DNA from: a virus
Virus record (IMG/VR): IMGVR_UViG_3300028783_000001
Coordinates: 104,738 to 168,737 of that record
Length of the DNA: 64,000 bases
Direction: 5' to 3' (one strand)
Position numbers and translations under genes: made by a program. The notes below the pieces were generated by a model, which was not told the origin of the DNA, searched no databases, and saw only the letters and a program-made list of their open reading frames with translations. Positions 1 to 64,000 of the stretch are shown piece after piece (within the stretch, counting starts at the first letter, position 1; each line of letters begins with the position of its first letter).

Positions 1-152
1 GGCCTGCTAGCCATGGATTCGGACAGCAGGTCGACTAGATTGAACCCCGCAGGGACGCCCTCTGGAACAACCACATCGATCCCATCGATAGGCAGCAACC
101 CCTCCAAGTTTATGTCTGCACTAAATGGTGGATTAAAAGGGGAGCTGGTCAT
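1..152 (-). CDS. Partial hypothetical protein (N-terminal 50 residues)
   Basis: This gene runs off the left edge of the window; only its first 50 codons are present. The ATG at 152 is preceded by a GAGG Shine-Dalgarno at suitable spacing. The visible peptide begins MTSSPFNPPF and contains two short hydrophobic acidic stretches (GIDVVVPEG, FNLVDLLSE) with no family signature I recognise. It is the last gene visible downstream of the baseplate genes on the same strand, so a virion or tail role is likely but only by position. Confidence 0.6.
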   Translation of the reverse strand, partial: MTSSPFNPPFSADINLEGLLPIDGIDVVVPEGVPAGFNLVDLLSESMASR

Positions 153-162
153 GATGTTATCC

Positions 163-2046
163 TCACGCCTTAATGCTGCCACCTAGTGCGGCAAATTCGG
201 CTTCCATTTTGGACCAGTTGAGACCATAAGTTTCCTCAGCTAGTCCGCTGGCAATGGCGTCTTTTGAGATGCACGTCCACAGCTCTCCACCTACGGAGTT
301 TGCACAATACTCCTCGACGGCTGCCCACGTGATGGTGCCAATAATGCCCCACGTGTCGATGATGATTCCGACGTCGTTGTATCCGAGCCCTACGAAGCAG
401 TTATGAACAAATACTCCTGCTGATAAAGCGAAGTTGTGATGTCCTATTACAGTCATATCATAAACATCTTGCTTACCTGCTGGTACTACTGATAAAACTT
501 TATGGTTTCGATATTCTTTGGCCGCTCGTGCTAATTTAATGTTATTTCGTCTAGCTTTTCGTTGCTCTTCTGTTACAGGTAGTTTTGCAGCAGCTATTGA
601 TCCTTTTTTAGCGTTTGCTACTAGAGTTGCACGATATTCTGGATCAGAGTCAATCTTGCGTCTTAACCCATCTGCAGCTTTGTATTTATTCGCTTCTATA
701 AAAGCTGGGTCCTTACATAGTTTGGCCAACTTCTTACCATTTTTTCGCTGCATCTTTTTCAACTTGTCAGGATCCATTCCTGGGAAGCCACCACCATTTT
801 CAATATTCCTCTTACCACGTGCGCTAGCGGTGGACCTCAGCCGGGCGGTTTGTACCGCGCGCCACTCTGGATCAGCCCATAGATTCTTCATCAATTCGCT
901 GCTCTTTTTTCTGCCTTTGTCGCTTTTGGCGTAAGACTTGAGAACTCCAGCTGTCTGCTGATGTAAAATAGAGTGCTCCTCACGAGACATGATTACTAGA
1001 TTGCTGGGATCATTGTTGTTCTTGTCAAAATCCCAGTGGTGGATGTCCATACCCTTCGGAGGATTATAGACTTTCTTGGCCACTCTAATGTAGGTCTTAC
1101 CCCACTTACCGTTTGCCGGATTGTAGAACCTTTCATAACCTCTCTCATTGTACTCGCGATACAGCGGCATCAGACTAGTACCTGGTGTCATCTCAGAGGC
1201 TTTGATATAAGTCTTGTCGCGTAGCATGAACAAGTGATCTGGTGTACATTTAATCACCTCACCATTGTCTAGCGTTACCTTTACGATATCAGCACGACTG
1301 CGCGTCTTTCTTACACTATGTGCTAGACCAGGTACCACGTTGCCTTTGTCGTCACAGCTATATACCCAGAATTTGTCACCATATTTTCCTGTTGCGAGTT
1401 CTTTGAACGACACCTCATTACCATTCAGTAGCGAGACCTTCGTATCTGATGTAAAACAGTGACCGTTATTTTCGTCTGCATTGCCGGCTACGTCCCACGT
1501 AAACCCATCAGCTTCTGGGAATGGCTTGATCCACTCGTCTGGCATCTCAACACCAAAATAGACGTTGCCGAATAGAGCGATTGCCTGCTTAATCTCCACG
1601 ATATTTCTAGAGTTTACAGCCATAAACCCGGCGATCTTATGCGACGCATCCGCGAGCAAGCCATTATTCTTCCAGAAGTTTAATACCTCCTGCTCATCCC
1701 CACCCTGATCGGTACTAGCGTCGCCAGGAACATAGCCAGTCGATGCAGAGTAGAATGGTATGTACTGGGCGTCGGTCCAGAGGATTGTTCCGCCCGCATT
1801 CATGATCAGTGATCCAGCTATGTGAAATGCGCCGGCGGTGGTACAATCACTCAAAACGTCGTTGCCCAGCACCTGTGCGAGCATTGTCTTGCAACACTTC
1901 GTATAGTCTACAGCGGCCGGTGGTGGTGGCAAAATTTCAGCAGGCTCAGATAGGAAGTTGTATAGGTGAAGGCGAGGCTTCTTGACCAATGGGCGAACGC
2001 GACCCATCTTGAAAGTTTGTCCTGTGGAATTTGTGATGATCTTCAT
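163..2046 (-). CDS. Papain-like cysteine-peptidase-fold protein interrupted by an intein
   Basis: The 627-aa precursor is an intein-containing protein. After removal of residues 197-549 the spliced product is about 274 aa. The extein looks like a phage papain-like protein: a Cys at residue 68 in GNDVLSDCTTAGAFH, a His at 196 in NNGH and an Asp in the downstream IIIDTWG would form a C-H-D triad. The intein is inserted directly after the presumed catalytic His, so the precursor should be inactive until splicing. The gene lies at the distal end of the baseplate block, 10 bases below the J-like wedge gene. A virion-associated protease or amidase is possible; the substrate is unknown. Family placement is from motif pattern only. 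Confidence 0.75.
   Translation of the reverse strand: MKIITNSTGQTFKMGRVRPLVKKPRLHLYNFLSEPAEILPPPPAAVDYTKCCKTMLAQVLGNDVLSDCTTAGAFHIAGSLIMNAGGTILWTDAQYIPFYSASTGYVPGDASTDQGGDEQEVLNFWKNNGLLADASHKIAGFMAVNSRNIVEIKQAIALFGNVYFGVEMPDEWIKPFPEADGFTWDVAGNADENNGHCFTSDTKVSLLNGNEVSFKELATGKYGDKFWVYSCDDKGNVVPGLAHSVRKTRSRADIVKVTLDNGEVIKCTPDHLFMLRDKTYIKASEMTPGTSLMPLYREYNERGYERFYNPANGKWGKTYIRVAKKVYNPPKGMDIHHWDFDKNNNDPSNLVIMSREEHSILHQQTAGVLKSYAKSDKGRKKSSELMKNLWADPEWRAVQTARLRSTASARGKRNIENGGGFPGMDPDKLKKMQRKNGKKLAKLCKDPAFIEANKYKAADGLRRKIDSDPEYRATLVANAKKGSIAAAKLPVTEEQRKARRNNIKLARAAKEYRNHKVLSVVPAGKQDVYDMTVIGHHNFALSAGVFVHNCFVGLGYNDVGIIIDTWGIIGTITWAAVEEYCANSVGGELWTCISKDAIASGLAEETYGLNWSKMEAEFAALGGSIKA
400..1458 (-). mobile_element. 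Intein with HNH homing endonuclease
   Basis: This 353-aa in-frame insertion has canonical intein ends: Cys1 in CFTSDTKVSLLNG (block A), a TPDH motif in block B, a C-terminal HHNFALSAGVFVHN (blocks F/G, ending His-Asn) and Cys as the +1 extein residue. The middle carries an HNH nuclease core (MDIHHWDFDKNNNDPSNLVI, then SREEHSILH) followed by Lys/Arg-rich segments resembling NUMOD-type DNA-binding repeats (DPEWRAVQTARLRS, DPEYRATLVANAKKG). All residues needed for splicing appear present, so it is probably active. Confidence 0.9.
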
Positions 2047-2056
2047 GGTGTGCTCC

Positions 2057-3577
2057 TTAGCTACGTGGATTTGATGGGGAGATTATAGGTTGACCAACTA
2101 TTACATCCAGCGACGCGGCGCTACTCTTCCTCGTAGTGTAGGCGGCGGTAATTGGGCATGAATCTAGCACGAAGTATTGCGTGGGCGCGAGGGTGATTGC
2201 ATCAGCGGGGCAGCTAACCGTATCGAGCAGCGGTCCCGTTTCATTTGGCGCTGCCTGGTAGGTGCATGCCTCCATCACAGCGACGATTATATCCGAGTAT
2301 GCATAGCTACCGCCTAGCGACCCAGCCTGTACCGCGAAGAATGCCGTTACCGCTGCCTGCGTCAGACTGGTTACCGAGTTTAGGTCGGCAATGGACAGCG
2401 CAGCAATGGAGACCGGCAGGGTTATGTGCACCGGCGTCGGATCGAGCCTGACGAGCCAGAACCCAGCGCACGTGCGTTCCGACTCCATGAAGTTTTTGAA
2501 GTTTAGCCACTGCAAGGGAGACCACGGCGTAGTCGTTATCAGCGTAACGGTGAGCACGTTCATCCACCGCAGATCGCTCGGGTTAATCTCTGCCTGTCCC
2601 TGAAACAGAGCGTCGACCACGCCGGGATACTGAAGGGCCTCGGCACGACAGTCATCGCGCGTCACCGCACGCTGGTTGTTGGCTGCACCTCCTGGACCGA
2701 TGGCCTTATAAAATGATGGCGGCGGAGCATCTTGGTTTGCCGTGGGAAATGATGAACTCGTTACCGTCGCCACGACGGCATAGCCAGCTGCAGTGGCGGT
2801 GGAACCGACTGGGGGTGGCGTAGACGTCTTCTGCGCTGTATCAAGAACCGTATAACCAAACGTGAGCGTCCCTGCGGCTGGGAGCCCAGCATAGTTGCCG
2901 TCACCAAACTTACACTCCACTCGTCCGTCTGGAATTGTACTGGCAAAGAAGGTAGTGGATCCAGACGGCTCGCGCCAGAGCCCTGTAGTTATTGGGGTCC
3001 ACGTTACTCCGCTGGAGTCGACCATCCACAAATCGTCGTTGCTTATGTTCCACAATCCAGATGATCCGAGGATGAACGACTGGAATGCGGAGCCATCGCT
3101 AGTATGCGTCTCGGTGGTAACAAGCCCACGATTTAGCGTTGTGGATACCGCCGCGCCTGATGCCGATAGGGTAAACGCCACACGGTTTACAAATGGCTGA
3201 CCGTTGATGTTCCACTGAGTGTAGGCGGGAATGGCGAGCGAATTTAGCGACGAGTCGGTTCGCGTTACCGATAGCTGAATCTGACCAGCCCGCGCGCGAA
3301 TTGGGTTGATTCCCTGTAACCGTGCTGCACGAAGGATTGCACTGGGCGACCTCGCCGTGTCTGGGTAGTTTTCCTGCAGTGAACGTGCCAGCGCACCCTG
3401 GTTCATGGAACCTACGCTGGCAATCCATCGTATGATTGCTGACCCGGTTCCTGCGGGAGCGAGGTTCGTCCAGCTACCAGACGGTGCAGCGATTAGATCA
3501 GACTCTAATGCGGCTTGAATGCCGTAGTAGTCGGTTACGATTGGACTCAAGACTAGTGGTGGAGGTGTGCTTGCCAT
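2057..3577 (-). CDS. Baseplate wedge protein (gp6 / baseplate J-like)
   Basis: This 506-aa protein belongs to the baseplate J / T4 gp6 group, which forms the wedge ring around the hub. The supporting signature is the central GRVECKFGDGNYAGLPAAGTL segment, which matches the conserved 'FGDGxxGxxPpaG' motif of J-like wedge proteins. It is preceded by an N-terminal helical region and followed by a C-terminal segment typical of the arm domain. Its neighbour on the 5' side is the gp25-like wedge gene, the usual order. Length fits the family. Confidence 0.85.
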   Translation of the reverse strand: MASTPPPLVLSPIVTDYYGIQAALESDLIAAPSGSWTNLAPAGTGSAIIRWIASVGSMNQGALARSLQENYPDTARSPSAILRAARLQGINPIRARAGQIQLSVTRTDSSLNSLAIPAYTQWNINGQPFVNRVAFTLSASGAAVSTTLNRGLVTTETHTSDGSAFQSFILGSSGLWNISNDDLWMVDSSGVTWTPITTGLWREPSGSTTFFASTIPDGRVECKFGDGNYAGLPAAGTLTFGYTVLDTAQKTSTPPPVGSTATAAGYAVVATVTSSSFPTANQDAPPPSFYKAIGPGGAANNQRAVTRDDCRAEALQYPGVVDALFQGQAEINPSDLRWMNVLTVTLITTTPWSPLQWLNFKNFMESERTCAGFWLVRLDPTPVHITLPVSIAALSIADLNSVTSLTQAAVTAFFAVQAGSLGGSYAYSDIIVAVMEACTYQAAPNETGPLLDTVSCPADAITLAPTQYFVLDSCPITAAYTTRKSSAASLDVIVGQPIISPSNPRS

Positions 3578-3589
3578 GTGAGATACCTC

Positions 3590-3994
3590 TTATGAAAAAT
3601 TGATCTCCACGGGAATCACGCGCCCGTTGATTATCACGCCAACAGAGATGCCTATTATGCGGTTAGCTGATGACACGAACACGTGGGAGTTTGGAAGAGA
3701 CATCTGGAACTGTGGTATGTTGGCCTTAAACGCGTTGAACACGTCTAGGAGACATAGCTGCTCGACGGCCTCAGTGAATAGCGAAAATACATACTTCTGC
3801 AGGTTCGATCCATAGGTGGGGTTTCCAGGCTCATCCCCAATAAACGTTGTCAAAACATTATAGACGTCACCGATGATAACCGCCTCAGCCTCTGATATGA
3901 TTATGTCCGACGATCCAAACGAGTAGCTGTAGTTGATGTCGGTAAGTCGATTTAGTGACGGGATTAGAGGTAGTGCGCCGAGGTCAGCTGCCAT
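3590..3994 (-). CDS. Baseplate wedge protein gp25-like
   Basis: At 134 aa this fits the gp25 / phage W-like family, a small wedge component that nucleates the sheath onto the baseplate. The pattern seen is an N-terminal strand, a mid region with EAVEQLCLLDVFNAFKANI and a C-terminal VGVIINGRVIPVEINFS strand typical of the family. It sits between the spike gene and the J-like wedge, matching gene order in many myoviruses. No EPR-type motif is obvious; the equivalent loop reads NPTYGSNLQKYVF. Confidence 0.8.
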   Translation of the reverse strand: MAADLGALPLIPSLNRLTDINYSYSFGSSDIIISEAEAVIIGDVYNVLTTFIGDEPGNPTYGSNLQKYVFSLFTEAVEQLCLLDVFNAFKANIPQFQMSLPNSHVFVSSANRIIGISVGVIINGRVIPVEINFS

Positions 3995-4013
3995 GATAAT
4001 CTCCTACGTTTTG

Positions 4014-5213
4014 TTATCCTGAAGATCCACCACTAGAGCCGCCACTTGCCCCACTACCGGAACCGCTGGATCCATCCTCAGTCTCTGGTGGATCTTTCGC
4101 CTGAGATAGCGTTGGACGAGTCCCCTGCTCAGGTGCCTTCTGCGACTTGAAATCGGCTGATGCCTTGCTAGGCTGTCCACCACCACCGAGCACTATCGCA
4201 ACGCTGGATGTAATATTTGGCGCGGCAATCTTGACGGCTGATCCGCCGATAAGGTTCAGCGTTCCCTTCGCTGATACCGTCACATCTGAACCGCCGACGA
4301 CACTTAGCTTGTCCTTGCTCTGCACCGTCATTGCACCACCCGACGCGACGTTGGCCTTACCTTTGGCAACTACTGATAGATCACCACCAACACTTGCAGT
4401 GAAGTTGCCGTCGACGTAGAGCGTATGGTCACCAAACACAACCATGGTGAAGCCCTTTGGCCACTTAGACTTTGCGTCCTGACTACCCTGCGTCTTGGTT
4501 CCACCGTTAACGAGGAAGTAGACGTTGCCTTCGCCGTCAATCTGGTATGTGCCGCGCCCGCAGTGAGTGCGCTCTATACAGTCAGTCTTGTTGTCGACGC
4601 CCCAGAAGTTTCCAGATGGATCGACCTTACCCCACGCCTGCGGATACGACTTCTCATATGCTCCACCGCTACTGCCAGTTTTGCATGAGCTACCAAAGGC
4701 CCAACCAGGAAGCTGCTGGTTGCTACCAGACCCCGAACTTGAGCTGGAACTAGAGGAATCGCTACTGGAAGATCCTGATGTAGAGGAGCTACCTGAGCCT
4801 GATCCACCACCAGAACTCGTCATATCTCCGCTGCTCGTATTCTTACTGTCCCACTTGGTAAAGTCGGGCATCTTGGTATTTTGGTTTTGCACACCACCAA
4901 TATAGCGTCCGTGGTATCGTGAGTCATCCTCGAAGTGAACCCATACCTTGGTGCCTACTGGAGGGATAGCGCCGTGGAAGCCGACATTGTTGGTGCCGCC
5001 GTACTGCGGTAAGTTTCCCGGTTCATACCAGGGGAGGTCATTATCGCTCTCTATATCATCATCCAGGTCAGGGATGCGAACCTTGATGCGCTGCTGCTCC
5101 TGATTGACCTTTTCCTGATCCTGCGAGTCGTCATTGTTGACTACGAATCCCTGTAGACGCGTGCCGGCGAGGTTACGACCGGAGAGTAGACGTGTTGGGT
5201 TTGCGAAGCTCAT
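4014..5213 (-). CDS. Baseplate central spike with OB-fold and beta-helix
   Basis: This 399-aa protein resembles gp5/gpV-type spikes that pierce the outer membrane. Residues 40-110 look like an OB fold (IKVRIPDLDDD through GTKVWVHFEDD and YHGRYIGG). A Ser/Gly linker follows (about residues 130-170), then a region with repeated short beta-strand turns (DHTLYVDGNFTASVGGDLSVVAKG and similar) typical of a triple-stranded beta-helix. A Gly/Ser tail ends the protein. There is no lysozyme domain in it; muramidase domains are instead in the two large tail proteins upstream. Confidence 0.8.
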   Translation of the reverse strand: MSFANPTRLLSGRNLAGTRLQGFVVNNDDSQDQEKVNQEQQRIKVRIPDLDDDIESDNDLPWYEPGNLPQYGGTNNVGFHGAIPPVGTKVWVHFEDDSRYHGRYIGGVQNQNTKMPDFTKWDSKNTSSGDMTSSGGGSGSGSSSTSGSSSSDSSSSSSSSGSGSNQQLPGWAFGSSCKTGSSGGAYEKSYPQAWGKVDPSGNFWGVDNKTDCIERTHCGRGTYQIDGEGNVYFLVNGGTKTQGSQDAKSKWPKGFTMVVFGDHTLYVDGNFTASVGGDLSVVAKGKANVASGGAMTVQSKDKLSVVGGSDVTVSAKGTLNLIGGSAVKIAAPNITSSVAIVLGGGGQPSKASADFKSQKAPEQGTRPTLSQAKDPPETEDGSSGSGSGASGGSSGGSSG

Positions 5214-5214
5214 T

Positions 5215-6348
5215 CTATGCTCCCGTAAACTGAGCGTTTATGCCCTGGCTGATTAGCACAAACTTCTCCCGATAGCTGCCCTTAGACATGTGCCTCGATA
5301 TTGAGCTGACCTTATACATACCGCTATAGGCGGTGTTAATCGTTCCATCGCTCTGCGCAAGAGTTACCTTCACGTCATCCAACAACTTGTAAGTCGTTTG
5401 CTGACCCGTCATAGCATGTACCGTGGTCGTAAACGCCGCCTGCGCCTTGAGGTTGTTGTGAGCGGCCTGCGCGTAGTTTGCGTGCGTATTACCCACGTTT
5501 GGCGGATGATAGAGCGAGCGGACTAGACCTACGGCCGAAGATGCAGCTGAGCTAATTCCGATATTGGATGTCTGGGATGTAATGTTCATTCCGAGAAATC
5601 TGTTGAGCGTCCCGTCTAGCTGTTCCTGCATTACCTTGTAGCCGTAGTTGACCCACGTGTTGAAGAACATCGCATCGGAGTGAGCACGATAGTCGTAGAT
5701 TAGTATGTCACCTGTCGCAGCGAATGGTAGCGAGGCCATCGGTGTTCCACTACTTCCCTGCTTTAGAATATCCTTCATGCGCAGCTGCCACTGGCCATTT
5801 TGACTAGTGACAGCTAGCATTGGAGAGGCCCCTGAACCCATCCATGAGTGGTCTTGAAGGTCGCGCGCGAACTGATGCAGCGTCTTGCTGTTTGGCAACC
5901 ACGTCATCTTATCCTGGGTTGCGTCGATGTCAGTAAGATTGATTCCACCGGCCTGGGCTAGCTGAGGCAGCACGTCGGATACGTTGCCGATAAAACGCTT
6001 GGTGTTAATCTTGGAGATCCACGGAAGCACGTCTGCCACGCCCGATATGGTAGCTGTCTCTCCAGCGACGTTTGCGGCGGAGTCTGCAAGCGACCACTGT
6101 AGGAAGTTGTAGGTCACGGGGGCGTTATGACCATCGCCCATGATCACCTGTATCTTCGAGCCGTCGGTAAACGCCCCAGCGGCGACCGCCTTGCGTCGCG
6201 CGTCTAAAAACGTCATTGATACGGTTGGCGCGGCGGACGTGGTATTGTCGATGATCGTGCACGACTTTAGACCGTCTGATCCCAGCAACATATCCATGCC
6301 ATTGATGAGCAGTCCAAATTCCCCCGTGTCGACGTTGCGAAAAGTCAT
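5215..6348 (-). CDS. Baseplate hub protein (gpD / gp27-like)
   Basis: This 377-aa protein is placed as a hub (gpD/gp27-type), the trimeric ring linking tail tube to spike. It begins one base after the spike reading frame in transcription order, the usual hub-spike pairing. Features consistent with the family are beta-rich halves, a FARDLQDHSWMGSG segment, the central RMKDILKQ region and a C-terminal QSDGTINTAYSGMYKVSSISRH segment resembling the late-control gpD ending. Assignment rests on order and general pattern rather than a single diagnostic motif. Confidence 0.7.
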   Translation of the reverse strand: MTFRNVDTGEFGLLINGMDMLLGSDGLKSCTIIDNTTSAAPTVSMTFLDARRKAVAAGAFTDGSKIQVIMGDGHNAPVTYNFLQWSLADSAANVAGETATISGVADVLPWISKINTKRFIGNVSDVLPQLAQAGGINLTDIDATQDKMTWLPNSKTLHQFARDLQDHSWMGSGASPMLAVTSQNGQWQLRMKDILKQGSSGTPMASLPFAATGDILIYDYRAHSDAMFFNTWVNYGYKVMQEQLDGTLNRFLGMNITSQTSNIGISSAASSAVGLVRSLYHPPNVGNTHANYAQAAHNNLKAQAAFTTTVHAMTGQQTTYKLLDDVKVTLAQSDGTINTAYSGMYKVSSISRHMSKGSYREKFVLISQGINAQFTGA

Positions 6349-6358
6349 TTGTAGCGCC

Positions 6359-6763
6359 TCATATCGTGATCACGGTACCGATCTGAACACCGGCGGGCGG
6401 AACCAGCGTCTTCAGATAGGCATCGATTGCGGTCTTCTGCGGTAGGCGCAAAAACATCCCTGGACGTAGCTGCATCGGCGACGATAGCCCGTTGTAGGCA
6501 AGCAGGATCAGCCACATGTTCTGCACCCCATAGTGGGTGTAGCAAAACGTCGTAATCTTTCCGCCGCGCCACACCACAGGAGTCCATGAGGTGAGGCTCT
6601 GCAGCAGGTCGAGGAAGCGCTGGTCCAACGCGTCTACTAGCCAGTTGGTGGTTCCGGGGCGAATCAGTTCATCCATTGGGGTTGTCGCATCTACAGTCGC
6701 GACTATCGACGATAGCTCGTAGGTGGGATCATAGCCCGGTGGAAGGGGAGTCTTATATGCCAT
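6359..6763 (-). CDS. LysM-like baseplate protein (gp53-like)
   Basis: This is a 134-aa protein. The central part (THYGVQNMWLILLAYNGL, then LRPGMFLRLPQ) reads like a LysM-type unit or T4 gp53, where a short helix-strand motif with 'N..WLIL..N' is followed by 'l.pG..L.lP'. In T4, gp53 completes the wedge; in P2-like phages a comparable LysM-like protein (gpX) sits near the hub. Its position directly upstream of the hub gene supports a baseplate role. Confidence 0.65.
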   Translation of the reverse strand: MAYKTPLPPGYDPTYELSSIVATVDATTPMDELIRPGTTNWLVDALDQRFLDLLQSLTSWTPVVWRGGKITTFCYTHYGVQNMWLILLAYNGLSSPMQLRPGMFLRLPQKTAIDAYLKTLVPPAGVQIGTVITI

Positions 6764-6775
6764 CGTGAGCCTCCC

Positions 6776-7465
6776 TTACGTTGCGCCAGCTGACGGCTGA
6801 ACACCAGCCGCTAGCTTGAAGTAGGATAGAATTTCTGTTTGGTCAGGGATCGTATAGCTCATCAGTCCGACGTTTACGTTTGCCGCAACAGGATAACCAC
6901 TCGTCTCAAACCTATTCTCAAACTCCCAGTCAAGCGTCGTCGGCACTAGACCGGTGATTATCATTAGCTTTCCTACCGCTATGGTAATCATACCGCGAGC
7001 ACTGTTTCCAGAGTTCCAGTATTCTAGCGGAGTAGGTCCTGGAGGCATCATGAATAGCGATCCGATAATGCTGGTGCCGATACTGTCACCAGTTCCCCGC
7101 ATCGGTGAGTACATCTGTATCAAATTCTCTACTGGTGCTAGGACGTCGTTGGCCGGATTGTCCCATGCATCGAATCGCAGGCTCAAGTTTATGTCCAGCC
7201 CATTTGATCCACGCCACACGTGCGACGTGAGGAAGTTTGGTAGGAAGTTGTTACCTGAGAATATCTGGCCTAAGTTGGCGGCGTTTGCGAGTGCGGAACC
7301 AACGACTCCACTATCACCTGATATTCCAATGGCCTCTAGGATGTTGACCCAGCGGTTGTCAATCTTCAGCGTCAGCTTCGCCTGCGCGTTTGCCTGAACT
7401 GTGAGCCCAGATCCATTCTGCTGGATAGTGATTAAATATGAAGCATTCTGTCCTAATGCGGCCAT
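6776..7465 (-). CDS. Putative baseplate/tail structural protein
   Basis: This 229-aa protein lies between the large lysozyme-containing tail protein and the LysM-like protein. The sequence is beta-rich, with conserved-looking VWRGSNGLDINLSLRFDAWD and a proline-rich MMPPGPTPLEYW motif, then ITIAVGKLMIITGLVPTTL. This order of strands resembles baseplate proteins that cap the distal end of the tube (gp48/gp54-like), but I cannot prove that. No signal peptide or membrane segment is visible. Confidence 0.55.
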   Translation of the reverse strand: MAALGQNASYLITIQQNGSGLTVQANAQAKLTLKIDNRWVNILEAIGISGDSGVVGSALANAANLGQIFSGNNFLPNFLTSHVWRGSNGLDINLSLRFDAWDNPANDVLAPVENLIQMYSPMRGTGDSIGTSIIGSLFMMPPGPTPLEYWNSGNSARGMITIAVGKLMIITGLVPTTLDWEFENRFETSGYPVAANVNVGLMSYTIPDQTEILSYFKLAAGVQPSAGAT

Positions 7466-7483
7466 GTGATGAGTATCCTGTTA

Positions 7484-9931
7484 TCATCTCTCAAACTGAG
7501 AGCCCATGCAGATAAGGCCAGCGGTGTTGCCGTTATTACGGTTGTTGCTATTCACGAAGAAATCTGATGATCCCTGACCACTACCACCGTCATTGCTTGG
7601 GAACGCGGACCCACCACCATCATTCCCATTACCCTGGCTCGGAGAGCCACTAGGGGTAGTTGCAGGCAGCGGCCGGTCGGCAGCCACGACCGGAGGTTCT
7701 GATACGGCCTGCGCGCTAGCACCATCGCTCTGCTGTATCGGCTGGGGCGACGTAAGTGGTTGGGCGGCAGGTGATGTGGTAGCTGTTGGGATTGCTGGGA
7801 AGTTGCGCTCATCAGCACGCATGTCAATACTGCCGTGACTAGGCTGGGTCCCCATTTGCTTGTGCATAAAAGGATAGTTCTCGGTGGAAACCGATCCTGG
7901 AGTTGCTCCTTTCGCATTTGGACTAGAGTAGACACCGGCAGTGGTTGGTGCGGGCTGTTGTCCTATTGGGGTAGTGAAGATGTTGGTATTGGAGTATCCT
8001 GGACGCTGAGCACTACCAGAAGATCCCTGTATGTTTCGAACATAACCACCGACCGTGCTTGTCGCCGCCGCGTCGTTTGCACGAACGGCCTTGGGATTGT
8101 CGGCTGGTGGCTTCGGCGAGCGCGAAGAAAACTCAACGCTCTTACCGCTACCAATTGCTGGATCGGGCTTTGCACCATACGACGTGATAGGTGGGGATAT
8201 AAACGGCATTGCTGAATTTGATGCAACTGCCGACCCTGATGGGGCAGCTGGTGTAGGAGCCGAAGGTGTGGGTGGTATAGTAACAGGTGTGATGGTTGTA
8301 GTTGGGCTCGCCCTACTCGCCGTCGCCTGCTCAGCCTTCATCTCTTTGAAGCCCTTGCGAGCCTCTGGCATGTATTCGGGATTGTCCTTGAGACCTTCCC
8401 AGCGACCGAGCTTCGGTCCAGTAGTTGCAGCTTTGGCTCCTAGAGCATCCTGCGTAGCCTTATCCATCTTCGTCTTGTCTGGATCCATACCAAGTTTTTG
8501 TGCCATCTCTGCAGTAGTCGTACCAGTCATCTGATAACGACCAGTAGCTGAAGACGTTTTGTTCCACGAAACGTGCCCACCCTGCTTGTTGGAAGCCATT
8601 GCTTGGGCCTTACGGCGCTCTACACCGTCAGCGATAGCCTCATTAATCGTCATCTGCGTTATTGGTGTATCCGACTTTCCATACTTTCCATTGCCAAATA
8701 CAGAGTCGTACTCGTGGCCACCACCTCCAGCAGCGGTTCCCTCCGACTTGGATATAGCATCTAACATGCGAGCGCTACCGTGCGGAGTCTCAGAGCCAGA
8801 GGCACCATGGGGAACGACAGTTCCTGATTTCGGTGGAACGAATACCGCTGGACCACTAGAGTTTATGCCCTGTGCTGAACTACTGCCAGCTGGCTTAAAC
8901 TTTTCGCCGCCACGCTCGTTTACGACGTAGGGTTGGCCCTTGTTAACAGGACCTCCACCAGCACGCGCCGGCATCGAGCCAGGTGTGGTTCCAACCACAC
9001 CTGTGGCTGGGGTTGTGGGTACTGGTTTTGCCGCTGGTGTAGAAGACGGTTCAGCAGAACCAGTGGTTGCAGTTGGTGTGGCGACGGAATCATACCCGAT
9101 ACCAAACAGCGTCCACAACCAGTCCTTAATTGCACGCTTAGCACTCTCCCAGAAGGAGCATACGGCATCCCTGACGCCATCAATTATGCTGGCCTTAATC
9201 TTGGAGTCGTCTGGCTTGATGTCCATGTCGGAGGACGACGGCTTAGAGTCCGACTCAAACTTCGCGGCTTGGGTAATCTCCCACTTGCCCTCTGCTTCAG
9301 CAATACCAGCGATTAGTCCGTATCCAGATTTTATGAGGCTCCACCCAGTCTTGGCAGCACCCTTGACAAAGCTTGTTACGGAATCGACGGTTACGTGAGA
9401 TAATGCATCAGCTACGAGGTCATACCCATACTTGACCAGCTTCCAGGTTACTGATGCGATGCCCTCAAGCAGCTCGGTTCCCTTATTCGCTGCCCAGTCA
9501 ACAATCTCCTTGGTCCTCTCACCGCCGTCGCCCTCACCATGCTCTGGTCGCTGACCAGGAATCGCGCCGTTCTTGTGCTGGTTATTATGCTGGATTGCAG
9601 CTACAGCTAGTCCAATACCAGCGCCAATGAGCGCACCAACAATGTCGCCCTTGCCGTGTAGCTTAGATCCGACCTTAGCGCGCTTTACAGCTGCGGTCTT
9701 GACCTTCTTCTGCTTGGCGACTTTTGCAGTCTTTGCCGGCGCGGCGGCGCTGCCCTTTGCTATCGCGGCAAACGCCTTATCGAGCCTGTCAAATAGCCGA
9801 CTCGACTGCAAGCGCGTGTTCGACAGGCTCGTGGTATTGTCAACAGGGATTAGTAGCGCCTCCTTTGCAGAGGGCGCGGCATTGCCACCGCTGAGGATGT
9901 CTCGGAGAAGGCGTGTAAGCGATGCCTGCAT
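7484..9931 (-). CDS. Large tail protein with lysozyme-like domain (GH104-type)
   Basis: This 815-aa protein is probably a virion-associated peptidoglycan hydrolase. It has a basic Ala/Lys N-terminus, a hydrophobic glycine-rich segment (DIVGALIGAGIGLAVAAI, about residues 95-115), then helical repeats with SLIKSGYGLI-type pieces. At roughly residues 390-535 there is a muramidase-like domain: LDAISKSEGT, YDSVFGNGKYG and SSATGRYQMT recall lambda R (GH104), with the Glu of SEGT as presumed catalytic residue. The last 280 residues are low-complexity Pro/Ser/Thr/Gly. It follows the tape-measure gene and may be a second tape-measure-like component or a tail-tip hydrolase. Confidence 0.7.
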   Translation of the reverse strand: MQASLTRLLRDILSGGNAAPSAKEALLIPVDNTTSLSNTRLQSSRLFDRLDKAFAAIAKGSAAAPAKTAKVAKQKKVKTAAVKRAKVGSKLHGKGDIVGALIGAGIGLAVAAIQHNNQHKNGAIPGQRPEHGEGDGGERTKEIVDWAANKGTELLEGIASVTWKLVKYGYDLVADALSHVTVDSVTSFVKGAAKTGWSLIKSGYGLIAGIAEAEGKWEITQAAKFESDSKPSSSDMDIKPDDSKIKASIIDGVRDAVCSFWESAKRAIKDWLWTLFGIGYDSVATPTATTGSAEPSSTPAAKPVPTTPATGVVGTTPGSMPARAGGGPVNKGQPYVVNERGGEKFKPAGSSSAQGINSSGPAVFVPPKSGTVVPHGASGSETPHGSARMLDAISKSEGTAAGGGGHEYDSVFGNGKYGKSDTPITQMTINEAIADGVERRKAQAMASNKQGGHVSWNKTSSATGRYQMTGTTTAEMAQKLGMDPDKTKMDKATQDALGAKAATTGPKLGRWEGLKDNPEYMPEARKGFKEMKAEQATASRASPTTTITPVTIPPTPSAPTPAAPSGSAVASNSAMPFISPPITSYGAKPDPAIGSGKSVEFSSRSPKPPADNPKAVRANDAAATSTVGGYVRNIQGSSGSAQRPGYSNTNIFTTPIGQQPAPTTAGVYSSPNAKGATPGSVSTENYPFMHKQMGTQPSHGSIDMRADERNFPAIPTATTSPAAQPLTSPQPIQQSDGASAQAVSEPPVVAADRPLPATTPSGSPSQGNGNDGGGSAFPSNDGGSGQGSSDFFVNSNNRNNGNTAGLICMGSQFER

Positions 9932-9941
9932 CAGTTCCTCC

Positions 9942-12900
9942 TCACGATAGGATTGTTAGGGCGAGCGACGTTGCACCAGCCTGTAGGCACGACGCGATGT
10001 CTGCTATACTAATGTCACCAACACCAACACCGCGTGAGGAATCAGCACTACTCGCCTTACCCTCCGACTCATTGTTTGGTGCAGGCGGTGATTGATTTGA
10101 TTCCGCGAGCGACGACGGCTCGGTATCTCCCCCACCACCGCCCGACGCCGATGCTGAAGCTGTAGGAGTTGTTGTTGTAGTCGGAGTGGGCGTAGGTGCA
10201 GACGATGCGCTGGATGTAGGTGTAGCTGCCGCGCTCGGAGTGTTTGAGTTCCCCGCCGTAGCATCTGATGGTGTAGTTGCCGACGGTGCAGAGGTCGTGC
10301 TAGAGGCCGTAGCTGTTGCGGCCGCAGGCGCAGGTGTAGCTGTAGCAGGCTCTGCACTAGCAGCTGGTGTAGTTGTGTTAGATACGTTTGCTTGCGTAGG
10401 CGTATCTGAAGAGGCAACGTCCTTAGTTGCGGGCGTAGCTGAATTTCCCCCAGCTGCCATGTTTGCTGGTGTGCCGCCCCACGTGGGATCAGCAGGGTCC
10501 GCCGCGCTCGCCTTGTTCACCGACTTAGTTGTTGCATTTGGTGCGGCCGGCTGCGCTGGTGTAGCCTGGCCCTGCTGTCCGTTGGTTGGTGTAGAACCAT
10601 CCGACTTCCCAGATTTTGCTGGTGCAGCTGGATTCTGAGATGGGTCTGCATTCTTATTTCCAGAGGAGAATGCTGGGTCGAGACTGGCATTTCCGGTATC
10701 GTTTAAGCGGTGCAGGGTGTAGTTGTCGTAACCCGGTAGAATTTTGGACTGCTTTCCATCGGATACCCAAGTTCCATTTCCGATGTAAGTCTGGATATGA
10801 CCCTTTCCACTAGCATGCCCACCAGATGCAGAGACGACGTCACCAACCTTCCACTGTGACTGGTCGTGCATGTAATCCTTACCGATTGGCTGTGCATCTG
10901 CATACTTACCGCTCTTTTGCAACACACCATTGTTTGCATAGGCGTCGGCGTCACCACTGTGAGAAAACTTGGTTCCACCTGTCATGGCGGAGGCCGCACT
11001 CAGTGCTCCCTGAACGCAACCGCCGCGCATGCTCTTAGTTCCCTCCGCACCGTAGCTTGGACGCTTGGTTCCCTCAGCCCAGTCACGCTTTGCGATGTCC
11101 TTAGCGTTTGCGAGCATGGCCTCCTGGGCCTTGGGATCAATCTTTCCCTGCGGCGTCGACGCCGCTGGTTGCGCCGGCGCACCAGTCTTAGGGTCCCACG
11201 ATGAGGATGCACCAGCACCACCGGCTGATCCTCCACCAGGCTTTACACCAACCCCATGTGGTGAGGATGAAACAGCCTTTGATCCATCAGGATTGTCTGC
11301 TAGCTTGCTGTAATAGTCGCCATACTTTCCTGCTAGTGCGCCGCGCTCGCGACTATTTTGACCACCTGGCATGCGGTCTCGCGCACGCTCCCAGTGCTGA
11401 AGCCACCAGTCTGATTTCTGTTGCGACGTTCCCTTACCGTTTTTAAACTCCTCCATCTCCTTGGGAGATACCTTCGATAGGCTAGATGGCTCGTGGTTTA
11501 GGGCATAGTCGACCTGGACCTTGTGGTCATATGGATTCAGCTTGTTCTGTGCAGCGTAGTTTTTAAACGCATCCTGGCGGTCACCGTTTAACTGGAACAG
11601 GCCAAAACTACGCTCACCATGATTATTCTCAGCACTACTCTTGAACCCTTGGCTCTCGACATTAGCGTTGCCGGCAAGAGCGGCAGCAGCCGCGTGGTTG
11701 GCCCCAGACGACCGAGCAGCGTTCATTACCATTGCGGCGCGCTGGTAGTTTTCTGCAGAATAATTGGATGTGCCTCTTGCCCAGTTAATCTTGGTAGGGT
11801 CTCCTGGAACCTGCTTTCCCCCACCCTGGTCTGGGGCGGCGGTCGACCCTGCTGGTGTAAGTGTTCCTTCCTGACGTGGGAGGTCAAGTGCACCACCTTG
11901 CTGCATGAATGCTGGCGATTGCGGCGTACCACTATAACCACCCTTTGGTGTCGGTGTCTGCGTCGCGTTGTTTTGCTGCGCACCAAACATGTCGGTGGCA
12001 GTAGTGTTCGTTCCAGCCGGACCAAAGCCAAACTGCGCTGGACCTGTTCCAATCGCCGGTTGACCAGGAGTGGGTTTTGTAGGATCGGCTTGTGGGCCTG
12101 GGCCTACATACGCATTGGGTAGCGGAACGGTCGTCAGATCAGGTGGAAGGTTTGGCGACTTTCCCGATGGCGTGTTGGTGTATCCACCAACGCTTGGATG
12201 ATGACGCTGCCCATTAAACCCCTGGGTATTCATCTTTGGTGCCGATGCACCTTCGTTACCACCAGCACCACTCTTGGCGGGCGTCTTCGAGGTAGACTCC
12301 TCACCACCAGTCCCGCCGGCCCACGTTGGCAGCTTAGACAGCACCCACTTCTTCAGCTCGCCTAACCACTCAAGTGCCAGTGACGATAGGTTATGAACGC
12401 TGATCGCTGCACGTAAATTTGTAGATACGGTATCCAGCCACGCGTTTAGGTTTGTCCCTTGCCTCGACATCCATTCGCCAATGATGGTCTTGTATTTGCT
12501 GACCGACGTCTTGATTCCTTCCCACGTCTCCTGGATCATATGACCAGCGATGGATAGTGCCTTGCCGCTGGTCACGCTCTCCCACGCCGACTTAGCACCG
12601 TCTATTACAGACTTCCCAGTATCCGCGATAAAGGATCGTGTCGACTCCCACGAACTGCTAATCTTATCTGTGGCACGGTCCCACACGCGCGTCCAGCCGC
12701 TAACAATCTTAGCACCGACGCGGCCCCAGCTAGTCTTACCGTGCTCCCATATGTCTTGCGTGGTATTTAGTAGCCAGGCCGTTCCCGCACCAGCCGCAGC
12801 ACCAACTACGGCACCTGGAATACCAGCAACCATAAAACCAAACCCACCACCCATCTCTGCGGCGGACAACAGGCTTGTGCGACCAGTCTTACGGTGGCTG

Positions 12901-13370
12901 CTGTAGACTCCGTAGGCACCGTGCGCGGTAGCTAGTGGGGCGGCTATCATGCCAAGGAGCCTACCAGCCTTGCTCAGCAACGGCTTGGCATACTTAGCAA
13001 AGAGCGCACCCTCAGCGAAGTCTAGGATGCTGCTTCCTCCTCCACCTCCACCACCACCACCGGTTGATGCGGTTGCACCATTATCACTAGTTGGGCTACT
13101 AGCGTTTGCCGCAGCGACAGCCTTGGCACGCTCGGAAGGTGCAGCTGGATCCCTGGCTGTTATGGCGGCAGCGGTAGCGGCAGCCTTCTGCCCAGCAAGC
13201 ACCTTCTCGACCGACTTGGTAAGCCGCGTCAGTCGCTGAATAACAGTTCCCACAATCAGCGTTGCACCTACGCTCTTGTTGCTTAGAACAAGAGTCGCCT
13301 CAGTGACCGGGTGCCCCTTGGCCCCCCGGTCTTTCTGCATAAAGGATGCTGCTTGTGATACTGATATCAT
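9942..13370 (-). CDS. Tape-measure-like tail protein with two cell-wall hydrolase domains
   Basis: The 1142-aa product lies directly after the frameshifted chaperone, the standard place for a tape-measure protein. The first 350 residues are helical with Gly/Ala membrane-like segments (GGFGFMVAGIPGAVVGAAAG) and repeated SWESTRSFI / SAWESVTSG units. At about residues 545-695 is a phage tail lysozyme type domain (NANVESQGFKSS, ERSFGLFQLNGDRQDAF), with Glu in VES as probable acid. At about 780-890 is a CHAP/NlpC-like amidase (RGGCVQGALSAASAM, then HIQTYIGNGTWVSDG). The remaining C-terminus is Ala/Thr/Pro low complexity. It may act both as ruler and as cell-wall-degrading injection protein. Confidence 0.75.
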   Translation of the reverse strand: MISVSQAASFMQKDRGAKGHPVTEATLVLSNKSVGATLIVGTVIQRLTRLTKSVEKVLAGQKAAATAAAITARDPAAPSERAKAVAAANASSPTSDNGATASTGGGGGGGGGSSILDFAEGALFAKYAKPLLSKAGRLLGMIAAPLATAHGAYGVYSSHRKTGRTSLLSAAEMGGGFGFMVAGIPGAVVGAAAGAGTAWLLNTTQDIWEHGKTSWGRVGAKIVSGWTRVWDRATDKISSSWESTRSFIADTGKSVIDGAKSAWESVTSGKALSIAGHMIQETWEGIKTSVSKYKTIIGEWMSRQGTNLNAWLDTVSTNLRAAISVHNLSSLALEWLGELKKWVLSKLPTWAGGTGGEESTSKTPAKSGAGGNEGASAPKMNTQGFNGQRHHPSVGGYTNTPSGKSPNLPPDLTTVPLPNAYVGPGPQADPTKPTPGQPAIGTGPAQFGFGPAGTNTTATDMFGAQQNNATQTPTPKGGYSGTPQSPAFMQQGGALDLPRQEGTLTPAGSTAAPDQGGGKQVPGDPTKINWARGTSNYSAENYQRAAMVMNAARSSGANHAAAAALAGNANVESQGFKSSAENNHGERSFGLFQLNGDRQDAFKNYAAQNKLNPYDHKVQVDYALNHEPSSLSKVSPKEMEEFKNGKGTSQQKSDWWLQHWERARDRMPGGQNSRERGALAGKYGDYYSKLADNPDGSKAVSSSPHGVGVKPGGGSAGGAGASSSWDPKTGAPAQPAASTPQGKIDPKAQEAMLANAKDIAKRDWAEGTKRPSYGAEGTKSMRGGCVQGALSAASAMTGGTKFSHSGDADAYANNGVLQKSGKYADAQPIGKDYMHDQSQWKVGDVVSASGGHASGKGHIQTYIGNGTWVSDGKQSKILPGYDNYTLHRLNDTGNASLDPAFSSGNKNADPSQNPAAPAKSGKSDGSTPTNGQQGQATPAQPAAPNATTKSVNKASAADPADPTWGGTPANMAAGGNSATPATKDVASSDTPTQANVSNTTTPAASAEPATATPAPAAATATASSTTSAPSATTPSDATAGNSNTPSAAATPTSSASSAPTPTPTTTTTPTASASASGGGGGDTEPSSLAESNQSPPAPNNESEGKASSADSSRGVGVGDISIADIASCLQAGATSLALTILS

Positions 13371-13374
13371 GCCG

Positions 13375-14590
13375 TTAGCGCCTCTTGGGCTTGTTCTTGT
13401 TTGTCAATGCAACGAGCCTCGCCTGTGATAGGTCCGTCTCTAGGATGTTGCTCCAATGCATGAACCACGAGAACGGTATGCCGGTCACTGGTAGCTTCGT
13501 GTGCATCGCCACATTGTACATGCGGTTCAGCACATCCTCAAGGCTAGATATAGGGAAACATGCTAAAGAGGTTGAAGGCCAGTGGCACCTCCTCGGCCTT
13601 AGCTTTTGGAGTTTGTCCTGCATCAATCAAGTCTTGGATGCGCTTGGCCTCTGCCAGCGATGCCTCAGAGTCTGAGTTGCGCAGAAATTCCAACGCAGCT
13701 ACCGGCTCAAACTGGGTATCGATAATGGAGGCAATCTCCTGAAGGCCGAAGTTTTGATACGTCTCAGCAAACTTGTCGATGTCCTCGAAGATTTGAAACT
13801 TGGTACCCCTTCCGATTTCCTGCAGGCGGTTTATACGTGCAGTTACGGTTGGGATGCGATCACCCTTCGACTTCAGCGCTTCAATCTCAGCAGACAGCGG
13901 AGCCGGGTCGATGAACTGCGCCCGGTCAAATAGGTACATCGTGTCCTCTTCGATGGCGTTAATCTCGACGGTTTCTAGGTCACGTGCTGTGGGAACCGCA
14001 AACCCCTTGCTGATATCAGCCAGGTAGTCGGCACGGTTCTTGTCGAGTCGCGTCTCCTTGATGTTCGTGCTGTTGACGTTTACGTCGATTCTGTTTCCAT
14101 ACCAGGAGAGCCATTGCACCTTGACGCTCGTATTTGCGTAGCTGTTGCGGCGGTGCCACAGGCACAGGGCACGGAAGTCGCCAATGGATAGCTCACGCGA
14201 GTCACGGTTGCAGGTGCTGGCGATGACGTCGAGAATCAGTGAGATGTTCTTGTGCCGCACGGCGCGAGCCAGCTTCGCCTGATCCATCGGTTCAAAACGA
14301 CGGACGCTGATGCTAGACCAGTCGTAGAAGATGAAGCTCGATGGCAGGTCTACCTGTTCCCACGACGAGTCTAGCACTACGCCCGATGCATCAAGTGGCG
14401 TAGACTCCTCAGTCGGGTTTGGGTTCTTATCTGGAACCAGCTCGACGTATGCCTGCTGTGGCGGCTGAGCGGCCTTGACAGCTAAGTGCTTACGAAACTC
14501 GGCGTTTGCCTTGTCGCGCTCTGCCTGGATCTCCGCTGCCAACTTGGCATTTGCCGGGCGACCTGGCCTGGGCGTAAATTTTGACGACAT
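13375..14590 (-). CDS. Tail assembly chaperone, frameshifted long form (G-T fusion)
   Basis: A +1 shift at CCC (13555-13553), resuming with ATA at 13551, fuses the first 346 residues to 58 more from an overlapping frame. The added part (ISSLEDVLNRMYNVAMHTKL through SWFMHWSNILE to a basic NKNKPKRR end) has coding character and has no start codon of its own with a good ribosome site. The product would be 404 aa and ends five bases before the tape-measure ATG. The layout matches G/GT systems of lambda, P2 (-1), Mu (-2) and Listeria phage PSA (+1 at CCC-U). A sequencing error is the main alternative. Confidence 0.65.
13544..13556 (-). promoter_or_regulatory. Probable +1 ribosomal frameshift site (CCC-T upstream of TAG)
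   Basis: Read on the minus strand the site is TTT CCC TAT ATC TAG. A prolyl-tRNA on CCC can re-pair with the overlapping CCT, and the next codon ATA continues the downstream frame. The stop codon three codons later could pause the ribosome and help the slip. No alternative -2 slippery run is evident. Confidence 0.6.
13544..14590 (-). CDS. Tail assembly chaperone, short (zero-frame) form
   Basis: This 348-aa protein is placed as the G-type tail assembly chaperone. It sits between the tail tube-like gene and the tape measure, and its 3' end overlaps a second reading frame. The N-terminus is polar and Pro-rich. The middle contains ISVRRFEPMDQAKLARAVRHK and a Trp-rich QWLSWYGNRID, resembling baseplate-hub/tail chaperones of myoviruses. 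It ends NLFSMFPYI at a TAG located two codons after a CCC-T slip site. Chaperones of this kind bind the tape measure during tube assembly and are absent from mature virions. Confidence 0.7.
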   Translation of the reverse strand: MSSKFTPRPGRPANAKLAAEIQAERDKANAEFRKHLAVKAAQPPQQAYVELVPDKNPNPTEESTPLDASGVVLDSSWEQVDLPSSFIFYDWSSISVRRFEPMDQAKLARAVRHKNISLILDVIASTCNRDSRELSIGDFRALCLWHRRNSYANTSVKVQWLSWYGNRIDVNVNSTNIKETRLDKNRADYLADISKGFAVPTARDLETVEINAIEEDTMYLFDRAQFIDPAPLSAEIEALKSKGDRIPTVTARINRLQEIGRGTKFQIFEDIDKFAETYQNFGLQEIASIIDTQFEPVAALEFLRNSDSEASLAEAKRIQDLIDAGQTPKAKAEEVPLAFNLFSMFPYI

Positions 14591-14615
14591 GTTGTATTCC
14601 TCTTACAGGTTTAAA

Positions 14616-15176
14616 TTATCCAGTAACGGTGGTGAAGGTTGGTGTTGCCGTATTACCTAGAGTTAGTACGCCGATTGAATCTACTGCAAACGACACTGTT
14701 GGCATGATATGCTGGGTAGCAGTACCATCGAAGTCGTAACCATCAATTTTCGCAGGCATGCAGTCGGTCCAGGTAAACGTGCAATCTACCGCTCCTGTAT
14801 AGTCGATTGCCTGCAGCGATATCTGCTGCTTATAACCATTGGTTCCACCGGGGAGACCAAATACCCCATTATCAGAGACGACGATGTCAATCCACGAACG
14901 GAACGCAGACGCGACATCGTAGCTGATATCCTCCGCAAACGTCAGTGATATGTTATCGACCGACCAGCCGGTGGGAAAGTGGCGTACACCTGCCTGAAAT
15001 ACGATTGGCTCGACGTCTAGATTCTTCTGAGATGCGGTTATGCGCTGCACCATAAACGATAGCTGTTGCGCCGTTACCTTACTACCAGGTATGGTAGGAA
15101 ACTGCACGATAAAGCGCCACGACGGTGCTGGTGTTACACTCGTATTGATGTTTGTGTAAGATATTCCAGCCATCAT
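14616..15176 (-). CDS. Tail tube-type protein, second copy (gp19-like)
   Basis: This 186-aa protein shares the overall plan of gp19-type tube proteins: an N-terminal PSWRFIVQFPTIPGSK strand, a central DNISLTFAEDISYDVASAFRSWIDIVV segment ('F..D......l..W...i') and a C-terminal VSFAVDSIGVLTLG strand. It is separate from and only distantly similar to the gene at 15396-15920. The start overlaps the stop of a 29-codon reading frame upstream (ATGA). One copy probably forms the tube and the other an initiator or terminator ring; sequence alone does not say which. Confidence 0.65.
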   Translation of the reverse strand: MMAGISYTNINTSVTPAPSWRFIVQFPTIPGSKVTAQQLSFMVQRITASQKNLDVEPIVFQAGVRHFPTGWSVDNISLTFAEDISYDVASAFRSWIDIVVSDNGVFGLPGGTNGYKQQISLQAIDYTGAVDCTFTWTDCMPAKIDGYDFDGTATQHIMPTVSFAVDSIGVLTLGNTATPTFTTVTG

Positions 15177-15262
15177 ATGACCTCATAGACGCGCAAAACC
15201 GAGCAAGCTGCGCAATGGCAGACTAGCTCGGTCCATACGTGTGTGGTGGTGATTCTGCTCAT
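15173..15262 (-). CDS. Possible 29-aa Cys-rich peptide
   Basis: An ATG at 15262 with an AAGGGA Shine-Dalgarno opens a 29-codon frame whose TGA overlaps the ATG of the downstream tube-type gene (ATGA coupling). The peptide contains the cluster CHCAAC, a compact metal-binding-like pattern. It may be a genuine small gene or a leader peptide that couples translation. It fills most of the gap between the two tube-type genes. Confidence 0.4.
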   Translation of the reverse strand: MSRITTTHVWTELVCHCAACSVLRVYEVI

Positions 15263-15302
15263 GACGGTGCGTCCCTTCTATGGCTGATGCCGATAGTTTT
15301 TC

Positions 15303-15346
15303 CGACGCAACGTAACTTACAGGTTCACAAGAGGGTTACTGCGTCG
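15303..15346 (-). promoter_or_regulatory. Imperfect inverted repeat between tube-type genes
   Basis: The arms CGACGC...GTAAC and GTTAC...GCGTCG are complementary with a small bulge and an 18-base loop. It lies downstream of the first tube-type gene and upstream of the small Cys-rich frame. There is no T-tract, so it may be an RNA-processing or attenuating hairpin rather than a standard terminator. Confidence 0.45.
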
Positions 15347-15395
15347 AGGTAGTGGATGCATTACTGAATATAGCTGCAAATATGTTTGTAATGGA

Positions 15396-15920
15396 TCATA
15401 TCACTGTGACGCCGTTTAGGCGCATGCGGTCAAACGTAAACGTTACCTGAACGATGAAGGGGTTGGCAGAGGAGCCGTCCAGCTGCGTCTGTGGCTTCTG
15501 GCTGGGCCACAGGTTATCAAACTGGTAGGCGAGGGCAGTCGCGCCTGTGTTGTCGAGCACGTTTAGCGTTCCGACCGTGACGTAACCAGCCTTGGCGGTC
15601 GCGCTGTCCTCAGACTCGGCACCGACGATGTTTTCCATCCACGTGGCGATGGTGCTGCTGACGATCATGTCTGACGTCTCTACAAACGAAACTCCAAGAG
15701 CCTTGTCGTAGACGCGCCGGCCGCGATAGCTAAATTCCATACCGTGGATCTGAAGCAGCATCGGCTCAATGCTCTCTTCAGGAACTACTACCTGTTGGCA
15801 GCGCAACATGAGGTCAGCGTTGGTTCCAGTGCCGCCGATAGGGACGATCAGCAGTTGGAATCGATCTGTCGGGATGATGTCGGGCAGTGCGTTGAATGCC
15901 GAATATGCGATGCCGGCCAT
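15396..15920 (-). CDS. Tail tube protein (gp19-like)
   Basis: This 174-aa protein fits the phage T4 gp19 tube family in length and pattern: N-terminal DRFQLLIVPIGG strand, LRCQQVVVPEESIEPMLLQIHG, then FSYRGRRVYDKALGVSFVET, DMIVSSTIATWMENIVG and the C-terminal QVTFTFDRMRLNGV. These correspond to the 'hg....~Pg...y..l.vtF.ed......~~~~W...i' plan of tube subunits. It is downstream of the sheath, as expected. This copy is the stronger candidate for the main tube subunit. Confidence 0.75.
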   Translation of the reverse strand: MAGIAYSAFNALPDIIPTDRFQLLIVPIGGTGTNADLMLRCQQVVVPEESIEPMLLQIHGMEFSYRGRRVYDKALGVSFVETSDMIVSSTIATWMENIVGAESEDSATAKAGYVTVGTLNVLDNTGATALAYQFDNLWPSQKPQTQLDGSSANPFIVQVTFTFDRMRLNGVTVI

Positions 15921-15983
15921 GGTTGTTCTCCTGGTATGGTAGTGGGCTTGGTAGCAAGCCGGATGGCATGATCAAAATTGGTA

Positions 15984-16508
15984 CTATGGATTGCTCTCGG
16001 ATTCCGGTGGGTGAACGATGCACCGCTTGTCGGCCTTCAACATCCATAGGAGTTGTGTGGGTGTAGTGATCTGATCGGCGTCTAGCATGCGGCACCACTT
16101 GACCTTGGGATTGACCAGGGAGCTGATTACCACCATGGAGCATATAAACTCCTTGGCGCAGTGGAGCGGCAACCCAAATAGTATGCCGATGGCAGCCTCG
16201 TCGTCAAATTTGGAACCTACGATACTGAATAGGTAGTTGACCCAGTTGGCGTATTGATCAGCCGTCATGGGCAGGTCAATGAATTGCTGATCGGTGGTTC
16301 CGCTGTTGTACCACTCGTTGTTTGGGTAGTGTTGCACGCCAATGTTTATGATTGACGCAACTATCGTTCCGTCGGAAAGGACTGCCTCGGCGTGGGCGAA
16401 CTGCGCACCCTGCTCCAGGACGATAAACTCTGAAAGCAGATTCTTACGACCTAGTGTAAAGCGAATCCGCGCCGTGTTCTTGGGTGGGATCTTTGCAAAA
16501 AGTGTCAT
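15984..16508 (-). CDS. Permuted papain-fold protein (YiiX/NlpC-like)
   Basis: The 174-aa product starts at the ATG at 16508, with GAGG upstream; frame-open sequence further 5' is only a shadow of the sheath gene. A His in AQFAHAEAVLSDGTIV early in the chain, and a Cys in LHCAKEFICSMVV near residue 125, give the His-before-Cys order of circularly permuted papain-like hydrolases (YiiX, NlpC/P60 relatives). Such proteins cleave amide or ester bonds in peptidoglycan or lipids. It lies between sheath and tube genes, suggesting a virion role. The exact pairing of catalytic residues needs a structural model. Confidence 0.55.
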   Translation of the reverse strand: MTLFAKIPPKNTARIRFTLGRKNLLSEFIVLEQGAQFAHAEAVLSDGTIVASIINIGVQHYPNNEWYNSGTTDQQFIDLPMTADQYANWVNYLFSIVGSKFDDEAAIGILFGLPLHCAKEFICSMVVISSLVNPKVKWCRMLDADQITTPTQLLWMLKADKRCIVHPPESESNP

Positions 16509-16528
16509 TGCACAATCCTCAGGTAGGA

Positions 16529-16550
16529 GGGGCGGCTTTCTAGCCACCCC
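16529..16550 (-). terminator. Hairpin downstream of the tail sheath gene
   Basis: On the transcribed strand GGGGTGGC and GCCGCCCC form an 8-bp stem (one G-U) around a TAGAAA loop, 12 bases after the sheath stop. There is no T-run, so it may stabilise the 3' end of the sheath message or cause partial termination. Confidence 0.5.
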
Positions 16551-16561
16551 TTGTGGTCGTA

Positions 16562-19096
16562 CTAGTACATACCATTCGCGGCAGCCATTTCGATGGTGAA
16601 GGTGGCGGACTGACGCGTAACAACCACGTCTAGCTGGATGTACAAGATGCTGAGGGTCGGCTTGATCCACAACGCTACCTTACACACACGCTGGTCGATC
16701 ACTTGAGGCGTGTTGTTCGTCGCGTCGCACTGGACGTAGAAGTCGGTTATCCCCATCGCGTCTTCAATTGGCTGCAGGATCGCATTCTCGACGGTCTGGA
16801 TCGTGTGCCAGGTGAATGGATTGTTGGGCTCAAACACCGAGTAGGCGCAGACGTTTACGGACTCCGTAACTACGATGATGATGAGCCGAACCACCGGCAC
16901 CGACTGAAGCGCACTCATCTCCTGCTGAAGCGTATACTCGCCCCAGATGGTGAAGGCTGCACCAAACTTACGGATACAGTTTACCTGCGCCGCCGACATC
17001 AGGTCGCGATCACCCTCGACGTATGTCACGCGAAGGGCTAGTGCTGTATTGATGAGACCGCGCGTGAGACCGGCTGGGGCCCACCAAGCGGCGGCGACCT
17101 TATCCGTGTAGGCGTATTGACATGCAACCAGTCCACTTGGTGGAACATAGCGGCGCGCGCCCATTTGGGAATCGTAGATCAGGATATCTGGAGAGTAGAT
17201 TGCGCCCCAGAAGCTTGATATGTTCATCACGTTTTGGCGGTAGTTTACAGCCGCTGCTGGAGTCTGCTGATCGGACGGCATGTCCAGAACAGAGATGCAA
17301 TCCATGCGTGCAGCCGCGAGGTTTAGCATACACTGATGCACTTCTGGAGTGGCATAGCCGCCGTTGATCAGGATACGAACTGTGACTTGGTCGGTATTTG
17401 CAAAGTCGGCCCAGCCATTTACGACCTGTGCCGTCGATGGTAGGGAGCCGTCCGATCCACCACCAAGGTAGCATGCGGTGTTTAGCGCGCATACTGGCTG
17501 CGTCGCGGCGTTTACCGTTCCAGAGAATAGTGGATTCACATTCACCTTCACGCGCGGCGAGGCGTTTGCACTGGTATTGATTACATACTCAAACCCAGTA
17601 GGATTGCCGAGACCGTCGATGCCGTTGGCAAAGGTGCAGGAATAGAGTTCTGTCGGCTGAGCAAACGTGAAGCTCTCATAGACCACGAAGTTGAAGCCGT
17701 TGGTGCTCGGCGTGTTGTTTAGTGTTACCGTATAGGTGATGGTAGCTTGTGTCACTCCGAGCGTAACAGCTAGAGCGGAGATGGAGAGTATTGTAGCGGA
17801 GTCTGGGGCAATGAGCGTGACGATGCGGTTACCAGACGTTCCGTTGTTGGCATTTGTTACGGCGGCAGTAGCACCAGGGAACGCTGTGGTGTAGGCTGCG
17901 CAGAGGGCAGTCAGCGTATCATTGTTGGTAGCGTTTGTAGTTCCGTCAAACGTCGCGGAGAATGTGGTGCCATTGATCGTAGCGGTGACCACGTTGTTTA
18001 TTAGCAGAGCACCAGAGAAGCTTAGCTGCACGCGCTGCGGAGTTCCAACGTCGACGTTTGTGATTCCACATGCGATACCAGCTTGGCCGTAGGAATTTCC
18101 CTTGGCCGACCATGATCCTGGATTCTCCGCAACGACAAACGCGAGCCAGTCGGCTTCGTAAATGTTCGAGGTTGGAGCACCCGCGCCGGTAATGACAGCT
18201 GAGATTGTCATTACAATGGCCTCAGGAGAGATTACGCGGATGATGGGATAATTTGTTCCGAGCGGAACTACATAAGCGAGCCCGCCACCGGCGAGACCGT
18301 CGAGCACGGTCTGGATCGACTGGGCTACTGCATTGATGGTCGTGTTGTGATCTGTGGCGAAGTTTACCACCGTACCAGATACGCTGTTGATCGTGATGGT
18401 GCAGACGCTACCGGAGACGAATAGGCCGGTAAACTCGATGTCCTGGACGTCGCGATTGACCTGCGTGTAGTCGTATTGCGACCCCGCTGGCATCGTAGTG
18501 AAGTTTGTGCCGGCTGCATTACCACCAATAGTGTTGTTGCTTAGCAGACCGAGACCGTAGGTAACATCGGCAGATACCACGCGGTCCATCCAAAGGCTAG
18601 TGCTCTCCAACAGGAAGGCGTAGGCCGAGTCTAACATGTAGCCGATCTGTGGGTTTGGCAGACCATACGTCTGAACGCCCTGATTGTAGCTCGATACGAA
18701 GTTTGGACCGATTGGCCCACGCATTGCTGCACCAACGATGGCTCCGATGCTATCATTGACGTAGGATGGCTGTAGGCTGTCGTCGATGATGCGTGGATAG
18801 CAAATGTTCAACGGGGTTCACTACGCCCCACCCGCTCTTTCGAGCTGCTGCATGTTGCCATGCAGATCAGACTATATCACGGTCCTGTAAGGACCCTCTT
18901 CGTTTCGAGCACCAATCGTTTGTGCTCTACTCCCTTGCGGGATAGTCGTTAGAGGTTTTCCGCTTTCCAGACTAGCTGGTAGGCTTCTTTCCTACGGGAT
19001 TGGGTCAGTGACCGTTCCCCGTTTAGAAGAGTTTGCTGAGGTAGTTACCTACTTCAGGCGCCGATCCTTAACGCCGGGTGACACTCTGAAAGTCAT
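16562..19096 (-). CDS. Tail sheath protein, split by a group I intron
   Basis: The sheath is encoded by two exons: 19096-19071 (26 bases) and 18800-16562. Splicing joins GGC GT to C TAT and gives a 754-aa protein beginning MTFRVSPGVYPRIIDDSLQ. 'SPGVY' at the N-terminus followed by GAIVGAAMRGPIG is characteristic of contractile sheath proteins, and the C-terminal half contains the sheath core (RQNVMNISSFWGA, LTRGLINTALALRV). Without splicing the second exon would need a TTG start inside the intron and lose the SPGV motif. A GGAGC ribosome site precedes the ATG, which overlaps the stop of the upstream endonuclease (ATGA). Sheath contraction drives tube penetration. Confidence 0.85.
18801..19070 (-). 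ncRNA. Group I intron in the sheath gene (no internal ORF)
   Basis: Core elements are visible on the minus strand. P1: exon GGCGT pairs with internal guide GCGCC, with the U-G pair at the 5' splice site. P2-like hairpin: GTAG-GTAA-CTAC. P7: GACTAT (18947-18942) pairs with ATAGTC (18875-18870), inside the conserved ACGACTATCCC and GATATAGTC blocks. P9: CTGCATG-GCAA-CATGCAG (18865-18848). The intron ends with G at 18801, and the 3' exon CTATCC can pair with GGAT of the guide (P10). The splice restores the sheath frame exactly. At 270 nt it is compact and needs its mobility enzyme in trans. Confidence 0.85.
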
Positions 19097-20133
19097 GAGG
19101 TTGCTCCTTGCTTGGTTAAGCCCATCGCGGAGTATTTCATCCTGACGGATTCGAGAGATGTGGTGTCTATTGGAATGAGAACTGTTCCATGCCTCTTACT
19201 AAATTGGCGGATAGCTACCTCCAACTTAGCTGGCGACATCTCACTACCACCACCTTTATAGTTGTTATCGGCAGAAGAAAGGACCTGAAGGTTTGCTGGG
19301 TGGCATAGCATGCTCCACGGAGTCTGCTTTCCATCATGTGAGTAGCCGTCGGCAACACTAATAATATGATCGACGACGTAACCCTTCGAGTTTAAATCTT
19401 TTGCGTTGCGTATTAGATTGCCGTACTTTGATATCATGACATTAGTATAGTGTCGAACCCTCATGCGATAGGTCGACTTGTCTAACGGCTGGTCCACAAC
19501 AAGTCGGTTTGGATGAATCCACTCAACTCGTACAGGATTTGCGTGTAGCTTACGTCCGTTAGCATAGCTTCGACTCTGCTTAGCCCGCTTGTTATTCCAC
19601 ATTCCATACGCAGTTAGAAGCGACTTGGCCCGTGGACATCCGGCTAGACGTTGAATCTGAATCGAGCTAAGGTCTTTTATCTGGCGTAGGTAGATCATGT
19701 AGTAGATGTTGTACCTATTTGCGCTACGCGACTGCGTCCTAATACCAACTAAGCAATCTGGTGGTATCCATAAACCATCAATTATCCGGTTTAGACGGGC
19801 CGTATTTAGGATTGGCAACTTGCGCGAGGGCCTTACCACTAAGTTGTTACTGACTAGTACATTCTGGATCTTATAAGCAACCTCGCGAGCACCGAATCCA
19901 CAGGGAACACCGACCCTAGTTAGTGCAATATGTGGTGGGTCTCCTAGAACCATTCGTCGCGTAATATAGGCAAGCTCGTCATAGGACATAAGCTGAGAGG
20001 TAGATTGTTGTGGCAATTCCGTCTGTACCGTATTTGCCCACTCAAGTACCATGTCTATTGACACTCCCTTCAATGCGAGGGAATGTCTACACCAACGATC
20101 TGGATGCTTGATTGGATCGACCCTGAACTTCAT
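19093..20133 (-). CDS. HNH homing endonuclease beside the sheath gene
   Basis: This 346-aa protein carries an HNH motif near the C-terminus: GYVVDHIISVADGYSHDG, then HPANLQVLSSADNNYKGG. The N-terminal half has several basic helical stretches that could bind DNA. It lies outside the intron, between two copies of sheath exon 1, and both ends are ATGA overlaps: its start overlaps the stop of the upstream copy and its stop overlaps the start of the functional sheath. It is probably the enzyme that mobilises the ORF-less intron. Its own first residues MKFRVDP echo the sheath start MTFRVSP. Confidence 0.8.
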   Translation of the reverse strand: MKFRVDPIKHPDRWCRHSLALKGVSIDMVLEWANTVQTELPQQSTSQLMSYDELAYITRRMVLGDPPHIALTRVGVPCGFGAREVAYKIQNVLVSNNLVVRPSRKLPILNTARLNRIIDGLWIPPDCLVGIRTQSRSANRYNIYYMIYLRQIKDLSSIQIQRLAGCPRAKSLLTAYGMWNNKRAKQSRSYANGRKLHANPVRVEWIHPNRLVVDQPLDKSTYRMRVRHYTNVMISKYGNLIRNAKDLNSKGYVVDHIISVADGYSHDGKQTPWSMLCHPANLQVLSSADNNYKGGGSEMSPAKLEVAIRQFSKRHGTVLIPIDTTSLESVRMKYSAMGLTKQGATS

Positions 20134-20165
20134 CTACACACGCCGGGAGAAACTCTGAAAGTCAT
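20130..20165 (-). repeat. Truncated duplicate of sheath exon 1
   Basis: ATG ACT TTC AGA GTT at 20165, continued by TCT CCC GGC GT, encodes MTFRVSPGV, nearly identical to the functional exon 1 at 19096-19071 (differences at two third positions). It has the same GGAGCAA ribosome site. After GGCGT the reading frame runs only GTG TGT AGA TGA, whose TGA overlaps the endonuclease ATG. The similarity ends precisely where the intron begins in the functional copy. Confidence 0.8.
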
Positions 20166-20228
20166 GGTATTGCTCCTGTATTACGTGTGGCTTGGTCTAC
20201 ACCAAGGCTCTCATAAGTTTTAACACCG

Positions 20229-20510
20229 TCAGCGCATGGCACCGATCTCATTGCGGAGCCTTACCGCTTCCTCTGCACTCTTCGGCGGACGGATAGACGG
20301 CTCTGGGATTGGGCGGCTAGGTACGATGGTCGTTGGATCGATCAGCTCTGGCTTGGCATTCTTGTCGACGTGGACGCGCACGTGGTTTGGAACGTGCCAG
20401 CCAAACTTATCAGCTACCCTGACTCGCATGGCCTTAGCTGGAACGTGTACGCTATCGCCGTCAAACGACTTCAGGACAATGGCGTGGTCTTTGGGGTTTG
20501 ATATGATCAT
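20229..20510 (-). CDS. Hypothetical protein (93 aa)
   Basis: A small protein with an N-terminal beta-rich half (KDHAIVLKSFDGDSVHVPAK, VADKFGWHVPNHVRVHVDK) and a Pro-rich, then helical C-terminus. It lies just upstream of the sheath locus and downstream of connector-type genes, so a minor virion or assembly role is plausible. No family recognised. A short CTTGGT-ACCAAG hairpin lies between it and the duplicated sheath start. Confidence 0.6.
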   Translation of the reverse strand: MIISNPKDHAIVLKSFDGDSVHVPAKAMRVRVADKFGWHVPNHVRVHVDKNAKPELIDPTTIVPSRPIPEPSIRPPKSAEEAVRLRNEIGAMR

Positions 20511-20525
20511 GGTGGGTTCCTTGTT

Positions 20526-20885
20526 TCAGGATAGTGTAATTATGCGCGCGAGGGCGCTTGGGGTTCCGGTGGAGGCAGCGTTGCGGATGTATGGTGCCGC
20601 AAGAGCACTCGATACTACTGCTAGCTGGTTAACTGGAATCTCAACAGTGGCTGCAACTGGCAGGGTCTGCGTCCACCCAAGAATGAGTGATAATTTGGCG
20701 TCGCAGTCAACTACCACGGCAATACCATCTGTAGGAAGGTAGGTGATAGCACCTGGAGCAAGACTCAATACCTGGTCCGAATAGGTCGTGCATGCCCAGT
20801 AAGCCGCGACATTACCGATTAGACGGCGCGCAAGACGCTCGGCAATCTCAATCGTGGAGCGCATGGTAAACGTCGGTCCAGACAA
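20526..20885 (-). CDS. Hypothetical head-tail region protein (119 aa, TTG start)
   Basis: I chose the TTG at 20885 because GAGGAG lies seven bases upstream; frame-open sequence further 5' overlaps the next gene in another frame and is not protein-like. The product contains FTMRSTIEIAERLARRLIG, a Trp/Cys stretch (AAYWACTTYSDQV) and a beta-rich second half (GIAVVVDCDAKLSLILGW). The place between a structural protein and the sheath suggests a tail-completion or neck component. Not otherwise recognised. Confidence 0.55.
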   Translation of the reverse strand: MSGPTFTMRSTIEIAERLARRLIGNVAAYWACTTYSDQVLSLAPGAITYLPTDGIAVVVDCDAKLSLILGWTQTLPVAATVEIPVNQLAVVSSALAAPYIRNAASTGTPSALARIITLS

Positions 20886-20934
20886 GTGCAGTCTCCTCAG
20901 TAGTTGGGCTCGTACTTCAAATTGGTCGGAACTG

Positions 20935-21681
20935 CTAATACTCTGGTTCGTTGACGACCTTGGTAAAGTTTTGCTCAGCAACCACGATGCCATTCTCTGG
21001 ATTCGCGATGACTTCGAGGAAGTTTTGCTCGGTGACCTTGATATTGGGCTTGAGAATATTGACCGTATGTTCGATGACGCGGATAGATGGACAGCGCCAT
21101 AGGAAGCCTGAGTATGCTTCAACCTTGAGATTGGTCGTAAGTTTGAACTGATCTGAGCCTCCAGCGCCAGGTGCTGGTGTAGGAACGGTGACAGTCTTGT
21201 CCATGGTGAGCTTAATCTTGAAACTCAGCTTCGTTGACTCAGTGGCCAGGGTAAACGCTAAATTCTCCGTGGACATCCAGCGGTCGATCATGCGTAGCAT
21301 GGTGAGGATGTCGTCGGTTAAAAACGTTGCCTGGAATGTCATCAGGACCGGAGCAACCTTAGCCATGATCCAGTAGTCGCGCGTATCGTCTACCTGCATC
21401 GGATAGCCGTGCTGACGCATGGCGGTTGGATTGAAGCTGCCAGTATTTGGCTCGACCTGCATTATGCTCACACCGATGACGGGTAGCGCAAGCGGCTTCT
21501 CCTGCTGCAGTATCATGCGTTCCAATGCATCAGGATTCGCGACTGGAATTACCTGGATGTCCTTCGGACCGATGATCTTGCTCTGAGCAGAGTACATCTT
21601 CTTAATGACGGCGAGCACGCCCTCCCAGCTCTCCACAAATAGTGGAGCACGTTCTACGCGAGGGGTTCCCTCGGTGGTCAC
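20935..21681 (-). CDS. Putative neck/tail completion structural protein
   Basis: This 248-aa protein has no signal peptide. It is mixed alpha/beta with a DDTRDYWIMAKVAPVLMTFQ segment followed by RMIDRWMSTENLAFTLATES and a long beta-rich C-terminus containing two similar strands (VTEQNFLEVIANPENG and VAEQNFTKVVNEPEY), a small internal repeat. Its position upstream of sheath and downstream of an acidic small protein resembles head-tail joining genes. Its ATG overlaps the stop of the previous gene by four bases. Confidence 0.55.
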   Translation of the reverse strand: MTTEGTPRVERAPLFVESWEGVLAVIKKMYSAQSKIIGPKDIQVIPVANPDALERMILQQEKPLALPVIGVSIMQVEPNTGSFNPTAMRQHGYPMQVDDTRDYWIMAKVAPVLMTFQATFLTDDILTMLRMIDRWMSTENLAFTLATESTKLSFKIKLTMDKTVTVPTPAPGAGGSDQFKLTTNLKVEAYSGFLWRCPSIRVIEHTVNILKPNIKVTEQNFLEVIANPENGIVVAEQNFTKVVNEPEY

Positions 21682-22157
21682 GTGAACCTGCGAAAGTTTG
21701 TAATAGCGCGACGCGCAACCCGCTCAGTATCCGCAACGAAGGTGGCTATTCCGCTGGTTGCCTGGAGGTTTGGTGCACCGGCGTCTTGCTCTTCCTCTGG
21801 CTGATCCTCTACGTGGTCGTGGTCCACCAGTCCCTCATCAGCTGGGTTTGACGCATCAGAATCCTCGTCAACTGGATCTGCTGAGTCGTCATCGTAAGTT
21901 TCGTCGGGTATCTGCGGATCGACGGGTGCGCCGTCGTTGTTCAACACCTCAGGATCGTTGCCCATCATCTCAGCGTCGTCAATCTCTTGCCGAATAGCGG
22001 CGGTCAGTGCGTTGAAGAATGGGCCCGCCTTTGGGTGCGTCAGGACCTTAATGGCCAGCTCAACAGCCCTACCCAGCGCGGCGTCATCACCAGACGCAAT
22101 GGCGGCGAGTGCTGCCTTGCGTGATACGATTAGCATGTCTGCGATTGGGTGCGGCAT
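21678..22157 (-). CDS. Acidic hypothetical protein (159 aa)
   Basis: The N-terminal half is helical (KAALAAIASGDDAALGRAVE, then HPKAGPFFNALTAAIRQEI); residues about 60-125 are almost entirely Asp/Glu/Pro-rich, followed by a short basic tail (ARRAITNFRRF). Acidic disordered stretches of this kind occur in scaffolding or DNA-mimic proteins, but there is no specific motif. It is translationally coupled to the next gene through an ATGA overlap. Confidence 0.55.
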   Translation of the reverse strand: MPHPIADMLIVSRKAALAAIASGDDAALGRAVELAIKVLTHPKAGPFFNALTAAIRQEIDDAEMMGNDPEVLNNDGAPVDPQIPDETYDDDSADPVDEDSDASNPADEGLVDHDHVEDQPEEEQDAGAPNLQATSGIATFVADTERVARRAITNFRRFT

Positions 22158-22166
22158 TATTAGTCC

Positions 22167-23129
22167 TCACTTAAGGGTATTGGCATCTTCGTTTCTAGAT
22201 GTCATATAGCGAGCCCACTCGCGCTCCAACGGTGGATTTGATCCAGAAAACTCCACGACGCCGTAGGTGTTGCGCTTTAGATCGCGATGCGGGTCGAAGT
22301 CGTATTTCAAGAACATTCCCCAGCGAGCATTGTAACCACGATCAACCTTGCGACCGTGAAATGGGTGGTCAATGAGCTCGTCCACAAAGCCAATCTTCTT
22401 GTTGACCTGCGCACAGGCGCGCTCCTGCCAGGTCATAACTGCATCGTGGTAATTTTTATTCGTTCCAGGTGGCATGGACATCTCGGCGTCGCCTATTAGC
22501 CCAAGAGCCATGTGATGGTCTCCCGCACCTACACCACCGATGTCAAATAGCCCACCAATCATGTCTAGGATGCTTCGTAGCCAGCCCCATGCAAATCCGG
22601 GATGCGGATAGTCGTAGGGGCTGTTGGTCAACTGTAGCGTCTTGGTGTCAAACGTTGGAACTACCGGATGACCAGCGTGATACTGAGATGCAAAGCTCTT
22701 GTAGCTGGCAAGCAGCTCGTTGTTTGGCCCGAGATCGTGTACGACGCTCCATGGCTGAACCACGGGGTAGAGATCTAATGCATGGATTGTCTTGGTCGCC
22801 CAACCAGCGTTGCGCCACTTGATATCGGCGTCGGCGGTAACGATGTGCTGCGCGTCGTGAGGCAATCGGTTAATACCAAGAGTCATCAACGATTCCTTGC
22901 ACCACGCCTGAGTGGTGGCTTTAACCTGAACGTAGTTTACACGCTCATGTGCGCCAAGATCGGCTAGCTCATACTCACGAGATCCGTGCGCGCATTCGAC
23001 TAGCGTAACTCGGACGTTTGGCTCTCGCAGCCATGACTGGACTGCTTCACGAGCTAGGCGGATGCGGCTCTCCCACCCAACGGGATTTGATACGACGGTG
23101 ACGACATCTAAGATACAGTGGCTTGACAT
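22167..23129 (-). CDS. Glycosyltransferase-like protein (GT-A fold)
   Basis: This 320-aa product starts at ATG 23129 with AGAAGGG upstream. The N-terminal HCILDVVTVVSNP strand and a VTADADIKW motif (DxD metal/nucleotide-sugar site) indicate a GT-A glycosyltransferase. The middle has HPGFAWGWLRSILDMIGGLFD and GAGDHHMALGL, followed by WQERACAQVNKKIGFV and HPFHGRKVDRGYNARW; this pattern recurs in phage glycosyltransferase-like proteins. The acceptor is unknown: DNA, capsid or host glycan. It sits in the structural region rather than beside the other sugar genes at 61.5-63.5 kb. Confidence 0.65.
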   Translation of the reverse strand: MSSHCILDVVTVVSNPVGWESRIRLAREAVQSWLREPNVRVTLVECAHGSREYELADLGAHERVNYVQVKATTQAWCKESLMTLGINRLPHDAQHIVTADADIKWRNAGWATKTIHALDLYPVVQPWSVVHDLGPNNELLASYKSFASQYHAGHPVVPTFDTKTLQLTNSPYDYPHPGFAWGWLRSILDMIGGLFDIGGVGAGDHHMALGLIGDAEMSMPPGTNKNYHDAVMTWQERACAQVNKKIGFVDELIDHPFHGRKVDRGYNARWGMFLKYDFDPHRDLKRNTYGVVEFSGSNPPLEREWARYMTSRNEDANTLK

Positions 23130-23155
23130 GCGGATTGCCCTTCTGACTAGGAATG

Positions 23156-24211
23156 CTACACGGGAAGGCCAGTAGCCAAGGCTAACTGGTATTTGTCCAT
23201 CTTGATCCATTCAAGTGGAAGCTTAATGCGATGACCCTTTTGATTGTACAAGTGTATTATGAAGCGAAAGCCCTTCTTGATACACTGTCGCGCCTTAGCT
23301 TGATTCTTCTCTAGCAGATGTTCTCCAAAGAACGATCCATCGACGTCGCGATTTAGCCCCATTGTAGCAACGCCTTTGACCTCTATGATCGTGTTCCTTG
23401 ACTTGATATAGAAGTCTGGTGTATAGGTCCGCCAGGTTCCCTCAAACTTGTAACGTATCTTGGGAATCTCAGCATCATGTGCAGTGACTATATCATAGAG
23501 TGGGAATCGTTCGGCGAGCTTACGCAGCGTTATTGGCTCGTGCCCCTGACACGTAAACGTCTCGCCACCTACCTCGACCTTCTTGTTGATACAGAATACG
23601 ACGGGGAAGCATTTCGGGCACCTATTTAAGCCGGCAGTAAGTGACCTTGAACTTCCTTCGTAATCGTAGCCGCACTTATGCCTGATCATTATCCTACGCA
23701 CATGACCATTCTCATTTTTAATTAGACTTGTAACTTGGTAATTGTCGCTTCCGTGAACTTTGTTAACATCAGTTTGAATACCATCAATAGTGAGTTTTCC
23801 TGCACTACCAGACCCGTTGCAGTAAGGGCAACCCCTTGTTAGGTTAAATGAGTCGCGCGTTGTCCTAAACGTCTGGTCGCACGCTACATGTCTATAGGTA
23901 CACTTCGACCCCTTACCTTTGACGAACCTTACTAGCTCGAAGTCGTGTCCGCGCGCGTCCAGTATTTCTGCTCGGTGCATCTCCGGCGTCACTACCATGA
24001 CGCGCTTGTGTTCACAGGGACAGTGGGCTGTGGGATTCTTGCGCATCAAATTCTCTATGCGCACCTTGAACTCGTTTCCGCAGTTATGTCTGACTATGCG
24101 ATAGCCGTCGGCTCCTACGTTGCCAACTATAATATATGTGCCTCTGCCGCGTTTGTCGTCAAGTGCGGCCTGAAGCTGGTTATTGGTACGTGGTTTTGGT
24201 CCGGTCTTCAT
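23156..24211 (-). CDS. Free-standing homing-type endonuclease (PD-(D/E)XK with zinc-ribbon repeats)
   Basis: The 351-aa protein has several Cys/His modules along residues 40-210 (HNCGNEFKVRIENL, CPCEHK, CPYCNGSG, HKCGYDYEGS, CPKCF) like the treble-clef repeats that target homing nucleases. The C-terminal part contains YTPDFYIKSRNTIIEVKG, matching a PD-(D/E)XK nuclease core (Asp, then Glu-X-Lys). It lies between the major capsid gene and a glycosyltransferase, a common location for capsid-targeted homing enzymes. No intron or intein is seen in the capsid gene here, so it may protect or invade by intronless homing. Confidence 0.65.
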   Translation of the reverse strand: MKTGPKPRTNNQLQAALDDKRGRGTYIIVGNVGADGYRIVRHNCGNEFKVRIENLMRKNPTAHCPCEHKRVMVVTPEMHRAEILDARGHDFELVRFVKGKGSKCTYRHVACDQTFRTTRDSFNLTRGCPYCNGSGSAGKLTIDGIQTDVNKVHGSDNYQVTSLIKNENGHVRRIMIRHKCGYDYEGSSRSLTAGLNRCPKCFPVVFCINKKVEVGGETFTCQGHEPITLRKLAERFPLYDIVTAHDAEIPKIRYKFEGTWRTYTPDFYIKSRNTIIEVKGVATMGLNRDVDGSFFGEHLLEKNQAKARQCIKKGFRFIIHLYNQKGHRIKLPLEWIKMDKYQLALATGLPV

Positions 24212-24234
24212 TACTGATCCAATCTAGCAAGGTT

Positions 24235-24256
24235 GGTGGGGGACGTATCCCCCACC
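24235..24256 (-). terminator. Hairpin downstream of the major capsid gene
   Basis: GGTGGGGGA and TCCCCCACC form a perfect 9-bp stem with a 4-base loop, 28 bases after the capsid stop. It lacks a T-run. It probably terminates or protects the capsid message before the endonuclease gene. Confidence 0.6.
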
Positions 24257-24283
24257 TCTTGGTAAATTGGTAACACCCGTATC

Positions 24284-25378
24284 CTAGACGCGCATGAACT
24301 TTACAACTGACCGACTGTTCGCGACCGTCTGTGTCAATAATTCGTGAAAAAACCAACCGCGAGCAGGGATGCCATCGGGATAGGTGTCGATTGGCTTGCT
24401 GTTGACTGGACCACGATCGGTGAAGACGCCGTGGTTGACCGGGCTGGACAGGATGTAGCCCGTGTTCGATGCAACAACGCGCTGCATTGGATCGCGGAAG
24501 CCGTCGGTGGTAATGCCCATTCCGAGCAGCGTGCCGAGGAAGCCAGTCTGGACCAACTCGTAACGTGTGACGGGATCGAACAGGTTGCCGAAGGCAGCTG
24601 CGTTGCCTGCGATGTCCGTCCAGAAGTCGGCGGCCAGGAGCAGGTTCTCGGCCGGCAGACCCCAGGTGAGGATCGCGGTGCGAGCAGCGGCGAGGTTTGA
24701 AGGAGTCATGCCGCCGGAGAGCAGGAACATTGGATTGGAAGCACCAACGCTCTTGTCGAGTAGATTGAGATAGGAGCGATCTTCCTGGACGTTGATCTGC
24801 TCGATTGCGCGAGCATAGGTGTCGTCCATGATATCCGCAGCGCCTTGGGCAATATCACGCTCTTCAACGCGAACGTTGCCGAGGATGTAAAACTCTGGCG
24901 GATAGAGATATTTCTGGTTGACAATCTGTGGCTGCACGGTAATTGGCGAGGTAGCGACAATTGCCTGCACGTTTTGGAAGCGAAGCTGCACGCGTGGGAT
25001 AGCCCCGTTTTGCAGTTCACCCTTCTCCATGAAGCGGCGCATGAAGCCCTCACGCGTTGCGGTCTCATAGAGAACCGCTCCGATGGTGGCTCCAGTTTCC
25101 GCCCACGACGCGGTGGTATGGTCGTAGTAGGAGTCCATGAGCAGCTGAGTGCGGTCTGACGCACTCATCGTAGCCGTTTCAGCAACGTCTGGATCAACAA
25201 ACTTGACGCGGCCGCTAGCGACTTCAGCCATCAGCGTGGCGAAGCTCTGCATGGCTTCGACGTTGCTGCCGGCGTTCATCTCACCGTTCCCGCCGAACCA
25301 GCGCTCGTTTGAGCCTGGACGACGCGATGCTAGGGCCGGTGTCGCCCCACCAGATTTCTTCATGATATTGATAGTCAT
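24284..25378 (-). CDS. Major capsid protein (HK97 fold)
   Basis: The 364-aa protein fits an HK97-type major capsid protein in length and pattern: a polar N-terminus, an E-loop-like region (TATREGFMRRFMEKGELQNGA), spine-helix-like DIMDDTYARAIEQINVQEDRSYLNLLD, then A-domain strands (ENLLLAADFWTDIAGNAAAFGNL, TRYELVQTGFLGTLLGMGI) and a C-terminal FFHELLTQTVANSRSVVKF. It is flanked by a possible decoration protein and an acidic scaffold-like gene. A good AAGGAGA ribosome site lies before the ATG. No long N-terminal delta domain is present. Confidence 0.85.
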   Translation of the reverse strand: MTINIMKKSGGATPALASRRPGSNERWFGGNGEMNAGSNVEAMQSFATLMAEVASGRVKFVDPDVAETATMSASDRTQLLMDSYYDHTTASWAETGATIGAVLYETATREGFMRRFMEKGELQNGAIPRVQLRFQNVQAIVATSPITVQPQIVNQKYLYPPEFYILGNVRVEERDIAQGAADIMDDTYARAIEQINVQEDRSYLNLLDKSVGASNPMFLLSGGMTPSNLAAARTAILTWGLPAENLLLAADFWTDIAGNAAAFGNLFDPVTRYELVQTGFLGTLLGMGITTDGFRDPMQRVVASNTGYILSSPVNHGVFTDRGPVNSKPIDTYPDGIPARGWFFHELLTQTVANSRSVVKFMRV

Positions 25379-25437
25379 AGGTCATTCTCCTTGATGGGCG
25401 CGACGCGCCGCTTACGATGTTAGCTACGCGTAGACTA

Positions 25438-26211
25438 TTAGATTAGTTCTAGGACGAGCCACGGAACTAGGAAGGTTGGGACTGCCGTAACAATTACGTT
25501 TGCAGGAACGAATCCGGCAGCGCTAGCTCCACCACCATCCGCGCTAGTGAATAGGCCATTTGCAATGCACTTGACCTTTGGGGTATTAGCAACGGACCAG
25601 TTAGCAAGCGGATCGAAGCAGTTGGTGGCAACAATACCGTTGCTGATTACACCAGTACGACCAAGCTGATCCAGCTGAGTCCAACCTGGGTATGAGTCGC
25701 CATACTTGACGGACTCTTGCGTCAGGGTCATCGTGTACTGGTAGGTAATGTTGAAGGTAACGCCAACGTGGGTCGAGTCGAAGGTTAGTGAGGTCAGGCC
25801 GGTAGCGGCGTCGGTGCCGTACTGGATATTAGTCGAAGATGCGGCAGAAGATGACACGGTAACCATCGCGTTGGTGGCTAGGTCGAATGCGCCGATTAGC
25901 GCGGTGTTGCTTGTGGTATGCGAAAGCAGCACTACATATGGTGACGCAGGAACTACAACCTGGTCAATGAAGGTATCGATCAAAAACTCCTTCTTGGGAG
26001 CAATAGCGATGCCGTTGAACACGTCGGTGGTCGTGCCATCGGTGTACTTCACCTTGCCGACCATTCCAGGGTAGTTTATGTCGAGGTTGCTGGTGCTCGC
26101 TTCGAGGATGCCGGCAAGTCCCATGCCTGAGCGCAGAGCAGCCTGACTTGCGGTCGCCACGTTGCGCTCAAACGAGATTGCGTGGTTGGATAGTGTCCAG
26201 TTAATGGCCAT
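25438..26211 (-). CDS. Putative capsid-associated structural protein
   Basis: This 257-aa protein is beta-rich with Ala/Thr/Ser-rich loops, repeated short strands and little charge: SNHAISFERNVATASQAALRSG at the N-terminus and VTAVPTFLVPWLVLELI at the C-terminus. The gene lies directly upstream of the capsid gene. Decoration or head-vertex proteins often occupy this position, but no specific family was recognised. Confidence 0.55.
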   Translation of the reverse strand: MAINWTLSNHAISFERNVATASQAALRSGMGLAGILEASTSNLDINYPGMVGKVKYTDGTTTDVFNGIAIAPKKEFLIDTFIDQVVVPASPYVVLLSHTTSNTALIGAFDLATNAMVTVSSSAASSTNIQYGTDAATGLTSLTFDSTHVGVTFNITYQYTMTLTQESVKYGDSYPGWTQLDQLGRTGVISNGIVATNCFDPLANWSVANTPKVKCIANGLFTSADGGGASAAGFVPANVIVTAVPTFLVPWLVLELI

Positions 26212-26242
26212 GGTATGTTCTCTCCTGATGTTTATATTTGGT

Positions 26243-26264
26243 GGGGTCGGTTTCTGCCGACCCC
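26243..26264 (-). terminator. Hairpin after the acidic scaffold-like gene
   Basis: GGGGTCGG and CCGACCCC form a perfect 8-bp stem with a CAGAAA loop on the transcribed strand, 13 bases past the stop of the upstream gene. The loop resembles the TAGAAA loop after the sheath gene. Confidence 0.5.
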
Positions 26265-26276
26265 CGTCTTCACGTG

Positions 26277-28466
26277 TTACCTTCCGATGCTACGAAGTGC
26301 CAGGCGAACGCGCGAGGACGTATCCCCACTATCGGTACCTGGGCCAGCCACCACACTCGAAGTAAATGTGGTCGATGCTACCGTACGGCTGCCCTTCACG
26401 AGATTGTCAGAGAGACCGACCGACGGGTCGATGTCTCGTGACTGAAAGGCAGCCTTTGCAACAAAGTTCGCGGCCTCGTTACGGGCTGCGTCGGGTTTGG
26501 CAGCGAGTTCATCCGCATAGGCGAATACACCCGTCACCAGTTCGTCGACGCAGGACGCGAATGCCTTGTCGACGATGGTCCGGGATTCGTGAACCCCGAG
26601 CTTGGCAAGGTCTGCAACCAGACGGTCGCGGACCGGATTCTTTAATTCAGGGACAACGCCCTTGATGGCGGCGAGCAGCGTGGTGCGAAGTGCCTGCTGA
26701 TGACGCTCTACCGACTTGCTAGCCAGCTTCTGAGCATTCTCGCTTGACAACTCAGACGAGCGGCGCATTGCTGTTCGGATTGCATCGGTTCCAGTAACGC
26801 GGTAGCGAGTTGGTGTGAAGCCAAACTCCTTTGCGTCGGCGGCACGCAGACCATTGCGTGCAACGTGAAGGAATGAAGTCTCTAGTGTAGCCGTCTCCCA
26901 GATCGCGTTGACGCCTGCGGAAGCCTTGGCGCGAATCAGGCGAGCAACGGGACGCCCACCAGATACGACCCAGCGGTCATCCGTCTGCTTTGAAGCAACC
27001 AGTTCAATCGGTGCACTACGCCAGTCGACTAGCGAGTCGCCAGACAGCTCATCGTTGTGTAGGTTCTCATCGATAGTGGTATCGGGTGGGAACTCACCAT
27101 CGTCAGCTGTAAAGTCGGTGCCGGGAGTGATGCTGTCACCACCTGGGCCGAGGTTCACTTCGCCGTCGATGTCTTCGCCGGTACCTGGGGTAACGTCGTC
27201 CATGCGGTCCATGGTCACGTCGGAGTTTAAGTTGTTCTCAAGACCGAGTGGATCCACCATCTCTGCAGCGGTAGCGCTCTTGGGATACTTAATCCCACGA
27301 CGTGAATACTCGTTGCGAACAAACTTGGCGAGTGCTGCAACCACCTCCTGGTCCTCACCAATGTCCTCACCCATGTCGTCATCGATTGGGGACTCACCCG
27401 CACCATCGTCAACGATGTCGTCGGCACCAGGCTCTGTTCCGATTCCATCCTCACCGAGCCCATCGAGGTCGTCGGCTACTGCCATACGCTTGCGAATAAT
27501 TCGACGTAGCTTTGATGCAGCTTCCTGGACCTCAGTATCAACATCACCATCTTCGGCATCTTCAGTAGCTGCAGCGGCTAAGCGGCGCTTGATCCGACGA
27601 CGCAGAAAAGCAATGGCTGCCAAGTCCTCGTCGTCACCTACCATGTCTGGGTCGGCTGCTGGGAGATCACCCTCACCATCATCACCTAGTCCCTCATCGC
27701 CACCAGCGTCAACGTCGGCGTCGTCGCCAGTAAAGTCGGGATCGACTTCATCACCTTCGTCGCCCATATCTTCACCGTCCGCGCCGTCAATACCCTGGAT
27801 CTCGTCATCGGTTCCGATGTCATTCTCTTCATCGAAGGCTACGGCGGCGCGGCGCTTGGAACGTCTCACGCTAGCTACTAGCGCAGCAACAGCGTCTTCT
27901 GTCTCTGGGGAATCTTCTTCATCATCCATCCCAGCATCCTCATCGCCTTCATCGAGGTCACCCTCATCGCCTTCATCGAGGTCACCCTCATCGTCGCCGA
28001 AGTCGGGCTCCTCATCACCTTCCTCACCACCGATGTCGTCGTCACCGTAGTCTTCATCCTCAGGAACGTCGTCTCCACCGGTGTATTCTTCTGCCAGTGC
28101 TTTGACTAGCTGCATGGTGTCAATCCTTGGTTGGAAGCTGGAGGTGCAGACCGGGCAATGGATTTCCTCGCCGGCAGCCTCAATAACGTCGGCAAGTGAT
28201 GCTGATGCTACCAGCTTCGAATGGCAGTGAGCGCAGGTTCCAACGCTAACAAATGCGTTTTTGATCTGGCGCTGGGTGATGGTCTCCTTGCGAGAAGATG
28301 CCACTTGCATCTGTTCACCGTCTACAGGGCTAAACGGCACCTGTGAGGCCAAACTAATTAGGCGATCACCAGATTCGGTGCGGTACGCAGCAACTTCTAC
28401 GGAGCCCCCAGCTGGTGCCGCGAACAGCACCGGTGTTGCAGTGCTCTTTAGATTCAATCTTGACAT
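26277..28466 (-). CDS. Large acidic head protein with zinc ribbon; possible scaffold/core
   Basis: I start at ATG 28466 because GGAGAG lies five bases upstream; this gives 729 aa. Residues about 70-125 contain two CxxC/CxxC pairs (CAHCHSKL, HCPVCTSS), a zinc-ribbon pattern. A very long Asp/Glu/Gly-rich region follows (about residues 130-440), with near-exact tandem repeats of GDLDEGDE interleaved with basic RRIKRR / RRIIRKR patches. The C-terminal 250 residues are helical. Position directly upstream of the capsid genes suggests a prohead core or scaffold protein, perhaps removed by the protease. The function is not demonstrated. Confidence 0.6.
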   Translation of the reverse strand: MSRLNLKSTATPVLFAAPAGGSVEVAAYRTESGDRLISLASQVPFSPVDGEQMQVASSRKETITQRQIKNAFVSVGTCAHCHSKLVASASLADVIEAAGEEIHCPVCTSSFQPRIDTMQLVKALAEEYTGGDDVPEDEDYGDDDIGGEEGDEEPDFGDDEGDLDEGDEGDLDEGDEDAGMDDEEDSPETEDAVAALVASVRRSKRRAAVAFDEENDIGTDDEIQGIDGADGEDMGDEGDEVDPDFTGDDADVDAGGDEGLGDDGEGDLPAADPDMVGDDEDLAAIAFLRRRIKRRLAAAATEDAEDGDVDTEVQEAASKLRRIIRKRMAVADDLDGLGEDGIGTEPGADDIVDDGAGESPIDDDMGEDIGEDQEVVAALAKFVRNEYSRRGIKYPKSATAAEMVDPLGLENNLNSDVTMDRMDDVTPGTGEDIDGEVNLGPGGDSITPGTDFTADDGEFPPDTTIDENLHNDELSGDSLVDWRSAPIELVASKQTDDRWVVSGGRPVARLIRAKASAGVNAIWETATLETSFLHVARNGLRAADAKEFGFTPTRYRVTGTDAIRTAMRRSSELSSENAQKLASKSVERHQQALRTTLLAAIKGVVPELKNPVRDRLVADLAKLGVHESRTIVDKAFASCVDELVTGVFAYADELAAKPDAARNEAANFVAKAAFQSRDIDPSVGLSDNLVKGSRTVASTTFTSSVVAGPGTDSGDTSSRVRLALRSIGR

Positions 28467-28493
28467 CAGTGCTCTCCACGGTGGTTGGCTCAT

Positions 28494-28663
28494 TATCGAG
28501 CCTGAGTGTTCGTGTGGGTATGATCTCGTGGCAATGTAATGCCAACTGTGATTCCGTTAGGATGCACGCGCGGCGGCTTCCATGTATTAAATTGAATCTG
28601 AACGTAATGTAGCATTTAGAGTATGCACGGTTAGTAAAGATTTATTGGATTGGGAGAGCATTA
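28494..28663. promoter_or_regulatory. Divergent intergenic region, probable promoters
   Basis: These bases separate the minus-strand capsid block from the plus-strand block and must hold start signals for both. The plus side is AT-rich (about 28580-28650). A TTGAAT box followed 17 bases later by TTTAGA is a weak sigma70-like possibility only. GGGAGAG at 28651 is the ribosome site for the RuvC-like gene. Confidence 0.4.
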
Positions 28664-29233
28664 ATGAGAGTGATGGGCATCGACCCTGGAGTCACAAACT
28701 TTGCAGTCGTCGTAATTGACGGTCACGACGTCGTGTATGCACGGATGATACAAAACACGATCCATTCTATGGCTCGTGCGTGTTACGAGGAGCGTGCATT
28801 GCATAGGGATTCCATGCGCAAGCTCATGAAACATACGCGTCCCGATGTGTTATTGTTGGAACAGTTTGCCGTCCGTGGATTCGGCACGCAGCTTACGGAG
28901 GTCATAAATATAATGATCGGTGGAATACAGATGCTGTGTGATTCTGAAGGAGTTGCCGAGAATGCTGTTATGGCATCTACGTGGAAGAAGTGCTTCAAGC
29001 AGATCGGTGACCTAGATGCGCTCTACTCCCACGCCAAGCTGCTAAACATGGAGCACCACGTAGTGGACGCTCTTTGCATAGCCTTCTTTATGAAAAACAA
29101 CTTTGGATTCATAAAGGCGGACTGGAGACGGATAAAGAAGGGTTTGGAGGTATGCCGCATGTGGCTACTGAAAAATTCGGTTACGCATGTGAGGATTCCC
29201 AAGCCTAAGAAAAAGAAGGCGCGCGCGAAGTGA
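28664..29233 (+). CDS. RuvC-like Holliday junction resolvase
   Basis: The 189-aa product has the RNase H-like fold of RuvC nucleases. Seen motifs are the N-terminal GIDPGVTNFAVVVID (first catalytic Asp), LLLEQFAVRG (Glu) and the C-terminal HHVVDALCIAFFM (Asp). A basic tail (PKPKKKKARAK) would bind DNA. In phages such enzymes resolve recombination branches before packaging. It opens the plus-strand block behind a strong ribosome site and overlaps the next gene by four bases (GTGA). Confidence 0.85.
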   Translation: MRVMGIDPGVTNFAVVVIDGHDVVYARMIQNTIHSMARACYEERALHRDSMRKLMKHTRPDVLLLEQFAVRGFGTQLTEVINIMIGGIQMLCDSEGVAENAVMASTWKKCFKQIGDLDALYSHAKLLNMEHHVVDALCIAFFMKNNFGFIKADWRRIKKGLEVCRMWLLKNSVTHVRIPKPKKKKARAK

Positions 29234-29688
29234 AGTGCTTAGTAGAGCCCTTGATGGAGGTTGGTGATCCCTGTAGCATATCTAGCTGCTGGATGCACAA
29301 CTCCCGCGCACTTGGCAACTGCATGATTCACGACAGTGGTCATACGGAGATTACCAAGTTTGACATAGCACGGATAAACGGCATCAAAGAGCGCGCCGCT
29401 CAGGAGATGGTGGATGCTGGAAAGGACAAGCTGGCACTGTGGCTCAAGCTAGTAGACGCGGCCGAGTGCATCCCGTTGGGTAGTGGATGCGGAAAATGTG
29501 GCCGGGTCAATTGCGCTGGGGATGGAACCTGCCAGCGCGTCGAGAATAAAATTGTTGAAATATCAAAACGAACACCGTTGGCGGACGTCGTGGAGATGAA
29601 CGCCGAGAAGTGGCGTGGTTTGATGACAGACCACGCATTGCTACTGCAGCAGGTGCTGCGAATGTTGGAGAGACCAGATGGTAAATGA
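29230..29688 (+). CDS. Hypothetical Cys-rich protein (GTG start)
   Basis: This 152-aa product is coupled to the resolvase gene by a GTGA overlap. It has clustered cysteines near the N-terminus (CSISSCWMHNSRALGNC) and in the middle (GSGCGKCGRVNCAGDGTC), which could bind zinc or an iron-sulfur cluster. The rest is helical, ending VLRMLERPDGK. I do not recognise the family. The neighbour and Cys pattern suggest a DNA- or RNA-associated role, but this is speculation. Confidence 0.6.
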   Translation: MKCLVEPLMEVGDPCSISSCWMHNSRALGNCMIHDSGHTEITKFDIARINGIKERAAQEMVDAGKDKLALWLKLVDAAECIPLGSGCGKCGRVNCAGDGTCQRVENKIVEISKRTPLADVVEMNAEKWRGLMTDHALLLQQVLRMLERPDGK

Positions 29689-30364
29689 TACACGAGATCG
29701 TTCGGTTGCTACGAAGCATGGTCAGGGACCTGGTGCACGGCCCATTAGCGGCAAGACTCGCATGCGCCTTGCAGACTTGGAGCTGGAAGATAGCAACAGT
29801 GTCTATGTAATGACCAAGGCAACTAAGCTGATGGGCGTTCCATCACACGTGCTATTGCCGCACAAGTCCACGCAGGGTGGCGAGACATTCGTCATTGAGA
29901 TTCCAATGACGTTTGTTCCAATCGACCTAGCTGCCTATGCACCGAAGGCAGAGCTACTACGCAACCCCGACCTCATGCGACAGCTGAACAATGGTGTTCT
30001 CATATTGATGAGTTCAGAAGACGCCGAGCATGCACTCGACAACGACACTGCAATGCATGAGATCGACCGCCTACAGGCCGTGCGTCAGGCCAAGCTAGTG
30101 CATACGCCGAACCACGTCGAGGACGACATGGCGTTCCGCGCCATGCATCCAGACGCTCAGGTTCCACGTGGAGCACCAGGTGAGCTTAATGTTGAGACGG
30201 CCAATGTTCAGACACCCGTGGTTGACATCATGGAGAACAAGGACTACAGCGACGATGACCGCCTTGTCATGCTTCGTAACCTGCTAGACATCATGACCGA
30301 CGTCGACAAGCGCTATGTTCGTAGCAAGACGCGCGACGCTCGCATTCTTGCGATTGTGGGTTAG
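29678..30364 (+). CDS. Hypothetical protein (228 aa)
   Basis: It overlaps the previous gene by 11 bases. After a polar N-terminus there is a beta-rich stretch (VYVMTKATKLMGVPSHVLLP, TFVIEIPMTFVPIDLA), then helices with HEIDRLQAVRQAKLVH and a C-terminal YSDDDRLVMLRNLLDIMTDVDKRY. No catalytic motif stands out. As part of an apparent four-gene operon with a resolvase, it could belong to DNA processing or packaging. Confidence 0.6.
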   Translation: MVNDTRDRSVATKHGQGPGARPISGKTRMRLADLELEDSNSVYVMTKATKLMGVPSHVLLPHKSTQGGETFVIEIPMTFVPIDLAAYAPKAELLRNPDLMRQLNNGVLILMSSEDAEHALDNDTAMHEIDRLQAVRQAKLVHTPNHVEDDMAFRAMHPDAQVPRGAPGELNVETANVQTPVVDIMENKDYSDDDRLVMLRNLLDIMTDVDKRYVRSKTRDARILAIVG

Positions 30365-30366
30365 TA

Positions 30367-31299
30367 ATGGCTGACAAGAGCTACCCACCATGGGATCACA
30401 TCTCCGTATTGGTTGATAGCGCTGACGACATAGAGGGATTCTACCGGCACAAACACAACCTGTTGCCGGTAAAAACCCCCGCGACTATTGTTGCACCATT
30501 CAAGGAAAGAAGCGTCGCGGACATATACCTCGCGATGCAGCGCGGCCTAAAGAAAACTTTGAAAGGAGAAGACATGTCAAATACAGACGTGATGGAAGAA
30601 GAGTTTAGGGAGCGAGCAGAGTGGCTCGACCGCCAGGTTGCCGCAGACATGCGCCCCGACGTGATTCCAATTCTCGACGACGGGCGCAGTCCAAACGCGC
30701 AGATTGTCACGGGCAGGAGTAAGTTTGATACTATCAGCGATAATGATTTATCAGCGATGGTTACTGCTGCCAAGAATCGGCGCGGCAATCCACCAGAACC
30801 TGCGACAACGCTACTCGACCAAGCAATGAAGTGGATACACGAGTGGCTAGGAGAAAAGATTGAATCGCGAAATGTAGCACGTCACGAGGATGCCGTACGT
30901 GACTTCGTCATTGCGTCTATGACTGATGAGAAATTAACACTAACTGCACGTAGTGCAATCTTAGAGCTATCGGCGTTTGGCGCATGGGTAGAGAGTCGGT
31001 TTGGACAGCGACATTCTGCTACCGACCTGTATCACGGTGACTACTTCGTGTCCAGTACAGATTCTGTAACCGAGGTCATACACATTCGTATATGGATGGA
31101 GTTTAAGCGTACAACTCGTGAAGCATACAACGAGGGCCAATGGAACGTTGGTAGCTACATGTATGGAGTCGGTAGCGGCATCGTAGGTTTGCGGCAGCGC
31201 CTTCGCAATCTTCCTCCGCTCTATGGACGTCCTAAAATATTCAACGAGCATACATGTGCACCAGTAGCTTCAGACCCCAACGAATCAAGCGTAATGTAG
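30367..31299 (+). CDS. Hypothetical protein (310 aa) with a possible internal start
   Basis: The long form starts at ATG 30367, two bases after the previous stop. An in-frame ATG at 30574 (residue 70, MSNTDVMEEEF) has a better ribosome site (AAAGGAGAAGAC), so a 241-aa form may be made as well or instead. The sequence is mixed helical with MKWIHEWLGEKIESRN and a Trp/Tyr-rich C-terminal third (NVGSYMYGVGSGIVGLRQRL). No family recognised. Confidence 0.6.
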   Translation: MADKSYPPWDHISVLVDSADDIEGFYRHKHNLLPVKTPATIVAPFKERSVADIYLAMQRGLKKTLKGEDMSNTDVMEEEFRERAEWLDRQVAADMRPDVIPILDDGRSPNAQIVTGRSKFDTISDNDLSAMVTAAKNRRGNPPEPATTLLDQAMKWIHEWLGEKIESRNVARHEDAVRDFVIASMTDEKLTLTARSAILELSAFGAWVESRFGQRHSATDLYHGDYFVSSTDSVTEVIHIRIWMEFKRTTREAYNEGQWNVGSYMYGVGSGIVGLRQRLRNLPPLYGRPKIFNEHTCAPVASDPNESSVM

Positions 31300-31307
31300 G
31301 AGCAACT

Positions 31308-31967
31308 ATGTTTGGATTTGACAAGGCCCTCCAGTTACTGAAGGCTGGAAACCTCGTTCATAGGTCAGGGAAGTGGGACGACGACGAGTTTATCTACCTA
31401 GTCAGAGGTGGGAGCTTCATCGTTAACCGCGCACCGCTGCTGGGGATCTTCCCCAGTGGCACTATCTGCACGTACAAGAGTCGTATAGATCGCAACGACG
31501 GTAACGGAACCCTCAGTGGTGCTGGGCTAACCGACGACGACCTACTCGCAGAGGACTGGGAGATGACCGACGTCATGGACCGCGCGTTTATTGACCACGT
31601 CACGAAGACAGACCACGCACCCTTACCAATAGATACCGATACCGACGGGCCATTGACTTGGCCACTCAATCTGATAAGCGATGAGCAATGCGTGGTCATT
31701 ACCGACTTTAGCTTGGGCGGAATTACCAGCGCGCAAGACGACTTTGCTGTCAAGTATGGTTCTATCGCAAGCTACATTGCAATTGGCTACAGTGATATAG
31801 CTGAGTGGGCCGAGAGCATTCCCGACTACGGCGATCACCTGGTAACAGGGACATCAGCATCTATCATAGAGCACGGGTACCTCGGTCGGCTGCAAGGACG
31901 GGTAGCATGTACTGATGCCTACTTGCGGCCACAGCTCAGGTTCATCGAACGCAGCTTCGTCTGCTAA
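31308..31967 (+). CDS. Tad2-like (DUF2829) protein; candidate anti-Thoeris factor
   Basis: The ATG at 31308 follows GTAGGAG and gives 219 aa. Residues 1-85 match the DUF2829/Tad2 pattern: MFGFDKALQLLKAGNLVHR (typically 'M.FgeAL..lK.GkkV.R.GW'), EFIYLVRGGSF, then LLAEDWEMTD (typically 'mLAeDWe'). Tad2 proteins sequester the cyclic-ADP-ribose-type signal of Thoeris defence and, in some cases, CBASS signals. The remaining 130 residues are an extra domain without known motif. Family match is confident; the function in this phage is inferred. Confidence 0.7.
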   Translation: MFGFDKALQLLKAGNLVHRSGKWDDDEFIYLVRGGSFIVNRAPLLGIFPSGTICTYKSRIDRNDGNGTLSGAGLTDDDLLAEDWEMTDVMDRAFIDHVTKTDHAPLPIDTDTDGPLTWPLNLISDEQCVVITDFSLGGITSAQDDFAVKYGSIASYIAIGYSDIAEWAESIPDYGDHLVTGTSASIIEHGYLGRLQGRVACTDAYLRPQLRFIERSFVC

Positions 31968-31978
31968 GTGAGGTAGTA

Positions 31979-32242
31979 ATGATCAGAAGAATTGTTACTT
32001 GCAAAGGCCCACGATACTCTGGGGCGGACCTCGACGTAGCCTTCCAGCTATTCCGAGATGGGCTAGTATGTGACGGCAGCCTCGCTAGCAAGGCGAGTCG
32101 TAACTACCTAGTTGATGAGGGTTATGCCGTTCGTAAGAGCGGTTATCAAGCACTGACGGGAAAAGGCACGATTGCATTCCTAACGCATCCACGCGTTTGG
32201 CTCTACTTGTTCCGGCGTTGGAAACGTAGCTGGTGGTGTTGA
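31979..32242 (+). CDS. Small basic hypothetical protein (87 aa)
   Basis: An 87-aa protein 11 bases after the Tad2-like gene. It is basic with helical DLDVAFQLFRDGLVCDG, a middle NYLVDEGYAVRKSGYQALTGKG and a Trp/Arg-rich C-terminus (LYLFRRWKRSWW). The 'YlvdeGya.r..g..aLT.kG' pattern resembles winged-helix-like small phage proteins. No function assigned. Confidence 0.55.
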   Translation: MIRRIVTCKGPRYSGADLDVAFQLFRDGLVCDGSLASKASRNYLVDEGYAVRKSGYQALTGKGTIAFLTHPRVWLYLFRRWKRSWWC

Positions 32243-32244
32243 TC

Positions 32245-32613
32245 ATGAATGAATGGCAGGTAATTCAGCACTGGCAGGGTGTGGTCGATGAAGTCGATAT
32301 GGAGACAGGGCTCTACTACGCCGAACTGGTAGACATCACAGCAGGCCATACGCGGGCTTCAGAGCGAGTGTATGGTCTAGCAATCTCAATGCTCGATGAA
32401 TGTGAACGCAAGTTTGTCGTTGTGGGAGGGATCTTCGACTGGACGATTAGCCGGCGAGATGCGCAGTTGCGCGACTCGGTTGGTGAAATTATTCCAGGGG
32501 TCGACGAGACGAAGGGTGAAATCGTGTTTCGCAAGGAACGCTGGTCGAAAGCTGATCTTGAGGCAGGACGCATTGAAGCCGAGAGACTGTTTGATGCGAT
32601 TAAGTTTGAATAG
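32245..32613 (+). CDS. Hypothetical protein (122 aa), last of the plus-strand block
   Basis: The ATG at 32245 is preferred over an in-frame GTG at 32233, though neither has a strong ribosome site. The protein is acidic with a beta-rich first half (WQVIQHWQGVVDEVDMETGLYYAELVD...) and helical end (WSKADLEAGRIEAERLFDA). It finishes 22 bases before a strong terminator. Not recognised. Confidence 0.6.
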   Translation: MNEWQVIQHWQGVVDEVDMETGLYYAELVDITAGHTRASERVYGLAISMLDECERKFVVVGGIFDWTISRRDAQLRDSVGEIIPGVDETKGEIVFRKERWSKADLEAGRIEAERLFDAIKFE

Positions 32614-32635
32614 GCTGAATCCAGACACAGAAAAA

Positions 32636-32668
32636 CCCCGGAGACCAGTTAAGGTCTCCGGGGTTTTT
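32636..32668 (+). terminator. Rho-independent terminator, bidirectional
   Basis: A perfect 11-bp stem CCCCGGAGACC / GGTCTCCGGGG with a 6-base loop is followed by TTTTT and preceded by AAAAA, so it can stop transcription from either side. It closes the plus-strand block and also meets transcripts coming from the minus-strand tRNA and hydrolase genes. Confidence 0.9.
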
Positions 32669-32671
32669 GTT

Positions 32672-32747
32672 TGGAGCGGGCAGCGCGACTCGAACGCGCG
32701 ACATCTGACTTGGAAGGACAGTGCTCTACCAACTGAGCTATACCCGC
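32672..32747 (-). tRNA. tRNA-Gly (anticodon UCC)
   Basis: The 76-nt cloverleaf has acceptor GCGGGTA / TGCCCGC (one G-U), D arm GCTC-AGTTGGTA-GAGC, anticodon loop CTTCCAA reading UCC, T arm GCGCG-TTCGAGT-CGCGC and an encoded CCA. The anticodon stem has one U-U mismatch. It is immediately beside the bidirectional terminator. Confidence 0.9.
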
Positions 32748-32754
32748 GATTGCG

Positions 32755-33423
32755 TTACATCGAGCGGATAGCCACGAGACCTGCTAGGGAGTGATGGCCT
32801 AGGTGGACGCGTCTTCCGCGCCCGTTACCGCTCAACGTCATACCGTTGCCAGCATATATCCCAGTGTGGTGTCTCCAGACTAGGACGGCACCCGGCTTTA
32901 GTTCGGAAGCGTGACCAAAGTAGCGCCAATCAATGGCGCGGTCAGACTGAACAGGAGTGCCACCGGCCAACGCTACCCACTTGCGCATCGCTGCTGCGCA
33001 CCATGGACCACGTTGATTTGTGAAGTTTCCGTAACCAATATAGTTTGACGCGACTCCCAGAAGGCTGCGAGATCCGGCATAGACCTTAAACGGGATTCGC
33101 CGCGCATATGCAAACGACCGACGCACGGGTCGAAAGAAGTGCGAATGGTAGGCGTTTGACATTCCGGTCGCTGCACGTCCGTAGACGTAAGTAGACCGGC
33201 GGTAGGCAACAGAGTAGGCGGCTTGTGGTGCGCCCGACATTCCATTGAGGAAGGAAGTTAGTGGATCCACCTCTGCTACTGGTGCCGCGACCGCCGTGTG
33301 GTAGCGGTGGCTGTAGTGGTAAGAGTAGCGATAATGGTGGTGGTGATAACCCCGCGCGAGCGATGGCATCGTTGTCATGAGGATTGCTATTACGGCGATC
33401 CAGATTGTTTTAGCATTAGGCAT
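32755..33423 (-). CDS. Exported NlpC/P60-like peptidoglycan hydrolase; endolysin candidate
   Basis: The ATG at 33423 follows TGGAGAA and starts a 222-aa protein with a signal peptide (MPNAKTIWIAVIAILMTTMP, cleavage near SLARG). A His/Tyr-rich stretch follows (YHHHHYRYSYHYSHRYH), then a catalytic domain with GPWCAAAMRKW (Cys) and LVWRHHTGIYAGNG (His), as in NlpC/P60-type amidases of the TIGR02594 kind. Secretion by the host Sec path would make it a SAR- or signal-type endolysin. The His-rich segment could bind metal. Confidence 0.65.
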   Translation of the reverse strand: MPNAKTIWIAVIAILMTTMPSLARGYHHHHYRYSYHYSHRYHTAVAAPVAEVDPLTSFLNGMSGAPQAAYSVAYRRSTYVYGRAATGMSNAYHSHFFRPVRRSFAYARRIPFKVYAGSRSLLGVASNYIGYGNFTNQRGPWCAAAMRKWVALAGGTPVQSDRAIDWRYFGHASELKPGAVLVWRHHTGIYAGNGMTLSGNGRGRRVHLGHHSLAGLVAIRSM

Positions 33424-33518
33424 GTATTCTCCATTAGGGTGCTGCGAGCCGGAGTGCTCGCGGGTTGTGAGGCTTGCGCGCTTCGTTTCTATCCTCTCTG
33501 TTACGGGCAGCAATGGGT

Positions 33519-33848
33519 TTAGACAGTCAACTTAGTGACTGCAACGGTGTGGCTCAGGGCCTCTCTGGCCTGGGCAATGGGAACGGCCGGGCCAGCGAAT
33601 GGCCTCCAGCCCTTTACGAATAGCGGACTGTTTGGGTCCGCAAATAGGTGACCTAGGTGAGCGACATGATGTTGTACGCTGGTAATAGCTGCACCTGTCG
33701 GAAGGCCATTTACGTTTGGTTGGCGTAGCCTGAGGCGGGCTAACGCAGCGCGGTCATTGTCACCGTCCATGACGACGGGAATGAGCCCAATAGTTTGGCC
33801 AGCCTTGTCGGTGACCACGAGGTCAAATCCATATAGGGAGTCGGTCAT
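33519..33848 (-). CDS. Hypothetical protein (109 aa)
   Basis: Starts at ATG 33848 (MTDSLYGFDLVV), where the ATGA overlaps the stop of the upstream small membrane protein gene. The protein is compact, with a beta-rich first third (DLVVTDKAGQTIGLIPVVMDG) and a middle rich in His (SVQHHVAHLGHLF). No family assigned. It is probably co-expressed with the membrane protein and topoisomerase upstream. Confidence 0.55.
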   Translation of the reverse strand: MTDSLYGFDLVVTDKAGQTIGLIPVVMDGDNDRAALARLRLRQPNVNGLPTGAAITSVQHHVAHLGHLFADPNSPLFVKGWRPFAGPAVPIAQAREALSHTVAVTKLTV

Positions 33849-34036
33849 TAAAATTCTCGCTGTAGGTGGTAGACGACCTTGCAGAAGAAGATGTAGAGGT
33901 AGAGGGTAGCAACTCCAACGGTCATTAATACGATGATGTAGAGACCAAACATCCAGGATGGATCGTGCCACCTATCAAGGGGTAGTCGTGGGTGATAGCG
34001 AAGGTATTTGACAAGTGCGGAACTGGCGCGGTGCAT
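33848..34036 (-). CDS. Small single-span membrane protein (62 aa)
   Basis: A 62-aa protein with a basic N-terminus and one strong membrane segment (MFGLYIIVLMTVGVATLYLY), ending HLQREF. It is coupled to the downstream gene by an ATGA overlap. It could be a holin-like or spanin-like protein, given the exported hydrolase two genes further on, but no direct evidence supports this. Confidence 0.55.
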   Translation of the reverse strand: MHRASSALVKYLRYHPRLPLDRWHDPSWMFGLYIIVLMTVGVATLYLYIFFCKVVYHLQREF

Positions 34037-34042
34037 ATCAAC

Positions 34043-36070
34043 TTACCACTGATCATATTTCCCAGGAGTGTGCACCCACTTCGGCGGAGGTGATCCTGGC
34101 TTCACTGGCTTCGGTGCAGCCTTGGGAGGTGCTTTCGCGGCTGGCTTCACATGCTTCGGCAATGGTTGCATGGAAGGTCCGCGATTGTGACCGATACCGG
34201 GGGCCTTAGCCGTTGGCTTCTGTGCTGGTTTGGCTGCTGGTTTGAGTGGGGCTACCTGCACAGGCATGGGCTGCTTGTCCATCTCTGGCTCAGGCATCGT
34301 ATGACTAGGGACGCCGCCAGGACCACTTGGATAAACGTCTCCACCGCCGCGCGGCACCCAACCAGGAACTTTCAGCTTTCGCTTTCTAAACGGCGCGGCC
34401 ATTATGTGCGGAAGGATGTACGACGTGATGGCAGTCGAGCCCGTCGTCTTGTCACCAGATACGTGGCCGAGCAATCCGCCAACGTTTATGGCGAGCCCCT
34501 TGATGATCTTGGACATGTCCGCACGGCTGGCCGTTTTCGGGATGTTGGCATCCTTGATCAGCTTCTCCATCATATTGCTTCCGCGAATGTTGCGGAGATT
34601 GTGGGCTGTGATCGGGATGTGAAGCTTCTTGAACCAAACGTTTATGACGCCGTTTGAAATACGTTTGCCGTTTACGACCCACGCATACTCGTCGCCCTTG
34701 CGCCCGCTAACTACGCGGTGGATAACCGCAATGACACGCTTTGCAATGTTGTTGGTGGGACTTATCTGATGGGCCTGTAGCTTATGATCCTTGCCAGGAT
34801 ACGTCAACAGATAGCCACCGCTGCGTGGCTTGATCTGGTTGACCTGGAGCGTCGTTAGCCCAAACGTATCCTCACCCTTCGTCGAGTTGCCGGGATTTCC
34901 TGCACGGCAGGCGTAGGTGTAGAGGATTTCCATCATTGCGCCGACGGTCTGCTGGAAGCGGTCCTTGGAGTTTAGCAAGGCAATCCACTTGTCGCGCATC
35001 GGCGGAACGACGTGACGCGCGTGCTCAATCTTCGCGTCCTTGTTGCCCTTGTTTGCCTGCAGCTTGCCTTCGGTGTATGCCTTGCCCTCATCCTTGGCCA
35101 CCGATCCTGGGACGCGATACCAGAAAATGATTCCGTTGTCCTTCTTAGGATCGTAGCTTTCACCTACAACATGTCCCGACGGGAGGACCGTTCCTTTAAC
35201 GCGCCAATATATTGCCGAACCTGGCATTGGCATGACGTTGATACGCTTGCCTGCGCTTGTATAGAGACGGCAGTCCTCTCCAACGAATAGTCGGCCAAAC
35301 GACTTGAGTGCAGGAGCATCAATGTGAGCCTTCGCCAGCGCCTGGAGAACCAGGTCGATCTTCATCGGCTTGCCGGCACCGGCTGGATTCTTACGCACGA
35401 GCATGCGCACATAAGTCTTCCAGCTATTGGTTATGTTGCCCTCGACCTGAACCAGACGCTTGTGAACGTTTGGCTTCTTTTCTTTCAACGCGACCCGCTG
35501 CTCTGGGGTTAGAACCAGTCCCGGCTTGCCCGTCACCTGCTTGATTATATGCTTCAACTCTTCGACGTGTTGCTGCTGGTCGGGAATCTTCTCTGGGCAG
35601 AACATCGACTTGATGAAGGTATCTGGGAGAATCGCGAGCTTCGTGTCCAGCGCCTTCTCTTTGGCGTCGACGCGCTCTGCGGTCGGTGTGAACATTCCGA
35701 GGATGAGATTAGCAAGTTTACCCTCTGGCTCTGGGACGCTGGTGCTCTCCAAAAAAGTCTTCAGCGCCTTGGGCTTCGGGAACCTACCCATCGAAATCTT
35801 CGCCGCATACATCAGCTCGGCGTAGGCCGTCGTGGGCATCCCATTCTTGCCGCGCGCCTTGTTCGCCCCGATCATCGTGATGATCTTCTTGAACTGAGCG
35901 CTCGCTTCCTTACCACCAACCAACTTGATTACTTGGATCGCTGCCGATAGCTGCCCCTGCATATGATGGGCGAGGGCCTTGCTGTTCAAGTTGCGACGAT
36001 AGGCTACTACAGTTCCGGCCATCAGAGATAGCCACGCTGCCAACGCCTTTTCATCCACCTGTGATGCCAT
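34043..36070 (-). CDS. DNA topoisomerase IB (poxvirus-like)
   Basis: The 675-aa protein carries the type IB catalytic set: Arg389 in YACRAGNPG, Lys427 in YPGKDHKL, His490/Arg493 in TAHNLRNIRG and nucleophile Tyr551 in STAITSYILPH. The FGLTTLQVNQI and GGYLLTYPGKDH strands match the family. The N-terminal 250 residues are an extra helical domain and the C-terminal 110 are Pro/Lys-rich and probably flexible. Such enzymes relax supercoils without ATP. This is not an integrase: there is no attachment-site context and the N-terminal arrangement is topoisomerase-like. A GAGGAAAG site precedes the ATG. Confidence 0.8.
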   Translation of the reverse strand: MASQVDEKALAAWLSLMAGTVVAYRRNLNSKALAHHMQGQLSAAIQVIKLVGGKEASAQFKKIITMIGANKARGKNGMPTTAYAELMYAAKISMGRFPKPKALKTFLESTSVPEPEGKLANLILGMFTPTAERVDAKEKALDTKLAILPDTFIKSMFCPEKIPDQQQHVEELKHIIKQVTGKPGLVLTPEQRVALKEKKPNVHKRLVQVEGNITNSWKTYVRMLVRKNPAGAGKPMKIDLVLQALAKAHIDAPALKSFGRLFVGEDCRLYTSAGKRINVMPMPGSAIYWRVKGTVLPSGHVVGESYDPKKDNGIIFWYRVPGSVAKDEGKAYTEGKLQANKGNKDAKIEHARHVVPPMRDKWIALLNSKDRFQQTVGAMMEILYTYACRAGNPGNSTKGEDTFGLTTLQVNQIKPRSGGYLLTYPGKDHKLQAHQISPTNNIAKRVIAVIHRVVSGRKGDEYAWVVNGKRISNGVINVWFKKLHIPITAHNLRNIRGSNMMEKLIKDANIPKTASRADMSKIIKGLAINVGGLLGHVSGDKTTGSTAITSYILPHIMAAPFRKRKLKVPGWVPRGGGDVYPSGPGGVPSHTMPEPEMDKQPMPVQVAPLKPAAKPAQKPTAKAPGIGHNRGPSMQPLPKHVKPAAKAPPKAAPKPVKPGSPPPKWVHTPGKYDQW

Positions 36071-36154
36071 GATTTCTTTCCTCTATCGTTTTTATTTACT
36101 CATAGCCAAAGTCAGAATACTACAGGTGGAACGGGTTGTCAAGTGGGCTAAATT

Positions 36155-36184
36155 AAAGGGGTGGGCGCGTGCGCCCACCCCTTT
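36155..36184 (-). terminator. Strong hairpin terminator upstream of the topoisomerase gene
   Basis: AAAGGGGTGGGCGC and GCGCCCACCCCTTT form a 14-bp inverted repeat with almost no loop, 12 bases after the stop of the 111-aa gene. On the minus strand it is followed by TTTAATTT, giving an intrinsic terminator. Confidence 0.8.
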
Positions 36185-36195
36185 TCCGAATCGGC

Positions 36196-36531
36196 TCAGA
36201 GAGTCTTCGTAATCCAGTTTTCATTTTCCGTAATCGCGACGCTGATTGGCGCGAGAACAGCATGAATATGGGAAACGGTAGCAGTCGGTAGGCGCAGATC
36301 GCCAACCAAGTTTAGTAGGCCAAGTGGGAGGCTCTTAACCTCAGCAACGTGGAGCAAGAGGTCATTTACGATTGCTGCATCGTTTGTCCCAAGGATTTGG
36401 GCGATGTAACCAACAACTTCCTTGCTGTTCCAGAAGTCGGCAGCGAGGGCGACGAGGATGCTAGGAATTGAGGCGTCGGGAACGCCAGCAGCAAGCAACT
36501 CTGCTACTAGGACGGGTTCATTTACTGCCAT
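36196..36531 (-). CDS. Hypothetical helical protein (111 aa)
   Basis: The protein is almost wholly helical and hydrophobic-rich: LVAELLAAGVPDASIPSILV, AADFWNSKEVVGYIAQIL, LLHVAEVKSLPLGLLNLVGD. The pattern suggests three or four short amphipathic helices. It overlaps the end of the next upstream gene and is followed by a terminator, so it is the last gene of this small operon. Function unknown. Confidence 0.55.
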   Translation of the reverse strand: MAVNEPVLVAELLAAGVPDASIPSILVALAADFWNSKEVVGYIAQILGTNDAAIVNDLLLHVAEVKSLPLGLLNLVGDLRLPTATVSHIHAVLAPISVAITENENWITKTL

Positions 36532-36778
36532 GTGCTATCTCCTTGGGTTGGTCGACTGGTACTGGGGTGATGTCAAAATAGTAGCTTGCACCGATCACGA
36601 GCTGTGCAGTAGCAGCTGGGTTGTCGATGACAAACTCGGCTAGTCCGGTTGGTGTAGCCTTGGAGAACGAAATGTCCTCCTCGACAAGCTTCGGATCGTA
36701 TTCGCAGTGGAAGAATGCCTTCTGTCCAACCCACTGACGACTGATGACGTCGGCGAGACGCATCTTCACTCTGATCAT
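36518..36778 (-). CDS. Hypothetical protein (86 aa)
   Basis: I start at ATG 36778 because it forms an ATGA overlap with the stop of the upstream 35-aa membrane peptide. The protein is beta-rich (KAFFHCEYDPKLVEEDISF, LVIGASYYFDITPV), consistent with a small beta-barrel. Overlaps the next gene by 14 bases. Not recognised. Confidence 0.5.
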   Translation of the reverse strand: MIRVKMRLADVISRQWVGQKAFFHCEYDPKLVEEDISFSKATPTGLAEFVIDNPAATAQLVIGASYYFDITPVPVDQPKEIAHGSK

Positions 36779-36882
36779 CGGAATAAGGCCCAATTGTTGA
36801 AGTCGTACACATCAATGCCGATGGTTACGACTATGAATAGGATGGCGGCGATGCCAACCACGGTTAGGATGTTTTTGAGCAT
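36775..36882 (-). CDS. Membrane mini-protein (35 aa)
   Basis: A 35-codon frame starting at ATG 36882, with CAGGAG five bases upstream. The sequence MLKNILTVVGIAAILFIVVT forms a single membrane segment and is followed by a short polar end (DVYDFNNWALFR). Ribosome site, membrane character and ATGA coupling with the next gene all support it as real. Confidence 0.6.
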   Translation of the reverse strand: MLKNILTVVGIAAILFIVVTIGIDVYDFNNWALFR

Positions 36883-36894
36883 GAAGACTCCTGT

Positions 36895-37260
36895 TTACTC
36901 AGCGGCCTGCATCATCTGCGACGGCCACACGCGACCGCGATACCAGTCGTAAATGTTCTCCTCAAGCGCGCCTTGTGGGATTGCAGTTGCCTGCGCTCCA
37001 CCAAACTTCAATACGTGCTTTAGGATTTCCTCCAAGTTTGGCTTCTCGTAGCAGCTCTGCTCCATGCTCTTGTAAGCCTTGCCGCGCAGGAAGCCATAGG
37101 CTAAGAGGTTGTGCCTGGCGACATGTCGAACCACTGTTACGCGGTGATTGTGCAGATCTGCACGCATGTTGCCGGTAAGCTTAATCTCGTTGGCGCGGAT
37201 GGTCTTGGCCTCGTCAGCGAGGTTGATGATCTTTATTTTTAGCTCAACATAGCGTTTCAT
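36895..37260 (-). CDS. Hypothetical protein (121 aa)
   Basis: Starts at ATG 37260 with CAGGAGAG upstream. It is basic and helical at the N-terminus (MKRYVELKIKIINLADEAKT, then IRANEIKLTG), followed by HNHRVTVVRHVARHNLLAYGFLRGK, a pattern reminiscent of small DNA- or RNA-binding phage proteins. The C-terminus contains IYDWYRGRVWP. No family assigned. Confidence 0.6.
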   Translation of the reverse strand: MKRYVELKIKIINLADEAKTIRANEIKLTGNMRADLHNHRVTVVRHVARHNLLAYGFLRGKAYKSMEQSCYEKPNLEEILKHVLKFGGAQATAIPQGALEENIYDWYRGRVWPSQMMQAAE

Positions 37261-37365
37261 TGTACTCTCCTGTTGGTTGACTAGTGATATCAATCCATCA
37301 GGATCTACGGTGGTCCACGCGGGAGATGTAATCTAATACACGAGCTGCTCCTGGTTGTGTGGAAT

Positions 37366-37436
37366 TGGCTGCTCTCCTGGGAGGTCGAACCCAGCGGCCA
37401 TAGGATTAGAAGCCCCGGACGGCACCTGCGAGAGCC
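37366..37436 (-). tRNA. Possible decayed tRNA-like sequence (Arg-UCU-like)
   Basis: On the minus strand GCTCTC and GAGAGC can pair as an acceptor, the end reads GCCA, an anticodon-like loop CTTCTAA reads UCU, and a T-arm CTGGG / CCCAG with TTCGA is present. The D arm is too short, the anticodon stem relies on G-U pairs and the T loop has eight bases. It may be a degraded tRNA or chance; the 190 bases from 37261 to 37449 hold nothing else I can support. Confidence 0.3.
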
Positions 37437-37449
37437 ATTAACATTGGAT

Positions 37450-37755
37450 TCAGATGATAGTCTCACCAATACGTGATGGTGAACCACCCGGCCAGGTAAT
37501 ACGACAAAGGCTTAGACCTGGATCAATCATCGGTCCTCGCCAACCGTCGGTCGGCCACTTATAAGGATCAGCCTCAAGCTGGCAGCCGATTAGGGTAGTT
37601 CCACCGTCGACGGCGCGAATCCAGCATGTCTTGCTGAACCAGATAATCTCACGAACCCAGCCAGCATAGCGAGCAAATGCTTTTGGGCCTGGTCCTATTA
37701 ATGGTCCACGCCAACCAACCGGCCACTTGTAGCCTGGATCTGTTTCCATTTTCAT
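37450..37755 (-). CDS. Hypothetical Trp/Pro-rich protein with a duplicated motif (101 aa)
   Basis: The ATG follows ACAGGAG. The protein contains two copies of one unit: DPGYKWPVGWRGPLIGPG near the start and DPYKWPTDGWRGPMIDPG near the end, separated by an aromatic stretch (YAGWVREIIWFSKTCW). The repeat is rich in Trp, Gly and Pro and could form a small structural or binding module. Not recognised. Confidence 0.6.
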   Translation of the reverse strand: MKMETDPGYKWPVGWRGPLIGPGPKAFARYAGWVREIIWFSKTCWIRAVDGGTTLIGCQLEADPYKWPTDGWRGPMIDPGLSLCRITWPGGSPSRIGETII

Positions 37756-37797
37756 CGTAGTACTCCTGTAGTTAGATAATGACGGGCCAGCGCAAGA

Positions 37798-37917
37798 TTA
37801 GACGGAGAGTGGTTCTCCAGGCTTAAGGGTTATCTCACCAAAAGAAGTTCCACCGTCTCGACCAAATGACCAGAGCACCACAGGAATGTCGTGAATCTTG
37901 TTACCAATAGTGATCAC
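37798..37917 (-). CDS. Small hypothetical protein (39 aa, GTG start)
   Basis: A 39-codon frame from GTG 37917 with AGGAG nine bases upstream. The translation (ITIGNKIHDIPVVLWSFGRD, then GEITLKPGEPL) has a convincing beta-strand character and codon use like its neighbours. Confidence 0.5.
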   Translation of the reverse strand: MITIGNKIHDIPVVLWSFGRDGGTSFGEITLKPGEPLSV

Positions 37918-37930
37918 TGTTGCTCTCCTA

Positions 37931-38089
37931 TCAATGTATGAGGTATGCTAATGCAATAGCAACAACCGATATCGCTATTGCTAGTTTTAATTTACTCACC
38001 CGATTTATCCCGGTTTTGAACAGCCCGAGGTCCAACACAACGAGGGTCAGAAACGCGGTGAAGCCAAACGTAACGGCAAGCGCGGTCAC
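37931..38089 (-). CDS. Small two-span membrane protein (52 aa)
   Basis: GTG at 38089 overlaps the TGA of the upstream gene (GTGA). The 52-aa product has two membrane segments: TALAVTFGFTAFLTLVVLDL and KLAIAISVVAIALAYLI, with a short basic hairpin (KTGINRVSKLK) between them. Size and topology suit a class II holin or a small holin partner. Confidence 0.55.
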   Translation of the reverse strand: MTALAVTFGFTAFLTLVVLDLGLFKTGINRVSKLKLAIAISVVAIALAYLIH

Positions 38090-38541
38090 CGGATGTTTAG
38101 ATTCTTGTTTGTGGATTCAGCTGGTAGCATGTTAAGCGACGCCAGCTTGGCAGCAATCAGGGGACGTAGCTCATCACCAATCCATGCAGCGAGTTTTGGC
38201 TCGCTTGTTATAGCGTAATTCGCAGCCTGTGCAATGACCTTGTTTGCGACCGAGAGGTCGAGAGTCTTTCCATGCTCTGCATTGGCGATGGTTGCGATGG
38301 CGTAGTCGACGGCCGCGCGGACGGCCTCAGTGGTGAGATACGACTTGATCACGGCCGGTGCGTAGTTTGCGACAATCCACGAGACTACGGCGGCGAAGGT
38401 TGCGGCGGCGCTCTGCAGGATTGCAGTTAACCAGTCACCGTAGGGAATGGAAACAGTGGCGGCCTCTGGTACCGCAGCGTAGGCTGCGAGCGGAATGGCA
38501 ATTGCCACAGCGATGATCAGGGTAGTTAGGTTGGGCTTCAT
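38086..38541 (-). CDS. Membrane protein with signal-like N-terminus; holin candidate
   Basis: The 151-aa protein begins with a hydrophobic MKPNLTTLIIAVAIAIPLAA segment, followed by a second span (WLTAILQSAAATFAAVVSWIV). The rest is helical and mostly charged. The gene sits among exported and membrane mini-proteins and is coupled to both neighbours by overlaps, so a lysis-related role is possible. It resembles the general plan of phage LL-H type holins; the assignment is tentative. Confidence 0.5.
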   Translation of the reverse strand: MKPNLTTLIIAVAIAIPLAAYAAVPEAATVSIPYGDWLTAILQSAAATFAAVVSWIVANYAPAVIKSYLTTEAVRAAVDYAIATIANAEHGKTLDLSVANKVIAQAANYAITSEPKLAAWIGDELRPLIAAKLASLNMLPAESTNKNLNIR

Positions 38542-38786
38542 TAAAGCGATCCTTCACTTGATTTCGGTGAATCTGCGTGTCCGCAGTCGGCGGTGATCTT
38601 CTCATTGGTTCCATGTATCTGCCCACGCGCGTCGGGACAATGATCGTGAATCCAGGCGAGGGGGTTGTCGATACAGGCTAGACCGTTTGGAGTATTGACT
38701 TCATTCTCGCAGGCAAACGCACTGGTGCTAAGGATTAGTGCGAAAACAAGTGCGAGGGAGTGGATGATAGGAAGGTTGGGCTTCAT
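38541..38786 (-). CDS. Small exported Cys-containing protein (81 aa)
   Basis: A signal peptide (MKPNLPIIHSLALVFALILS, cleavage near AFA-C) is followed by a short polar protein with four cysteines (ACENEV, GLACID, DHCPDA, ADCGHA) that could form two disulfides in the periplasm. The N-terminal MKPNL is shared with the next gene. The AFAC sequence is not a good lipobox. It may be a periplasmic lysis or exclusion factor. Confidence 0.55.
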   Translation of the reverse strand: MKPNLPIIHSLALVFALILSTSAFACENEVNTPNGLACIDNPLAWIHDHCPDARGQIHGTNEKITADCGHADSPKSSEGSL

Positions 38787-38892
38787 GTTACATGCTCCTT
38801 ATACGAGGTTGCTTACAATTTACCATCTAAGATCAGGAGTCCTGGCGCCAATATGATTCAGACGGCTGGGCCACTGATTAGGCGACAACAGC

Positions 38893-39390
38893 TCACATGA
38901 TTTGTCCGATCGAGCCTACCCAAGCTGGCGCGATGGTGACGCCATCACTAGACCATGCGAGCGTGGGGTTACCATTAACATCATTGGGGCCGATTGGGTA
39001 TTGCATATAAATCGTCGCACCAAGCGATGCCGCTAGCGCCAAAAACGTCGGCTTCATCTTTGTGGTGATGATCGCGGGGTCGGCATTATGTCGAATACGA
39101 AGCCAGAGCCCTGGCGCCATCACGGCGGGAGTTATTAGGTTTGGTGGCGTGGCTGTGTCGTAGACTGCAGGCGTTTGCACGACCGCTCCAACAACATTAA
39201 TAAAGTAGTCACCATTTGCCGCTAATCCACCCGCGATAACGACTTGGCTTTGCGCGGCATTATAATAGCCGAGCGCCTGCGCGAGTTGGACGAGAACTGC
39301 GGTCGATGGGTAATTGACGACCAGCTCTACGGCGTGGGCCGGCGTGGATAGTCCGAAGATAACTGCTAGAACAAGAGCGAGCTTTTTCAT
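38893..39390 (-). CDS. Exported hypothetical protein (165 aa)
   Basis: A clear signal peptide (MKKLALVLAVIFGLSTPAHA) precedes a mature part of about 145 residues with beta strands and Asn/Pro-rich loops (VVNYPSTAVLVQLAQALGYY, GLWLRIRHNADPAIITTKM). Secreted phage proteins of this size can be superinfection-exclusion or adsorption-related factors, but there is no specific match. The 106 bases upstream hold only a leader. Confidence 0.55.
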   Translation of the reverse strand: MKKLALVLAVIFGLSTPAHAVELVVNYPSTAVLVQLAQALGYYNAAQSQVVIAGGLAANGDYFINVVGAVVQTPAVYDTATPPNLITPAVMAPGLWLRIRHNADPAIITTKMKPTFLALAASLGATIYMQYPIGPNDVNGNPTLAWSSDGVTIAPAWVGSIGQIM

Positions 39391-39391
39391 C

Positions 39392-39709
39392 TTATTTCCA
39401 AACTTTCTTTAGTTGGGCGATGGCGGCGTCGATGCCGTCGTTGAAGCCATTTGCCCCCTCGTCGTTTGAGTCGTTTGGCTCGACCTTGCAATTTTCTATT
39501 TGCTTGACAAGCTCCACCATAATTGCCTCAACAAGCTTATACCACTCGCTCACGACGTAATCCGGCTGTCTTTCGAGAGAAAATTGTGGTACATCGGAAG
39601 CGTTATCTTCTGGATCTAGTTTCCAAACGGCGTCGAGGGCATATGGACTCGGCAAATTTTCAGCGATGATCCTCGCGATGTCCACTGCGGTGAAGATGAT
39701 CTGCGTCAT
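39392..39709 (-). CDS. Hypothetical acidic protein (105 aa)
   Basis: Mainly helical and acidic: TAVDIARIIAENLPSPYALD, EWYKLVEAIMVELVKQIENC, then a disordered Asp/Asn/Gly linker and GIDAAIAQLKKVWK. It overlaps the fibre-like gene upstream by four bases. It could be a fibre chaperone because of that coupling; no family match. Confidence 0.5.
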   Translation of the reverse strand: MTQIIFTAVDIARIIAENLPSPYALDAVWKLDPEDNASDVPQFSLERQPDYVVSEWYKLVEAIMVELVKQIENCKVEPNDSNDEGANGFNDGIDAAIAQLKKVWK

Positions 39710-41286
39710 GAATAAGAAGCTCCTACAGTTGTCTTGGCGCGGAAGACGGCGGAGGACATAGCGGCGCTGTAGCCGCCGAGGGAACGGAGGTGGTAATTGA
39801 GACGGAAAGAACCGCCTCTGTCGCCAAATCCTATTACAGTTGAAGCCAGAAAGCTTATTGAGCCGCCATTTACTAGAGCACCACCATTAACAGATAGATA
39901 TGGAACCGCAGAAATGACTTGAACACCCATCCTCGCAGGAGAACCATTCGTTAGATTTGTCGCCGCGTCATATGACCAAGCGCCGCCCGCGCTTGCAAAC
40001 TGACCAGCATATTGGCCCGGAACGCCGACGGATGTGTTGCCGCGCTGAAGTTCTAGAATGTTTACACCCTGAATACTTGCGATGATGCCATTTTCGACTA
40101 CGGGGTCAAACGTCCCCTCAACAATCAACGTGCCCGTAGTGTCGCTCCAACCGAGAGCGGCGGGCGTGGCCGTTAGGGACTCGGAGGCGCGGGTTGCGCT
40201 GGCGGTTGTGGTCGGGATTGGCGAAGACTGTTGAGTTGTTTCGTTCTGGACGTATTGCACCGCGATGGCGTCGCCATTCGTGGCAAGTTTGAATCCGACC
40301 GAAGGGTTAGCGAGCGTTTGTATGGGGATAGTCTGCGAGGCCCACGAGCCTGTGATCGTGATGGCCGTCCACGTCGTTCCACCGTCCGTGGTCATGTAGA
40401 CCGCGCCGGTTCCGGTGATGCGCTTCACAAGCGCGGATTGTGCGCGGGCCGACGAACCGAGGGTTATGCTCTGGAGGACCGCTCCGTTTGCTGAGGTCGC
40501 GGTGATTGAGGATGCGCCATTCGCGACGCCATCCGCGCCTGTTTGGTTCAGCGCGGCAGTGATGTTGCTCTTTGCCCACGCCGTGTTCGTGAGGTCGTTG
40601 GAATAGAGGACGACATTCGTCGCCGCCACGGACTCAAGCAGGAGACCTGCCGCCGTGGAGTTGGGATAGTCGAAGCGCGGGCCGTAGTAAGCGGAGGCTC
40701 CCGTGACGACTTGATCGCCGGCACGGGGAGCGGCTTCGTAGGTGACGGCGGATAGCGTCGCGCCATATACATCTATAGCATCGCCGGTGGTTGACATCGT
40801 TAAATAGAAATATGATGTTCCACCGCCAACACTATATGTAGAAAACTGCTGCCAACTACTAGTTAGGGGCAGCGTAGTATTGCCACCAATACCCGGAGTC
40901 CATAAAGTTACAGCCCCGGTTCCTGTCCGTCTTCTAATCCAGATGGAGGATACTGCATTTACGCCGTTTAGACCTGTATTGGATTGGTATAATGTAGCCG
41001 AAGCTGTTGCGGTAAGTGTAGAAGCATTTGTTCCACTGAATGGGTCTGCTATACCGGAGGTAACTGATATGGCAGTTTTTGTCCATGCGGCGTTTGTAAA
41101 CGTGTTGCTATACGTTAGCAGGTTGTTCGGCGCATAGGTCAGCGTGCCCGTGCTGTCGAACATCATTGCGTTGCCGGCGCGGGAAAAAGCTAACCACGGC
41201 GGCAACACGCTTGACTTGGTAAAGTTGTATTGCAGTAAAGGCTTAATGCCTGTGCTACTTAATAGTGCGCGTCTGGTACCGATCAT
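39706..41286 (-). CDS. Fibre- or adhesin-like protein with repeated beta-sandwich domains
   Basis: The 526-aa protein (ATG 41286) is very rich in Ser/Thr/Ala/Gly and short strands. Two carbohydrate-binding-like domains are similar to each other: NNLLTYSNTFTNAAWTKTAI with SSIWIRRRTGTGAVTLW, and TNVVLYSNDLTNTAWAKSNI with SALVKRITGTGAVYMT. A C-terminal LamG-like part follows (GTLIVEGTFDPVVENGIIAS). Such 'N.l.~S..~~~~~W' domains are frequent in phage tail fibre or receptor-binding proteins. Codon use here is slightly more GC-rich than in neighbours, which may reflect exchange. Confidence 0.6.
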   Translation of the reverse strand: MIGTRRALLSSTGIKPLLQYNFTKSSVLPPWLAFSRAGNAMMFDSTGTLTYAPNNLLTYSNTFTNAAWTKTAISVTSGIADPFSGTNASTLTATASATLYQSNTGLNGVNAVSSIWIRRRTGTGAVTLWTPGIGGNTTLPLTSSWQQFSTYSVGGGTSYFYLTMSTTGDAIDVYGATLSAVTYEAAPRAGDQVVTGASAYYGPRFDYPNSTAAGLLLESVAATNVVLYSNDLTNTAWAKSNITAALNQTGADGVANGASSITATSANGAVLQSITLGSSARAQSALVKRITGTGAVYMTTDGGTTWTAITITGSWASQTIPIQTLANPSVGFKLATNGDAIAVQYVQNETTQQSSPIPTTTASATRASESLTATPAALGWSDTTGTLIVEGTFDPVVENGIIASIQGVNILELQRGNTSVGVPGQYAGQFASAGGAWSYDAATNLTNGSPARMGVQVISAVPYLSVNGGALVNGGSISFLASTVIGFGDRGGSFRLNYHLRSLGGYSAAMSSAVFRAKTTVGASYS

Positions 41287-41290
41287 CCGA

Positions 41291-41797
41291 TCAACCCCAC
41301 AATGTTCCAAGCGAGATGCTCATGTCGGACGTGGAGTTGAGGGCCGCCGTCGTCGCATCGGGCACCACCACCACAAAGAGGCTCGACGACTGCCCCTGAA
41401 TAGCTTTTGCGATGCCATCCATAGTGTAGATGGTGTGCGTCCCGAGGACGCTAACGCCGTTAGTGAGATGATAGATTCCGAGGAGATACGCCGTATCGCC
41501 CGAGACGATAGCTGCGGTATTGGTGTCGGTGAATGTGCCGCTGGGCGACGTGTCGAAGATTGCGACATAGAAGCCGCCCGTCTGCAAACTGCCCTTGAAG
41601 CGAAGCGTGATGCTCTCAAGCAGCGCGGAAAACGGCGTTCTAGGAAGAATGTTGGCGAACGTCATGATGCCGCCAATGACCTTGTTCGCGGCATAGGTCG
41701 CGGCGGTGACGGTCGGCGTGACGAGGACGCGCGTGGTGGTCTGCACCAGCATTATATCTAATGGGTCTTGTGTGGAACCTGGTGAATTTGGAATCAT
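41291..41797 (-). CDS. Putative virion-associated protein next to the fibre gene
   Basis: The 168-aa protein is beta-rich (TRVLVTPTVTAATYAANKVI, SALLESITLRFKGSLQTGGF, FYVAIFDTSPSGTFTD). The pattern 'T.T.~~Ya~~~viGg~~tf' is common in phage structural proteins of unknown function. It lies immediately upstream of the fibre-like gene and is probably assembled with it. Confidence 0.55.
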   Translation of the reverse strand: MIPNSPGSTQDPLDIMLVQTTTRVLVTPTVTAATYAANKVIGGIMTFANILPRTPFSALLESITLRFKGSLQTGGFYVAIFDTSPSGTFTDTNTAAIVSGDTAYLLGIYHLTNGVSVLGTHTIYTMDGIAKAIQGQSSSLFVVVVPDATTAALNSTSDMSISLGTLWG

Positions 41798-41864
41798 CTA
41801 CGTGGCCCATGGTTAATCTTTCTTTAAGGTTCACATTCAGGACTACAAAACAACGTGGGAAGAT

Positions 41865-42224
41865 TCACATAAACGCCCCGTAGCGCTGTGCTATGATCTG
41901 GACGTTTGCGCCGTAGATTGCAGACTCTGGGATTGATACCCAGTTACTAATAATACCTGCGCCACCGCCCATGTAAGCTAGCCGATCCCCAGGAGATACG
42001 GTTAGTGATCCGGCACCTAGTGTTCCGCCACCATACGTAAATGAACCTACGACGGTGAATGAATCATAAGCGGCAATACCCTCGGACGGGCATATTGTGA
42101 TATCACCAAGAGTGGGTAGGTTTAATGCTACGGCATTGTCGGGAGCGTTTGGATCAAACGCTCCACGCGTTCTAAACGGATTGTTGTCAACGCCTGCAGA
42201 CGTCCTCCATTGCATATTTGCCAC
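41865..42224 (-). CDS. Hypothetical structural protein (119 aa)
   Basis: A beta-rich, Gly-rich protein (AAYDSFTVVGSFTYGGG, LAYMGGGAGIISNWVSIPES) with no signal peptide or membrane span. It lies between a coiled-coil membrane protein and the fibre-adjacent gene. Not recognised; a minor virion protein is the best guess. Confidence 0.5.
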   Translation of the reverse strand: MANMQWRTSAGVDNNPFRTRGAFDPNAPDNAVALNLPTLGDITICPSEGIAAYDSFTVVGSFTYGGGTLGAGSLTVSPGDRLAYMGGGAGIISNWVSIPESAIYGANVQIIAQRYGAFM

Positions 42225-42233
42225 GGTGACCTC

Positions 42234-42767
42234 CTATCTCAAGTGAATGGATGGTTGGGTAGGATTCTTACCTTGTAGAATTGCCTCGATCTGGGTTTCC
42301 ATTCGAGTAAGGTTTTGCTGGTATGGATTTATTGCGAGAAACCACAACCCACCAACAATCGTACACATCAGCATCGCGGCTGATATCCACGTAGCCCACT
42401 TTGGCTTCTCTAGCTCGGCTATCCGGGTATTGATCTCATCGTCGCTGGTCTTGATTGAATCTTTGATACGATCGATTTCAATGGCTACCGCGCTTGCATA
42501 ACGCTCGTGTGCCTCGTGACCCCAACTACTGGCAATCTTCTCTTCCGTTCGTTGGTGATAAGCATTTAGCTCCACTGCCCGCTCCTCAATAGCCCCTAGT
42601 GCCACTAGTAGTGCCTTGTCTCGGTCGGCCAGCATCTGCTCAATACGAGCAAACTTCGCTGTAAATACCTCGTCAAAGTAAATCTTTAATGTGGATGTCG
42701 TCCACTGCTGTTCGTTAAGTGGTGGCATGATGTTCGCACTCTCTGTATATGACACCTCCATAGACAC
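42234..42767 (-). CDS. Coiled-coil protein with one C-terminal membrane span
   Basis: The 177-aa product has a long helical region (residues 30-135) with heptad-like spacing (IEQMLADRDKALLVALGAIE, EIDRIKDSIKTSDDEINTRI) followed by one membrane segment (WISAAMLMCTIVGGLWFLAI) and a short polar end. This plan resembles phage proteins annotated as holin-associated or spanin-like. Start could also be an internal ATG at 42728. Function not assigned. Confidence 0.5.
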   Translation of the reverse strand: MSMEVSYTESANIMPPLNEQQWTTSTLKIYFDEVFTAKFARIEQMLADRDKALLVALGAIEERAVELNAYHQRTEEKIASSWGHEAHERYASAVAIEIDRIKDSIKTSDDEINTRIAELEKPKWATWISAAMLMCTIVGGLWFLAINPYQQNLTRMETQIEAILQGKNPTQPSIHLR

Positions 42768-42783
42768 TCGAGATTACACTTGG

Positions 42784-42811
42784 AGGGTGGCGGATTAGTT
42801 TCCGCCACCCT
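42784..42811 (-). terminator. Hairpin after the exported protein gene
   Basis: AGGGTGGCGGA and TCCGCCACCCT make a perfect 11-bp stem with a 6-base loop, 10 bases after the stop at 42822. No T-run follows on the transcribed strand. Its GGGTGGC core resembles the hairpin after the sheath gene. Confidence 0.6.
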
Positions 42812-42821
42812 GTTTATTAGA

Positions 42822-43760
42822 TTACCAAACCCTCGCTTGGAACCAATCGCCAACTGCATATCCGAGGATTTGCAGTTTGCTGCCCGGAGGAGACTCGGTT
42901 GGATTGGTATGAATCTCGGAAACTACCGCGACGTATTGCGCGCTAGAACCAGAGGCAACTGGAGTCGTGCCATTGTCCGTTACCCATAATACGTGGGAAG
43001 CGGTTAGCATGCTGTTATACACCTTGTAGCCATTGACGGGAGCAATGGCCAGAGTCTGCGCGGCGGGGGTCATAGTGACCGTCCACGTTGCACCAGTGCC
43101 GGCACCAGTTGTAGTGACGCCACCGAGGATGGTGGTCGATGGATACACGATACCAGAACCAGCAGTGTTAGTCGCAGTCTTTACACCAAACGAGAGGGCA
43201 AAGGTTGCACCGGTCAACGACGCGGTGCAACTACCTGGCTCGACGGTGAGGCTGGTAGGCATTACCGTGTAGTCGCCTGCAACTGATACTACAAGCGCAC
43301 CAGATATTGCACCACCAGCGATGGTCCCAGTTACCTGAAACTTAGTGCCCGTTCCGGTAGTACCAGTACAAGTAGTAGCACCAGTAGTGCCGCCGGATCC
43401 ACCAGCGGCAACTGTTGCTGAGTAGAGCTGCACGTGGGTGATGGTAAGCACGGAGTGAGTAACTCCACCATCGGTGAGGGTCTGCGTATCACCGATAACG
43501 TAACCGCTGCCCATGACGGAGTATGCAACGCTGGCGACGTAACCAGAAACCTGACCGTCTAGGTTGGTAACAGGAAGCGTGACGTTTACTCCACCCATCG
43601 AAGGATTTGGGTATCCGTTTCCTGGTGCCGTTACTGGACCGGCTTGGTATGGTGAGTAGGTGACAACTGGACTGACGGCGTTTGCACTGGTGGCAAGTCC
43701 GAACAGCGCGGCGGCACCGGCAACTGCACCGATCCAGCCTAGGTGATTTTTAAACTTCAT
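42822..43760 (-). CDS. Exported Thr/Gly-rich beta protein (312 aa)
   Basis: A signal peptide (KNHLGWIGAVAGAAALFGLA, cleavage near SANA-V) leads a 285-residue mature protein of repeated short strands and Thr/Gly/Ser loops. A Cys pair (TTCTGT, GSCTAS) may form a disulfide. It looks like a surface or appendage protein. A phage protein with a Sec signal and this composition could be displayed on the host or, if the segment is not cleaved, be virion-bound. A hairpin follows the stop. Confidence 0.55.
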   Translation of the reverse strand: MKFKNHLGWIGAVAGAAALFGLATSANAVSPVVTYSPYQAGPVTAPGNGYPNPSMGGVNVTLPVTNLDGQVSGYVASVAYSVMGSGYVIGDTQTLTDGGVTHSVLTITHVQLYSATVAAGGSGGTTGATTCTGTTGTGTKFQVTGTIAGGAISGALVVSVAGDYTVMPTSLTVEPGSCTASLTGATFALSFGVKTATNTAGSGIVYPSTTILGGVTTTGAGTGATWTVTMTPAAQTLAIAPVNGYKVYNSMLTASHVLWVTDNGTTPVASGSSAQYVAVVSEIHTNPTESPPGSKLQILGYAVGDWFQARVW

Positions 43761-43824
43761 GTTTGTTTCCTCTGTTGGTTTGTATAGTCATGGAACCTGC
43801 AGGTTTCACATCCTAAATTGGTCC

Positions 43825-44136
43825 CTAATCCACAGGCTCAATTACACGCCCGCGAATCTTAATGGGGACAACTTCTAACATATCCGTAAATAGCTTGGGT
43901 ATGATTGGCAACCGGAATCGGTCTCTGAAAAAGCCAATCTCTTCATCCGGGGCGTTTAGTGGATGAACCCACACAGAAACACCAACAAGCAGGACTGAGA
44001 TTATTCCTGATGCATGAAGATTGTAAGCACGTACCTGATACAACTGACCCTTGATTAGCGATACCGGTGTCATGCGCGGCTTGGCATCGATACATATTAT
44101 TTCGGTTAATGGTGGCAGGTCTGGTGGAATCATCAC
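43825..44136 (-). CDS. Hypothetical protein (103 aa)
   Basis: A compact beta-rich protein: IICIDAKPRMTPVSLIKGQL, YQVRAYNLHASGIISVLLVG, then RDRFRLP. The pattern 'v.cID......l.kG..Y.v' followed by 'RFr' resembles small beta-barrel phage proteins of unknown function. It lies between the exported protein and the prohead-protease-like gene. Confidence 0.5.
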   Translation of the reverse strand: MMIPPDLPPLTEIICIDAKPRMTPVSLIKGQLYQVRAYNLHASGIISVLLVGVSVWVHPLNAPDEEIGFFRDRFRLPIIPKLFTDMLEVVPIKIRGRVIEPVD

Positions 44137-44153
44137 TGGCTCCTATTAACAAA

Positions 44154-44906
44154 TCACCCGATTGGCTCTGCCATTGCCCCACGCCACGCTGGTGTAGCGA
44201 CGCTAGATAATTCAAAGCCGGTGCACCCACGAGCGATACGGTAGACTAGCTTATTCCCAACACTACCAACACACACGCCACGCTTCGGATGGATGTGACC
44301 ACAACCGCCCTCGCGTAGCGAGGCGTTGCATACCGAGCAGTTGTAATCGCTAACCCAACAGCCCATACTAAACCCGGAACGCCCACCCTGAACGCGTGCG
44401 GCTAGCTCAGGAAATTTGTTACGATCCCACCCGGCCAGCAGCACCACACGGTGCAAGTCGCCCACGTAGTTTGGCACGCGCTTCATCGACGCATCGAAGA
44501 TCATTCCACGCGCAATCGTGGGATCTTGGTTTGCGTGCTCCTCGTGCGTCGGCTTACCCACCCACGTGCGGTATGAGATGCGCCCGGCGTTTGGATTCCA
44601 CGCGCTCATCTCCTCAAACGGGAAGGCCGCGAGGTTTGCGTTTGGTAGGTCCGTCAGGAAGATTGTGCAGGGAACGATGATGTAGTCGGACATCGACGCT
44701 GAGGTTCCGTAGACCTCAGACGCATAGGGCATCCAGCTATTGACGTTTAGGAGCGCGGTGGCAACCTGGCCTTTATCCGTAACGCCGTCGGGTAGCGATC
44801 CTGTCTTGACAACTTGATGCATGTCTATAGGAGCGTCTGCTGTAGAATCCTCTGCAGCAGCATACTCTACGAAGCGATTTTCGTCGCTGGCCATCATTAA
44901 GTTCAT
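44154..44906 (-). CDS. Prohead protease-like protein
   Basis: The 250-aa product starts at ATG 44906 behind CAGGAG. It contains KPTHEEHANQDPTIARGMIFD (candidate catalytic His) and about 50 residues later GRSGFSMGCWVSDYNCSVC (candidate Ser in 'SMG'), the order seen in capsid maturation proteases of the S77/S78 kind. The Cys pairs after the SMG motif (CSVCNASL, CGHIHPKRGVC) may bind zinc, and this His-SMG-Cys pattern is common in large myoviruses. The gene lies between portal and capsid clusters, consistent with a head-maturation role. Confidence 0.6.
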   Translation of the reverse strand: MNLMMASDENRFVEYAAAEDSTADAPIDMHQVVKTGSLPDGVTDKGQVATALLNVNSWMPYASEVYGTSASMSDYIIVPCTIFLTDLPNANLAAFPFEEMSAWNPNAGRISYRTWVGKPTHEEHANQDPTIARGMIFDASMKRVPNYVGDLHRVVLLAGWDRNKFPELAARVQGGRSGFSMGCWVSDYNCSVCNASLREGGCGHIHPKRGVCVGSVGNKLVYRIARGCTGFELSSVATPAWRGAMAEPIG

Positions 44907-44907
44907 G

Positions 44908-45198
44908 CTAATCTCCTGAATCGGAGTCAATCCATGCTTGGAATGACCCGCGTCCAAAGCGAGTGTAGCTGGCGACGTCGCCAGCCGGGTTGTAGGCAAG
45001 CCACGGATAAAACTTATCATCGTGGTCGGCACACACAATGCAGTGCCACTCCTCACCGTCGACCATGACATCTGCGTCGAGGTCGCCATGGAGCGCGAGG
45101 GTGTTTATGATTTCATCTACCATGATCCATGTGACGTCTGTCATGCTAGAGTCTGGGTAGATGCTATAATTACCCAAGGGTCGCCAGGTATGAGTCAT
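44908..45198 (-). CDS. Hypothetical acidic protein (96 aa)
   Basis: Acidic small protein with Trp-rich strands (TWRPLGNYSIYPDSSMTDVT, EEWHCIVCADHDDKFYPWL). It overlaps the previous gene by four bases and ends one base before the protease start, so expression is coupled. Not recognised. Confidence 0.55.
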   Translation of the reverse strand: MTHTWRPLGNYSIYPDSSMTDVTWIMVDEIINTLALHGDLDADVMVDGEEWHCIVCADHDDKFYPWLAYNPAGDVASYTRFGRGSFQAWIDSDSGD

Positions 45199-45644
45199 GC
45201 CTGGGCTCCGGCGGCTGTCTTTGAAAAACGATCAAGGTTGTCTGGGTCTGCATTAAACTCAATCTTGGAAGCGTGCTCCTTACCAGCTGCGATGGCGCAT
45301 GAGAACCAGCTGAGCATGATAACTTCGTCTGGTGCCTGCAGCTTGAACCGGCTGGTAAACGCGCGAGCCCACTTGCGAGCATCTGCACCAAAGCTATTGA
45401 AGTCGAAGAATGTTGAGAACTCACGGCTGCGAGCCTCTGCGGCGGTCTCATGTTCGATGAATAATGTCTCGCGGAAGACTGTCTTGCCAACCAGATTCGA
45501 CTCTTGAATGAGGAAGGACGACTCTTCATCATCTGTGCGAACCAACTCTACCACGCGGTCTGGTGTAATTCGAACTACTCTCCACAACAATCGTGAGTCG
45601 GTATTTGCAGCATCTGCCTTTACGATGTCATTGACATTCAACAT
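45195..45644 (-). CDS. Hypothetical protein (149 aa)
   Basis: N-terminal beta-rich domain (MLNVNDIVKADAANTDSRLL, WRVVRITPDRVVELVRTDDE, NLVGKTVFRETLF), then helices (ARKWARAFTSRFKLQAPDEV). The first half resembles a small barrel that could bind nucleic acid, but there is no specific motif. It is coupled to the next gene by an ATGA overlap. Confidence 0.55.
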   Translation of the reverse strand: MLNVNDIVKADAANTDSRLLWRVVRITPDRVVELVRTDDEESSFLIQESNLVGKTVFRETLFIEHETAAEARSREFSTFFDFNSFGADARKWARAFTSRFKLQAPDEVIMLSWFSCAIAAGKEHASKIEFNADPDNLDRFSKTAAGAQA

Positions 45645-45683
45645 GAGGGTCGGCTCCGCGTTGTGGGTTTGTGTATGAGATAA

Positions 45684-45760
45684 TGGTCTGAGCAGCAGGA
45701 TTCGAACCTACGACCTCCTCATTCCGAATGAGGCACGCTACCAGGCTGCGCTATGCTCAG
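45684..45760 (-). tRNA. tRNA-Pro (anticodon CGG)
   Basis: The 77-nt cloverleaf has a perfect acceptor CTGAGCA / TGCTCAG (C1-G72 as in bacterial tRNA-Pro), D arm GCGC-AGCCTGGTA-GCGT, anticodon arm CCTCA-TTCGGAA-TGAGG reading CGG, T arm with GGTTCGAATCC and an encoded CCA. It lies between two coding genes on the same strand. Confidence 0.92.
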
Positions 45761-45766
45761 ATATGA

Positions 45767-46102
45767 TTAGGCAGATTTCCTCATTGGCTCGTAGTCGACT
45801 CCGTCTTTTGTGACTATAAAATTCAACTCAATGTATGGTTCTGGTTCGGGATATACACCGGCGAGCGAACCATCAGGGTGGTAATAGAACGCCATACCCT
45901 TCGGTGGATAGATGTCCGTATGCGCTACGAGATTTAGCTTGGCTTGATCCAGCTTAGGGTTGTCGTCTATATCGTCTGAGACGACCTTAAAACTAAGAAT
46001 GTCACGGGCATGTTGGATGCTATCGAGAAGACAACGCAACGGGCCGCATACATGATCCGCCTTGCATGTGTGGTTTGTTTCATTTGTGGTGTCGTTCATC
46101 AC
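45767..46102 (-). CDS. Hypothetical protein with PDGSLA motif (111 aa)
   Basis: The N-terminus has a short Cys/His stretch (HTCKADHVCGPLRC), then helices and a C-terminal YYHPDGSLAGVYPEPEPY motif. The same PDGSLA-x(3)-EP motif appears in the 85-aa protein at 46718-46975, indicating a shared small module. It overlaps the next upstream gene by four bases. Confidence 0.55.
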   Translation of the reverse strand: MMNDTTNETNHTCKADHVCGPLRCLLDSIQHARDILSFKVVSDDIDDNPKLDQAKLNLVAHTDIYPPKGMAFYYHPDGSLAGVYPEPEPYIELNFIVTKDGVDYEPMRKSA

Positions 46103-46716
46103 TGTGCATCCATTCTCGGTTGGGTGATTATTTCAGCCTGCTCATGGCCAATCCACTGCAGAGCTACAGGACCTACTTCAAGCGCGTTCCAGTAGCGCGC
46201 GCCGGTTGTCTTACCATTCCACGTCTGCGCATATGAAAACTGTAATACGTTTTGGTGAACGACACCACTTGCGAGTGTGAGGCTTGGAAGCAGCGCCTCA
46301 AACACAACCACTTGATACCCATTGCCTATGACGCAAAATGGTGGCCAGCTCTTTGTTGGGTTGTAGGTCGGATAGTTTGATATTATCTGACCAATGCTGA
46401 TCAGGTTTCCCCACAGGATCGGGGTAGATAGCACCTCCTCCTGAACAGGTCCGAATACCGATTTTAGGAGTGCATTTTTCTGCGGATAGTCGTCACGCCA
46501 CTCCTTCAACCCCAGGCTTGGATCATATTGCAGATACCAGGTGTCCAGCCATGTGCCGTTGGCATCATAGTCTTTACACAACATGGAATCTGTTGCTAGA
46601 TCATATGAGAATAGTGACGACACCGATGGGCACGTTCCCGTCGCATCCACGTAGTGGAACCAACGTCGCTCAGTCGTCTTAAAGAATGGCCAGTAGGCAG
46701 CGACTGGGATCGTCAT
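46099..46716 (-). CDS. Hypothetical Trp/Tyr-rich protein (205 aa)
   Basis: Starts at ATG 46716 with GGAG six bases upstream. The protein is rich in aromatics (AAYWPFFKTTERRWFHYVDA, WLDTWYLQYDPSLGLKEW) and beta-strand patterns, consistent with a virion or carbohydrate-binding surface protein. It has no signal peptide. It lies near the portal gene but no portal-associated family is recognised. Confidence 0.55.
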   Translation of the reverse strand: MTIPVAAYWPFFKTTERRWFHYVDATGTCPSVSSLFSYDLATDSMLCKDYDANGTWLDTWYLQYDPSLGLKEWRDDYPQKNALLKSVFGPVQEEVLSTPILWGNLISIGQIISNYPTYNPTKSWPPFCVIGNGYQVVVFEALLPSLTLASGVVHQNVLQFSYAQTWNGKTTGARYWNALEVGPVALQWIGHEQAEIITQPRMDAQ

Positions 46717-46717
46717 G

Positions 46718-46975
46718 TTATGCTCCATCTAATCTAATGCGAGTGGATGGGGAATATGTTGCCTTCGGCTCCAGGTATTCAAACGCCAAACTTCCATCTG
46801 GGTTGTACATGGGACGCGTGCGCTCAATAGGCCAAGATAGTTGCTGCATCGGCCCATCACATAAATATGCAAAGGGTAGCAGCATCGACTCTTGTAGCTT
46901 GCGCTCAAAGGCAGCGATGAGCGCAAACGCATCAAACAGTTCATCAGTCGGTGTAGAAGCAATTTCCTCAACCAT
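46718..46975 (-). CDS. Hypothetical protein with PDGSLA motif (85 aa)
   Basis: A helical N-terminus (ELFDAFALIAAFERKLQESM) is followed by TRPMYNPDGSLAFEYLEPKA, closely matching the motif in the 111-aa protein at 45767-46102. The ATG overlaps the portal stop codon (TAATG). Small coupled proteins after portals may be assembly factors; no family is known to me. Confidence 0.55.
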   Translation of the reverse strand: MVEEIASTPTDELFDAFALIAAFERKLQESMLLPFAYLCDGPMQQLSWPIERTRPMYNPDGSLAFEYLEPKATYSPSTRIRLDGA

Positions 46976-48912
46976 TAGAAGCCTCCCTCTGGCGCTCCCT
47001 GATACTGCAATCCATACCTCTTAATCAAGTGGGTGGTCTTCTTGGGCTCATGCTTGTCGTGCATAAGCCAGTTCATGCGCTGCGCAACAGACGCGTTGGC
47101 TGCCGCGACGATGCGATTCTGCTTCTCACCAGTATCGTTGCGGAAGCGCTGTGTTGTGTGGTAAGAATGACCGTTGATGGAATTGCGCGGTTGGAATTTG
47201 TCGTCGCGGTCGAAGCGCTGTAGAATGCTCTTGCGTCTGAATGGAGCAAGCGCCTTGTGGGGATCGTAGTTTCCATACTCCCCACCGCCCTGATCGTCGC
47301 CGCCACCGTCTTGCTGCTCCTGGCCGGTAACACCACCGGCCTGCTGAATGGCCTGCTTGTAGACCGCCAACTTCGCCTGCATCTCGACGTCGTCCTGCGC
47401 GCCGTTTATGATGTCACCAATATCCTGACCACCAGCCGACGCCATCATCCTGATCGGAATCGGGACGCCGGCCTGCTGCAGCAGCATGAGCATGTCGATA
47501 TAGTCTTTATCACCCTCTGGACGGATGCTGTTATGCCAGCTGATAGTTGGCGTAAGGTAGTCACCGATGTCGACATCGCTGTCCTGCGCACGTTCAACAT
47601 AGTTGTTGGTATAATGGAAGCTGCGGTCTTCTCCTAGCATGGTGCGGCGGAGACTGGTCTCCTCAAAATCGCCCATGAGCGCACGGCGGTGATTGTTGAC
47701 GATGGCCGTGTATGGAAATATCTTCTCGTAGAAAACGCTTCGTGTGATGTAGTCGCGAAAGGCGCGGATCATGTTAATGAAGATCGTTAGCGTTGCGCTG
47801 ACGGAGTCTAAGCTCATGTCGCCGCCAAGCAGACCGTCAGGCATGCCGAGGCCCTTGAGCTTTATGCTCGTGAGCACATCAATATTATCTGTCCACTTCC
47901 AGAAATCTCCCGCGCCGCCAATCTCTTGTGGCATGACGCCTGCACGCGTCGTAACGACGGCACCCAACGGATCAAGGTCGGCATCTAGAAACAACCCAGA
48001 CAGCTCCTGCATCTCCTCGACAGATGGATCCCAGTTTTCGTCACCGGCAACGATGTGGAGAACTGGGCGTTGCCTACGGTAGGCCATCTCAGTGGTCCCG
48101 CGCGCTAGCGATTTTTCCAATATATAGGTGATCATAATCTTGCGGAATAATGAGATTCCAAGCGGCTGGTGTGATAGGCCACGGCGCGGGATGTAGAGCG
48201 TGTTTTCCGGCTGCAGCTTTACGAGACCACCCTTGCGAAAATCCTCCGGCATAAACTTGAGGTATGCCTGCATGCGTGGGTCCTTAAGACCGATATGCAT
48301 CATGCGAGCCGCCTCTGGCGGAATATGGATGTCGATGACCGGAGTCGCCCCAAAGAATGGAACTGGTGTAATTTCCGCGTGGATCAAGTCTTGCGGCATC
48401 ATCGCGCTAAAGCACTTGTCCTTGTCGTCGAATATGGCGGTGCCGAGAAACGCACCGTCGACGAGGTAGGATGCCGCCAGCGTGGGTAGCAAGCTCTTGA
48501 CGCGGATGCGATCCATGCCGGACAAGTAGGGCTTGAGGTGGTCCTTATCCGGCATTCCTGATAGCGAGAAGTTGCCAAACGGAACACCAACGATGGTATC
48601 TACAACGGCACCACTAATTGGATCATTGTCATACATCTCACGCGCGAGCATGATCGTCTCAAGCGGCGAGTTTACCAGTAAGCCGGCGGAGAGCGATAGG
48701 TTTGTAGGTTTTGCAAACGACCTTACCACCGTATTGTTTGGTATGCCGTTGCCCATCGTATCTGGTAATGGTATGCCAGTACCGGGCGTCATCCCGTTGT
48801 CCGAACTACCATGAGCCGTGAACCCAGACCGCTGACGCGGACGTGGGCCCATGTCACCTCTGGTCTTAAACTTTCCACCGACCATCCGGTGCCTTCCAGC
48901 TCCCTTCAACAT
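46975..48912 (-). CDS. Portal protein
   Basis: The 645-aa product has the portal pattern: an N-terminal wing (LVNSPLETIMLAREMYDNDP, GAVVDTIVGVPFG), a stem/crown with KIMITYILEKSLARGTTEMA, and SIKLKGLGMPDGLLGGDMSLDS followed by TIFINMIRAFRDYITRSVFY, as in large-myovirus portals. The C-terminus is Gln/Gly-rich, then basic with HDKHEPKKTTHLIKRY. It would form the dodecameric ring through which DNA is packaged. It follows the 75-aa gene by one base and lies downstream of the giant helicase. Confidence 0.8.
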   Translation of the reverse strand: MLKGAGRHRMVGGKFKTRGDMGPRPRQRSGFTAHGSSDNGMTPGTGIPLPDTMGNGIPNNTVVRSFAKPTNLSLSAGLLVNSPLETIMLAREMYDNDPISGAVVDTIVGVPFGNFSLSGMPDKDHLKPYLSGMDRIRVKSLLPTLAASYLVDGAFLGTAIFDDKDKCFSAMMPQDLIHAEITPVPFFGATPVIDIHIPPEAARMMHIGLKDPRMQAYLKFMPEDFRKGGLVKLQPENTLYIPRRGLSHQPLGISLFRKIMITYILEKSLARGTTEMAYRRQRPVLHIVAGDENWDPSVEEMQELSGLFLDADLDPLGAVVTTRAGVMPQEIGGAGDFWKWTDNIDVLTSIKLKGLGMPDGLLGGDMSLDSVSATLTIFINMIRAFRDYITRSVFYEKIFPYTAIVNNHRRALMGDFEETSLRRTMLGEDRSFHYTNNYVERAQDSDVDIGDYLTPTISWHNSIRPEGDKDYIDMLMLLQQAGVPIPIRMMASAGGQDIGDIINGAQDDVEMQAKLAVYKQAIQQAGGVTGQEQQDGGGDDQGGGEYGNYDPHKALAPFRRKSILQRFDRDDKFQPRNSINGHSYHTTQRFRNDTGEKQNRIVAAANASVAQRMNWLMHDKHEPKKTTHLIKRYGLQYQGAPEGGF

Positions 48913-48913
48913 A

Positions 48914-49141
48914 TTACGACTCCGTAGTCAGGGGAAAGGTAGTTCTAGTAGCTGGGTCAAATACTACTGGGATTGGCGTGCGATATGTCGATGCGATGGT
49001 CATACGCATGAGCTTCGCCCCTGGTGTAGGTGACATTGAAATCTCGTAGGGAACACCAGCGTCTGAGGCCGGAGTTGACGCGACTTCCCGGTGTTGCATT
49101 TTCTGTTTCAAAAGTGCTATGGGGTCAACCAACTTTACCAT
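48914..49141 (-). CDS. Small hypothetical protein before the portal (75 aa)
   Basis: A 75-aa protein with a strong ribosome site (GAGGAG). Short helix (DPIALLKQKMQHRE) then strands (LMRMTIASTYRTPIPVVFDP). Ends two bases before the portal ATG. Position suggests a head-assembly accessory role only. Confidence 0.55.
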   Translation of the reverse strand: MVKLVDPIALLKQKMQHREVASTPASDAGVPYEISMSPTPGAKLMRMTIASTYRTPIPVVFDPATRTTFPLTTES

Positions 49142-49155
49142 GGTAATCTCCTCTA

Positions 49156-49179
49156 GAGCCTGCGCTTACGCGCAGGCTC
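49156..49179 (-). terminator. Hairpin after the giant helicase gene
   Basis: GAGCCTGCGC and GCGCAGGCTC form a perfect 10-bp stem with a 4-base loop, 12 bases past the helicase stop and just before the ribosome site of the next gene. It has no T-run and may be an mRNA processing or stabilising element. Confidence 0.5.
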
Positions 49180-49190
49180 GTGTATCTTTA

Positions 49191-52100
49191 CTAGCCGTGC
49201 ACAGCCTGAACTGATGCGTCAAACTGCTTCTGATTAGCTACCACTACACCTTCCTTCATGAGCGTCTGCACGGTAGCCTTGACGGCCGCGATATTTGGTG
49301 TCATTTTAATGAGGGTAGCAGCTAGCGTCTGCGGAACCTTCTGGCAACCTATCGGCATGCTGAGCTTGGGTATGTTTCGCGCAGCAGGACACGTGTGACA
49401 GTCTGCGTAGATGTAAACCTTTCCATTCTCGACAACGCCGTAGGGACGAATCTCGCCCTTCTTTGATGCCTTCATGCGTTCCTGTTTCACCCACGCTGTA
49501 TGAAAGATCCTCAGCTGGGCCTTCTTGAATGGGAAGGCTGTCTTGTGCTTCGCGTAGGCGATGGCAAACGCGTCGAGGTTGGCTTTCACGGCCGGTGGGA
49601 TATAAAACTTCGTGGCCAGAAGATTTGCTAGCCGTAGGAAGCCAGCCGGATTCTTAACCTGGACAACGATGCTCTCATTGATATGATCGAAGCCGTTGGC
49701 GAGCAGTATCTTATCCTTGGCTCCACCTGGATCTGTGATTAGGCATTCGATGCCGTTGTAGATCATCGCCTGGAAGTCGCGTTTGTCGAGATTGGTAGCA
49801 GCCTTCTTTAGTATGCCCTTGTTACCCATAGTGATTGGCCCGTTATCATCATCCACTGGCTTCTTCACTATTACAGGCATTGGCTGCGTTCCGGGCGTCT
49901 TTGGCTGCGTAAACTTCGGCGTCATCTTCGGTGCCTTCACAGGCTCCTGCCCGGTTCCAGCGTGTCCACCACCAGGAAGCTTACCGGCCTTGGCCAGCGC
50001 CATCGCCTTAGCACGAGCTGCTGTGCGCTCCTCTAGCAACTGCGCGAGTAGCTTCTTGTGAGCTGAAGTTGGTTTTGCAATACTCTTCAGCTCCTGGATC
50101 TTCTTCCACCGTTCCTTATTAGCTGGATTCGCCTTTATGTGCTGGTGGAACAAGTCTTGAATTTCCTCTGGGCCGAGGTTTGGTCCAGAAGATATAGGCT
50201 TGGTTCCTGGTGTTGGTTTCGTCCCAGGGGTAGGCTTAGTGACCCCAGGAATTGTAATATGTTTCGGCTGCTTCACGCCCTTCGTTTTGGAGTTTGGCGT
50301 TATCTGCCCAGCCTTTACCAGCACCTTCCCCTGCGCTACTGCATCGACCACCTTCTGCGCCGGTATCAGATTGGACTTCGGCACGAGCGCGCCTTGCTGA
50401 TCTATCTTCAGTACAGCTGCACCACCATTACCGTAGCTCTTTATTAGTATGATTAGAGCCTCTCTGTTGGCGGCGTCGCTTGGTGCCGTAATACTGTCGC
50501 GACGCACTAGCACCGGCTTTTCACTGAGCCCAGGAATTAACACCCAGACTAGTAGGGCATTAGACTTCGTGGGAGGTGCAATCCAACCTGGACCAAACTC
50601 CGTCATTACCGGGTCGCCTATGACGACGTCCACGTTTACATCACCAGCCTCTAGTACATCAGGTGCACTATCTGGTTCATCCTTTACAGTCTTGGTGACC
50701 ACAGGTACCAGTTCAAGCGGCGTGTTGTTCATTCCATAGAAGCCATCCGTCCACGGTACATATCCCAGCGCGTTTAAGGCGTCACCTGGCGCAAACGACG
50801 GAGAGGTTGTAGATTGGGTTTCCATCATAGAGAGATGGCCTAGCTCGTAGTCGGCAATCGACTTGCGCTTAGGGTCTTTCTTCTGAAGGCGCGTCAGCAG
50901 CTCGGCCTTCAGCTTCTTGCGTTCGGCGGCGTACTCGGACTCCTCCCACTGCAGGAATAGCGTGTATGCAGCGAAGTGGTTGGTGAGAGCCTCGCGGCTC
51001 TGCATGTCCGACTTCTTTATGAGATTACCATCCTCATCCGTGATGTCAATGTCCTGCTCGACAATCTTTTTGAGCATCATCGGAATGCGCTTCGCCTGCG
51101 CGAAATAGGCGGCATTCTCAGGGGAGTTCACCACCTTGGCGAGGTTTGCGTTGCTCTGGATCTCACTAACGATTGCATTCTCTAGCTTCTTACTAATCAT
51201 GCGCGCCATCTTCGGCACATCGATTGATGGCTCGACAATGATCCAGTCCATGTAGATGCGGTCGCGCTTAAACTTATATTGCCCATTAGGACCTGGAACG
51301 TCTGGACGCCACAGTCGTGCCAAGGTTTGCTCTTGAGCACCTGGCGTCCACATGGTTTGCGTCCTGATAAGTCGCGAAGCGCACTGTAGGTTGTGACCTT
51401 CGCTAAGTCCGGTATTATGGACTAGTACTGGAATGCTACCACGCATGTGAGCCCCAGACGATCCCGCTACGACGAAGTAGTTGTGATCGCCCTCTACGGC
51501 TAGGTCGTACTTGTACGACCCAAGCTTGTCCTTCTTGCGAATCTCTCGGATGCGAGTTATCTTCAAGAAGTGGTTATTTACATGTGACTCAATACGAGCA
51601 CGCATGTAATCTGGCTTACGTGCGGCGTCCAGTAGCAGGCACTCAATACCCTTCTCTGAATAAGCACTACGTATTCCAACCATCTCCTCCTTCGAGTGCC
51701 AGTACCCAGTGTCTGCGACTTCCACGACCTTCTTGGCTCGGAAGCTAAGTGAACGCTCCCATAATCCGCAAGTATCGTTTGTGGGGTAAGCCTTGTTCCA
51801 TAGCTTGCACTTACCATCAGCGTAGTTGGCGCACGTACCGCACTTGGTAGGGCACTTGATAAAGTCGGGGTTCTTGTTCCGGTTCTTCCCATTTACCTCC
51901 AGCGTGACGAAGTAGGAACCATCACCTGTATAGACAAGGTTATCAATGCCCATGTCAATTATGCTGGTCTCGACCTTGTTTGGACCACCCTTGTAATTCG
52001 GCGCTTCCATGAAGCGTTTTATCTGCGCGTCACGGTAAGCCTTCGGCTTTCTAGCAAAGGCGTCACTGTATATGCCAGCGTCGACGTTTGCCTGGATCTT

Positions 52101-55100
52101 CGCATTTCTCGCTGCAACCCTTACCGAATCGTTTTCAAAAGTAGTTCGTGCAGTGGCTATATTCGCAAGGCGTGCCTTGCGGTGCTTCGGATCCTGCCAG
52201 TCACGAACTAGCGTATTACTTACTGCAGATGTTACCTTATCACGCCACTCCGTAAACTCTCCATGCACCTTGTTACGGTGCCACCGAACTTCTGCCGGAT
52301 GGGCCGTAAAGTCACAATGCGGACAAGAGTTGCGCATTGCTGATGCGGTATGACGCATTGCCTCGTTTCCATGCGCTACTATTACTCCATCGTATGCATG
52401 TGCACGGTAGCGCTGTACCTTCTGACCATGGGTAATGAGCTCGTCGCCTACTACTAGGTCACGAGCGTGCACCTCTAGTCCACTGCTCTTGAATATGGCG
52501 TGGTTATCAGTAACCTCAAACGATAGAGTCAGGTTACGCTCCTCGTCGCGTACTGAAATTTCTAACCAGCGCTCATCTCCCTTGACGTCGTGCCGGACCT
52601 TCTTGTTTATCTTGCGGCGTATGATCTCCTTGTTTTCTAAATCGTAGGCGAGCACGTGTTGTATGGAGTCAGTCTTGTAAATGTCCTCCATCGACATTGA
52701 CTTACCGTAGTCGGTCAATACATGCATGTAACCTGGGAAGCACTCGTCGGCTACGAGGATACGAATTGCATCGTTGTCCCGAAACTCCTTAATCGCTTCT
52801 GGTGTGCTGGCCGTGAAGTGGATGGCCATCGCCTTATAGCTATCACTCAGATGCTCCATAATATGGCGCGACACAACCTTGTTGTAGCCGACGATAATGA
52901 TCTTGTTTGGATCTGGTGGAACTTCAATATCACCACCCTCTTGACCAGAGAGGTTGATCTTGCCGCCGTTGAAGTGCTGGCCGATCAACTTATTAATGGT
53001 TGCCATCTTTGGGGATAGAAGATCACAACCCTTGCTCTCGAAGTTTGTATTGAGCCCCTTCATAGCCATCCAACCAGAGCTGGCCTTATCTGTAAGGTCG
53101 CTGTCTGGTGCGTTCAACCACTGTTCTAGACCTGCTAACTTCGTTTTAAGCATGGAGTCCAAGGCATCTTGCGCAGCCTCGCCCTCCTCACCACCCTTCT
53201 CTGCAGCCTCCACTAGAGAGGCAAACTTGCCGTTTTGCATCAGGAGCGCTTGCTGATTGTTTATGTAAGCGTCGTAAAACTCCTGCTGGTTGTTGGTCAT
53301 CTTGCACGCCCACACGCGCTCTACCACAGGTGGTAGCAGGTGAGCCCACTCGCGACGGCTAACTTTTATGCGCTTCGCGAACATATCGGTACGTGTGTGT
53401 AGCTCCGGTATATCCTTCTGCTCGATAGAATCGTTTGCCTTGATCCGTTTTCCGAGGTCGCCTAGAGCCATCGGCTCTAGCTGTGCCATCTGGCCGATTA
53501 GATCTGCTGGGGTATTTTGAAGTAGGGTTCCTGTGCCGATACGCACATAACCTTCGGTTCCATCATCATGGACAGCAGCCTCTGCAGACAAGACGGCAGT
53601 AGCCATAGTACGACCGGAGGAGAGCGTCTTGACGCGTTGTGACTCATCAAGTGCGAAGTAGTCAAAGTTTAGCTCAGCGAGGAAGGCTGCCCGTGGGAAG
53701 AACATCTCAGGGTCAGCTGCACCCATAAACACCTTTTTAGCTTCACCGCTAAGCCAGTTGTAATCGACGACAAACAGCGTGTTCGCTGGCTGGGCCATGA
53801 GTAACTGCTTCATAGCTAGGGGACTAGACCCGACACGAATGGTGAGCAAGCGCCAGATAACGCGATTGATCAGAAACGGGCGTAGGTAGCCATTCGTAAA
53901 CTTAATAACCTCATTTCCGAACTGCGCCATCAAGTTTCGAGGCATAGCAATGCCTGGGCGTTTAATCTTCCCGGCCTTTAGGAGCTTGGTAACGTCGTTG
54001 ATGTAGGTCCAGCTCTTACCACCACCAGCGCTAATATCGAAGATAGCCTTGAGAGGAAACTTCCTAAGCTCTGCGTCGACACGCGCCTGGTGCGGCATGC
54101 ATGTTTTACAACCCGGCATGTCGTCCAGCATCACAGGCTTCTCCTTATCTAGGATAACCTGCGCGCGGTTGTTTGCTATCGTCTCACCCAGGATCTTCGA
54201 GTAGACCAAGCGCTTCGGAGCATATACACCGAAGAGCGCGAAGTAGGGGCGGACCTGGTACTGGTTGTAGACGGGCATAGCAGACCCAGCGAGCTTCGCG
54301 TAGCACTGGGCAAACGCCAACCCCATCTCAAACAAGCCATTGTTGACCGGGTGTCCCTCGTCTAGGTGATTAAATGGGACGTCGATCATATTGTCCCACG
54401 TAAACTTCAGCGACTTATTCTTAGCGACCATCTCATCGACCATGGAGATCCAGTTCGCATGGACGCCTACTCCAAACTTACTGCATAGCTCCAACATGCG
54501 CGCCAGCATCGCGCTATCTGGCGTGGAGTTCATGACATGGGCTATCACACCAGGAACGAGCGGGCGAGCACCAGTAAGGTCGATAACGAATGCATCACCA
54601 TTATCATTGGTGATGAACATCTTAGAGATTACCCAGTCAGTAGCTATGTGCAGGCCGAGCGCGTCGGCTGATGATACCGTTCCTGTCTTGGGATTGACGC
54701 ACGAGTTCAAAACGTTTTTCCAGCTAGTGGCCTTATCCGCCGGCGGTACCCAATAAATATCTCCTGTGGGAACCGTACAGAATCCTTCACCATTAACGCG
54801 TGGGCGTGGGCTCAGGTTGAAGCGCTCAGCCACGGATTTGGACATGTGAGCGTTTGCGTCTGGGTGAGCCATTCGGCCCTTCGGAACCTTCTTACCCTTA
54901 GCATCTTCCTTGCACCACCAAGCATGCAAGCGCTTTATGTTGCTCCAAAAGCTGAAGGGAATGAAGTCCTCTTCGCTCGTAGCTGACGTCGACCACATTG
55001 CATACTCAAACGGGAATACAATCTCCGCCTTGACCATGATCTCTGCGTTGAATGTATTGTGCTGGTTGATGTGTGGTGGGTGCTCATTGGTTAGATATAG

Positions 55101-55823
55101 GGAAGAAACTGCCAACTGTAGCTTCACGATACCCTTATATTCCTTCCACTCGGCAATGTCGAGTTGGCCTACACCTGGTATATTGAACCCAGCTATCTGC
55201 TCTAGGGGAAGCTCAGCAGACGATGTAGATGGGTCGAGGATTGCAACACCATCATCCCCAATCTTTAGCTTCTCGATATCAAGCTTGGGAAACAGTTGGG
55301 CCAGCACCTTGCGACCTAGCTGGTATGCAGCGTTTTGCTTACCATCCGCGTCGGCGGCGAGCCCATGCGTCATGTGACCTAGCATCGGCATAGCTAAGAT
55401 CATTTTGCAACCGGCCTTGGGGTCGCACATGATGTAATCTTGGTAATGCATGCCCTTTAGGGTGCGCGTCACCATGAGTCCTGGGTCGGACTGCTTGACG
55501 GCATTTTCGTCCTGATCATCACCAGCGGCTTCGCTGAAAGCTTTCAGCGATAGCATACCAGCAACTACGGCGACTGCCTCTGCAATCTTCGTATACAGCG
55601 GCTTTGGCGCAGTGAAGTGAGCATACTTAATCGCCAGCTTCTTTTGAAGGGTCGCCTCATCTTCCTCTGCATTACTGTCGTCGGCGTCGTCGGTATTAGG
55701 GTTGGCAGCTACGGCGAGTGTCTGTAAGGCGTTGTTCAACCTGGTGGTCGAGAGGGACTCGACTGCACGCATGCGGTTGAGTGCCGCCTCGAAGGCCGTG
55801 TCAGCTGTATCAATCTTGATCAT
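49191..55823 (-). CDS. Giant SNF2/DEAD-type helicase with an intein (2210-aa precursor)
   Basis: After removal of residues 1028-1470 the spliced product would be about 1767 aa. Residues 1-560 form an uncharacterised N-terminal domain. Walker A lies at about residue 598 (DISAGGGKSWTY), motif II at about 722 (FALDESQRV), a further helicase motif near IGTGTLLQNTP. The C-terminal RecA domain carries KIIIVGYNKVV and, after the intein, TGLSEGHNLQ with TLARLWRPD (motifs V and VI). The last 450 residues are Lys/Pro-rich linkers (TKPTPGTKPTPG) and a small C-terminal domain. Huge helicases beside head genes, such as DarB-like or strawberry-notch-like proteins, can be packaged with the genome and counter restriction. 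Confidence 0.8.
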   Translation of the reverse strand: MIKIDTADTAFEAALNRMRAVESLSTTRLNNALQTLAVAANPNTDDADDSNAEEDEATLQKKLAIKYAHFTAPKPLYTKIAEAVAVVAGMLSLKAFSEAAGDDQDENAVKQSDPGLMVTRTLKGMHYQDYIMCDPKAGCKMILAMPMLGHMTHGLAADADGKQNAAYQLGRKVLAQLFPKLDIEKLKIGDDGVAILDPSTSSAELPLEQIAGFNIPGVGQLDIAEWKEYKGIVKLQLAVSSLYLTNEHPPHINQHNTFNAEIMVKAEIVFPFEYAMWSTSATSEEDFIPFSFWSNIKRLHAWWCKEDAKGKKVPKGRMAHPDANAHMSKSVAERFNLSPRPRVNGEGFCTVPTGDIYWVPPADKATSWKNVLNSCVNPKTGTVSSADALGLHIATDWVISKMFITNDNGDAFVIDLTGARPLVPGVIAHVMNSTPDSAMLARMLELCSKFGVGVHANWISMVDEMVAKNKSLKFTWDNMIDVPFNHLDEGHPVNNGLFEMGLAFAQCYAKLAGSAMPVYNQYQVRPYFALFGVYAPKRLVYSKILGETIANNRAQVILDKEKPVMLDDMPGCKTCMPHQARVDAELRKFPLKAIFDISAGGGKSWTYINDVTKLLKAGKIKRPGIAMPRNLMAQFGNEVIKFTNGYLRPFLINRVIWRLLTIRVGSSPLAMKQLLMAQPANTLFVVDYNWLSGEAKKVFMGAADPEMFFPRAAFLAELNFDYFALDESQRVKTLSSGRTMATAVLSAEAAVHDDGTEGYVRIGTGTLLQNTPADLIGQMAQLEPMALGDLGKRIKANDSIEQKDIPELHTRTDMFAKRIKVSRREWAHLLPPVVERVWACKMTNNQQEFYDAYINNQQALLMQNGKFASLVEAAEKGGEEGEAAQDALDSMLKTKLAGLEQWLNAPDSDLTDKASSGWMAMKGLNTNFESKGCDLLSPKMATINKLIGQHFNGGKINLSGQEGGDIEVPPDPNKIIIVGYNKVVSRHIMEHLSDSYKAMAIHFTASTPEAIKEFRDNDAIRILVADECFPGYMHVLTDYGKSMSMEDIYKTDSIQHVLAYDLENKEIIRRKINKKVRHDVKGDERWLEISVRDEERNLTLSFEVTDNHAIFKSSGLEVHARDLVVGDELITHGQKVQRYRAHAYDGVIVAHGNEAMRHTASAMRNSCPHCDFTAHPAEVRWHRNKVHGEFTEWRDKVTSAVSNTLVRDWQDPKHRKARLANIATARTTFENDSVRVAARNAKIQANVDAGIYSDAFARKPKAYRDAQIKRFMEAPNYKGGPNKVETSIIDMGIDNLVYTGDGSYFVTLEVNGKNRNKNPDFIKCPTKCGTCANYADGKCKLWNKAYPTNDTCGLWERSLSFRAKKVVEVADTGYWHSKEEMVGIRSAYSEKGIECLLLDAARKPDYMRARIESHVNNHFLKITRIREIRKKDKLGSYKYDLAVEGDHNYFVVAGSSGAHMRGSIPVLVHNTGLSEGHNLQCASRLIRTQTMWTPGAQEQTLARLWRPDVPGPNGQYKFKRDRIYMDWIIVEPSIDVPKMARMISKKLENAIVSEIQSNANLAKVVNSPENAAYFAQAKRIPMMLKKIVEQDIDITDEDGNLIKKSDMQSREALTNHFAAYTLFLQWEESEYAAERKKLKAELLTRLQKKDPKRKSIADYELGHLSMMETQSTTSPSFAPGDALNALGYVPWTDGFYGMNNTPLELVPVVTKTVKDEPDSAPDVLEAGDVNVDVVIGDPVMTEFGPGWIAPPTKSNALLVWVLIPGLSEKPVLVRRDSITAPSDAANREALIILIKSYGNGGAAVLKIDQQGALVPKSNLIPAQKVVDAVAQGKVLVKAGQITPNSKTKGVKQPKHITIPGVTKPTPGTKPTPGTKPISSGPNLGPEEIQDLFHQHIKANPANKERWKKIQELKSIAKPTSAHKKLLAQLLEERTAARAKAMALAKAGKLPGGGHAGTGQEPVKAPKMTPKFTQPKTPGTQPMPVIVKKPVDDDNGPITMGNKGILKKAATNLDKRDFQAMIYNGIECLITDPGGAKDKILLANGFDHINESIVVQVKNPAGFLRLANLLATKFYIPPAVKANLDAFAIAYAKHKTAFPFKKAQLRIFHTAWVKQERMKASKKGEIRPYGVVENGKVYIYADCHTCPAARNIPKLSMPIGCQKVPQTLAATLIKMTPNIAAVKATVQTLMKEGVVVANQKQFDASVQAVHG
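51414..52742 (-). mobile_element. Intein with VSR-like (EDxHD-type) homing endonuclease
   Basis: The 443-aa insertion starts with Cys (CFPGYMHVLTDYGKSMS, block A), has TDNHAIF in block B and ends DHNYFVVAGSSG...PVLVHN with Thr as the +1 residue. The middle contains a CPHCDF...H...H zinc finger, NUMOD-like basic repeats and a nuclease core: GKNRNKNPDFIKC, KKVVEVADTGYWHS, RSAYSEKGIECLLL. That order (PDF, E-V, H, R...Y...G) resembles the VSR-superfamily EDxHD homing nucleases. A four-Cys insert (CPTKCGTCANYADGKC) may bind zinc. It splits helicase motif V. Confidence 0.85.
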
Positions 55824-55868
55824 GGCTCTATCCGTTCCTGCGATGTTCGTGCGTCGGTGTAGCTACTC

Positions 55869-56216
55869 TCATTCCATAGACTCCAGTTTAACAAGGTATT
55901 TGCGCCACGCCGAATCATCAGTGGGTGGATACACACTAACAGCACGAATTAGTGCTTTGAGCGCGTTCTTCTTTACTTCATGAGACCAGAGCTGCCTATC
56001 GAACCAAGCACCGCCGAATTGGTTTGAAGCGGAAAACGCCGACTCTGGGGAGAAGATGATATCTGGAAGAGCAGCAATCCACTCCGCCCCACGCTTGTCC
56101 TCATTTTCCTGCAGAGCTGCACATCTTATCTTCAGACTACGCTCTAGCGCTTCTAACCCGCGTTCGGAGATGTTTATCGGTCTAGGGGCCGCTCCTCTAT
56201 CTAGGAATCCAGGCAT
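55869..56216 (-). CDS. Hypothetical protein (115 aa)
   Basis: Starts at ATG 56216, one base after the stop of the 284-aa gene. It is helical with Trp/Arg-rich stretches: NISERGLEALERSLKIRC, EWIAALPDIIF, SAWRKYLVKLESME. Located between the tag-bearing proteins and the giant helicase. No family recognised. Confidence 0.5.
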   Translation of the reverse strand: MPGFLDRGAAPRPINISERGLEALERSLKIRCAALQENEDKRGAEWIAALPDIIFSPESAFSASNQFGGAWFDRQLWSHEVKKNALKALIRAVSVYPPTDDSAWRKYLVKLESME

Positions 56217-56217
56217 A

Positions 56218-57072
56218 TCAGCGCCCCTTATTTTTAAGCTTGGCTGCGGCCTCGCGTTCAATCTCTTGTAAAATCTCGATCCACACCTCTGGTGGTATCT
56301 CCGCTTTGACCAGCATGTCAATGAACCGCTGAACCTCTGCATCAATCTTCGGTGGAATCTTCTTGTTGGCCTGCTCGATCATGGAGATTGCCTTCTTGAG
56401 GTAGTGCTGGCCTGTTTTCAGAGCAGCCTCACCACCAGCGATGGTTGCCGAATGATGCATGTGGTGGGCACCGACGCCTGCGGCCGCTGCGAGCATTCCG
56501 TGTGCGTGATGTAGTCCACCGGTAAGGCCGATATCAGCGGCGGTTAGCCCTGCATGGATCATTGCCTTCTTGAAGTGGCTCTTGTGTTCGTCGGGTAGTG
56601 ACGACCAGCTATTGCCCTTAGCCATGTGTGCTAGGGCCTTGCCGGCACCATGGTACATATGAGCCTCATGCTTCGCTACGTGGCCAACGTTGTGTGCAGC
56701 CGTCTTGGCAAAGTCTACCGCCGCTGCACCTACGTGCTTGGCCTTCTCCGCAGGCGTCTTACCGTGCCAGTCCTCGACCGCCTTCTTCGAGTTGTTGCTC
56801 AGCTTACTATAGGCATCCTTAACATGTCTCGGTAAGCTCTTCACGTGCTCTGCAAAACTAGGCTTTGCCGCTGGAGCGGTCGGTGCTGCAGCAGCAGGTG
56901 GCGTAGCGTTGTTGCTATGTCCCGGCGCATGTATGCTTCCTGGATGTTGCTTGATATACTCTTCCTGACCATGCTTGCCAAGACGAGAGAATGAATCGTC
57001 GGCCTGCATGTCCGCGATAGCCATCGCGCGCAAAGCTTCATAATCAGCGCTTTGGACGCCTCGATTTATCAT
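56218..57072 (-). CDS. Ala/His/Lys-rich putative internal virion protein (284 aa)
   Basis: The N-terminal 50 residues contain LGKHGQEEYIKQHPGSIHAP, a variant of the YlkaHPxSxfa tag also seen in proteins at 58009, 58660 and 60345. An Ala/Pro linker follows, then helices with many His (HVAKHEAHMYHGAGKALAHM), a Gly/Ala/His hydrophobic stretch (GLHHAHGMLAAAAGVGAHHM) and a helical C-terminus. Composition suits a DNA-associated or injected head protein. The next gene upstream is a homing endonuclease. Confidence 0.55.
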   Translation of the reverse strand: MINRGVQSADYEALRAMAIADMQADDSFSRLGKHGQEEYIKQHPGSIHAPGHSNNATPPAAAAPTAPAAKPSFAEHVKSLPRHVKDAYSKLSNNSKKAVEDWHGKTPAEKAKHVGAAAVDFAKTAAHNVGHVAKHEAHMYHGAGKALAHMAKGNSWSSLPDEHKSHFKKAMIHAGLTAADIGLTGGLHHAHGMLAAAAGVGAHHMHHSATIAGGEAALKTGQHYLKKAISMIEQANKKIPPKIDAEVQRFIDMLVKAEIPPEVWIEILQEIEREAAAKLKNKGR

Positions 57073-57082
57073 AATCTCACTC

Positions 57083-57646
57083 CTAACCGTTTCTACGCTT
57101 CTTGAAGTTTACGATACTGCTCACCTGTGACTTACTAATATCAAAAATCTTAGCTAGCCCTCTATGTGTATAATTACCAGTAGCATACATCTTCCTAAGC
57201 TTTTCTATTACTCTTGTTGAGAGTTTTGTACACCCGTGATATTCACCATGAACCCAAGTCCCATGCTTGATAGAGTCTTGGACATTTTCCTGTGGATAAC
57301 CCCACTCCAAGCAGTCAGCGTTGAAGCAGCCGAGGTGCCCTTTCCCACACTTGTGTCTAGTAACTTCTCCATCCAGAGGAGGACCATTGACCATCTCACA
57401 GACTTTGTTGTGCCCACCTCTTGGACGACCGTCATTGTCTGTTACCTCAGGATAACCATTACGCTTGCCATAGGGCCAGGGATAACAGCAACCATCATAC
57501 ATATGCTCTAGCAGGTAGCGTTGTGGTTCACCAGGAGGCGCTCTAAAAATTATTTCTGGGTCGCCGTATTTCCACCAACGCTTATAGTGCATTGCACACA
57601 AATCTTTAGCTCTCGTGGGCCTAATACACCCTGAAACTGAACACAT
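57083..57646 (-). CDS. Free-standing HNH homing endonuclease (187 aa)
   Basis: The N-terminus has a zinc-like CSVSGCIRPTRAKDLCAMHY, followed by GDPEI. The HNH region is RHKCGKGHLGCFNADCLEWG with YPQENVQD. The C-terminal part (HRGLAKIFDISKSQVSSIVN) is a helix-turn-helix for target binding. This domain order is typical of phage HNH homing endonucleases. It has inserted between two genes without an intron; AT content is higher than in neighbours, suggesting transfer. Confidence 0.75.
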   Translation of the reverse strand: MCSVSGCIRPTRAKDLCAMHYKRWWKYGDPEIIFRAPPGEPQRYLLEHMYDGCCYPWPYGKRNGYPEVTDNDGRPRGGHNKVCEMVNGPPLDGEVTRHKCGKGHLGCFNADCLEWGYPQENVQDSIKHGTWVHGEYHGCTKLSTRVIEKLRKMYATGNYTHRGLAKIFDISKSQVSSIVNFKKRRNG

Positions 57647-57657
57647 TATATTATCCT

Positions 57658-57963
57658 CTATCTAGGTCTACCTGGTCTCTTAGCGCGGAACATCGTTGCT
57701 GGACCATTTTTCACTCCCGTAATCTTGTGTGTTCCGTGTGCCAGTTGGTGACAGGCCACGCATAGCGTAATGAGGTTCGATAGGACGTCGAGCCCCGTAG
57801 CGAAGGGTAGGTCTGGTCGCGATATGATGTGATGAGAGTGCATAGTCCCATCACGCGTCCCGCATCGGCAGCAGGTGTTGCAATCGCGCCGGCGACATGC
57901 GCTGGAAAGCTCGCGCCAAAACTCAGTCTTATAAAACGGGGCACCGCGTCGCATGTCAAACAT
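57658..57963 (-). CDS. Small HNH nuclease (101 aa)
   Basis: A classic compact HNH protein: CCRCGTRDGTMHSHHIIS, then LDVLSNLITLCVACHQLAHG, with CxxC pairs coordinating a structural zinc. Proteins like this often assist terminases in DNA cleavage, or may be free nucleases. Here it sits beside a homing endonuclease in the head region, and no terminase is in view, so the role is open. Confidence 0.7.
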   Translation of the reverse strand: MFDMRRGAPFYKTEFWRELSSACRRRDCNTCCRCGTRDGTMHSHHIISRPDLPFATGLDVLSNLITLCVACHQLAHGTHKITGVKNGPATMFRAKRPGRPR

Positions 57964-58008
57964 AGCTAGTTTCCGCGTCGGGAATTATATCAGATTCGGG
58001 AAAGGGCG

Positions 58009-58647
58009 TCAAGCTAAAGCTAGGCTGGAACGAGGGGCCGCTTCTAGAGCTTCGCGCCGCCTATTAAACTCATTAAAGATCACTTGGTGCTTCGGCAAAA
58101 AGTCTCGCGGATTATCGACATGAACTGTTGCCTCTGGGAAGGGGTCATCAGTTGGCCGCGTCGGCTTATACTCCGTTATACCGTGTCCCGTCTGTAGCCC
58201 ATACTTGCGGTAGCGCGCCCGCATGTTTGTGCCGAGATTTTTTATGTTTGAGAAGTGCTCACTGTAAGTCTTACCTTCAGAACGGTTCCTGTCTACGTTG
58301 CCATCAGCGGAGTCTATAAATGCACGGTATGCCTTGGCTGCATCATAGTGTGCCTTGGACTGCTCCAGGTGATGATGCTTGAGGTCGTAGTGCATCCTAT
58401 TAACAGCGTTGAACCCTTGGCTGAGTCTTATCTCACCGGCGTGAGCGTCGGCACGACCGCGGTGGAACGCAGCCTGCTTGAGATGCTCACCCTCTACGCG
58501 GTTAGGTTTGCGGTAGTCCTTGGCAAACTGGCTATCGGGGTGAGCGCAACGATACGCCTCGCGTTCATCATCGCTCATATCTTCAGTGTACCATTCATGG
58601 GCAGCGGTCTCTGCCTTCCACGTAAGCGCCAGCAGCTTGTTGATCAT
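58009..58647 (-). CDS. Tag-bearing hypothetical protein (212 aa)
   Basis: The first 50 residues contain AAHEWYTEDMSDDEREAYRC then AHPDSQFA, the module shared with neighbouring genes. The rest is helical, with many His/Arg (AAFHRGRADAHAGEIRLSQG, DLKHHHLEQSKAHYDAAKAY). It overlaps no neighbour. An internal virion protein that binds DNA and enters the host is possible; function unknown. Confidence 0.6.
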   Translation of the reverse strand: MINKLLALTWKAETAAHEWYTEDMSDDEREAYRCAHPDSQFAKDYRKPNRVEGEHLKQAAFHRGRADAHAGEIRLSQGFNAVNRMHYDLKHHHLEQSKAHYDAAKAYRAFIDSADGNVDRNRSEGKTYSEHFSNIKNLGTNMRARYRKYGLQTGHGITEYKPTRPTDDPFPEATVHVDNPRDFLPKHQVIFNEFNRRREALEAAPRSSLALA

Positions 58648-58659
58648 GACCGTCTCCGC

Positions 58660-59376
58660 TTAACGAATGATAGTCTGCTCCTCACCACCATTACTAGCGG
58701 GGTGGTGAGTAATCGTTACCTGGCGCTGCTCTGACGGATGCTGCAGGACGTGGACGTGCGAGTCGCCATAGTCTTGCGTCGCCTGCTTTCCATATCCGAG
58801 CTTCTTAAAGTGAGCGATTGCGTCCTTGGTTCGATCACCCTTGGACGTGTAGGATACGTCGTCCTTGTCGTTCCACGGTGCAGGCGTCGTCTTCGACGTG
58901 AAGCCAAGTGTCTTACCAGCGTGACCGATTGCATCGTCGTGTGTAAGGCTGCCCTTCTTGGGGAATTTTTCCTTTGGCGGTGCCTCTGCGACCTTGGCTT
59001 CCTTGGCGGGCTTGTGCGGATTCTCTACAGCCTTCATGGCTGGAGCCTTGTCTTTGCCCTTCGCCTTTGGAGGCTTCGGTGTATCACCATGCGTCTTCGG
59101 TGCCGGTGGTGCCTTGTCCTTATTCTTGATAGCTGCTGGAAGCTTCGGAATCTTCACCTTTGCTGGAGCAGCAATCTTGTTACCCTTAGCTGGTGCCTTG
59201 GTACCAGGTGCCTTTGGCTGAGCACTCTTGGCTGGGCCCTTCTCTTTACCCTTTCCCTTTAGGGGATGGGTCTTGCGATACTCGCGCAGCTCCTCAGGGG
59301 ACATGTCGGCAATCTTCTTGGTGGCGGTTTCAAGTTTTGCAGCAATCGCCAGCAGCCTCTGATAAGCCTTACTCAT
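58660..59376 (-). CDS. Tag-bearing Lys/Pro/Ala-rich protein (238 aa)
   Basis: The N-terminus has KIADMSPEELREYRKTHPLK, a tag variant. Residues 40-150 are a histone-H1-like Lys/Ala/Pro stretch (KAPGTKAPAKGNKIAAPAKV). The C-terminal 90 residues form a folded-looking domain (LTHDDAIGHAGKTLGFTSKT, then HFKKLGYGKQATQDYGDSHV and VTITHHPASN). It overlaps the next upstream gene by four bases. A DNA-condensing or packaged effector protein is likely from composition. Confidence 0.6.
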   Translation of the reverse strand: MSKAYQRLLAIAAKLETATKKIADMSPEELREYRKTHPLKGKGKEKGPAKSAQPKAPGTKAPAKGNKIAAPAKVKIPKLPAAIKNKDKAPPAPKTHGDTPKPPKAKGKDKAPAMKAVENPHKPAKEAKVAEAPPKEKFPKKGSLTHDDAIGHAGKTLGFTSKTTPAPWNDKDDVSYTSKGDRTKDAIAHFKKLGYGKQATQDYGDSHVHVLQHPSEQRQVTITHHPASNGGEEQTIIR

Positions 59377-60335
59377 ATCTTTGTTTCCTTCTTTGGTTTG
59401 ATTGGTGCCTTTGGTGACTTGATGGGTTCCGGCTTCGGCGGTGGCATCGGCTTCGGTGGCTTATTCACTGCAGGCTTTAGCGGTTTGACCGGCTTCGTCA
59501 CCCCTACCTTGGTGAGAGTCTTGGCACTAGGTGCCTTGTGCATGAATGCGCTCTTTGGCGTCTTGACTGCCGTCTTGCTCGTCTTTGGCTTAAACGTGCT
59601 CTTGGGAGTCTTGACCTTCGTTCCAGACTTGACGGGCTTGAACACATGTGTGTCAATCTTCTTGTGGGCAGTCTTCTGAACCTGCCCTAGCTTCTTAGAA
59701 ATGTCACGCTTGGCAGCCTTGCGCTGCTTCTCCTGCTCACGCTGATCACGAACTCGTTTCTGCTCTGCACGCGTCTTACGACGCGCTTCCTGGCGTTCTA
59801 AAAGCTGCTTGTTTACGACATCAGGTTTCCCACCAGCCAGTAGCTTCTGCTTGAACCAGTTGGCATCATCGATGTGATCCTTCTGGTTCTGCTTGGTATC
59901 AAACTCGGCGTCGCTATCCTTACCACCACGACCCTTAACGAGGTCAGCGAGCTTAGGAATCTCAGCGTCGCCCATGATGGTCTTGCGAATAAACTGGTGG
60001 GTCTGGTCAATGGCGTTTAGAATCCCATCCGCAATTCCACCAATCTCCGCACCCTCCGCAGCACCGAGCCGCTTCTCTGGGGTAGCATGGTCGTCGGTAG
60101 TTTCGACTGGCGACAGCTCCTTCGGTGCCACCTGTACCGCCATGATACCATCGGTAGCGCACTCACCAGGTGCCTCCCACGACAACACTACGCCAGGACA
60201 TGCATCCTCTATAGACGCAGTACACGCCATGAGTCGGGCGGTTTCAATGCTCGATGTCATAGCGAGATTTGGCCAGCCCGCCTCGATAAGGAGGCGGGCT
60301 CTAGCATAGGAAGTGCCGGTATAGAGGGTCGCCAT
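59373..60335 (-). CDS. Putative ADP-ribosyltransferase-like domain fused to a basic tail (320 aa)
   Basis: The first 80 residues (LYTGTSYARARLLIEAGWPN, then MTSSIETARLMACTASIED, PGVVLSWEAP) resemble the start of ADP-ribosyl-transferase / KptA-like folds ('YhGTs...a..i...G......~S...A..~a'). The middle is polar, and residues 190-320 are Lys/Pro-rich (KTPKSTFKPKTSKTAVKTPK), with strong DNA-binding character. Catalytic His/Glu residues of ADP-ribosyltransferases are not clearly identified. If correct it would be an injected host-modifying enzyme. Low to moderate certainty. Confidence 0.5.
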   Translation of the reverse strand: MATLYTGTSYARARLLIEAGWPNLAMTSSIETARLMACTASIEDACPGVVLSWEAPGECATDGIMAVQVAPKELSPVETTDDHATPEKRLGAAEGAEIGGIADGILNAIDQTHQFIRKTIMGDAEIPKLADLVKGRGGKDSDAEFDTKQNQKDHIDDANWFKQKLLAGGKPDVVNKQLLERQEARRKTRAEQKRVRDQREQEKQRKAAKRDISKKLGQVQKTAHKKIDTHVFKPVKSGTKVKTPKSTFKPKTSKTAVKTPKSAFMHKAPSAKTLTKVGVTKPVKPLKPAVNKPPKPMPPPKPEPIKSPKAPIKPKKETKI

Positions 60336-60344
60336 GACAGCCTC

Positions 60345-60797
60345 TTACTTCTTGGGAGCGAAGCGTGATACGCGGTTTGCCTTGAGATACATCACACGCT
60401 CAACGCTGCTCATCGACTTGAAGATTTGAGCGGCGGATGCCTCAGCGCGAGCCATTCTTACCAAACGAGTTTGGGATTCCACTGATGCTACACCTTCCGT
60501 AACAATGCCTTCTTTCCGGCCGAGGTCAATATCATCACCACCGCCACCCTTAGATGGATCCTTCGCAGTGGTGTCACCGATATCGATGTCCTTGCCACCC
60601 TTAATCTTCTTGGCAGGGGTAGTCTCCTGGCCGAAGTCGTCTGTCTGCTCTGGCATGTCAGCGGCAATGGCGAGACGGCTGGCTGGGTGGGCCTTCAGAT
60701 AAACGCGCTTCTGGGCAGTACTCATGGCGGCGAACCGGCGCGTAGCGGCTACCTCCAGATCATACATACGTGTAAGACGGGCTGTGTCGATGGTCAT
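60345..60797 (-). CDS. Protein with two copies of the HPxS tag module (150 aa)
   Basis: The tag is present twice: LEVAATRRFAAMSTAQKRVY then LKAHPASRLA at the N-terminus, and AEASAAQIFKSMSSVERVMY then LKANRVSRFAPKK at the C-terminus, joined by an acidic/Gly linker (DIDIGDTTAKDPSKGGGGDD). The two ends of the protein are therefore mirror copies of one 35-residue unit. This is the clearest evidence that the unit is a self-contained module. Confidence 0.65.
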   Translation of the reverse strand: MTIDTARLTRMYDLEVAATRRFAAMSTAQKRVYLKAHPASRLAIAADMPEQTDDFGQETTPAKKIKGGKDIDIGDTTAKDPSKGGGGDDIDLGRKEGIVTEGVASVESQTRLVRMARAEASAAQIFKSMSSVERVMYLKANRVSRFAPKK

Positions 60798-60854
60798 GGC
60801 TTATTCCTATGTTAGCGGTAACTGCTGCTATTCGCTATAAATTGGATTGTTGTT

Positions 60855-61469
60855 TCACTTGATGTTAAGTATGCGAGAGATTTGTTCTGAGGTCTCCTGT
60901 TCGGCCTTAGTGAAGTGAACTGCAAGACCATCTTGAAGCAGGCGCAGACGTTCATCTATTCTGCGTGCAACTGCAGATGGCATACCAGAGTGGAGATCCT
61001 GTCGTGCACGTATAAGATCCTGGACGATTCCTGCAGCGAGACCACGGATGGACGACTGTGTCACAACTTCGCGGATACGCTCTGCAATCTCCGTCTGATC
61101 ACCAAATGCACGCATGTCGTGGCTGAGCTCGCGCGCATGGCTAGAGAGGGAGACTAGCGCATAGGCAGCATGCTCATTCTTAAACTTGTGGAGGTTACGC
61201 TCCAGTACCGGCATCGCCTGGATTACCATCGCGAGCTGAGCACGCAATAGCGCATACGATGCCTTGGACGCGGAGAAGTCTTCACCGGACGACAATTTGC
61301 GGAGCTTGCGGTACTCCTGCTCAAACGGCTTAATGCCCATGTCCTCAAGCGTGGAGTCGATGACCAACTTGTCATCGCGCTCTTTCTCCTTAGCCGCACG
61401 GTTACTGTCCGCGCCGCGCTCCGCTACACGCTTCTTCGGGTCACGCGGAAATCTTACCAGTGTGTTCAT
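60855..61469 (-). CDS. Hypothetical helical protein (204 aa)
   Basis: A mostly helical protein with a basic N-terminus (RFPRDPKKRVAERGADSNRA) and long amphipathic helices (LRAQLAMVIQAMPVLERNLH, IREVVTQSSIRGLAAGIVQD, RIDERLRLLQDGLAVHFTKA). It lies directly downstream of the sugar cassette. Could be a head core or scaffold-type protein. No family recognised. Confidence 0.55.
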   Translation of the reverse strand: MNTLVRFPRDPKKRVAERGADSNRAAKEKERDDKLVIDSTLEDMGIKPFEQEYRKLRKLSSGEDFSASKASYALLRAQLAMVIQAMPVLERNLHKFKNEHAAYALVSLSSHARELSHDMRAFGDQTEIAERIREVVTQSSIRGLAAGIVQDLIRARQDLHSGMPSAVARRIDERLRLLQDGLAVHFTKAEQETSEQISRILNIK

Positions 61470-61478
61470 ACACTCTCC

Positions 61479-62249
61479 TTACGCTCTAATTGGCTGCTGA
61501 GTGAACTGAGACCAGATGCGATTACGCCGCAGATGAACCCCCTTCTCGTCCTCGACGTAGGACAATGTGGGATACCATTCTACCATCTGCTCAGCGGCCG
61601 CGATCATTTTGCTCTGGTCACGGTACATCGTGTAACATCCACCCTGGTTGGTTCCGATAGGTGGGGTATCGACACGCAAATGGTCGAACATTATAGTGCA
61701 CAATCCTTCCGTCAGAACCTGCAACACGAAGTCCAAATCCACTAGATTACCACCAGTGCAGCGGTATCGCGCCTTCACGTCGTTGCGAATTAGCATACAC
61801 TGAACCGGAAAGCTGTTAAACTTCGACGCGTGCTTCGATGGTGGCCAGGAGTTTTGGTTGGTTCCTGACATTCCAATGTTTTTGAAACGCAACGTCTCCT
61901 GTTCTATGGCCCTCAACGCCTTACCAACTGGGACGGTCGTCTGCTTCGTAACTGGAGAGCGATACACAAAGCGTCTTACATCATCGTCCATCTGCCAGTG
62001 GTAATGGTGACCATCCTTACGCGCTAGGTGGTGTATATAACGGCGAACATAGAAGTTGCCACGATCATTGGCTGGCAAGACGATTGCCTTGTCCCCATAG
62101 CGCTGGCGATACACCACGAGATCCTGAGGCTCCACGACCACATTGTAGTCGATTCCAGCCTCGTCTAGCATGTCCGTGGTGCCTCGGGTTATATCCGACC
62201 TACCCTTGGACGGTATGTAGATGGGAAACTCAGGAGTAGTCTTTGACAT
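61479..62249 (-). CDS. Glycosyltransferase resembling the TET-associated (TAGT) family
   Basis: The 256-aa product (ATG 62249) begins EFPIYIPSKGRSDITRGTTD, then YNVVVEPQDLVVY, LPANDRGNFYVRRY and HWQMDDDVRRFVYR: the 'yIPSkgR...T...L', 'VVep' and 'DDD' signatures of GT-A transferases associated with hydroxymethyl-pyrimidine modification in phages. DDD at residues 88-90 should bind metal and nucleotide sugar. It starts just downstream of the UDP-sulfoquinovose-synthase-like gene, and its substrate may be that product. An alternative is a simple virion or LPS glycosyltransferase. Confidence 0.65.
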   Translation of the reverse strand: MSKTTPEFPIYIPSKGRSDITRGTTDMLDEAGIDYNVVVEPQDLVVYRQRYGDKAIVLPANDRGNFYVRRYIHHLARKDGHHYHWQMDDDVRRFVYRSPVTKQTTVPVGKALRAIEQETLRFKNIGMSGTNQNSWPPSKHASKFNSFPVQCMLIRNDVKARYRCTGGNLVDLDFVLQVLTEGLCTIMFDHLRVDTPPIGTNQGGCYTMYRDQSKMIAAAEQMVEWYPTLSYVEDEKGVHLRRNRIWSQFTQQPIRA

Positions 62250-62254
62250 GATGA

Positions 62255-63463
62255 TCAAATCTCATAGTTTGAGCTGCTACCAGAAACCCAATTCGAAACG
62301 CAAGGAATCTTCGTTAGGTCGACCCTGTCAGCATACTTTCTAGCAATCTCTTGCACTTCGGTTAGCAACCCCTCTTCCAGAGTCGTAGGATTGAGACCTA
62401 GTGCTAGAAACTGCTCGTTGCTTACAGAAAGTTCGTTTTCAGCGGCTTCGTTGCGCGGGTTGTCAACGTGATGCCATGTAGCGCCAGTGAGTTTGGCAAT
62501 GAGCTTGGCCAGATCAATAAGCCTATGCGTTTCCGTCATCTGGTTGATAATCTGAACTCGATCACCCTTAGCCGGTGGGTTTTCCAGCGCCAGCTGGATA
62601 CAGCGTACCGTGTCGTGAATGTGGATGAAGGCTCGCGTCTGGCCACCAGTTCCGTGCACCGTCATTGGGTGGCCGATGGCTGCTTGCATCAAGAATCGAT
62701 TCAGCACCGTACCGTAATCACCATCGTAGTCGAATCGATTCACCAAATCTTCGTGAAGAGCGGTCCGTGAAGTCTGCGTTCCCCAGACGATACCCTGGTG
62801 TAGGTCGGTAATAATTACCTTGTCGTTCTTGTTATAATAGAGGAAGAACAGCTGGTCCTGCGTCTTGGTCATATGATAGACACTGCCAGGGTTTGGCGGA
62901 TAGAGGATATCAAAATTGTGTACGCGTTGATCATCTGCAACGCTCACTTGCAGGTAGCCCTCTGGGATTTTCATACCGGCTGTGCCGTAACCATAGACTC
63001 CCATCGTACCTAAGTGGATGAGGTGGGCGTCACAACCAGTAGCTACCATTGCACACAAAACGTCGTGAGTAGCGCAGAGATTATTGCGCACCGTATAGCG
63101 ACGCTCGGTTGGTGACTTCATCGAATAAGGGGCGGCTCGCTGCTCTGCAAAGTGAATGATCGTCTTAGGGCAAAACTCCGTGAGGAGCTGCGTAAACTTC
63201 GCGAAGTTTTCACCGAGCGCGAGTTTGACAAACTTGATCTGCATACCAGAAATCTTGCGCCAAGTCTCCAGACGCTTTTCAATCGTCGAGATTGGAGTTA
63301 GTGACGAAACTCCCAGGTCAATATCAATCTTGCGGCGCGAAAGGTTGTCGACGATGCACACCTCATAACCTAGATCAGAGAGATGTAGTGCCGTGGGCCA
63401 TCCACAAAAGCCGTCTCCGCCGAGGATCAGGACTCGATGACCATTGCTACGTATTGAACTCAT
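62255..63463 (-). CDS. sqdB: UDP-sulfoquinovose synthase-like epimerase (SQD1/SqdB family)
   Basis: This 402-aa short-chain dehydrogenase-type protein matches SQD1: Rossmann LILGGDGFCGWPTALHLSDL, VDNLSRRKIDIDLG, SLTPIS, then FAEQRAAPYSM (SQD1 signature), HLGTMGVYGYG (catalytic Thr153), YHMTK (Tyr196, Lys200), TDLHQGIVWG, GTVLNRFLMQAAIG, GTGGQTRAFIHIHDTVRC and NPRNEA near the C-terminus. SQD1 converts UDP-glucose and sulfite to UDP-sulfoquinovose using bound NAD. I chose ATG 63463, with AAGGAG seven bases upstream; a GTG at 63466 is possible. It lies between a cysteine-dioxygenase-like gene and the glycosyltransferase. Confidence 0.85.
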   Translation of the reverse strand: MSSIRSNGHRVLILGGDGFCGWPTALHLSDLGYEVCIVDNLSRRKIDIDLGVSSLTPISTIEKRLETWRKISGMQIKFVKLALGENFAKFTQLLTEFCPKTIIHFAEQRAAPYSMKSPTERRYTVRNNLCATHDVLCAMVATGCDAHLIHLGTMGVYGYGTAGMKIPEGYLQVSVADDQRVHNFDILYPPNPGSVYHMTKTQDQLFFLYYNKNDKVIITDLHQGIVWGTQTSRTALHEDLVNRFDYDGDYGTVLNRFLMQAAIGHPMTVHGTGGQTRAFIHIHDTVRCIQLALENPPAKGDRVQIINQMTETHRLIDLAKLIAKLTGATWHHVDNPRNEAAENELSVSNEQFLALGLNPTTLEEGLLTEVQEIARKYADRVDLTKIPCVSNWVSGSSSNYEI

Positions 63464-63477
63464 CACATGCTCCTTAA

Positions 63478-63497
63478 TTGCCGGATCGATCCGGCAA
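63478..63497 (-). terminator. 20-base perfect palindrome between cupin and SqdB-like genes
   Basis: TTGCCGGATC and GATCCGGCAA are exact reverse complements, centred just before the AAGGAG of the SqdB-like gene. In RNA it would make a hairpin of up to 8-10 bp. It could attenuate, process the message or bind a dimeric regulator. Confidence 0.5.
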
Positions 63498-63533
63498 ACA
63501 ACACATCTTCAGTAGTTATTTACCCCACTGACT

Positions 63534-63995
63534 CTATCCGGTATAATCATAACGCTCGCGACATACATCAGCAAACCTACAACCATAGACGTGAACGCTA
63601 ACGCCACCAGCGGCCGTAGCCGCACTAATTCGGTGTATATCTCCTATGGATGGGTCCAACCAAACGACCTCGCCCTGATGGAGCAATTCGGCTGGTTCAG
63701 CCATCTCTAGCTTCCCTGATGCACCCATTACAAAATTCTCTGATTGCAGCGTTCCAGAAAATACTCCGAGGACACTCCACGAGCGATGATCATGGATTGG
63801 GGTAGCTTGCCCAGCACCCCAAACAAAGCAGCCGACACAAAACGCACCATCTTCGGCTTCGTATAGAAGCTCACGCCGGTAACCATCGCTTCGCTGTTCG
63901 AGCAACTCTGGAGCAATCCACCCCTCTTCGGCAAGCAGGGGACGCAACAATTCGCCAATTTGCCGACAACGATCTAAATTCCAACTACGAACCAA
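63534..63995 (-). CDS. Cysteine dioxygenase-like cupin (start uncertain)
   Basis: The 153-aa frame fits type I cysteine dioxygenases: YRRELLYEAEDGAFCVGCFV, VWGAGQATPIHDHRSWSVLG with His68/His70 as iron ligands, FSGTLQSENF, then SIGDIHRISAAT and SVHVYGCRFA with His135 as third ligand. The enzyme would oxidise cysteine to cysteine sulfinate, which host transaminases can convert to sulfite and pyruvate. In frame, TAG lies directly before the TTG at 63995, and no clear ribosome site is seen. The family usually has about 20-40 more N-terminal residues, so the start may be disrupted or the protein shorter. Confidence 0.7.
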   Translation of the reverse strand: MVRSWNLDRCRQIGELLRPLLAEEGWIAPELLEQRSDGYRRELLYEAEDGAFCVGCFVWGAGQATPIHDHRSWSVLGVFSGTLQSENFVMGASGKLEMAEPAELLHQGEVVWLDPSIGDIHRISAATAAGGVSVHVYGCRFADVCRERYDYTG

Positions 63996-64000
63996 CTATC

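Follow-up and report, generated by a model that had tools for sequence, protein, structure and literature searches.

A contiguous intein with a predicted Vsr/EDxHD-family homing endonuclease in helicase motif V of an uncultivated phage

In a 64,000-nucleotide stretch of viral DNA (hereafter the window), a predicted DNA helicase of a large phage is interrupted within a conserved motif by 443 residues, which raises the question of what kind of element lies there and what nuclease it carries. The window is taken from a 168,737-base fragment of an uncultivated virus, and the interrupting sequence is present once in this whole record. It is considered very probable that the element is a full-length contiguous mobile intein with a Vsr/EDxHD homing endonuclease, with splicing, cleavage, target and homing all predicted. 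The features concerned are as follows (a slash marks a splice junction):

49191-55823, minus strand: helicase precursor ORF, a single open frame of 2210 aa with exteins of ~1767 aa
51414-52742, minus strand: intein, 443 aa, C1 to N443, with Thr as the +1 extein residue, VADE/TGLSEGHNLQ (Pfam, empty sites, homologous inteins)
52419-52742, minus strand: N-terminal Hint part, aa 1-108, block A C1, block B T78xxH81 (sequence and AlphaFold/Foldseek)
52263-52325, minus strand: C2H2 zinc-finger-like motif CPHC-x11-H-x4-H, aa 140-160 (sequence)
51993-52259, minus strand: helical NUMOD3-like DNA-binding array, aa 162-250, with WRD..., WQDPKHRKARL... and APNY (sequence, model helices)
51579-51989, minus strand: Vsr/EDxHD-family nuclease domain, aa 252-388, with E258, D293, E341 and H349 (profiles, model)
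51741-51857, minus strand: Cys-rich insert, aa 296-334, flanked by the NPDF and KVVEV strands (sequence)
51414-51578, minus strand: C-terminal Hint part, aa 389-443, block F YDLAVEGDHNYF, block G PVLVHN (sequence, model)
400-1458, minus strand: second intein, 353 aa, with an HNH_3 nuclease, NGH/C...HN/CFVGLGY, in ORF 163-2046 (Pfam)

The host helicase and the insertion site

The exteins were found to match PHROG DNA helicase families (E 8e-64 and 7e-16), together with a weak match of the helicase to Pfam SNF2-rel_dom, and judged by its sequence the interrupted gene product is a SNF2/SF2-like phage DNA helicase. A single-sequence search with the N-extein against viral contigs gave no match. Homologues from five isolate phages (Vibrio GR11A, Vibrio GR7B, Burkholderia BcepSaruman, Achromobacter Motura and Rhizobium RHEph12) were aligned with the host helicase, and helicase motifs I, V and VI lined up. 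All five were free of an insert at the motif V junction and aligned residue for residue over it, which places the insertion site in motif V. Motif V was also uninterrupted in 51 of 53 further IMG/VR helicase relatives, with the other two carrying inteins 10-11 residues downstream. The sequence-only reading of this DNA had proposed an intein that splits motif V between ILVADE and TGLSEGHNLQ, and its coordinates were right to the base: the intein comprises precursor residues 1028-1470, exactly 51414-52742, at a position that is empty in the homologues.

The splicing domain

The intein passes the Pfam Intein_splicing cut-off (41.1 bits against 35.8) and has all of the splicing blocks, namely C1, T78/H81, block F and H442-N443 followed by Thr. 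An AlphaFold model of the intein, built on seven homologous inteins, showed a Hint part with pLDDT mostly above 80 (about 81-96 in the N part and about 70-92 in the C part). Foldseek with the Hint model returned the NrdJ-1 split intein (8ubs) first (E 1.7e-5), followed by PI-PfuI, Mtu RecA inteins and others, and NrdJ-1 was also first when a sequence profile of the seven homologous inteins was compared with the PDB (E 9e-10). With blocks A, B, F and G complete, an HN/T junction, homologues with empty sites, and the NrdJ-1 split intein and PI-PfuI as best matches, it is extremely unlikely that the insert is an inserted helicase domain incapable of splicing. Single-sequence searches with the whole intein against phage records and viral contigs gave no match.

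Other types of intein were also considered. A fractured-gene split intein was ruled out, as there is one uninterrupted ORF and not halves placed around a nuclease gene, and an HNH intein was ruled out by the lack of an HNH match in the helicase intein. LAGLIDADG and Hom_end models were silent at E 1-10, which rules out a LAGLIDADG intein and agrees with the earlier description of this intein as unlike those of the LAGLIDADG type. A weak Pfam Asparaginase match at aa 107-137 scored below the cut-off and was attributed to chance.

The C2H2-like finger motif was also present in inteins from other uncultivated phages (L151, L158, L159, L160, L164, L165, L168 and L169), with the finger of the L168 intein matched by Pfam zf-C2H2. 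The region of the L147 intein equivalent to the NUMOD-like array matches the T4 homing endonuclease MobD.

The nuclease domain

Pfam, NCBIfam and PHROG nuclease models gave no direct match to the middle domain, and no nuclease was matched by a single-sequence search with the intein against the PDB. The EDxHD family carries the motif NPDF...GDYWH, by which 12 EDxHD-type nucleases were collected from phage and viral records with the window sequence left out; as the window intein itself lies outside this pattern, a test with the resulting profile is not circular. Against the PDB, this profile detected Vsr (1cw0, 1vsr and 1odg), I-Bth0305I (3r3p) and 3hrl, with nothing else above noise. Against the intein it scored 25 bits, or 34 bits without the Cys-rich insert, compared to 7.7 for the best of 2,000 shuffles. 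Comparison of the helicase intein with the Vsr/EDxHD profile using hhalign gave a probability of 96.2% (E 2e-9) against 0.2% for the HNH intein as negative control, while a profile of the intein nucleases matched the family profile at 99.2% (E 6e-20). Residues E258, D293, E341 and H349 sit in the conserved catalytic columns (the helix Glu, the NPDF Asp, the VIEV Glu and the YWH His, respectively). It should also be noted that no residue of the intein clearly corresponds to the final acidic position in the EDxHD name, with E352 and E353 coming after H349, and that the GD of GDYWH is TG in the window nuclease.

An AlphaFold model of the nuclease alone (m0e479a2c7b0a) reached pLDDT values above 90 in its core, and its elements run helix, strands, helix, strand, helix, an order that agrees with that of Vsr/EDxHD nucleases. 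Foldseek matches of this model to Vsr or 3r3p in the PDB were not significant, and those to viral models were marginal (E about 5e-3 and weaker), bearing mostly endonuclease names, including homing endonucleases, endonuclease I and a VSR homing endonuclease. The presence of TnsA and endonuclease I among the top Foldseek matches, with their related folds, would suit a generic PD-(D/E)XK or TnsA-like nuclease in place of a Vsr/EDxHD one. This is regarded as improbable, given that the homologue profile finds only Vsr-superfamily PDB entries (1cw0, 3r3p, 1vsr, 1odg and 3hrl) above noise and that the order KPE...NPDF...VIEV...YWH agrees with the Vsr/EDxHD family. For this assignment the sequence evidence is decisive and the fold evidence is neutral to mildly supportive. 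The middle of the intein is thus supported as a Vsr/EDxHD-family nuclease, for which DNA cleavage is predicted. The sequence-only reading had likened the nuclease to the EDxHD (VSR-superfamily) class, and this kinship was upheld by the independent profile, by homologous inteins with clearer nuclease domains and by the secondary-structure order; the isolation that it implied was not, as the intein is one member of a set in uncultivated phages (see below).

The helicase intein and the second intein lie ~50 kb apart. The nuclease of the latter was identified by a Pfam HNH_3 match (E 3e-7) and this intein falls on a far branch from the helicase intein, so the earlier claim that two unrelated intein lineages coexist in the window holds, in line with the hhalign values given above. 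A third intein of the record, a split intein in DNA polymerase I, lies outside the window.

The Cys-rich insert

An extra four-Cys insertion in the nuclease had also been proposed and was found to be real: aa 296-334 hold five Cys, four of which (CxxC...C...C) are common to L164. This is the only one among all of the loci with an equal insert at an equal position (KCGTCKYLEECKKEEGVRVNTNACVDW against KCGTCANYADGKCKLWNKAYPTNDTCGLW), and most relatives are without it. A search with the insert alone against phages and the PDB gave no relative. As L164 has the insert at the same place and adjoins the motif-V clade in both trees described below, the insert is inherited. It probably forms a small metal site, placed on a loop of the nuclease.

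Some inteins are known to splice conditionally, and the position of a four-Cys insert, shared with L164, within an intein could suggest that the insert and finger make splicing dependent on metal or redox state, with the intein acting mainly as a helicase regulator and not as a mobile element. However, the insert is inside the nuclease, remote from the Hint part along the chain, and is absent from most relatives, while its position on a nuclease loop points to a role in folding or DNA binding. A regulatory role is held to be very unlikely.

Related inteins in uncultivated phages

A first genome scan for relatives of the intein found none. The only matches in a second scan were Hint N-parts that belong to other inteins, for the most part actinobacterial, with no EDxHD nuclease in them. 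Among approximately 100 EDxHD domains in a first set of viral contigs, none was in an intein and all were at the C-terminal end of their protein, so that an intein is not the usual setting for this nuclease. No tested member of the EDxHD inteins matched as an intein in 50,697 isolate-phage records. IMG/VR contigs yielded at least 11 further EDxHD inteins of the contiguous kind, most of them at the DE/CH Walker-B motif of SF2 helicases. As sampling relied on short conserved peptides, these counts are lower bounds.

Three of the other EDxHD inteins lie in motif V of homologues of the window helicase. Two of these, L147 (NLQ/CASR) and L151 (NLQF/CSRL), were obtained by the helicase scan, and scans with their inteins added L159, with the junction NLQY/CSRL. 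In all three the nuclease His is gone, with GARAY, GARQY and GGRKW, respectively, where GYWH would be expected. The L158 intein, with the junction RLVR/CETVW, is a mini-intein from which the nuclease has been deleted and in which the finger is kept. Further scanning identified L160, L161, L164, L165 (nearly identical to L166), L168, L169, L170 and a fragment, L167. The hosts of L160, L161 and L164-L170 are SF2-type helicases, with Pfam ResIII, DEAD or Helicase_C in those scanned (all but L165 and L167), and insertion is at motif II, DE/CH, in every case in which the N junction is present. A final scan revealed eight contigs with QueE inteins that carry a more distant EDxHD-like nuclease (97% in hhalign for L268 of this set) and are inserted immediately ahead of the final Cys in the radical-SAM motif.

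Phylogeny and insertion history

In the nuclease tree, the helicase-intein nucleases formed one clade relative to the sampled free-standing enzymes (99/98), and in the Hint tree the motif-V Hint domains formed one clade apart from the rest (98/96). L164 adjoined the motif-V group in both (87/91 in the Hint tree and 93/91 in the nuclease tree). In one tree the terminal branch leading to the window sequence was long, and the exact place of the window nuclease is unsure owing to long branches; membership in the clan of EDxHD helicase inteins is drawn from the trees together with the anatomy.

Only the window copy has a DE/ junction among the motif-V inteins, with its motif-V kin being located 10-17 codons downstream. 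The 30 bases on the N side of the window junction match motif-II sites at 12-16 positions and other motif-V sites at 5-8, a likeness which similar protein motifs alone could explain. The motif-V branch probably has its origin in a jump out of motif II, and the simplest reading is a single capture of the nuclease, residence at DE/CH and then one jump to motif V. Four insertion points lie within 17 codons (51 bases) of motif V, and the footprint of I-Bth0305I is roughly 60 bases (PMC3943268). As a hypothesis by analogy, the four points may be tied to a similarly long nuclease footprint. A broader proposal is offered tentatively: that inteins of the contiguous EDxHD type form a class not yet described, which may have entered at DE/CH, jumped to motif V with the DE/T junction of the window as the hinge, and slid over the four points owing to a long nuclease footprint, and which could represent the unbroken counterpart of NrdJ-1-type inteins.

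Splicing, homing and decay

For the favoured reading, in which the window holds a mobile intein with a Vsr/EDxHD homing endonuclease, the following course is proposed. The 2210-aa precursor would self-splice, with the acyl shift begun by C1 and aided by T78/H81, Thr at +1 of the C-extein acting as acceptor and N443 cyclising, so as to rejoin the helicase as ...ILVADE-TGLSEGHNLQ... and set free the 443-aa intein. The free intein would then bind the motif V coding DNA of intein-less phages via the C2H2 finger and the NUMOD-like helices, the E258/D293/E341/H349 centre would cut this DNA, and repair of the break would copy the intein in.

The loss of the His in L147, L151 and L159 and of the nuclease in L158 fits decay in the homing cycle. 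The window intein could itself be a splicing intein with a decayed nuclease, late in this cycle and persisting only because motif V tolerates no imprecise loss. Such losses among its motif-V kin, its long terminal branch in one tree and the absence of the usual GD before YWH would all agree with this. The frame is nevertheless open, E258, D293, E341 and H349 are all retained along with the finger and the Cys-rich insert, and the WHSKEE stretch of the window matches WHTKEE of L160 and L161. Decay is thus considered a serious if unlikely alternative to a homing intein with an intact nuclease.

Comparison with known systems

Known EDxHD enzymes include members from group I introns and free-standing ones (PMC3943268), with distant ones also in phage group II introns (PMC12350094). 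No description of an EDxHD domain within a contiguous intein was found in the literature, although the intein section of PMC9403480 mentions a DUF559/EDxHD gene without detail, which leaves an earlier case possible. The clan of EDxHD inteins that have invaded helicases, and QueE, in uncultivated phages is apparently undescribed. Inteins are usually described with LAGLIDADG or HNH nucleases; the Vsr-type clan represents a further case in which a splicing element and a nuclease have joined independently. The clan also provides a contiguous form beside the fractured genes that yielded the fast split inteins of biotechnology, and its occurrence at two motifs of the helicase, including four points within one of them, opens insertion-site change and split-intein origin to testing.

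I-Bth0305I is a member of the EDxHD/Vsr homing endonuclease family (Taylor 2011, doi 10.1093/nar/gkr669; PMC3943268). Like the window intein, this family comprises phage homing elements with a homologous catalytic domain after modular DNA-binding segments; its members are intron-borne or free-standing, whereas the window nuclease is fused in a contiguous intein and has a four-Cys insert. The Vsr mismatch endonuclease of E. coli (1cw0 and 1vsr) has a catalytic domain of the same superfamily, but serves in the repair of T:G mismatches and is without an intein, finger or NUMOD array. The HNH and LAGLIDADG inteins (the intein at 400-1458 and PI-PfuI) resemble the window intein in having a Hint domain that holds a nuclease at the customary place, between blocks B and F, the nuclease families being unrelated to Vsr/EDxHD. 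Among the fractured-gene split inteins, which Dassa reportedly described in 2009, about half of the loci are said to carry, between the two halves of the intein, a gene resembling Vsr. The split inteins of this kind from phage metagenomes (NrdJ-1 and gp41-1) include, in NrdJ-1, the protein that the splicing domain matches best in both structure and sequence; they are split with the nuclease as a separate gene, whereas in the window intein all of these parts are in one polypeptide.

Other inteins of the virus record

Aside from its helicase intein, the window carries an intein with an HNH_3 nuclease:

Window 400-1458, HNH_3 intein, within the ORF at 163-2046

The interrupted protein was assigned to PHROG 19005, a family of unknown function, with the insertion point lying directly after NGH and ahead of CFVGLGY. 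This host protein may be a papain-like enzyme whose His motif is where the intein sits.

A third intein of the virus record lies outside the window and is a split intein, its host being a DNA polymerase I-like protein encoded by two adjacent ORFs (L252, a locus of the same record):

L252 34-1752 and 1834-3192, near G000:C1:55454-55654, split intein of the DNA polymerase I-like protein

The junction reads ...TGRCSA/SWTPCLTKKG... in the first ORF and ...SANVFSHN/SGSSNPNLQNQ in the second. The gap separating these ORFs is only ~80 bases and contains no nuclease gene.

EDxHD nucleases and inteins at other loci

Inteins with a divergent, EDxHD-like nuclease were also found to interrupt QueE (7-carboxy-7-deazaguanine synthase) at its radical-SAM Cys motif in eight loci (L267-L273 and L275). 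At locus L150 (10967-11953), a helicase relative is free of an intein, with a free-standing EDxHD nuclease of the WHTKEE type located ~2.3 kb downstream, which could possibly be a free homing enzyme targeting the same helicase gene.

The helicase of locus L161 (ORF from 4269) carries two inteins, an EDxHD intein at motif II and a second near motif III, beginning at SLC/LHKKTKVL or nearby. Two further members of the clan differ in their domain content:

L158 5001-5738, mini-intein at a fourth position within motif V
L168 5001-6386, EDxHD intein with a finger array

The mini-intein has retained its C2H2 finger, the nuclease having been deleted. In the L168 intein five consecutive C2H2-like fingers precede the nuclease, an array of unusual length for a phage homing enzyme.
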